Positions 1-22,643 of a DNA stretch of 22,643 bases are shown here, piece by piece; position 1 is the stretch's first letter; each line of letters begins with the position of its first letter. The DNA comes from a virus. Made by a program: the position numbers and the translations under genes. The notes beneath the pieces were generated by a model, which worked only from the letters and a program-made list of their open reading frames with translations, did no database searches and was not told the DNA's origin. The stretch lies in IMG/VR virus record IMGVR_UViG_3300006875_000182, positions 1-22,643 of that record; one strand, 5' to 3'.

Positions 1-246
1 GTATTTCAGGAGGTAGTCCCATGCCACCCGCTTGGCCTGGCCATAGGTCGGGGCGATATAAGCATACCGTGGGGCTTCTTTTTGGTTCTCCACCGCATCC
101 CGAATGATGTGGTTCAGAGCAGCGACTGTCTTACCCATTCGACGGTGAGCCACCACCACCCCAAAGCGGTTGTCTCGCATCATCTCGTGGATGGCGAGTT
201 GTGGCTCTCGCGGAGAGTAGGGGATTACGATTTCTCGTTTGCCCAT
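1..246 (-). CDS. terL: Terminase large subunit, N-terminal part (cut by window edge)
   Basis: This is the ATPase/nuclease motor that packages DNA into the prohead. Only the first 82 residues are present; the gene runs off the left edge. The sequence shows a Walker A-type motif, AHRRMGKT, at residues 33-40, of the HRRxGKT form common in phage large terminases. It is followed by YIAPTYGQAKR (about 63-73), which resembles the next conserved strand of the terminase ATPase fold. The ATG at 246 lies inside the end of the preceding gene (22-nt overlap) and has only a weak upstream GGTGG. The position directly after a small HTH protein fits a TerS-TerL pair. The nuclease domain cannot be checked here. 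Confidence 0.9.
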   Translation of the reverse strand, partial: MGKREIVIPYSPREPQLAIHEMMRDNRFGVVVAHRRMGKTVAALNHIIRDAVENQKEAPRYAYIAPTYGQAKRVAWDYLLKY

Positions 247-566
247 GAGACCACCATCTCTAGAGGAGCGCCATTAGCGCCAGTCACCTCCAGGCGGTCA
301 TTCTCCCGCCACTGTGCCCTGGTCTTTAGCCAGAAGATAGCCGCTGTGGTGTTTCCGTTCTTGGCTTGTTGATAAAGAGTCTGCGCCACAGAAGCATTGG
401 CCTCAATCCGGCCCTCGTCCAGTTCTTTCCTGTAGTGCTTGCGAAGGGTGTCGTCGGTAATATCCAGCTTGGCAGCAATGTCCTCATACCGAGTACCTAC
501 TGCACTCAGCATTTTGACAACCTTACGATTCTCTTCGGTTGGCTTATGAGGGTTACCACTACCCAT
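225..566 (-). CDS. terS: Terminase small subunit (HTH DNA-binding)
   Basis: This 113-residue protein probably recognises phage DNA for packaging and hands it to the large terminase. Residues about 27-48 (YEDIAAKLDITDDTLRKHY) read as a helix-turn-helix. Residues 56-85 (ANASVAQTLYQQAKNG, then AAIFWLKTR) match the helical oligomerisation region typical of small terminases of this type. The ATG at 566 has GGAG seven bases upstream. It overlaps the end of the methyltransferase gene by 8 nt, and its own 3' end overlaps terL by 22 nt. Identification rests on the HTH, the size and adjacency to TerL. Confidence 0.85.
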   Translation of the reverse strand: MGSGNPHKPTEENRKVVKMLSAVGTRYEDIAAKLDITDDTLRKHYRKELDEGRIEANASVAQTLYQQAKNGNTTAAIFWLKTRAQWRENDRLEVTGANGAPLEMVVSWANEKS

Positions 567-1815
567 TTTGTATCTCCGATTTATTGGTAAGCTCGCTATA
601 GGTTTGGCCTGTTGACTCTAGTGTTGCTTGCTTGCCTGTGAAGTCCTGCCAGCGTTTTACTATGACATCGCAATACTTTGGGTCAAGCTCCATGCTTCGG
701 TTGACTCGTCCGGTCTTCTCGCAGGCAATGAGTGTGGAGCCAGAGCCGCCAAACAGGTCAATGATGACGTCTTCGCCTTTGCTGCTGTTGTTTATAGCCT
801 CTTCCGGCAAGGCAACTGGCTTCTGAGTTGGGTGCACATAGCTGGCTTGTGCATCGCGGCCAATCTTCCAGACCGTTGTCTTTGATCTGTCCCCGCAATA
901 AAAATGTTTGCCTGAGCCTTCCTTCCACCCATAAAGGATTGGCTCATGCTGTGCACGATAGTCCTGCCAGCCCATCCCAGCCGATTGCTTGACCCAAATA
1001 ACCGTTGATGATTTCTTGAATAACTCTCCGAATGTCTTCTCAAAAGCAAGCTTAGGTGCGGTCTGACTGTCTGGATGACAGACATAAATGCAGGCAAGCG
1101 GCTTCATGATTGAGTGATAAGTCGCAAAAACATCCCGGCAAAACTGCTCAAAGGACTCATCCGACATATTGTCGTTCTTGATCGGCCCTAGCTTATTTTT
1201 TTCTCCGCGACCTTCGTACGCAACGTTATATGGAGGATCAGTAAAAACCATGTCTCCTTTAACGCCGCCCATGAGCTTTTCTGCCTGTTCGATGCTAGTG
1301 CTGTCCCCGCACATCAGACGATGCTTGCCGAGAATCCAAACATCCCCAGGCTTTGTGACTGGCTCCTCTGGAACTTCCGGCGTTGCGTCCTCGTCCGTCA
1401 GCCCTTCTGTCGGTTCTATCTTGTTCAGCAGGGCGTCGATCTCGTCTGCGTCGAAACCTAGGCTTTCCAGGTTGACCCCGCCATCCAGAAGCTCACTTAG
1501 CTCCAGGCTTAGAAGTTCGGCCTCCCACCCTGAATTTAGGGCGATCCTGTTATCTGCCAGGATGTAGGCTTTCCTCTGGGTCTCGGTGAGATGCTCTAGA
1601 CGGATGCAGGGGACTTCATTGAGGCCCAGCTTCCTTGCCGCAGCCAGTCTCCCATGCCCCGCTATAACCCCGTTGTCCTTGTCGATCAGGACAGGGTTGT
1701 TGAACCCAAACTCTTTGATGCTTCCGGCGATCTGGGCGATCTGCTCGTCGCTGTGGGTTCTTGCGTTCCGTGCGTATGGGATCAGCACGGAGATGTCGAT
1801 CTTTTCGATGTTCAA
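559..1815 (-). CDS. ParB-like domain fused to DNA methyltransferase
   Basis: This 418-residue protein joins a ParB/Spo0J-type N-terminal domain (about 1-130, with the IAGHGRLAA motif at 51-59) to a site-specific DNA methyltransferase. DPPY (193-196) precedes HPTQKP (328-333) and the S-adenosylmethionine-binding DLFGGSGST (353-361). That order is typical of beta-class N6-adenine or N4-cytosine enzymes. The start is a TTG at 1815, chosen because AAGGAG sits five bases upstream and no in-frame ATG precedes the conserved N-terminus. Fusions of this kind are common in phages and probably modify phage DNA against host restriction. Its place immediately before the terminase genes suggests late expression. 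The target sequence cannot be told from here. Confidence 0.9.
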   Translation of the reverse strand: MNIEKIDISVLIPYARNARTHSDEQIAQIAGSIKEFGFNNPVLIDKDNGVIAGHGRLAAARKLGLNEVPCIRLEHLTETQRKAYILADNRIALNSGWEAELLSLELSELLDGGVNLESLGFDADEIDALLNKIEPTEGLTDEDATPEVPEEPVTKPGDVWILGKHRLMCGDSTSIEQAEKLMGGVKGDMVFTDPPYNVAYEGRGEKNKLGPIKNDNMSDESFEQFCRDVFATYHSIMKPLACIYVCHPDSQTAPKLAFEKTFGELFKKSSTVIWVKQSAGMGWQDYRAQHEPILYGWKEGSGKHFYCGDRSKTTVWKIGRDAQASYVHPTQKPVALPEEAINNSSKGEDVIIDLFGGSGSTLIACEKTGRVNRSMELDPKYCDVIVKRWQDFTGKQATLESTGQTYSELTNKSEIQNG

Positions 1816-1869
1816 TCCGACTCCTTTCGGGCCATCGGGGTAAAAAAGTTTACGGTTGCGTAAGAAATC

Positions 1870-2142
1870 TTACCATTTAACCTTGTTCGCCCAGTACGCT
1901 GCGCTCATCTTTCCCTTTTGGATGTTCTCGGCGTGTCTGGCCTTGAATGATTCCCTGCGCCTTTTATCGGCTTCTGACTCCCCTTCCCTCTTTGGGGAGC
2001 CGCTTACGCCTTGCTGACCGAATCTAATGAGCTTTACCTCATCCCCACTCTTTGCCAGGACTGCGTGGCTCTTTGTGGGGTGGTTGGGCGTTCGCTTGGG
2101 CTGGTTATAGCCCTGGAACTGCTCCTTGCCGCGCTTAATCAT
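1870..2142 (-). CDS. Small basic conserved phage protein
   Basis: This 90-residue, Lys/Arg-rich protein has no recognised catalytic motif. The segment KSHAVLAKSGDEVKLIRFGQ and the C-terminal FKARHAENIQKG...SAAYWANKVKW resemble a small conserved protein I recall from many aquatic phages, whose function is not known. The charge suggests nucleic acid binding, which is inference only. The ATG at 2142 overlaps the stop of the preceding small gene (ATGA). A 54-bp gap follows before the methyltransferase. That gap begins with a GTAAGA/TCTTAC inverted repeat overlapping this gene's stop codon. Confidence 0.75.
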   Translation of the reverse strand: MIKRGKEQFQGYNQPKRTPNHPTKSHAVLAKSGDEVKLIRFGQQGVSGSPKREGESEADKRRRESFKARHAENIQKGKMSAAYWANKVKW

Positions 2143-2309
2143 TTCTTTGCCGTCTTAGCAGCAGCCTTGAAAGCAGCAGCAGTCGGCGCTCCCTTTGTTC
2201 CAGGCTTCCTCATGCGCTCAGGAGTCTTTCCGGCGGCCTTCTGGCGCTCTATGCGCTCACGCTTGGCGTGAATTGCTGCGTAGAGTCCGGGTGATCCAGG
2301 CTTCTTCAT
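2139..2309 (-). CDS. Small basic protein (56 aa), function unknown
   Basis: This 56-residue basic protein begins MKKPGSPGLYAAIHAKRERI and ends with an Ala/Lys-rich tail (AAAFKAAAKTAKK). KKPGSPG near the start and RKPGTKG in the middle repeat the same short motif. It is joined at both ends by 4-nt ATGA overlaps, to the 53-residue gene upstream and the 90-residue gene downstream. That tight coupling is the main evidence it is real. It may bind DNA or be packaged with it, but nothing in the sequence proves this. Confidence 0.65.
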   Translation of the reverse strand: MKKPGSPGLYAAIHAKRERIERQKAAGKTPERMRKPGTKGAPTAAAFKAAAKTAKK

Positions 2310-2467
2310 TTCTTTTTCATCGCTTTCCGGGCAGAACTCATGGCGATGGCAACCGCTTGGCGAGGGTTCTTGACCACAGGCCCACCCTTGCCGCTGTGGA
2401 GCTGGCCCTTGCCGAACTCCTTGAAAACCTTGTCAGCTTTCTTCTGGCCCTTCGGAGTCATCTTCAT
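2306..2467 (-). CDS. DUF6496-like small basic protein (53 aa)
   Basis: This 53-residue protein reads KVFKEFGKGQLHSGKGGPVV and then NPRQAVAIAMSSARKA. The pattern KV..EF..G.L.SG......Q.I.IA.S.ARKA is what I recall for the DUF6496 family of small proteins in bacteria and phages, whose role is unknown. The ATG at 2467 has AAAGG upstream and lies 35 nt inside the preceding gene; another ATG is two codons later. The stop overlaps the next start (ATGA). Its neighbours are also small and basic, so the cluster may share a nucleic-acid-related role. Confidence 0.7.
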   Translation of the reverse strand: MKMTPKGQKKADKVFKEFGKGQLHSGKGGPVVKNPRQAVAIAMSSARKAMKKK

Positions 2468-2900
2468 ACTCGCCCTTTCGTGCGTTGTACTTGGCCATTT
2501 GGAGCATCTGGCGGCGCTTTTCGGTCATCTTCGTGATCGGGCCACCAGTCAACCATGCACTGCAAGTCCTGTCTGCGGCGCATTTGAACTCGAACAACTC
2601 ACAATAACCTAGATCGGCAGCTTCCACAACCTCGGGAGCATAGGTCTCGTCGTCAGACTCCTCTTGCTGAATCCCGGCGGTGATGCAGCCCATCATCTCG
2701 GGCGTTTGAATGAATGCCGCGCAGTTCCCACACCTCATGGTCTGTGCGATCTCTGGAGTGGTGTTCCACTCCTCTGCCCGCTCATCCCAGAACTCACCAG
2801 GCTCTTCCGGGTTTGCAGGGCCGTAGCCGTACTCCTCGAAAGCGTGGTCTCGGTTCTTGAGGTTGACCTCGATGTCCTGGGTGGCGATGGGGCACTTCAT
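2433..2900 (-). CDS. Cys-rich protein, possibly metal or Fe-S binding
   Basis: This 155-residue acidic protein has seven cysteines: C3, then CGNC at 57-60, C72, C100, C107 and C113. The core, running from the CGNCAAF motif through GYCELFEFKC to RTCSAW, resembles small Cys-rich proteins of aquatic phages. Their spacing recalls high-potential iron-sulfur proteins, but I cannot confirm this. Residues 118-155 form a separate charged tail. The ATG at 2900 overlaps the preceding stop (ATGA). Alternatives are a zinc-binding or virion-associated protein. Confidence 0.75.
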   Translation of the reverse strand: MKCPIATQDIEVNLKNRDHAFEEYGYGPANPEEPGEFWDERAEEWNTTPEIAQTMRCGNCAAFIQTPEMMGCITAGIQQEESDDETYAPEVVEAADLGYCELFEFKCAADRTCSAWLTGGPITKMTEKRRQMLQMAKYNARKGEYEDDSEGPEES

Positions 2901-3049
2901 TTCTTCATCACCTTCTGCATCTCAATCGCTTCATACCCCTTCCCAAACTCATCAGCCATCTTGTAGGCTTTCATCGGTTTGGTCTGGTGGTACTTGCGCT
3001 TGTTCTGGTTGAGATACTTCTGCATCTCTTCTACGGTTTTCTTCTGCAT
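2897..3049 (-). CDS. Small basic protein (50 aa), function unknown
   Basis: This 50-residue Lys/Gln-rich protein begins MQKKTVEEMQKYLNQNKRKY and looks helical. A GGAG sequence lies six bases before its ATG, and its stop overlaps the next start (ATGA). It is the first gene after the terminator at 3061-3082: the U-tract ends only one base before the ribosome binding site. It therefore opens the packaging-side operon. I recognise no family. Confidence 0.65.
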   Translation of the reverse strand: MQKKTVEEMQKYLNQNKRKYHQTKPMKAYKMADEFGKGYEAIEMQKVMKK

Positions 3050-3060
3050 GATTTCTCCAG

Positions 3061-3082
3061 AAAAAAAGGGGCCATTGGCCCC
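3061..3082 (-). terminator. Intrinsic terminator with 7-T tract
   Basis: On the minus strand GGGGCC-AAT-GGCCCC forms a six-pair all-GC stem with a three-base loop, followed by seven T. This is a textbook rho-independent terminator. It lies between the HNH gene and the next gene in the same direction, so transcription of the packaging genes must pass it or be reduced by it. The T-tract abuts the next ribosome binding site. Confidence 0.8.
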
Positions 3083-3112
3083 ACCCCGGCAACTGCGTTG
3101 AGAGGCATCACC

Positions 3113-3139
3113 ATTCTACCGCTTTGGGGCGTTTGTCAA
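3113..3139 (-). promoter_or_regulatory. Candidate sigma70-type promoter upstream of terminator
   Basis: On the minus strand a perfect TTGACA (3139-3134) is followed after 15 bp by TAGAAT (3118-3113), which matches five of six bases of the -10 consensus. The spacer is shorter than the usual 17 bp, which lowers confidence. Transcripts would start near 3106, about 25 bases before the terminator stem. The promoter overlaps the last codons of the HNH gene. Confidence 0.4.
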
Positions 3140-3385
3140 TAGCCTGATGGTCTCGTTGAGGACGCTCATCTCGTCTTGCTTGTAGACCTTCCAGATTCGA
3201 GCCTGCCCATGAATGCCATTGAACGATCCCTGATGACAGTCCTTACAAAGCGGAATGGTGAGGTACTGATTGTGCTGGACGATGTGGTGAGCGTCGCTCG
3301 GGCCTGATACGCCACAAACCCCGCAAGGCATCTCCTTGATCTTTGCTAAGTGAAGACGCTCCTGAGCGGTTGGCTTGTTGTTCAC
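3116..3385 (-). CDS. HNH nuclease-like protein
   Basis: This 89-residue protein carries CGVC (about 21-24), DAHHI (about 31-35) and CKDCHQGSFNGIHG (about 47-60). The Cys pairs and His residues fit a zinc-stabilised HNH/beta-beta-alpha-metal fold, and the AHHI core resembles Ref-type phage HNH nucleases. The start is a GTG at 3385, overlapping the preceding stop (GTGA). It follows recombination and nucleotide genes, so a role in DNA processing is plausible. It is shorter than typical free-standing homing HNH enzymes. Confidence 0.75.
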   Translation of the reverse strand: MNNKPTAQERLHLAKIKEMPCGVCGVSGPSDAHHIVQHNQYLTIPLCKDCHQGSFNGIHGQARIWKVYKQDEMSVLNETIRLLTNAPKR

Positions 3386-3708
3386 TCTGTCGCCCTTCCC
3401 TCAGCCCGAGCGTTGGCTTGTTCAGTCCTCCAGACCTCAGTCCTCATCCTCGCTGCCTCCAGCTTCCACTTCAACTCTTCCTCGACCTCTATCGCCGCCG
3501 CCAGTCCCTTCAGAAGCTCCTGGTACTCAGGATGTGAGTAAGCCTCCCTCTCTTGAGCGTTGACCGCTTCGAACTTGGACATCGCTTCCTTCATCAACAA
3601 AGCCTTCTTACTCTTCCTGAATTCTTCAAGAAGTACACGCTGGGCTTTTGCCTTGGCGTAATCACCTGCGTTTCTGATGATGAAGTCGATGGCGGCGTGT
3701 GCGTTCAC
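3382..3708 (-). CDS. Conserved phage protein, coiled-coil rich, function unknown
   Basis: This 108-residue, highly charged, largely helical protein includes QRVLLEEFRKSKKALLMKEA, then QEREAYSHPEYQELLKGL and a C-terminal ELKWKLEAARMRTEVWR. I recall similar proteins in many phages of Proteobacteria, next to recombination and replication genes, without a known role. The start is a GTG at 3708 overlapping the stop of a tiny upstream gene (GTGA). Its stop overlaps the GTG of the HNH gene. Confidence 0.75.
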   Translation of the reverse strand: MNAHAAIDFIIRNAGDYAKAKAQRVLLEEFRKSKKALLMKEAMSKFEAVNAQEREAYSHPEYQELLKGLAAAIEVEEELKWKLEAARMRTEVWRTEQANARAEGRATE

Positions 3709-3797
3709 TTGATGAGTCTTTGTAGTGTCTTGAGGAATGCAGCCATGATTGCTATGGAAATGAATATCTCACTCTCGGACAAATATTCCATTAGCAT
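3705..3797 (-). CDS. Tiny hydrophobic protein (30 aa)
   Basis: The product, MLMEYLSESEIFISIAIMAAFLKTLQRLIK, has a hydrophobic stretch (about 11-22) and a basic end, like a small membrane peptide. The ATG at 3797 has AAAGG eight bases upstream; the in-frame ATG at 3791 lacks a good site. The gene sits 29 nt inside the end of the MazG gene and ends in a GTGA overlap with the next gene. It fills what would otherwise be the only gap in this run of coupled genes. No family is recognised. Confidence 0.5.
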   Translation of the reverse strand: MLMEYLSESEIFISIAIMAAFLKTLQRLIK

Positions 3798-4071
3798 GGA
3801 GAGTACCTTTCCTGTCTTTTATTTCTTCGTATGCCTTATTCAGACAGGTCATCAGATCAAGCCCTGCCAAGTCTGCCGCCAGGATTAAAGTCACAAGAAC
3901 ATCCCCGAACCCGTCTATCTGGCCTTCTCGGTTTCCTTTTAATGTCGCGCCAACCAATTCACCGAGTTCTTCCATGCACTTGAGGAGTTGTTTCTCTGTT
4001 GTGCTGTTTGGAATGATCTGTCGAGCCTCTGCCCAACGTAGTATTTCTAATTCGAGAATGCTGTATGTCAT
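3769..4071 (-). CDS. MazG-like nucleotide pyrophosphohydrolase
   Basis: This 100-residue all-helical protein has the MazG signature EELGE (34-38) and GDVLVTLILAADLAG (56-70). The family hydrolyses NTPs or dNTPs to monophosphates and in phages is thought to adjust nucleotide pools or alarmones. D57 is in place, but the acidic residue three positions before it in many active enzymes is Gly54 here; several phage members also vary at this position. The ATG at 4071 overlaps the RusA stop (ATGA). Confidence 0.8.
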   Translation of the reverse strand: MTYSILELEILRWAEARQIIPNSTTEKQLLKCMEELGELVGATLKGNREGQIDGFGDVLVTLILAADLAGLDLMTCLNKAYEEIKDRKGTLHANGIFVRE

Positions 4072-4496
4072 TTACTTTCTTCCATTATGCAAACATCTAC
4101 ACCAGCAACAGATGAATATGTTTTCTTTGCTGATACCCTGACAACTTGAGTATCGTCAATGTAAACAATGCCATTCATTGCATCCAAATATGCCTTGATC
4201 ACGTTGTCGATGTCAGGTTTCTTCAGTGGGCGCTCGACTGCTTCAAGACACATCGCACGGCGCGTTTTTGAGTAGGACTGAGGTACGGGCACCCTGATGT
4301 ACAGATCGACGCTCACAGGCCCTTCTAGGGGACTTGCTGACCCCATTGCAACGCCTGATGCCGACCTGATCGCTTCTTCGTAGGTCTTGGTCTTGGCGTC
4401 GGTGTAGGTCTGGACGAAGTTTCCAGCCCTTCGAAATCTGGGTCTTCCTTTGCCTTGAGGAATCCCATCGACGGTAAAGACAACCATGAATGTCAT
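4068..4496 (-). CDS. rusA: RusA-family Holliday junction resolvase
   Basis: This 142-residue endonuclease should cut branched DNA such as Holliday junctions during phage recombination and before packaging. It shows the N-terminal GIPQGKGRPRF segment (11-21), the catalytic KPDIDN (93-98, with D95 and D97) and KAYLDAMNGIVYIDDTQV (101-118, with D114/D115). These match the conserved Asp triad and Lys of RusA. The size fits the family. The ATG at 4496 overlaps the previous stop (ATGA). Confidence 0.92.
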   Translation of the reverse strand: MTFMVVFTVDGIPQGKGRPRFRRAGNFVQTYTDAKTKTYEEAIRSASGVAMGSASPLEGPVSVDLYIRVPVPQSYSKTRRAMCLEAVERPLKKPDIDNVIKAYLDAMNGIVYIDDTQVVRVSAKKTYSSVAGVDVCIMEESK

Positions 4497-4726
4497 TTTC
4501 TCAGCCTGTTCATTGCGTCTCGTAATTCTTGAGCAGCCTTCTGGCCTCGTCGTCTTTCAATGTCTCGTATCGTTTGACCCCACCAGGCCGAGGCTTGAAT
4601 GAGGCCATGATCGGCCTTCATTGCGTTGAAGGTCTGAATCCAATGGATGGCTTCCGTCTCCAATCGAAATGTCTCCTGTGAGGAAGAGAGCGTATGTAAT
4701 GGATTCTGTGGAGTGGTTGATTCCAT
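4493..4726 (-). CDS. Small conserved-looking phage protein (77 aa)
   Basis: The C-terminal two thirds read like a real helical protein, with ASAWWGQTIRDIERRRGQKA (about 45-64) and a basic end. The first 20 or so residues are nondescript and overlap the preceding gene in another frame. The ATG at 4726 has GAGG six bases upstream; a TTG near residue 22 with an AGGAG sequence before it is a possible shorter start. The stop overlaps the RusA start (ATGA). Function unknown. Confidence 0.65.
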   Translation of the reverse strand: MESTTPQNPLHTLSSSQETFRLETEAIHWIQTFNAMKADHGLIQASAWWGQTIRDIERRRGQKAAQELRDAMNRLRK

Positions 4727-4769
4727 CTTTGACCTCGTTCAAGAGTTTTACAGCTTCAAAGTAGTTCAC
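4557..4769 (-). CDS. Small phage protein (70 aa) with possibly over-long tail
   Basis: The first 35 residues (NYFEAVKLLNEVKDG and SITYALFLTGD) resemble a short phage protein family that, as I recall, ends near the TGD motif. The rest looks non-native and overlaps the next gene in a different frame for 170 nt. The start is a GTG at 4769, overlapping the stop of the zinc-finger-like gene (GTGA). Either the ancestral stop was lost or the two frames are genuinely both used. Function unknown. Confidence 0.55.
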   Translation of the reverse strand: MNYFEAVKLLNEVKDGINHSTESITYALFLTGDISIGDGSHPLDSDLQRNEGRSWPHSSLGLVGSNDTRH

Positions 4770-4933
4770 TTTTTGTCCTTCTTCTCTTTGTACCAGGTCG
4801 TGCCCCACTGGTGGAATGAGCACTTAGGGCTTTCGATTGAGACAGTCCAGCGGTTTTGGCAGTTCGGATAGGAACACATCAGACGCTTGTAGTCGTCCAT
4901 CTCTTGTGGAACATCTGCTTTCTTGAATGTCAT
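4766..4933 (-). CDS. Small Cys/His protein, zinc-finger-like (55 aa)
   Basis: CSYPNC (about 19-24) and PKCSFH (about 39-44) could form a C2-CH zinc site. The ends are basic. The ATG at 4933 overlaps the stop of the replication gene (ATGA), and the stop overlaps the next GTG (GTGA). Being coupled to the replication protein suggests an accessory role in replication, but no function is known to me. Confidence 0.65.
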   Translation of the reverse strand: MTFKKADVPQEMDDYKRLMCSYPNCQNRWTVSIESPKCSFHQWGTTWYKEKKDKK

Positions 4934-5685
4934 TTTTGATACTTCCCGTCGATGATCTTGGCGAAATTGTTGGCGTTGACGATCCAGGCCAGGTCTGGCC
5001 TCCACACCCTACCGTTTGACTCAAACCCATCTCTGAGCTTGGTATCGGCGGCGATGTAGGCAAAGAACGAGTCCCACCACTTCAGCCCGTCCTGCTGGGT
5101 CTTGTAGCCTTCCGGCGAGTAGCTGCTGGGCTTCCCGGCCTGAATCCACCGCTGACGCATATGCGTTGACCGTGTTCCTTCCCAGATGCGCGGATACGGC
5201 AGATGAGGAAGGTGCTTTCGGTAAAGACTCAAAAGCTCCTGCTGCGGACAAGGCGGGAACCCCGTTCCCGACAAAGAAGCGTTAGCTTCTTTTACTTGGG
5301 TAGTGGGTAATGGGTTATGGGTTATGGGAGCATTGCCTTCGGATTGCGTTGGCAATGCGTTCGCATCCTGTTGCTTGTCCCACCTAGCCATGGCGCTGTT
5401 CCTAGCCTTCTCAGACTTGTCGTTCACAGCGTCAATCTCGCGCATCACTCGCGGAGAAATCCAACCATCTTCTGTGCGAACGAAGAACTCTCGCAGAACG
5501 GACGCAATGCATTCGCTATGCGTTCGCATCCTAATCAGACGGGCAATCTCGTCTTGTTCTAGTGGAAGAGGGCGCTCGTGGAGGTAACACCAATCGAGAA
5601 GTCGGCGATATGCCAAGTCCTCAAACTCATCAAGGTGTCCAGTGTGGGACTGGTAATCCTTGATGTTGAACTGATAGTAATGCAT
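4930..5685 (-). CDS. DUF1376-type phage replication protein
   Basis: This 251-residue protein starts with a DUF1376 (YdaU-like) domain (about 1-95: HYYQFNIKDYQSHTGHLDEF, then LAYRRLLDWCYLHERPLP). A low-complexity linker (about 104-150) and a Trp-rich C-terminal domain (about 151-251: LKWWDSFFAYI and WRPDLAWIVNANNFAKII) follow. Family members stand where lambda O or P18-type initiators stand and probably open the origin or load helicase. The ATG at 5685 was chosen because AAGGA lies six bases upstream and the domain begins there; the longer in-frame extension to 5796 lacks a ribosome binding site. The linker-coding DNA holds unusual repeats. Confidence 0.8.
   Translation of the reverse strand: MHYYQFNIKDYQSHTGHLDEFEDLAYRRLLDWCYLHERPLPLEQDEIARLIRMRTHSECIASVLREFFVRTEDGWISPRVMREIDAVNDKSEKARNSAMARWDKQQDANALPTQSEGNAPITHNPLPTTQVKEANASLSGTGFPPCPQQELLSLYRKHLPHLPYPRIWEGTRSTHMRQRWIQAGKPSSYSPEGYKTQQDGLKWWDSFFAYIAADTKLRDGFESNGRVWRPDLAWIVNANNFAKIIDGKYQK
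5298..5328 (+). repeat. 7-bp tandem array with five GGG tracts (G-quadruplex motif)
   Basis: Four tandem heptamers (TAGTGGG, TAATGGG, TTATGGG, TTATGGG at 5301-5328) follow a further GGG at 5298-5300. The plus strand thus has five GGG tracts separated by 4-nt loops, which meets the usual G-quadruplex rule. It lies in the linker-coding part of the replication gene, on the strand opposite its message. Confidence 0.8.
5355..5369 (+). repeat. 15-bp repeat copy 1 (iteron-like)
   Basis: ATGCGTTCGCATCCT, containing the inverted repeat ATGCG-TT-CGCAT. An identical copy is at 5518-5532, and the core CGTTCGCA also occurs inverted at 5475-5482. All lie in the replication gene, as lambda origin iterons lie in gene O. 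Confidence 0.6.
5518..5532 (+). repeat. 15-bp repeat copy 2 (iteron-like)
   Basis: Exact second copy of ATGCGTTCGCATCCT, 163 bp from the first. It is preceded at 5504-5517 by a related GCAATGCATTCGCT, which mirrors the GCAATGCGTTCGC surrounding copy 1. Confidence 0.6.
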
Positions 5686-5786
5686 CAGTGATCCTTGGGG
5701 GGACAGCCTCAGGGTGAGAATTCCGAGGCGGGCCAACCCATTACGGGCTATTTCGGGCCTGAAGCCGTCCACCCAAGGACACTGAT
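5684..5786 (-). promoter_or_regulatory. Long inverted repeat covering the RBS and start of the replication gene
   Basis: The arms at 5684-5704 and 5767-5786 can pair over 19 bp: 7 bp, a one-base bulge, 8 bp, one mismatch and 4 bp. The loop is 62 nt. In the minus-strand transcript the arm nearest the gene contains the AAGGA ribosome binding site and most of the ATG of the DUF1376 gene, so the fold would hide both. It could control translation. A DNA-level role such as operator or origin structure is the alternative. Confidence 0.6.
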
Positions 5787-5823
5787 CCAGGCCCACCTTA
5801 TGCGCTTCTCACGGCGCGTTCTC

Positions 5824-5853
5824 ACTCTACATCAATTGCAAGTCGTTGTGCAA
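5824..5853 (-). promoter_or_regulatory. Candidate promoter for replication gene
   Basis: On the minus strand TTGCAC (5853-5848), an 18-bp spacer and TAGAGT (5829-5824) give a moderate sigma70-like match. It overlaps the end of the small exported-protein gene and would start a leader of about 130 nt before the DUF1376 gene. The 5686-5831 gap holds no convincing gene. Confidence 0.3.
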
Positions 5854-5993
5854 GTCCTGAACTGGCCCTCTCCGTAGCAGCAGGTGGTGCATACGATCAC
5901 CTTGCCGTTCAGGATGTAGGAATGTGTGCTGCAGGCCGCATGAGCGTTAGCACCAAGCAGCATCAGAGCCGCGGCGATAGCAAGTTTCTTCAT
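5832..5993 (-). CDS. Small exported Cys-rich protein (53 aa)
   Basis: MKKLAIAAALMLLGANAHA is a clear signal peptide (Lys-rich start, hydrophobic core, AHA cleavage motif at about 17-19). It leaves a mature part of about 34 residues with six cysteines, including CTTCC and CTTTC. It is probably exported to the periplasm and disulfide-bonded. AGGAG precedes the ATG at 5993 by about five bases, and the start overlaps the Cro-like stop (ATGA), so it is made with the early regulator. I recall similar small secreted proteins in phages of Betaproteobacteria but no function. Superinfection exclusion or an effect on the host envelope is speculation. Confidence 0.75.
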   Translation of the reverse strand: MKKLAIAAALMLLGANAHAACSTHSYILNGKVIVCTTCCYGEGQFRTCTTTCN

Positions 5994-6151
5994 TTCTGCT
6001 CCTCAAACCACTCGGGACGAAGGGTCTTCAGTTGCCACATCCGAGCCTGGGGCACTGTCTTCCATTGATAAATCGCAGGCCGAGTGATGCCCAGCAACTT
6101 CGCCAGTGCCGTCACTCCCCCCGCTTTTCGAGCCAGTTCCTGCGGTGTCAT
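5990..6151 (-). CDS. Cro-like HTH regulator
   Basis: This 53-residue protein has a helix-turn-helix across VTALAKLLGITRPAIYQWKT (13-32) followed by RMWQLKTLRPEWF. This matches the P22 Cro-type family: small dimeric repressors that act on the divergent early promoters. The ATG at 6151 has AAAGGA five bases upstream; longer in-frame starts up to 6229 lack a site. It is the first leftward gene beside the 6152-6360 control region. No opposing CI-like repressor is present in the window. Confidence 0.85.
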   Translation of the reverse strand: MTPQELARKAGGVTALAKLLGITRPAIYQWKTVPQARMWQLKTLRPEWFEEQK

Positions 6152-6248
6152 GTCTGTCCTTTGGGGCCGGTTCCATATAGCAGGATTTGTCCACGGTAAG
6201 ACCTGAAAAAAACGGTGCATCGCTAACACACACCCCGGCTTGAGGCAG

Positions 6249-6279
6249 AGTGTAAGCCTGATTAGTGTAAGTGGGCTTA
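6249..6279. repeat. AGTGTAAG direct repeat in control region
   Basis: AGTGTAAG occurs at 6249-6256 and 6264-6271, 15 bp apart. TAAGCC (6253-6258) and GGCTTA (6274-6279) also form an inverted pair here. These could be regulator half-sites between the divergent operons. I see no convincing leftward promoter for the Cro-like gene in this region. Confidence 0.35.
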
Positions 6280-6288
6280 GGGTATGTC

Positions 6289-6321
6289 CTAGTGATGGTG
6301 CTGATTAGATCGCTTATCATT
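6289..6321 (+). promoter_or_regulatory. Candidate rightward early promoter
   Basis: TATCAT at 6315-6320 matches five of six -10 bases; the -35 position (GTGATG, 6292-6297) is weak. CTAG-N19-GCTTATCATT here is repeated with identical spacing at 8814-8846, before another plus-strand gene. This supports a shared promoter or regulator site. Confidence 0.5.
6302..6319. promoter_or_regulatory. Operator-like imperfect palindrome
   Basis: TGATTAGATCGCTTATCA is an 18-bp imperfect inverted repeat (outer seven bases match at six positions) overlapping the candidate -10. It lies 150 bp from the Cro-like gene and is a plausible binding site for it. Confidence 0.4.
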
Positions 6322-6330
6322 CTTTCCATG

Positions 6331-6350
6331 CCGCAATGTTGCGGTCTTTT
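6331..6350 (+). promoter_or_regulatory. 5' leader hairpin with T-rich tail
   Basis: CCGCAA-TG-TTGCGG forms a five- to six-pair stem followed by TCTTTT, ending exactly at the AGGAG of the next gene. It would lie within a few bases of the predicted mRNA 5' end, which fits an mRNA-stabilising hairpin or a weak attenuator. Confidence 0.5.
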
Positions 6351-6360
6351 AGGAGTAAGC

Positions 6361-6576
6361 ATGAACCCCTGTAAGCGATGCGCCCACTTCATCGAAGACC
6401 CGTATATTTTGATGAACTCCAAGTGTGGCCATGACTCGTTGAAGGTGATCAACGTGATCACTGGAGAGCCACAACCCTGCTTCTGCACTACTGCCCGTCT
6501 CCAGGGCAACAAGTGCGGCCCCGATGGTGATCTGTGGGTCTATGACGATGCGTACTCGACGGAGTTTGATCTGTGA
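6361..6576 (+). CDS. Small Cys-rich protein, probable zinc binding (71 aa)
   Basis: The protein begins MNPCKRCAHFIED (C4, C7) and continues with C22, CFC at about 45-47 and GNKCGPDG with a further Cys near 57. The CxxC...C...CGPDG pattern is typical of small zinc-binding proteins abundant in phage early operons; their function is not known. AGGAG lies five bases before the ATG. This is the first gene of the rightward operon, and its stop overlaps the next GTG (GTGA). Confidence 0.75.
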   Translation: MNPCKRCAHFIEDPYILMNSKCGHDSLKVINVITGEPQPCFCTTARLQGNKCGPDGDLWVYDDAYSTEFDL

Positions 6577-6695
6577 GATACGTCTATCGTCCCCATCAAG
6601 AACGGATCGAGTCTCGCCGTGAGGCGGCTATGGATGTGCTGTTTGCCATCTTTCTCGGTCTGTGTGGTGCAACCTTCTTCTTCTTTTTCCTATGA
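6573..6695 (+). CDS. Small membrane protein (40 aa)
   Basis: The first 20 residues are Arg-rich (VRYVYRPHQERIESRREAAM) and the last 20 form one hydrophobic segment ending GATFFFFFL. This suggests a single-pass inner-membrane protein with its basic part in the cytoplasm. It starts with GTG overlapping the previous stop (GTGA), and its stop overlaps the ATG of the Erf gene (ATGA). No family is recognised. Confidence 0.6.
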   Translation: MRYVYRPHQERIESRREAAMDVLFAIFLGLCGATFFFFFL

Positions 6696-7306
6696 ACGTC
6701 TACAAAGCAATCAACGCTGTCCAGGCCGAACTTTCGAAGATCGGCATCACCAAGAGCCGCCGCAACAACCAAGGAAATGGTTACAACTTCCGAGGCATCG
6801 ATGATGTGTATAACGTCGTCTCACCTCTCCTGGCTCAACATGGTCTGTGCATCCTGCCTCGGGTCTTGAGCCGCGAGTGTGTGGAGCGCCACTCAAAAAG
6901 CGGAGGTGCATTGTTCTATGTCACTGTCGAGATGGAGTTCGACCTGGTGAGCGCAGAGGACGGATCGAAGCACACCATCAAGACCTTTGGGGAAGCGATG
7001 GACTCTGGCGACAAGGCTACCAATAAAGCCATGTCAGCAGCGTACAAGTATGCAGCATTCCAAGCATTCGCTATCCCCACAGAGGGTGATAACGACACAG
7101 AGAACCAGACATATGAGGTCGTGTCTGAAGACATGGAAAACGAAGATCAGCTATTTGAGGAGACCTATCTTCCAGAGCTAATGCTTGCCTCTAAAGGTGG
7201 AATTGCTGCTCTTGAAGCGATGTTCCAATCAATCCCGGCCTCATCTGCCAAGAGTAGGTTCTGGAAAGTAAACGGCGACAAGCTGAAGAAGGATGCGGCG
7301 AAATGA
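6692..7306 (+). CDS. erf: Erf-family single-strand annealing recombinase
   Basis: This 204-residue protein anneals complementary single strands in phage recombination. The N-terminal domain has the family signatures YNFRGIDDVYNVVSPLLAQHG (31-51) and GEAMDSGDKATNKAMSAAYKY (100-120) followed by AFAIPTEG. The C-terminal third is acidic then Lys-rich, as in other Erf proteins. The ATG at 6692 was chosen because it overlaps the preceding stop (ATGA) and starts the family N-terminus. With the exonuclease and SSB-like protein downstream it forms a two-component recombination module. Confidence 0.92.
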   Translation: MNVYKAINAVQAELSKIGITKSRRNNQGNGYNFRGIDDVYNVVSPLLAQHGLCILPRVLSRECVERHSKSGGALFYVTVEMEFDLVSAEDGSKHTIKTFGEAMDSGDKATNKAMSAAYKYAAFQAFAIPTEGDNDTENQTYEVVSEDMENEDQLFEETYLPELMLASKGGIAALEAMFQSIPASSAKSRFWKVNGDKLKKDAAK

Positions 7307-7485
7307 ATAAACCAAAGGCAATAAGGATGGACATTCCCGATCCGACCAAGAATAAGAACGACAAGTACCTGGTGACCGTCAAGGTGACGAACACCTCCAA
7401 GACTCCAGTTGCAAAGCTGGAGTGCTACGGGTCTTATGACAAGACCACCGTTGATGCGATCCTGAACCTGATGGGGGTCAAGTGA
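7303..7485 (+). CDS. Small protein (60 aa), function unknown
   Basis: The protein includes KNKNDKYLVTVKVTNTSKTP and ends AILNLMGVK; alternating hydrophobic residues suggest a small beta-rich fold. It starts in an ATGA overlap with the Erf stop, and its stop overlaps the next ATG (TGATG). Lying between Erf and the exonuclease, it may assist recombination. This is context only; no family is recognised. Confidence 0.65.
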   Translation: MNKPKAIRMDIPDPTKNKNDKYLVTVKVTNTSKTPVAKLECYGSYDKTTVDAILNLMGVK

Positions 7486-7697
7486 TGGAGTGGTACGAAG
7501 AATGTTTCAAAGATCACCAGATCGCAGCACACGCCAAAAGACTTGCGTTAGAGCTGGAATGTTTGCTGTTATCAACCAAAGACACAGCGGAAAAAAGTCG
7601 ATGGTGGGATTCTGCTCACGAAGCATTAGAGCAATATCAAGACACCATGGATGAGCTATATCCACAACCTTATGTAAGCCCTTTAGGGAAAGATTAA
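7485..7697 (+). CDS. Small acidic helical protein (70 aa), function unknown
   Basis: The start is the ATG at 7485, overlapping the previous stop (TGATG); a GTG one codon earlier is possible. The protein is helical and acidic, with CFKDHQIAAHAKRLALELE and WWDSAHEALEQYQDTMDELY. No domain is recognised. It lies within the recombination block. Confidence 0.6.
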   Translation: MEWYEECFKDHQIAAHAKRLALELECLLLSTKDTAEKSRWWDSAHEALEQYQDTMDELYPQPYVSPLGKD

Positions 7698-7701
7698 AGC
7701 C

Positions 7702-7923
7702 ATGAAGAATGGAGAAGCCCGAGCACTTGAGAAAGAGTACAACGAAACACTTGAGCGTGGTCGCGTTTTGTGGGATGAAATCAAGCCCCTTTGTGATCGA
7801 TGCAATGAAATCTTGAAAACCCTTAGAGATGCCAAAGTTCCGTTTGATGAGATAGCCCTGATTTTTGGCTCAGAACTTCAGATCGATACAGCAGGGCCGG
7901 ACGATAAAGAGGTGTGGGAATGA
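7702..7923 (+). CDS. Small charged helical protein (73 aa), function unknown
   Basis: A coiled-coil-like start (EARALEKEYNETLERGRVLW) is followed by CDRCNEILKTLRDAKVPFDE. The upstream gap is four bases and the ribosome binding site is weak. The stop overlaps the exonuclease start (ATGA). The CDRC pair alone does not make a zinc site. Function unknown. Confidence 0.6.
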   Translation: MKNGEARALEKEYNETLERGRVLWDEIKPLCDRCNEILKTLRDAKVPFDEIALIFGSELQIDTAGPDDKEVWE

Positions 7924-8579
7924 TGGAAAAACTTTTTAGGTCTGATGCTGATGAGCAATTGGCCCAAAGAACCGCCAAATGGTTTGAACTAAGGGCCGGA
8001 AAGGTCACAGCATCATCCATGTATAAGGTCATGGCAAAGACTAAAACAGGATATGGCGCAGATCGGGACAACTACAAAGCCCAGCTCGTGGTGGAGAGGC
8101 TTACAGGCCAACCCGCCAAGAGCTACAGCAACGCCGCGATGGAATGGGGTGTCCAGACTGAAGCGGAGGCCAGAGCGGCGTATGAGGCCCGATACGGGGT
8201 TTTAGTGACTGAGGTGGGGTTCATGCCTCACCCTACCATTGAGATGTGCGGAGCCTCACCGGATGGGGTTGTCGGAGAGGGCCTGGTGGAGATCAAGTGC
8301 CCGGAAACGGCGACGATGATTGACCAGCTCCTCACCAGAAAAATCCCAGACAAGTACATGAAGCAGATGCAGCTTCAGATGAAGTGTGCCGATAAGAAGT
8401 GGTGTGACTTCGTGGTCTATGACCCAAGGATGCCAGAGAGTATGCAGATGTTCGTCGCCAGGATCGAAAGGGACGACAACTTCATAGCCGCGATGGAAGC
8501 CGAGATCATCAAGTTCCTGGCAGAAGTCGATTCAACCGTAGCAAAACTGAAGGAACAGTATGGCCAAGCTGATGTATGA
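7920..8579 (+). CDS. YqaJ/lambda-type recombination exonuclease
   Basis: This 219-residue 5'-3' exonuclease makes single-stranded tails for the Erf protein. Seen motifs are RAGKVTAS (25-32), NAAMEWGVQTEAEARAAYE (71-89), GASPDG (111-116, D115) and LVEIKCP (122-128, E124 and K126). These form the D...ExK nuclease core of the PD-(D/E)XK fold. The ATG at 7920 has GAGG seven bases upstream and overlaps the previous stop. The C-terminal 40 residues form a charged helix. Confidence 0.93.
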   Translation: MMEKLFRSDADEQLAQRTAKWFELRAGKVTASSMYKVMAKTKTGYGADRDNYKAQLVVERLTGQPAKSYSNAAMEWGVQTEAEARAAYEARYGVLVTEVGFMPHPTIEMCGASPDGVVGEGLVEIKCPETATMIDQLLTRKIPDKYMKQMQLQMKCADKKWCDFVVYDPRMPESMQMFVARIERDDNFIAAMEAEIIKFLAEVDSTVAKLKEQYGQADV

Positions 8580-8805
8580 CATCAAAGTCGTGATCGGAAA
8601 GTACACGAACAAGGATGGTGAAGAGAAGAACCGCTACCTAAAGATGGGAGCCGTTATCCAAACAAAAAACGGCCTGATGATGAAGTGGGACTGCATCCCA
8701 GTTGTTGAAGGAGGCTGGAACGGCTATGCCTATCTGAACCCGCCAGAAGAAGATAGGTCTGACAAACCCCGTCGAGGCCAGAACGACATGGATGTGCCGT
8801 TCTAG
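8560..8805 (+). CDS. Probable single-stranded DNA-binding protein
   Basis: This 81-residue protein starts YDIKVVIGKYTNKDGEEKNR and ends DMDVPF, which resembles the acidic, Phe-terminated tail that SSB proteins use to contact partners. The middle is beta-rich (GAVIQTKNGLMMKWDCIPV). I recall short proteins of this pattern annotated as phage SSB. AAGGA sits five bases before the ATG, 20 nt inside the exonuclease gene. It is about half the length of bacterial SSB, so the assignment rests on the tail, fold pattern and neighbours. Confidence 0.7.
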   Translation: MAKLMYDIKVVIGKYTNKDGEEKNRYLKMGAVIQTKNGLMMKWDCIPVVEGGWNGYAYLNPPEEDRSDKPRRGQNDMDVPF

Positions 8806-8813
8806 GGTAATCA

Positions 8814-8846
8814 CTAGGCCATCAATGCATAAGGTGGCTTATCATT
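8814..8846 (+). promoter_or_regulatory. Candidate second early promoter or regulator site
   Basis: CTAG-N19-GCTTATCATT repeats the arrangement at 6289-6321 exactly, in the only sizeable gap of the rightward operon. TATCAT at 8840-8845 could serve as -10; the -35 position is poor. GTAAT (8807-8811) and ATTAC (8844-8848) flank it as an inverted pair. Confidence 0.45.
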
Positions 8847-8876
8847 ACACAGTCCGTTAAGCAAAAGGAAGCCGAA

Positions 8877-9152
8877 ATGAGTGGACTAGCACGAAACACC
8901 GATCCAGACACCTCACACGAGGCGGCGAGGATTCACACCTCTACGCTGGAGGGAATGGTCTTTGAGGTCATCAACACGCATGGCCCGATGACCACTGAGG
9001 AAATATCTCAGGCTCTGAAGATTGATCTTCAAAGCATCACGCCCCGGATAGCGCCTCTGATGCGCTTAGGAATCCTGGTGGATACGGGACTCCGCAAGCC
9101 AGGCGCATCTGGCCGCAACCGCCGAGTGATTGGAGTGAAGCATGGACTCTAA
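8877..9152 (+). CDS. Winged-helix DNA-binding protein
   Basis: This 91-residue protein has LARNTDPDTSHEAA at the start and a winged helix (about 25-80: GMVFEVINTHGPMTTEEISQ, then LQSITPRIAPLMRLGIL and the wing RKPGASGRNRRV). Similar small HTH proteins occur in phage early regions and probably regulate transcription or assist DNA recognition. AAGGA lies seven bases before the ATG. It is the first gene after the 8806-8876 gap, so it may head its own transcript. Confidence 0.75.
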   Translation: MSGLARNTDPDTSHEAARIHTSTLEGMVFEVINTHGPMTTEEISQALKIDLQSITPRIAPLMRLGILVDTGLRKPGASGRNRRVIGVKHGL

Positions 9153-9315
9153 AGCACTGGCTCTCAAGGCCCTGGAGATGTTCATCCAGTGCGATGCATT
9201 CGCAGAGGAATTCACTCCTCGCACAGCAAAGGAAAAGATGAGGGACGAGGCTGAGAAAGAAGCGGTCTATGAGGCTGCTGAGGCTGCGATTAAGGCATTG
9301 AGGAGTGAGGCATGA
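9142..9315 (+). CDS. Small acidic/Ala-rich helical protein (57 aa)
   Basis: The product starts MDSKALALKALEMFIQCDAF and ends AAEAAIKALRSEA. It is Ala/Glu-rich and almost certainly helical. GGAG lies six bases before its ATG, 11 nt inside the previous gene, and its stop overlaps the next ATG (ATGA). The ALKALE and AAIKALR segments resemble the ALEALE/AAITALR pattern of the 9572 gene, so it may be a shortened relative. Function unknown. Confidence 0.6.
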   Translation: MDSKALALKALEMFIQCDAFAEEFTPRTAKEKMRDEAEKEAVYEAAEAAIKALRSEA

Positions 9316-9575
9316 GCCTACGAGAAGCAGCGCTGCTGGCTTTGTACGCGTTGGAGTTAGAGGACATGGCGTGCCGCCATGAAAAGGAGCAGACACCGGA
9401 GCAAATTGCTAAGGCCATCGCCGCGCTCCATGCCGCGCTTGAGCCGTCCCAGTGGAACGCCCTGACCTTGGATGAGGTCTTGGACTGTGCCAAAGACTTT
9501 GAAGGCCAGTTGCCGCAAGGGTGGATGAAGCTTGTTGAGGCCGTTGATGCGCGGTTGCGGGAGAAGAACACATGA
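9312..9575 (+). CDS. Small helical phage protein (87 aa)
   Basis: Segments are LLALYALELEDMACRHEKEQ, AIAALHAALEPSQWNALTL and LVEAVDARLREKNT. It is probably all-helical. GGAG six bases before the ATG also codes for the end of the previous gene. ATGA overlaps link it on both sides. It belongs with the run of small early proteins sharing Ala-Leu-rich helices. No function is known. Confidence 0.6.
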   Translation: MSLREAALLALYALELEDMACRHEKEQTPEQIAKAIAALHAALEPSQWNALTLDEVLDCAKDFEGQLPQGWMKLVEAVDARLREKNT

Positions 9576-9979
9576 GCAGAGAACTGATGCAGCAGGCGCT
9601 TGAGGCGTTGGAGGCCGGTGATTGGTACATCGGCCAACTGGAAATGATTGTGTATTCCGGTGATGACGAAAGCACCCACGAAGACAGGGCAAAGGTGCAA
9701 GCCGCCATCACTGCCCTACGCACCGCGCTTGCGGAGCCTGAGATACCACCACCCCCACCAGAGGCTGAGACAGAGGGCGAGAGAAATGCTTATCACTTTG
9801 GATGGTGGTCAGCAATGAAGGCCGTGCGTGAGCATCGCAAGCCGCTGACGGATGAGGAGATCGTGAGCATTGAATTGCGTCTGAGGAAATATGTGGATGG
9901 TGACCGCTATGACCTGTCGTTGAACGAATTTGCCCGAGCCATTGAAGCAGCACACGGCATCAAGCAGGAGGAAGCATGA
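9572..9979 (+). CDS. Modular small early phage protein (135 aa)
   Basis: The N-terminal module (QALEALEAGDWYIGQLEM ... AAITALRTALAEPE, about 8-56) is followed by a Pro-rich linker (PPPPPE), a segment with YHFGWWSAMKAVREHRKPLT, and a C-terminal module (DEEIVSIELRLRKYV ... FARAIEAAHGI). This layout is one I associate with phages of Burkholderiales, with unknown role. Its last codons (EEA) are encoded by GGAGGAAGCATGA, which is also the ribosome binding site and start of the next gene. Confidence 0.7.
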   Translation: MSRELMQQALEALEAGDWYIGQLEMIVYSGDDESTHEDRAKVQAAITALRTALAEPEIPPPPPEAETEGERNAYHFGWWSAMKAVREHRKPLTDEEIVSIELRLRKYVDGDRYDLSLNEFARAIEAAHGIKQEEA

Positions 9980-10170
9980 CGCCCGAGCAACTGAACTACA
10001 ACGCTTCGCTCAAGATGGCGGACATGATGCCCAAGTATGTTGGGGGTTATCGGATCGGCAATTCCAATAGTTATTTCACCATCTCCCTCACCAAGAAACC
10101 CATCTGGCTGCACCGCAAGATGATGCTGTGGTGTTTGGGGTGGAAATGGATTGATATGGAGGAAGCATGA
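9976..10170 (+). CDS. Small protein (64 aa), function unknown
   Basis: Lys, Met and Trp residues are frequent (KKPIWLHRKMMLWCLGWKWI near the end). The centre may form a short beta hairpin (NSNSYFTISLT). It starts in an ATGA overlap with AGGAGG four bases upstream and ends with the same GGAGGAAGCATGA junction as its neighbour. No family is recognised. Confidence 0.6.
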   Translation: MTPEQLNYNASLKMADMMPKYVGGYRIGNSNSYFTISLTKKPIWLHRKMMLWCLGWKWIDMEEA

Positions 10171-10280
10171 CCTGCGAAATTTCCCCGGTGTTCCTGCTTG
10201 GGTCCATCCTCGGCCTCATCTGCGGCGGCATCATCTGGGGCTTCGTTGAGGCATGGTGGAGGGATAGACATGGATCGTGA
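10167..10280 (+). CDS. Small single-pass membrane protein (37 aa)
   Basis: One hydrophobic segment (about 6-26: SPVFLLGSILGLICGGIIWG) with small residues and a charged end (EAWWRDRHGS). The ATG at 10167 has GGAGG four bases upstream and overlaps the previous stop (ATGA). Small membrane proteins of early phage operons often act on the host envelope, but nothing specific is visible here. Confidence 0.55.
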   Translation: MTCEISPVFLLGSILGLICGGIIWGFVEAWWRDRHGS

Positions 10281-10926
10281 CGAGCAAGAACGCATCCACA
10301 TCAAAGCCGCCAACTACGCCAACGACCTCAAGAAGCAATATCTTCAGAAGGTTAAGGAGGGGGTGACACTGCCCCGCACCAAGGATATGGAGGGGAAGAT
10401 ATGGATGGCTCAATACGAGGGCTACAGAGACGCCCTGCAAGACTTGATGAAGGAGGCCGGTCAACCCTTCATCGCCGAGTACAAGTTCCGCACTTACGGC
10501 TACTACCAAGACGCCGACGGCAATATGCAAATGGGTGAGGTGCCGGAAGAGATGCTGACCGTAAGCGCCGAAAGAACAGCGCAAGTGATTGAAGAGGTCA
10601 CGCGCACAGAACCTCAGTCGGTGGCGTGGATGGATAGGGACACCATCATCCGACTGGCACGGGAGGCGGGGTTTGCTGAAGGCGTGGTGGAAACCGTGGG
10701 GCTTGAAGGCTTTGCCAACTTCGCCGCCCTTGTTTTAGATCACGAGATTTATCAGATCGGGCAGTGCCCCATCACGCTTACTGGCCATCTCAAGCGGTTG
10801 CTTGACAACGTGATGGAGGTGGCGGCACAGCGCGAGCGAGAGGATTGCGCCCAGTTGTGCGATGACATCTGGCAAGAAGACGGTACAGCGATGCGGTGCC
10901 GTGACGCTATCAGGAGCAGGAAATGA
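10270..10926 (+). CDS. Early phage protein with C-terminal EREDCA..C module (218 aa)
   Basis: The N-terminal part (about 1-110) is helical and charged with YKFRTYGYYQDADGNMQMGE near the middle. A short unit, WMDRDTIIRLAREAGFAEG, follows, then a C-terminal module (about 173-218) with EREDCAQLCDD and CRDAIRSRK. That module recurs in the next gene. The ATG at 10270 has GGAGG seven bases upstream and lies 11 nt inside the membrane-protein gene. The architecture suggests a modular protein assembled from exchangeable pieces. Function unknown. Confidence 0.65.
   Translation: MDRDEQERIHIKAANYANDLKKQYLQKVKEGVTLPRTKDMEGKIWMAQYEGYRDALQDLMKEAGQPFIAEYKFRTYGYYQDADGNMQMGEVPEEMLTVSAERTAQVIEEVTRTEPQSVAWMDRDTIIRLAREAGFAEGVVETVGLEGFANFAALVLDHEIYQIGQCPITLTGHLKRLLDNVMEVAAQREREDCAQLCDDIWQEDGTAMRCRDAIRSRK
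10834..10850 (+). repeat. 17-nt repeat GAGCGAGAGGATTGCGC, copy 1
   Basis: Identical to 11166-11182. Both encode EREDCA in consecutive genes, showing that the shared protein module is recent or constrained at the DNA level. Confidence 0.7.
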
Positions 10927-11273
10927 ACATCAAAGACATTGAGCGTCTGTGGAAACAAGCCACTGACGATCCGCACCATGACTTCAACTGGCATGACCCG
11001 CAGGTTGTTAAGTTTGCTGAACTTGTCGCCGCTGCCGAGAGAAAGTCCTTCTATGGACAGGACAAGCCAGAAGAATGCGCCGATGGATGCCCTGAAAACG
11101 CCATCTGCGACTACTGCCAAATAGCCATGCCGGTTCAGAAATTGGTTGCTGAAGCGGTAGCCGCAGAGCGAGAGGATTGCGCGAAAGTGTGCGAAGACTA
11201 CAGCGACAAGTCAGACATGGATCATGAAAGCCATGGCTATGCTTGTGCTGCCATCATCAGGAGCAGAACATGA
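10923..11273 (+). CDS. Early phage protein with EREDCA..C module (116 aa)
   Basis: The N-terminal part begins MNIKDIERLWKQATDDPHHD and then FAELVAAAERKSFYG. A Cys-rich middle (ECADGCPENAICDYC) follows, then the C-terminal module AEAVAAEREDCAKVCED ... ACAAIIRSRT. The module matches that of the preceding gene. The last codons of the preceding gene (IRSR) hold the AGGAG used by this ATG, and the same is true at this gene's own end. Function unknown; the Cys residues may bind metal. Confidence 0.65.
   Translation: MNIKDIERLWKQATDDPHHDFNWHDPQVVKFAELVAAAERKSFYGQDKPEECADGCPENAICDYCQIAMPVQKLVAEAVAAEREDCAKVCEDYSDKSDMDHESHGYACAAIIRSRT
11166..11182 (+). repeat. 17-nt repeat GAGCGAGAGGATTGCGC, copy 2
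   Basis: Second copy of the repeat at 10834-10850. A further shared ATCAGGAGCAG occurs at 10909-10919 and 11256-11266, at the end of each gene. Confidence 0.7.
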
Positions 11274-11317
11274 TTGACTGGCTTTTCTTTTGTCTACTCT
11301 GTGTGATCGCAGAATGA
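11270..11317 (+). CDS. 15-residue hydrophobic micro-ORF
   Basis: MIDWLFFCLLCVIAE. It has a good AGGAG six bases upstream, starts in an ATGA overlap and ends in an ATGA overlap with the next gene, which has no ribosome binding site of its own. It may be a small membrane peptide or simply a coupling peptide that delivers ribosomes to the next start. Confidence 0.4.
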   Translation: MIDWLFFCLLCVIAE

Positions 11318-11469
11318 AAACCAAAATGCTCAAACTCGCCAGGAAGCTCTGGACTAACCCAGAAATTCCTAAAGACGTACAGCGCATCTATCAAAAGAGA
11401 TGGATTCGCTCTATCCGAACTCTCGGAAAGAACTGGCAACTCGCAACCTATGAGGAACGCAGATGCTGA
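11314..11469 (+). CDS. Small basic protein (51 aa)
   Basis: Strongly basic: it begins MKTKMLKLARKLWTNPEIPK and then RIYQKRWIRSIRTLGKNW. Probably helical and possibly nucleic-acid binding (inference from charge). No ribosome binding site precedes the ATG; translation is probably coupled to the 15-residue frame that overlaps it. It overlaps the next start by 7 nt. Confidence 0.5.
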   Translation: MKTKMLKLARKLWTNPEIPKDVQRIYQKRWIRSIRTLGKNWQLATYEERRC

Positions 11470-11555
11470 AAATCCTGTGTTTTTTCGGACTCCACACCCG
11501 AACAATGATCAACAAACGCATCAGGTGTAAACGCTGTGGAAGGTTCATCAAATGA
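11463..11555 (+). CDS. Tiny basic protein with CxxC (30 aa)
   Basis: MLKILCFFGLHTRT followed by RCKRCGRFIK: half a zinc ribbon on a basic tail, as in very short phage proteins. GAGG lies seven bases before the ATG at 11463, and its stop overlaps the next ATG (ATGA). It could bind metal as a dimer. Function unknown. Confidence 0.5.
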   Translation: MLKILCFFGLHTRTMINKRIRCKRCGRFIK

Positions 11556-11785
11556 GAGCAATCGAGCTTTGCCACGCCTATCTGATAGGAGCAACCATCC
11601 ACACACCAGATGGAAACAGATCACCCACCAAGGAAGAGGTGATCAAGGCAATCATGGATGAACTCAACCAGGTCAGCACACACGCAGAAGGCTGCTGGTC
11701 TTGGGGGCCATCTCACTATATGTGCGCTTATAGAAAATGTACCGAATCAGACAAGCACTCGAAGTCCTTGAATCAGGCCCAATGA
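11552..11785 (+). CDS. Small protein (77 aa), function unknown
   Basis: The core is MRAIELCHAYLIGATIHTPD, KEEVIKAIMDELNQVSTHAE and GCWSWGPSHYMCAYRKC. The last 20 residues overlap the next gene in another frame and may be an over-long tail. GGAAGG lies eight bases before the ATG. No family is recognised; several Cys and His residues could bind metal. Confidence 0.6.
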   Translation: MRAIELCHAYLIGATIHTPDGNRSPTKEEVIKAIMDELNQVSTHAEGCWSWGPSHYMCAYRKCTESDKHSKSLNQAQ

Positions 11786-12183
11786 CAGGCGCGGAGATCG
11801 CAGAGGCCATCGGCATCGATAGACACCTCACATCTCAGATGATGCTCAAGCTCATCAAAGCCTCTCCCAAATGCCCACAACGCGCCCATGTTTGCGCGTG
11901 GACGTATGACCAGCGCGGTCAGAGGAAGTATCCTCGTGCGGTCTATGCGTTCGGGCCAGGGCCAAATACTCGAAAGCCTAAGCCAAACCCTCTCGCAGTC
12001 AAACGAGACTACGAGGCCCGGAAAAAATCCATCCTGAAGACCTCGAGCGTCTTCAATCTTGCCATACCGCTGAAATGTTTACGCTACCCCGTTACACATG
12101 GGACAAAGACCGAGAACTCTGCCTACAGTGCAAACACTACAGAGAAGGATACGGAAAGCACAGAGATCACGGAGACCATCTAG
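11737..12183 (+). CDS. Winged-helix DNA-binding protein (148 aa)
   Basis: Residues 1-45 form a winged-helix start (YRIRQALEVLESGPMTGAEI, then IGIDRHLTSQMMLKLIK), followed by YDQRGQRKYPRAVYAFGPGP and a basic linker with AVKRDYEARKKSILKTSSVF. The last 40 residues overlap the next gene in another frame and look non-native. An ATG at 11782 would make an ATGA junction with the previous gene but would cut the first helix, so 11737 is preferred although it lacks a good ribosome binding site. Probably a late-early regulator or DNA-binding accessory protein. Confidence 0.65.
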   Translation: MYRIRQALEVLESGPMTGAEIAEAIGIDRHLTSQMMLKLIKASPKCPQRAHVCAWTYDQRGQRKYPRAVYAFGPGPNTRKPKPNPLAVKRDYEARKKSILKTSSVFNLAIPLKCLRYPVTHGTKTENSAYSANTTEKDTESTEITETI

Positions 12184-12383
12184 TGATGTTATGTGACATG
12201 AATCCCTACAAGGGCACTCGAGGAATCGGAACGTGCAGCGACAACCGCACCAGGGGGCCGTGCAAGGACGGCAGGCTATTTCAGAGCAAGGACAGCCTGG
12301 TAGCGCCGAGTCCTGTCCTCAATGCCAATCGTTCCTCCGTTGATGCGCTTCGTCAGCCCAACGAAATCATCAGCATCGGCTAA
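12075..12383 (+). CDS. Cys/His-rich protein running into the lysis region (102 aa)
   Basis: CLQCKHYREGYGKHRDHGDH, then MLCDMNPYKGTRGIGTC and GPCKDGRLF give a zinc-binding-type core of about 68 residues, resembling small phage proteins I recall as ending near GRLF. The last 34 residues are antisense to the end of the endolysin gene and look accidental. No ribosome binding site is seen before the ATG, which lies 109 nt inside the previous gene. Function unknown. This is the last gene of the rightward operon. Confidence 0.6.
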   Translation: MFTLPRYTWDKDRELCLQCKHYREGYGKHRDHGDHLVMLCDMNPYKGTRGIGTCSDNRTRGPCKDGRLFQSKDSLVAPSPVLNANRSSVDALRQPNEIISIG

Positions 12384-12914
12384 TGGCCCACATTTGTTCT
12401 CCACCCAGAACCACACCGCAGATAGAGCAGCGTATTGAGGCTGGAGAAGGAGATCAGGCTTCGAGAGAAGATCAATCCCTATACCCTCTCCACATTTGGT
12501 GTAGTTCGTTTTTCCGGTGAGTTGCTTCAGCCCCCGTCCTCTGAACTTCCACCCATCGCCGGATTCAATCGGCCCATTGCCCATCCTGGCGGCATAGACC
12601 ACATTCGCTATCGATTCAGGCTTTCGATGTAAAGCCAGTGCGAACTTGTTGGGCTGGTTCTTCCCGTCCTTCTTGACGGGCTTTTTGTTCTCCAGGATGG
12701 CGAATCGGTTGGGCCAGATCGCACACAATCCATCTGCTGAATAGTTCAGATTCTCCTGAAGGAGTGTGTATCCACCTGACTCATGGGCAGTCTGAGCAAT
12801 CCAGGCCGCGATCTGCTTTTCAGATGAGATGCCATATCGGGCCAAAGCGCTTTCAACGTGAGAGACCCAGCTTTCTGGGTTCTTCACTCCAGCGGCCTTG
12901 AGCTTCTCAATCAC
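12276..12914 (-). CDS. Endolysin, GH19 chitinase-like family
   Basis: This 212-residue enzyme should cleave peptidoglycan to release progeny. Seen are IAAWIAQTAHESGGYTLLQE (35-54), with probable catalytic Glu45 and Glu54, the following NLNYSA (55-60), the FRGRGLKQLTGKTNY signature in the middle, and TKRINGG near the end. These are family GH19 lysozyme features. It has no signal peptide, so it needs the holin. The start is a GTG at 12914 overlapping the holin stop (GTGA). Its 3' end overlaps the oppositely directed Cys-rich gene by 108 nt. Confidence 0.92.
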   Translation of the reverse strand: MIEKLKAAGVKNPESWVSHVESALARYGISSEKQIAAWIAQTAHESGGYTLLQENLNYSADGLCAIWPNRFAILENKKPVKKDGKNQPNKFALALHRKPESIANVVYAARMGNGPIESGDGWKFRGRGLKQLTGKTNYTKCGEGIGIDLLSKPDLLLQPQYAALSAVWFWVENKCGPLADADDFVGLTKRINGGTIGIEDRTRRYQAVLALK

Positions 12915-13387
12915 TTCTTGTCCTTGTTACGCGATCCAAGGCTCGACCCAAGCAGGAACTGGAACATCGAGGCCACCATCGTTCCCAAAACGAATCCAAG
13001 GATCGTGTCAGCGAATCGGATGTTTGCTTCAGGAATCTCACCGAACGTGATGAACCCGATATAGGTTGCTGACAAAAGAGACCAAAAAGTAATGAAGAAA
13101 TAAACATAGCGGCGCACCAATGGGTCATCAGAGTCCATCGCCTTGAGTTGCATCTCACGAGCGCCCTGCATATTCTTCAGGTCAATCTCAGCCATGAACT
13201 CCTCATGCTTCATGGCGGCTTCCTTGAGCTTGGCCACATCGTTCGCATCCATCTGGCCTTCAGGCTTTAGCTCAACGCCGAGCTTCTGCTGGACGTAATC
13301 CACGCCCTTCTCCATGACCGCATCAGCAACCTTTGGGAGACCGTTGGAGATCAGTCCTGAGACGATGGAAGCGATGATAGGCAGCAT
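12911..13387 (-). CDS. Holin, 3-TM type (gene-transfer-release family)
   Basis: This 158-residue protein should form the inner-membrane lesion that lets the endolysin out. It has an N-terminal hydrophobic stretch (LPIIASIVSGLISNGLP), an amphipathic and charged middle (about 40-90), and two strong membrane segments (about 94-112: VYFFITFWSLLSATYIGFI, and about 127-148: ILGFVLGTMVASMFQFLL). The layout matches the 'holin of 3TMs, for gene-transfer release' family. It sits directly upstream of the endolysin and downstream of another small membrane protein. Confidence 0.82.
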   Translation of the reverse strand: MLPIIASIVSGLISNGLPKVADAVMEKGVDYVQQKLGVELKPEGQMDANDVAKLKEAAMKHEEFMAEIDLKNMQGAREMQLKAMDSDDPLVRRYVYFFITFWSLLSATYIGFITFGEIPEANIRFADTILGFVLGTMVASMFQFLLGSSLGSRNKDKK

Positions 13388-13680
13388 TAGTTTTCCTTTG
13401 ACTCAGGAACGTCAGGCTTCTTCTCTTCGGCCAGCTTGTCATTCAGCACATCTTTTCCTTTGATGGCCAGGAGAGTGGCGAGACTTCCCAGGATGTACTT
13501 GCTCATATCAGAGAGAAGAAAGAAGAACTGTTTGTCAGCAGGAGCGATTCCACTCATGGGCTGAGTGATGAACACAAGAGAGTACAGAGCAAGGAAGACC
13601 ATGCCCATTACTGTCATCGCAAATACGATCCCGATAAAGAACCGCAGCATCGAGTCAAGTTGCTCAGGTGTGTACTTCAC
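13387..13680 (-). CDS. Two-TM membrane protein of lysis block (97 aa)
   Basis: Two membrane segments (about 14-38: FFIGIVFAMTVMGMVFLALY; about 63-75: KYILGSLATLLAI) and a charged C-terminal tail. Proteins with a similar FGIGIVFA...LYS..FITQP pattern occur beside lysis genes in aquatic phages. It may be a second holin, an antiholin or a spanin partner. The start is a GTG at 13680 overlapping the lipoprotein stop (GTGA). Confidence 0.7.
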   Translation of the reverse strand: MKYTPEQLDSMLRFFIGIVFAMTVMGMVFLALYSLVFITQPMSGIAPADKQFFFLLSDMSKYILGSLATLLAIKGKDVLNDKLAEEKKPDVPESKEN

Positions 13681-13856
13681 TTCTCGTTCTCCATCTTCAT
13701 GTCTGTGGGACGATTGAGTTGATCAGGACACACTCCATTCACGGCACAACCAGGCCGCTGACAGGACGGATCGTTCCAGTTCGCAGGGTCTTGGCACGGA
13801 TACCGGAAGCGCTCCTGGCATCCAGCGAGGAACACGAGAAGAATCAGAATCCGCAT
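13677..13856 (-). CDS. Small lipoprotein, candidate outer-membrane spanin (59 aa)
   Basis: MRILILLVFLAGC is a short signal sequence with a lipobox (LAGC, Cys13), so the mature protein should be lipid-anchored. The mature part holds ERFRYPCQDPANW and further cysteines (PSCQRPGCAVNGVC). Lipoproteins of this pattern stand in the lysis block of aquatic phages and could act as o-spanin, like Rz1, although the mature part is Cys-rich rather than Pro-rich. AAGGTGA precedes the ATG at 13856, 13 nt inside the previous gene. Confidence 0.72.
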   Translation of the reverse strand: MRILILLVFLAGCQERFRYPCQDPANWNDPSCQRPGCAVNGVCPDQLNRPTDMKMENEK

Positions 13857-14335
13857 GATTTCGTCACCTTGCAGTGATCCCAACCAACATACGCAGCCGC
13901 ACCAAGACCTCCTAAAGCACCCACAATCAGCATTGCGCCAATCATTGCCTCAATCATCGCCGCGGTCTCTTTTCTGCGCCTCTCAGCGGCTTCTTTCTCT
14001 CGCCTGGCCTCGTGAGCATCATCCCGGTTCATCATGGCAACACGGGTCTGAATGTCCTGCCATACGTCGGCATTGCCAGTCTGGAAGAACAACATCTTCA
14101 GTTCTTCCTCGAACTGCTTTTGTTGCATCAACTCCAGTTCAATCTGGATTGCAGCCCCCATGTTGGAGCCGCCCTTCTTCTTCGCTTGTTTGACCGCCTT
14201 CGTCGCTTCGTGCTTTGCGTCGAAATACTTACCAAGCAAAGGCCCCAAAGACCGCACATCATCGACAGTCTTCGAGGCTTTCTTGATCAGATTGACAGCG
14301 GTAGAAACCGCCGCCATTGCGGTCAACGGATCCAT
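13844..14335 (-). CDS. Coiled-coil membrane protein, candidate inner spanin (163 aa)
   Basis: The N-terminus (MDPLTAMAAVSTAVNLIKKA) and charged helical centre (HEARREKEAAERRRKETAAM at about 108-127) lead to one C-terminal membrane segment (about 130-152: IGAMLIVGALGGLGAAAYVG). Being paired with a small lipoprotein suggests an i-spanin/o-spanin role. However, the membrane segment is C-terminal, the reverse of classical Rz, so a virion or membrane-remodelling role is also possible. The ATG at 14335 overlaps the previous stop by one base. Confidence 0.65.
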   Translation of the reverse strand: MDPLTAMAAVSTAVNLIKKASKTVDDVRSLGPLLGKYFDAKHEATKAVKQAKKKGGSNMGAAIQIELELMQQKQFEEELKMLFFQTGNADVWQDIQTRVAMMNRDDAHEARREKEAAERRRKETAAMIEAMIGAMLIVGALGGLGAAAYVGWDHCKVTKSCGF

Positions 14336-14496
14336 TACAGTTTGATCACTAGATTGAGCAGGAGAAGGATGATCGCCCCTGCACTACCGATCAGGATCGT
14401 CTCTAAGCGCTTCAGACGGGCATTGATGCCGCTATAGCGCTCCGCACAGACTTGCTCATGTGTCGCTAGACGTGCTTCCACCTCGGTCACCATCAT
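14335..14496 (-). CDS. Small membrane protein with coiled-coil start (53 aa)
   Basis: TEVEARLATHEQVCAERYSG followed by NARLKRLE is a heptad-like helix; TILIGSAGAIILLLLNLVIK is one membrane segment. Very similar short proteins are common beside phage lysis genes, with unknown role, and may be holin-like. Two adjacent ATG codons (14496 and 14493) share a GAGGA site; spacing favours the second. It overlaps the preceding gene by 41 nt. Confidence 0.7.
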   Translation of the reverse strand: MMVTEVEARLATHEQVCAERYSGINARLKRLETILIGSAGAIILLLLNLVIKL

Positions 14497-14695
14497 CTTT
14501 CCTCAGCGAGTTTTTAAGCATGGAAAGGAAAGCCTCCTTCCCGACCCTCAGTTGATCCAGTTGGAATTGGCACGAGGCCAACTTGCGATCCAAATCCACA
14601 CAATGCTCCAAAAGCATCTTCTGCTCTTGAGAGAAAGTATCCAGATCGTATTCCTGTCCGTCAATCGTCACAGTGGGGGTTTTGTTGTTGCCCAT
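14456..14695 (-). CDS. DUF6447-like small phage protein (79 aa)
   Basis: The N-terminal TVTIDGQEYDLDTFSQEQKM followed by a coiled coil (about 30-65: LDRKLASCQFQLDQLRVGKE) matches the DUF6447-type layout seen behind tail genes of many aquatic phages. Role unknown. AGGAG precedes the ATG at 14695, and a CCGCTG/CAGCGG hairpin (14711-14730) lies just before that site. The last 15 residues overlap the next gene. Confidence 0.7.
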   Translation of the reverse strand: MGNNKTPTVTIDGQEYDLDTFSQEQKMLLEHCVDLDRKLASCQFQLDQLRVGKEAFLSMLKNSLRKDDGDRGGSTSSDT

Positions 14696-14710
14696 TGTTT
14701 TCTCCTGATA

Positions 14711-14730
14711 CCGCTGTCAAGGGCCAGCGG
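14711..14730 (-). promoter_or_regulatory. Hairpin just upstream of a ribosome binding site
   Basis: CCGCTG and CAGCGG form a six-pair stem with an eight-base loop in the 45-bp gap between two post-fibre genes. A smaller CGGG-CAA-CCCG stem precedes it. There is no T-tract, so it is more likely an mRNA processing or stability element than a terminator. Confidence 0.35.
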
Positions 14731-14740
14731 GTTGCCCGTG

Positions 14741-15037
14741 TTATGCCGCCCAGGGCAGTCCATGAAGAACAGGAGGATTGGCCATTGCAGCCAACTGAGC
14801 ATCCAGAGCAGCTTCCTTAGCAGCCACACCTTCAGCACCCCAGCGAGCATTGAGCCAGCCTTTGACTTCATTCTCGGTGAGTTGATTGAATGGCTTGAAA
14901 GTGCCTTCTTCGGTGAAGGACTCAGTGCCGTACTGCGATGCAGTGAACTCGCCTTGAGTCTTGGTTACTGTCCAGTGGACTACCGTGACGAAACCGTCTG
15001 CGGCTACGCGATCCATTTGGTTGATGATGATTTCCAT
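14741..15037 (-). CDS. Conserved phage protein following tail fibre (98 aa)
   Basis: WTVTKTQGEFTASQYGT near the start, an acidic middle and the ending AMANPPVLHGLPWAA are typical of a small family found directly after tail-fibre genes in many phages (I recall it as DUF7936). Its function is not known; position suggests a fibre-associated or assembly role. It lies 15 bp after the fibre gene with a usable site before the ATG at 15037. Confidence 0.72.
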   Translation of the reverse strand: MEIIINQMDRVAADGFVTVVHWTVTKTQGEFTASQYGTESFTEEGTFKPFNQLTENEVKGWLNARWGAEGVAAKEAALDAQLAAMANPPVLHGLPWAA

Positions 15038-15052
15038 GATGGTTCCTTTCGG

Positions 15053-17038
15053 TTAAATGCCTGCGGCTGCGAGGCGGCGTTCCAGTTCTTCGATGCGCTT
15101 CATTGCTTCTTGCAGGGCTTTGATGGCAGCGAAATAAATGTCCTTGGTATAGACCGTTTTAAACGGTATGCCATCTTCCGGCGTTTCACCAAACCCATCC
15201 GCATCCACCCACACCGGCTCAACAGTTTCCACCTGCTGCGCGATAACACCGAGGTTTACATCGTCGTGCGTCTGGTCGTTGTACTTGTAGGTGACAATTT
15301 CCAATGCGCCAATCTTGCTCCACATTGACGCAGCGGGATTGATTTCCTTCTTTGTACGTGCATCCGATAGGTCTACGTTGTTGGCTTGGTAGTTGGCGAT
15401 TCCGCCGTTGGAACGAATGGTCGCCCTTGTTGCTGCGTTATCTTGGCATGATAAAAATACGTTTCCAGTGCCGTTTGGAGCAGCACCAGAGTAATAAACT
15501 CTTGCACCATAACAATTTGCTGCGGTTGCTACTGGGGTTGTTATGTTGACGATGTAATCTGCGTCTGCTCCAGAAGCCGTCAGTTCATGATACGTTCCAG
15601 TGCTGCCTAAATACGTTCCGTTATTACTCGCCTTGAAATACCCACCCGAGGTAATCCGGGCGCGGCCTGTACTGTTGGTCATCAGCACAAGGTCGGTATT
15701 GGAGGTCGTTCCAAAATAAGGCAGACCTGCGCTGATGAACGAACTTACCTCAACACCAGAGCGAGTGAACCGGAACATATTTCCACCGGACACATCACCG
15801 ACATCAAGGGCATAACTTCCAGAAGTCACCCCGACGAGCAATCGACCCGTCGCATCCAAGGTCATGGCTTGGGTAAAGGAGATGGCGTTTCCTGCGGTGC
15901 CTGAGGGGGCGGTGTACCACTGATGCTGTCCGTCGTTTTGTTCGTATCGTGTTGCGTAATTTGTGGCTATGTACGTCCACGCTGGAGTTGCGTTTAAATA
16001 AGCATTAGATGCAAAATAATTTCTTGCGGCTGTATCTGTTCTTCCGGCAATTACACCGCCAGCACCGATTTGCATTGCTTTAGTGCTTGACCACCACGCA
16101 CTCGGCGTCACCCCGAGGCCGAGGTTGCCGGAGGAGTCGAAAGTGGCTGTAGTAGTGCCTGCGGGTCGGATGCTAAAGTTGTTTGTGCCACCATCACAAG
16201 CAAGACGAACATACCCGCCGCTACCTTCAACAAGGTCAATCGCGGCAGAACCGCCAGCACCAGAACGGCTAAATCGTCCAATGGTGAATGCGGTTGACAG
16301 AACATCTAACTTATACGCAGGCGAACTCGTCCCAATGCCCAACCCGGTGGAGGTGAGGCGCATTTGTTCGGAACCGGAAGTTGCAAACACAAATGGTGTT
16401 GCGCCGGTGCTCCAAAGAACACTTGCGTAAGCAGTGGTGCCGAAAGTAGTACCGGCAGAGTTCTCAATGCCGATATAGAAATTACCGCCAGTATTTACAT
16501 GGTTCTGCCAAACAGAACTGGTTCCGGCAGTAGAAGTAAACGTGCTTCTTGCCGAAGGCGCGGCGACGTTAAGCGTATATGTGAGAGTGTTGGTGCCAAT
16601 ACCAAAGTTCGTCCCATCAAACGTCAGCGCACTCCCCGTGGTCAGCACCTTGCTGCCGTTGAGGTACGCCACGCCGTTGGCGGTGCCTCCGGAGAGCGTA
16701 ACGGTGGAGGAGGTGGTGAGGGTGGTGAACGATCCCGCAGCAGCAGTCGTCCCGCCAATCGCAGGAGGAGACGCGAGGTATGTCGAGAAACCAGCCCCTG
16801 AGACAGTAGAAGACGCACTCAGAGTGGTGAACGCACCAGCAGCAGCCGTAGTCGTTCCCACTGGGCCGTTGAATGAGTCACCAGCAGTACCAGCCTGGAA
16901 GTCCTTGAGCTGGGCCATGAGTTCACGGATGGCATCATTGATGCCAGATGGGGCGCAGCCCTCGGCCAGGTTAATTCCATCAATGTCAGTATTGTTCCCC
17001 GGCGTAGCCGAGAACTCTGAAATCTTTGTCTTTGCCAT
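15053..17038 (-). CDS. Tail fibre/spike with C-terminal S74 chaperone domain
   Basis: This 661-residue protein should bind the host surface as a trimer. The N-terminus (KISEFSATPGNNTDIDGINL and DAIRELMAQLKDF) is a common virion-attachment start. Repeats follow: TTAAAGAFTTLSAS and TTAAAGSFTTLTTS, then LGIGTSSPAYKLDV and LGLGVTPSAWW. The C-terminus (about 556-661: LSDARTKKEI, LGVIAQQVE, then a coiled coil to the end) is the peptidase S74 intramolecular chaperone, which normally cleaves itself off just before the Ser (Ser558 here). AAGGA precedes the ATG. The middle has lower G+C than its flanks. Confidence 0.9.
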   Translation of the reverse strand: MAKTKISEFSATPGNNTDIDGINLAEGCAPSGINDAIRELMAQLKDFQAGTAGDSFNGPVGTTTAAAGAFTTLSASSTVSGAGFSTYLASPPAIGGTTAAAGSFTTLTTSSTVTLSGGTANGVAYLNGSKVLTTGSALTFDGTNFGIGTNTLTYTLNVAAPSARSTFTSTAGTSSVWQNHVNTGGNFYIGIENSAGTTFGTTAYASVLWSTGATPFVFATSGSEQMRLTSTGLGIGTSSPAYKLDVLSTAFTIGRFSRSGAGGSAAIDLVEGSGGYVRLACDGGTNNFSIRPAGTTTATFDSSGNLGLGVTPSAWWSSTKAMQIGAGGVIAGRTDTAARNYFASNAYLNATPAWTYIATNYATRYEQNDGQHQWYTAPSGTAGNAISFTQAMTLDATGRLLVGVTSGSYALDVGDVSGGNMFRFTRSGVEVSSFISAGLPYFGTTSNTDLVLMTNSTGRARITSGGYFKASNNGTYLGSTGTYHELTASGADADYIVNITTPVATAANCYGARVYYSGAAPNGTGNVFLSCQDNAATRATIRSNGGIANYQANNVDLSDARTKKEINPAASMWSKIGALEIVTYKYNDQTHDDVNLGVIAQQVETVEPVWVDADGFGETPEDGIPFKTVYTKDIYFAAIKALQEAMKRIEELERRLAAAGI

Positions 17039-17048
17039 GATTTATTCC

Positions 17049-19019
17049 TTATTCAATCAGTCCGGGAACAAGAGACACGGCCCCGGCAGTTCCAGCAGCC
17101 CTCTTTGCGGCTTCATCCAACAAATATCGCTCATAAGCACTCAGTTGACGAAGAGCCTGAACATTTGCCCGAGGATCGCCCAACTTGAATAGCAACTTTC
17201 CTAGTTCTTCGGCAGTTTGACCAGCAACCCCTTGACCTTGTGCGCGTAGGTATCCGAGAGTTCCCTTGATAGGGCCTTGCTCAATCATCTGACCAATGAA
17301 TGTCGGAGACTCTTCTAGTCCTTGTGCGGCAAGTTGACGCTGCATCGTTGCAGAGTTTCCAAGAATCTTCTCTTGAGTTGAGCGCATAGAAGCCTCTAGG
17401 CTCATGTTGCGCTCAAACGCTCGGAATGAGTCCTCATCTGGGAACAGAACTTTAATACGATCACGCTCCGCTTGCGATCCGAAAATACGCTTACGCATAT
17501 CAGCAGAGTCTTTAGCGGTGTCAATCTTTTGCCTGAGAGCGTCAATCGCCCCAATCCGATAAGCCTCTGCCTCCGAAGGATTGAGCTTGTTGAATTCCCT
17601 CTTTGCTGCATCAGGACTCAACTTCATAAAGTCCTGGCCTCTCCGGGTTGCGTCAATGATCTCAGCATCACCAGCAAATGCTTTTCGAGCCTGACCATAT
17701 TCAGGGACAGCATCATCAATCGTGCGAAGAAACTCGTTCTTCTTGTCACGGTAGACCTTGCCTAATTGCGTCACCTTACCCGTTACAGCATCAGTTTCCT
17801 TCTCAATCAGGACATCAAGGCCGCGCTTTATCTGGTCAAGAACCTCAACCGTTGGGCGAGTCAAGTCCATCTCACGTCCTTCAGCCTCAAGCAAGTCCTT
17901 TGCTTCTTTGGATGCCTTCTTAAATTGAGGCAACTTCAAGAAACCCGCTATGCGAGGATCATCTACCACCCCATAGTCATAGGCGGCGCGATACAAAGGC
18001 GCAGATGTTTCTTTTTGCCTAGTGGCGATTTGAGCGGAGAATTCAAACGGGTCTTGGAACTCTGCGAGATAACGATTGATGTCTCCCTTGATGCGCTGTG
18101 CCTGTTCCGCACCACGCTCCTCAAGCGCCAATCGAGCAGCCTGTCGAGTTGTTCCAGGATACTTCTGCACAATGTCGCCTAGAGAGCGAACATTCTCGCC
18201 GCCAACATCAACGATCCCAAGAGGTTTGCCGCTGGCGCGTGAACGGAAAATATCCATCGCAAGCGATCCTGGAGTGCCTTGGTCTCGATAGATCGCCTCT
18301 AACAGCTTTTCCTGCGCTCGTTTAGCAGCATCAATTGTTTGTCCAGTAGCCGCTCCAATTGCTTGCCCTGCTCGCTGTACGCCAGGGATTCCACTCGTTA
18401 CATCAACAACCTTCCCGCCAATAGCACCCGCGACCTTTGTGGCTCCAGGCGCAACAGCACCAACAATGCCGCCAGTCGTTGCACCACCAGTCGCAGCAGC
18501 CAATCGCTGACCCGGATCAGCTTCTCCAGCAGCAGTCAAAGCACCAGTAGTGGTTCCTGCAACGACAGACGGGGCAATTGTTGATGCAGCCCTACCAGCA
18601 CGTCCGGCCTGGGTAGCCATTTGAGCTAGTCGAGCCTGCCCCAAGAAAGGAACAAAAGCATACGGAAGACCACCAACCAACTGACCAACCGTTGACGCGA
18701 CAGGGGACTCTTGCTCGTACTTTTGTTTTGCGATATTCAGAGCGGCAAGGTTCTCTTCGTAAGTCCCCTGCCCAGCCAATGCTCTAGCCCGAGCTTCAAG
18801 CTCATCAGCGGCCCCGAAGGTAAGACCTTGAGCAAGTGCGCGACCAAACCCAAACTCTGCCGTTCTTCCACCTGCTTTCTTTGACAGATCAACAGCACGA
18901 ACGAATGTATCTCTGTTGAATCCTTCTTGCCTTAGATAGTTGGTGATGTCATCTTCAGGAGCACCGGCCTCAATCATCTTGCGAAGATTGCCGCTAACAC
19001 GTTCGACGTTCTGAGACAT
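17049..19019 (-). CDS. Large virion/ejection-type protein (656 aa)
   Basis: The N-terminal FGFGRALAQGLTFGAADELE (about 57-76) and a long Gly/Ala-rich region (about 105-230, with VAGTTTGALTAAGEAD and GGIVGAVAPGATKVAGAIGG) resemble membrane-interacting glycine-zipper parts of phage DNA-ejection proteins. The rest is helical and charged (residues about 260-600). It probably travels in the virion and helps DNA cross the envelope, as P22 gp7/gp16/gp20 or T7 gp14-16 do. No enzymatic motif is seen. AAGGAG precedes the ATG at 19019. Confidence 0.75.
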   Translation of the reverse strand: MSQNVERVSGNLRKMIEAGAPEDDITNYLRQEGFNRDTFVRAVDLSKKAGGRTAEFGFGRALAQGLTFGAADELEARARALAGQGTYEENLAALNIAKQKYEQESPVASTVGQLVGGLPYAFVPFLGQARLAQMATQAGRAGRAASTIAPSVVAGTTTGALTAAGEADPGQRLAAATGGATTGGIVGAVAPGATKVAGAIGGKVVDVTSGIPGVQRAGQAIGAATGQTIDAAKRAQEKLLEAIYRDQGTPGSLAMDIFRSRASGKPLGIVDVGGENVRSLGDIVQKYPGTTRQAARLALEERGAEQAQRIKGDINRYLAEFQDPFEFSAQIATRQKETSAPLYRAAYDYGVVDDPRIAGFLKLPQFKKASKEAKDLLEAEGREMDLTRPTVEVLDQIKRGLDVLIEKETDAVTGKVTQLGKVYRDKKNEFLRTIDDAVPEYGQARKAFAGDAEIIDATRRGQDFMKLSPDAAKREFNKLNPSEAEAYRIGAIDALRQKIDTAKDSADMRKRIFGSQAERDRIKVLFPDEDSFRAFERNMSLEASMRSTQEKILGNSATMQRQLAAQGLEESPTFIGQMIEQGPIKGTLGYLRAQGQGVAGQTAEELGKLLFKLGDPRANVQALRQLSAYERYLLDEAAKRAAGTAGAVSLVPGLIE

Positions 19020-19028
19020 ATTTGCTCC

Positions 19029-20336
19029 TTAACGCTTTGTCAAACCGTACTTCTTGTACAAGTCTTCTTCGTCGCCTAATTGATCGGGTATCTTGAATGA
19101 CTTGCCACCAGCGCGAATCATGTTGTTAGTGACAACTCTTCGGAACTGCTCTTTTTGACGAATAGTGTCCTCACTATCGCCAACTTGTGGGAAGTAGTTT
19201 TTGTACTCTTCAGCCCACTCATCAACACCAATCGCAGCTCCCGATTCTTTGCGAAGGTTTGCACGAATCCAGTTGTTTGCTGCTTGCAAGTATCTTTGAC
19301 GGTCAGGAGACAAGCCACCAACTTTGTCAGGAATAACGGCTGGAATTTTGTCTCCAATCAGCGGAATGGCTTTTGTGATTGATTCAACATATCCAGGACG
19401 CTCTGATCCACTTGTTTTAGAAAGTACGCTTGATGCCAAAACCATGCGAGAAGCAAACCCGGCTGCATTTGTTTCATCTGTCGTTGGTTTTATGCCCTTA
19501 CCCATAACAGGCTGACCGTCCTGCATGAGAGGCTCCATCTTCCCAGTACGAGGATTAAAAACAATGTAACCACCCTCAGTCTCAATAGGCTGAAGAGAGA
19601 CTGGGCGTTCTGGTGCGAGACCCTTTGGAATGCGACCAATCTCTACACCGTCTTGATAACGGATGATGACGTTTCCTGCATCAATGTCTGTGAATTTCTG
19701 TTCTTTTGGTTTGCCAACGCCTCGGGCTACCAAACGAGCTTCACCTTCAGGAGTGATCTCTGTCAAAGATTCCTCAGCACCCAACTTGATGCGCTCGGGA
19801 GCGGTCAACTTACGGATATTTTCAATCGCCGGGATCACCTTCATCGCCACACCAGGCGCACGAGCAAGAAGCTGCTGAAGCGCAGCCATGTCAATCTGAG
19901 GTTGCCCAATCGTCATACCAGCGCCGGGCATCAAATTGCCTTCATCATCACGAAGCGGCATTTGCGTTTGCTGACCATAGAAGGTCGGCATAGCAGCGCC
20001 AGGACGATAAATCTGAGGAAGAATCTGCTGGGCCATCTGCTGCTCAAGACGAGCCTGTTGGCGCTCCATGATCTGCTCTTGAAGCATCCGATCACGGACA
20101 GCCTTGTCGTATGCGCCTTGGTAGGCTTGCTGGCCTGCCGCCACGCCTTGAGCGAGTAGCTGACCAATTCCCCTGCGCTGAGGGCTGGGGCCAGACCCTG
20201 CGAGTAGGGAAAGCCCTACATTCAGGAGTCCTTGCTGTTGGGCTTGCCTTTGAAGACGAGCCGCTTCATCTTCTCCCAATAAAGCAGTAGCGTATCCCGG
20301 CTGCTGACCAAAAAGTTGAGCAAAGAGTTCATTCAT
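19029..20336 (-). CDS. Virion/ejection-type protein (435 aa)
   Basis: It starts MNELFAQLFGQQPGYATALL and has a Gln/Ala-rich helical part (LLAQGVAAGQQAYQGAYD, MEQ-type repeats) and a conserved C-terminal helix bundle (RYLQAANNWIRANLRKESGA, VDEWAEEYKNYFPQ, near 355-385). I recall that C-terminal region in predicted DNA-transfer proteins of aquatic phages. The ATG at 20336 is one base after the previous stop; longer in-frame starts have no ribosome binding site and cut into the neighbour. No transglycosylase motif is seen. Probably part of the ejectosome. Confidence 0.72.
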   Translation of the reverse strand: MNELFAQLFGQQPGYATALLGEDEAARLQRQAQQQGLLNVGLSLLAGSGPSPQRRGIGQLLAQGVAAGQQAYQGAYDKAVRDRMLQEQIMERQQARLEQQMAQQILPQIYRPGAAMPTFYGQQTQMPLRDDEGNLMPGAGMTIGQPQIDMAALQQLLARAPGVAMKVIPAIENIRKLTAPERIKLGAEESLTEITPEGEARLVARGVGKPKEQKFTDIDAGNVIIRYQDGVEIGRIPKGLAPERPVSLQPIETEGGYIVFNPRTGKMEPLMQDGQPVMGKGIKPTTDETNAAGFASRMVLASSVLSKTSGSERPGYVESITKAIPLIGDKIPAVIPDKVGGLSPDRQRYLQAANNWIRANLRKESGAAIGVDEWAEEYKNYFPQVGDSEDTIRQKEQFRRVVTNNMIRAGGKSFKIPDQLGDEEDLYKKYGLTKR

Positions 20337-20337
20337 A

Positions 20338-21159
20338 TCACCCACCCAAAAGTCCAAGCAAAGCACCACCAGCTGCACCAACTGGGCCAAACATCTGTCC
20401 CCCGGCTAGTGCGCCACCCAATGCCCCAGAAGCTCGGTTGTAGTAAACAGGAGTCGTCTGCACCGATCCCCGTGGAGAACCCTGAACCGCCGCCAGATAG
20501 TTCTGGAGTTGAGCCTGTGGCAGACCCTGGAGGAAGTTGAATCGGTTGATATCAGCCTGAAGCGCGGCTTGTTGATAGCCTTCTGCGGTCTGGCCTGCAC
20601 CCATCAATTGCTGAATATCACCGTAGTCCGCAGCCGCCAATGCTGGCGCACCACCGATCATGGCCTGCTGTCGAGCACGTTCAGCTTCGTAGTTCTGATA
20701 CGCCAACTGTCCTGCGGTGTTCGCAAGCGTCTGAGCCAATTGACCAGTTGCCCGATCCTGAAGCTGACCCATCGCTCCTGAGCCGTACCGTCCTGCGCGA
20801 GATGCTTGGGAAGAAATGCCCTGCATCGCGTCATAAAAAGATTGCTGTGCGGCCTGAGCAGCAGGTTGGAATGCACCCTGAAAGAAAGGGTTTCCACCTA
20901 GATATTGGCCTTGAATCGTGTTCAGAGCCTGCTGTTGAGCGCCTGGCAGAAGAGGAGAACCCATCACTGCTCGTTGTTGAAGCGCTCCTAGAGCCTGCTG
21001 AGTCTGTGCGGACGGCCCGACATAGGTCTGTCCGGGGTAATACTCAGGGGTTTCAGTGGTGTAGAGCCTCTGAGCCTCACCCAGTCCATATTGAACATAC
21101 GGACGGACTGCGGGATCGAGTTCGTTCGTCGTCGTTTGCGTGCGAGTAGAACCACCCAT
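20338..21159 (-). CDS. Virion/ejection-type protein, Gln/Ala/Gly-rich (273 aa)
   Basis: The sequence includes DPAVRPYVQYGLGEAQRLY near the start, YYPGQTYVGPSAQTQQALGA, many Gln/Ala-rich helices and a C-terminal glycine-zipper (ALGGALAGGQMFGPVGAAGG). The pattern resembles the first of three internal or ejection proteins in short-tailed aquatic phages. GGAGG precedes the ATG at 21159, directly after the GNAT stop. It and the next two genes read as one structural set. Confidence 0.75.
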   Translation of the reverse strand: MGGSTRTQTTTNELDPAVRPYVQYGLGEAQRLYTTETPEYYPGQTYVGPSAQTQQALGALQQRAVMGSPLLPGAQQQALNTIQGQYLGGNPFFQGAFQPAAQAAQQSFYDAMQGISSQASRAGRYGSGAMGQLQDRATGQLAQTLANTAGQLAYQNYEAERARQQAMIGGAPALAAADYGDIQQLMGAGQTAEGYQQAALQADINRFNFLQGLPQAQLQNYLAAVQGSPRGSVQTTPVYYNRASGALGGALAGGQMFGPVGAAGGALLGLLGG

Positions 21160-21552
21160 TTAGACCTCCAATGCCCACGAACGGGGCTTAAATCCTAGTT
21201 GCTTGGCTTTTCGTGCCCAACCAGGACGCCAAGATTCAAATGTGATGCGCCTTGCACCACGTTGAGCAATGTTCATAAGATGCTGCCAGCCTGCGTCGAA
21301 GTGTCCGACTTCGGAAAGGTACGCGCACCACACATGGAGTGCGTCGTCTCGGGGCTGGAGAACCATGAACCCGACTGGCCTTGCGTCAGACAGACCGACC
21401 CAGAGCATGGACTTCCCGGCAAGACAATCAGCGTACACATCCTCGGGAATCCATCCCTCCGGTGTCTTGTGCAGAATCTGCTCGAGTCCCGGTCTGACGA
21501 ATCGCCACCATTGTCGCAGATCGTTCGGGGAAATCAATCGGACTTCCATCAT
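21160..21552 (-). CDS. GNAT-like acetyltransferase within virion operon (130 aa)
   Basis: The order LISPNDLRQWWRFVRPGLEQ, SMLWVGLSDARPVGFMVLQP, LHVWCAYL and the C-terminal RKAKQLGFKPRSWALE follows the GNAT fold, with the last segment matching the usual '..GF......' end. The acetyl-CoA loop (Q/RxxGxG/A) is not obvious, so activity is uncertain. Such proteins often stand between head/neck and ejection genes in podovirus-like phages; a structural or virion-modifying role is possible. The ATG at 21552 overlaps the previous stop (ATGA). Confidence 0.7.
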   Translation of the reverse strand: MMEVRLISPNDLRQWWRFVRPGLEQILHKTPEGWIPEDVYADCLAGKSMLWVGLSDARPVGFMVLQPRDDALHVWCAYLSEVGHFDAGWQHLMNIAQRGARRITFESWRPGWARKAKQLGFKPRSWALEV

Positions 21553-22331
21553 CCCACCAGCACATAAGCAAAGGTCTTATCGGCGGTGGAATTAGCGAAA
21601 TGGCTGATAGTTGCCGATCCCTGAGTCTGCGATGAAACGTACACATTTGCGATGCTCGCCATTGAGACACATGAAACCGTGACGATCACACTTGGAGTCG
21701 CTGGCCTGGTTGGGCTTGTCTGTGCAGGAATTTGCTCAATCGTCACCGCTGTGTTAGTGGTAGCCCACATCAATTCGATGTAGTCATTCGCCGCCACAGA
21801 GACAAAGAAGTTCAGCGCCGCGATCAGATGTCCAGGCGTCCCTCCATGAGAGTTCGGGATGGAGAACTGACTGTTACTTCCAGCAATGTCTGATCCGTTC
21901 TTCCTGAACCAAACATCCACGTCGTGAATCTGCGTGTCGGTGTTCTGAAACTGGATTGAGAACTGGATGTTGTAAGTCCCGGCGTTTTTGAAATTGATCC
22001 GGGAACTATTCGAAAGCGTCACACCATTGGAGAAATCCGTGGTGTTGTAGGTGATCGCGTAAGCGGTTGTCGTCGATGCAGCCGTCTGATCGGTGGTGTC
22101 CTGGAATCCTCCGAACGGAATCTGATCGGCATAAGCCGCAGCAGAGAACGGGATCAGAATGATCTTCGTGTCAGGACTGATTCTCTCGTCGTAGAGAGTC
22201 GTAGTGAGTGCGCCACCCGTGGCTAGAGTGATAGTCCCGGTGTTGTTGGACTTGCCATTCATCAGACCATTCACTACCTCCGAAATGCCGCGAGGATCGG
22301 CACCGAATGGAGGAAGAACACGGAACATCAT
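21549..22331 (-). CDS. Structural protein with C-terminal jelly-roll-like domain (260 aa)
   Basis: The N-terminal module (FRVLPPFGADPRGISEVVNG ... TTTLYDERISPDTKIILIPF) and C-terminal module (about 110-215: SSRINFKNAGTYNIQFSIQF, VDVWFRKNGSDIAGSNSQFS, ALNFFVSVAANDYIELMWAT) both match recurring phage pieces. The second resembles a C1q/TNF-like beta sandwich found in virion decoration proteins. It is probably exposed on the head or tail. Two adjacent ATG codons start it; the first overlaps the upstream stop (ATGA). Confidence 0.72.
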   Translation of the reverse strand: MMFRVLPPFGADPRGISEVVNGLMNGKSNNTGTITLATGGALTTTLYDERISPDTKIILIPFSAAAYADQIPFGGFQDTTDQTAASTTTAYAITYNTTDFSNGVTLSNSSRINFKNAGTYNIQFSIQFQNTDTQIHDVDVWFRKNGSDIAGSNSQFSIPNSHGGTPGHLIAALNFFVSVAANDYIELMWATTNTAVTIEQIPAQTSPTRPATPSVIVTVSCVSMASIANVYVSSQTQGSATISHFANSTADKTFAYVLVG

Positions 22332-22643
22332 CGACGGCCCCTAGGAACGATGTTCACATCAACCGCTGCCATCGTCGTCCAGTTCCCCGTTGGGACTACC
22401 TTGATCCGATGGTACTTGCCAGAGCTTCTCAGAGCGACGCGGTTTTCATCACTCGCGGCCACCGCAGTTGAGTACGAGATCGTGTCGTCCAACATCTCCC
22501 GCGATGCAACCGCCACAGTAGCCGATCCGTTGTCGATTTGAGGCCGAGCCAATGTGATCAGGCTTGCACTTGAGGTCAGGTCTCCAGTCTCAATGAATGC
22601 AGACATGGGAGTTCCCTCAAAGGTCACGATCTTGGCATCCCTC
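22328..22643 (-). CDS. Structural protein, C-terminal part (cut by window edge)
   Basis: The reading frame is open to the right edge, so the 5' end is missing; a GTG at 22627 is probably internal. The visible 104 or so residues include FIETGDLTSSASLITLARPQ, DENRVALRSSGKYHRIKVVP and VDVNIVPRGR. This resembles the C-terminus of phage tail or head-tail connector proteins found upstream of ejection genes in aquatic podovirus-like genomes. The exact role cannot be told. Confidence 0.7.
   Translation of the reverse strand, partial: RDAKIVTFEGTPMSAFIETGDLTSSASLITLARPQIDNGSATVAVASREMLDDTISYSTAVAASDENRVALRSSGKYHRIKVVPTGNWTTMAAVDVNIVPRGRR

Follow-up and report, generated by a model that had tools for sequence, protein, structure and literature searches.

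Gene Content and Layout of the Locus

The window (the whole 22,643-nucleotide stretch of viral DNA that was analyzed, IMG/VR record IMGVR_UViG_3300006875_000182) carries on its minus strand a replication-initiator-like gene whose 251-amino acid product matched the DUF1376 domain in Pfam (PF07120, E = 1.7e-20). In PHROGs, the protein matched phrog_6451, primosomal protein (5e-29), and phrog_345, replication initiation O-like (5.6e-11). Because the proteins of relatives begin with MHYYQF or MHFYQF at the equivalent ATG, the ATG at 5685-5683 was taken to be the right start. Upstream on the same strand are a gene for a Cro-like helix-turn-helix protein (5990-6151; P22_Cro, E = 3.3e-11) and, between it and the leader described below, a gene for a small 53-amino acid protein (5832-5993) with a signal-peptide-like start and many cysteines. 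This order of early genes around the initiator resembles a lambda-like early operon. Among relatives, the cysteine-rich small protein was present in L083, L091, and L130 and absent in L003. Iteron-like repeats (ATTGCGTTGGCA, AATGCGTTCGCA, AATGCATTCGCT, and TATGCGTTCGCA) were seen inside the initiator gene at 5340-5369 and 5503-5532, as two pairs with 11-nt spacing; relatives had 0 to 4 such repeats. The origin of lambda likewise lies inside a gene, gene O.

The features upstream of the initiator are listed in Table 1. The first-pass annotation held that this leader region is noncoding, and we agree, because relatives show indels of 1-2 nt in it and because, in L202, L212, and L213, the upstream frame is open for just 24 nt. 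In the window the initiator frame contains no stop as far upstream as a GTG at 5796, but an N-terminal extension was ruled out by the indels and nearby in-frame stops of relatives.

Table 1. Coordinates of the initiator gene, the leader RNA, and the predicted pairing segments in the window.
Feature	Position	Strand	Remarks
DUF1376 replication-initiator-like gene	4930..5685	(-)	251 aa; ATG 5685-5683
Conserved leader RNA (antisense domain)	5714..5817	(-)	104 nt; alone, cloverleaf with MFE -42.7 kcal/mol
Putative -35 box	5848..5853	(-)	TTGCAC; TTGC at equal distance from the RNA in 16 of the 16 listed leaders
Putative -10 box	5824..5829	(-)	TAGAGT; TAAGAT, TATGAT, or TAGGAT in relatives; spacer 18
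Closing stem P1a, 5' strand	5806..5812	(-)	GUGAGAA; pairs with 5714-5720 (UUCUCAC)
Closing stem P1a, 3' strand	5714..5720	(-)	UUCUCAC; from covariation alignment
Stem P1b, 5' strand	5790..5798	(-)	AGGUGGGCC; pairs with 5726-5734
Stem P1b, 3' strand	5726..5734	(-)	GGCCCGCCU; from covariation alignment
Hairpin H1	5767..5780	(-)	GUCC-UUGGGU-GGAC; 95% of cells paired
Hairpin H2	5756..5766	(-)	GGCU-UCA-GGCC; overlaps b'; invariant, so outside the reach of covariation
Hairpin H3	5735..5749	(-)	AGCCC-GUAAU-GGGUU; two pairs changed on both sides
Antisense segment a'	5773..5786	(-)	Pairs with SD/start-codon region 5684-5698
Antisense segment b'	5758..5770	(-)	GGACGGCUUCAGG; pairs with 5701-5713
Target segment b	5701..5713	(-)	CCUGAGGCUGUCC; partner of b'
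Target segment a	5684..5698	(-)	CCCAAGGAUCACUGA(U); SD AAGGA at 5692-5696; reaches into the start codon

A Long Helix Covers the Ribosome-Binding Site of the Initiator

On the minus strand, 5758-5786 pairs with 5684-5713 over 27-28 base pairs that enclose a 44-nt loop. The helix has an outer block (a' with a) and an inner block of 13 bp (b' with b), and it covers the Shine-Dalgarno (SD) sequence AAGGA together with the A and U of the initiator ATG. A hairpin had been described here in the first-pass annotation, with arms at 5684-5704 and 5767-5786, 19 bp, and a 62-nt loop. Those arms do pair, and the gene-proximal one holds the SD and most of the ATG as claimed, but the helix is longer and its loop shorter than was described. 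There is no U-run after the hairpin, which rules out an intrinsic terminator of the upstream gene.

The minimum free energy (MFE) of 5640-5830 (minus strand) was -80.5 kcal/mol (z = -4.2), and none of 200 shuffled sequences was as stable. For 5670-5817 the MFE was -73.6 kcal/mol, compared to -50.9 ± 4.2 kcal/mol in shuffles (0 of 500 as stable), and this stability was matched by none of 1216 other 148-nt segments sampled from both strands. The arm-to-arm duplex had an energy of -50.0 kcal/mol. When all 133 starts with an SD in the window were compared as targets of the leader, that of the initiator was by far the best (-54.3 kcal/mol, with the next at -31.8), and there was no second strong target.

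Across the aligned versions of the element, the 27 pairs of the masking helix were paired in 97.8% of cells, 5 pairs were changed on both sides, and the covariation score was reached in 0 of 500 shuffles; shifting the register of the alignment abolished this support. Compensatory changes in both arms, the check proposed in the first-pass annotation, were thus found among relatives. These counts, and those for the second fold below, rest on 10 distinct aligned versions from related viruses, and some of the changes are shared by descent. All five of the changed pairs fall in a'. The b'/b sequence is invariant in all members except for one C-to-U change on the target side in L212, which keeps a G-U pair, and two G-U wobbles are conserved in it; this block varies too little for covariation to bear on its predicted pairing. 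G-U pairs of the masking helix were found at columns 54-117 and 57-114 in 10 of 10 rows, and at others in part of the rows.

Relatives with an altered a' (L202 and L212/L213) have a matching altered target. The a' segments of L202 and L212 paired with their own or each other's targets at -21.2 and -24.5 kcal/mol and more weakly with window-type targets, at -8.5 to -13.1 kcal/mol. Crossing L202 and L212/L213 with window-type targets weakened the duplex by 8-16 kcal/mol.

The Leader Has a Second, Mutually Exclusive Fold

The first-pass annotation described a hairpin that can hide the SD and start codon. Masking of the SD and start codon stands; the account was incomplete, since the distal arm is part of an independently conserved leader RNA with a cloverleaf fold of its own. 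That first reading is therefore partly supported, having omitted the leader's cloverleaf, the promoter-like sequence upstream of it, and the inner second helix. The cloverleaf is the MFE structure of the isolated leader in the window and in L203, and L212 shares its closing stems. In the alignment, 97.9% of its cells were paired, 5 pairs were changed on both sides, and 0 of 500 shuffles reached its score. The stability of the isolated cloverleaf is ordinary for its composition (z = -1.6 to -0.1), so that its support comes from covariation. In P1a, L203 and L209 have GUGGAAA/UUUCCAC, a change of two adjacent compensatory pairs that was probably one event. Compensation in P1b was seen as UG, CG, and UA at 23-93 and as CG, UG, and UA at 27-89. 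The loop of H1 contains the anti-SD (CCUUGGG).

The cloverleaf and the SD-masking helix use common bases and are mutually exclusive. In a series of MFE structures for the growing transcript, which is not a kinetic simulation, the cloverleaf was found at about 105-110 nt and the masking helix from about 125-135 nt, when the transcript had come to include the SD. A helix of GGGCCUG with CAGGCCC, the 3' strand of which never varies, appeared in short prefixes and is a possible third competitor in these predicted folds.

The aligned block is conserved from GCGCCGUGAGAAGCGCAUAAGG through the start codon. It starts where a TTGC-N17/18-TANNAT-like promoter would begin transcription, and we infer a promoter from this conservation in the aligned leaders, with a putative transcript start at about 5817-5819, at the onset of the block. 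The promoter-like boxes are kept although the upstream gene varies among contigs. A simple promoter scan of the window did not report the proposed promoter, which is weak by consensus. No terminator-like site was found between the leader and the start codon of the initiator; a released leader that acts as a separate antisense RNA is thus putative.

Relatives Carrying the Element

Pattern scans of IMG/VR and a DUF1376 search gathered 11 distinct versions of the element in about 25 IMG/VR contigs, all with the promoter-like boxes, the 104-nt leader, and the arm-target complementarity. A covariance model built from 10 versions found only these elements among 52 sources, matching no int-alpA leader and no P1 there, and it scored the minus-strand orientation far above the reverse. 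Two exact-pattern matches in genome_contigs, one in a tRNA region and one in a coding gene without the flanking motif, were judged to be chance and were rejected as occurrences in bacterial genomes. No tyrosine integrase, a sign of lysogeny, was found in 14 viral records, all of them fragments.

The leader and its target move as a unit before different initiators: between L203 and L209, identity is 99% in the leader but 59% in the initiator protein. In this pair the leader resembles a joint at which early modules have recombined. In L202 (element at 366-510, minus strand), the masked gene is a 72-amino acid open reading frame that is inserted after the leader and ahead of the DUF1376 gene. Just 5 nt separate its stop codon from the DUF1376 ATG, a spacing that suggests translational coupling of the two.

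The int-alpA RNA Occupies the Same Slot

The int-alpA RNA (RF02996) was detected at E ≤ 0.001 in 38 of 46 other DUF1376 records, with 19 above the Rfam cut-off. Its model matched neither the window nor any of four records of the window's type (L002, L201, L203, and L213). In most relatives among L004-L081, int-alpA lies directly before the DUF1376 initiator (e.g., L036 3910-3978, L047 3912-3978, and L080 3911-3979), and in loci read directly it ends about 25 nt before the initiator ATG. At L018, upstream of 4001, there is neither RNA; a perfect-looking terminator hairpin with a T-run stands just before the initiator.

Whole-leader duplex energies for int-alpA were blurred by long gapped duplexes, and a loop-only exact-match measure was used instead. 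The longest exact match of the int-alpA loop to its own downstream region averaged 6.26 nt, compared to 4.32 nt for permuted partners (0 of 20000 permutations; 27 leaders with distinct loops). Part of this matching involves a first site that lies some 20-31 nt ahead of the ATG; in some leaders there is a second one, close to the SD. Coevolution of the int-alpA loop with these sites ahead of the initiator start suggests an antisense function for this RNA. A literature search that did not cover the family's original paper found no description of int-alpA function, and one paper just lists the RNA; when isolate phages were searched by BLAST with the int-alpA consensus, there was no match.

Given this loop-target coevolution, one RNA family or the other fills the slot before the initiator, and the two would share their antisense logic. 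We regard it as plausible, leaning slightly toward doubt, that the phages of this group place their initiator under a leader antisense RNA and that two unrelated families, the cloverleaf RNA and int-alpA, fill the slot. If so, the timing or copy number of phage DNA replication would be controlled in a C4-like manner, and int-alpA, the occupant of the slot in most relatives, would gain a function.

Proposed Mechanism and Alternatives

The computations establish both folds, the compensation in each, their register to the SD and ATG, and a single strong target in the window. In the mechanism that we propose, a transcript from about 5818 would yield the 104-nt leader first, and the leader would fold on itself into the cloverleaf with the anti-SD in a hairpin loop. 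When the next 30 nt had been made, a' and b' would instead pair over 27-28 bases with the SD/start region, and translation of the initiator would be shut off. The leader would silence its own mRNA and, if cut or terminated off, could do so to other molecules of that mRNA; repression would then rise with genome copy number or guard against superinfection. We consider it fairly likely that, in this hairpin, a conserved phage leader RNA pairs as an antisense with its target and thereby controls translation of the DUF1376 initiator in the manner of C4 and IsrK. The pairing is expected to lower initiator translation, the leader may also act in trans on other copies, and it is probably a built-in antisense switch on the timing or amount of phage replication. 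Among the triggers named in the first-pass annotation, an antisense RNA gives the best fit, being the leader itself; for a ribosome moving through the distal arm, no conserved upstream frame is available.

The main rival is a folding timer that works only in cis, and the data do not separate it from the antisense reading. The leader would never be released; the cloverleaf would leave the SD open briefly before the masking helix stopped translation, giving a burst of initiator per transcript as in the MS2 maturation-gene leader. Such a timer would account for the presence in a single transcript of two conserved folds that exclude each other, for the order in which they appear along the growing RNA, and for the lack of a terminator after the leader, and an intramolecular helix of 27-28 bp should outcompete any trans copy. 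MS2 and aapA3 are precedents for transient control of the SD (PMC6733600). However, int-alpA in the same position has a U-run after its closing stem and short loop-target matches, both of which have the look of a small RNA of its own; the phage systems nearest to this layout, C4 and IsrK, act in trans; and the folding order was read from MFE structures of prefixes, not from kinetics. We regard a cis-only timer as possible but on the unlikely side.

An activation like that of IsrK, in which the read-through mRNA would be silent in cis and a short form of the leader would open the initiator in trans, is quite improbable. In wild-type IsrK, the leader-mRNA is nearly all in the silent fold, with about 30 nt of mid-IsrK paired, and short IsrK switches it on (PMC4825925). 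The full-length fold in the window is likewise strongly silent. However, the antisense segment here lies on the SD and start codon, where a trans copy would block, and IsrK pairing lies elsewhere; a terminator to generate the short form is also missing.

The remaining readings fit worse than a leader antisense RNA or a cis timer. The first-pass annotation named a DNA-level element, either an operator or a cruciform at a replication origin, as its main alternative. An origin structure could take the form of a long inverted repeat beside an initiator gene, and compensatory changes are expected for DNA inverted repeats too. In contrast, DNA has no need of the G-U pairs kept in the helix, the independent cloverleaf shows its conservation on the strand that is transcribed, which the covariance model favors over its reverse, the repeat is in fixed register to the SD and start codon, and the candidate iterons are instead inside the initiator gene. 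A DNA-level role is not needed and is very improbable. Least probable is an RNA thermometer or static down-tuning by a strong hairpin, for although the SD is buried in a very stable one, a duplex of about -50 kcal/mol would stay paired across the physiological temperature range, which also makes the earlier suggestion of temperature as a trigger unlikely, and static masking leaves the conserved, compensated, competing cloverleaf unexplained.

Comparison with Known Leader RNAs

Antisense RNAs that limit translation of an initiator are a classic means of plasmid copy-number control, and leader RNAs of the C4 type are known for phage antirepressors. With the C4 model (RF01695), the window gave no match between 4600 and 7000 at E up to 5, and L200, L202, and L206 gave none at E up to 3, whereas the positive control, P1, scored 68.8 bits; the c4-a1b1 model had no match in the window. 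Membership in C4, c4-a1b1, int-alpA, or IsrK was thus rejected in the Rfam searches, and weak Rfam matches to mir-2009 and RyhB were judged to be chance.

The C4 RNA of P1/P7 is a same-strand leader with antisense segments a' and b' complementary to the ribosome-binding region (PMC8198154, PMC5320573). The leader in the window is like it in several ways. Both lie just upstream of the target on the same strand and in a single transcript, both carry antisense segments whose complement is the ribosome-binding region of the gene that follows, and both have a compact fold in which a long closing stem encloses hairpins. However, three hairpins are predicted here and two in the C4 model, there is one long target here and two target copies (a1b1 and a2b2) for C4, and the target here is a DUF1376 replication-initiator-like protein rather than an antirepressor operon. 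Processing by RNase P from a longer transcript is a known feature of C4. The small open reading frame before the main gene in L202 is reminiscent of icd before ant in P1.

The int-alpA RNA is similar in being a stem-closed RNA directly before a DUF1376 initiator, with a loop complementary to sites before it, and differs in its sequence and in that its loop matches the target over shorter stretches (5-9 nt), in many cases with a further site close to the SD. IsrK of the Salmonella prophage Gifsy-1 shares its promoter with the downstream mRNA; in the silent fold, a leader segment of about 30 nt is paired in cis to coding sequence farther downstream, and in the active fold it forms a leader hairpin (PMC4825925). 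The computed folds and their covariation suggest the same alternation here, with a leader segment paired in cis in the silent fold and in a leader hairpin otherwise. IsrK, however, ends at a terminator of its own and activates an antirepressor-like operon in trans, whereas no terminator was found for the leader in the window, and the pairing of that leader lies directly on the SD and start codon. The maturation-gene leader of MS2 is of the cloverleaf type, with its SD exposed only while folding is incomplete. The likeness lies in the cloverleaf-type leader and in a possible transient exposure of the SD through competing folds; MS2 is, however, an RNA phage, and its gene and sequence are unrelated to the window.

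The Rfam non-matches, the single target, the lack of a detected terminator, and the different target gene keep the leader from being filed under C4, int-alpA, or IsrK. It would nonetheless work like C4 and IsrK. Here a leader of the C4/IsrK kind would control a phage replication initiator, and its RNA family is absent from Rfam. If true, this would be a simple way for phages to time or limit replication or to exclude superinfecting relatives.
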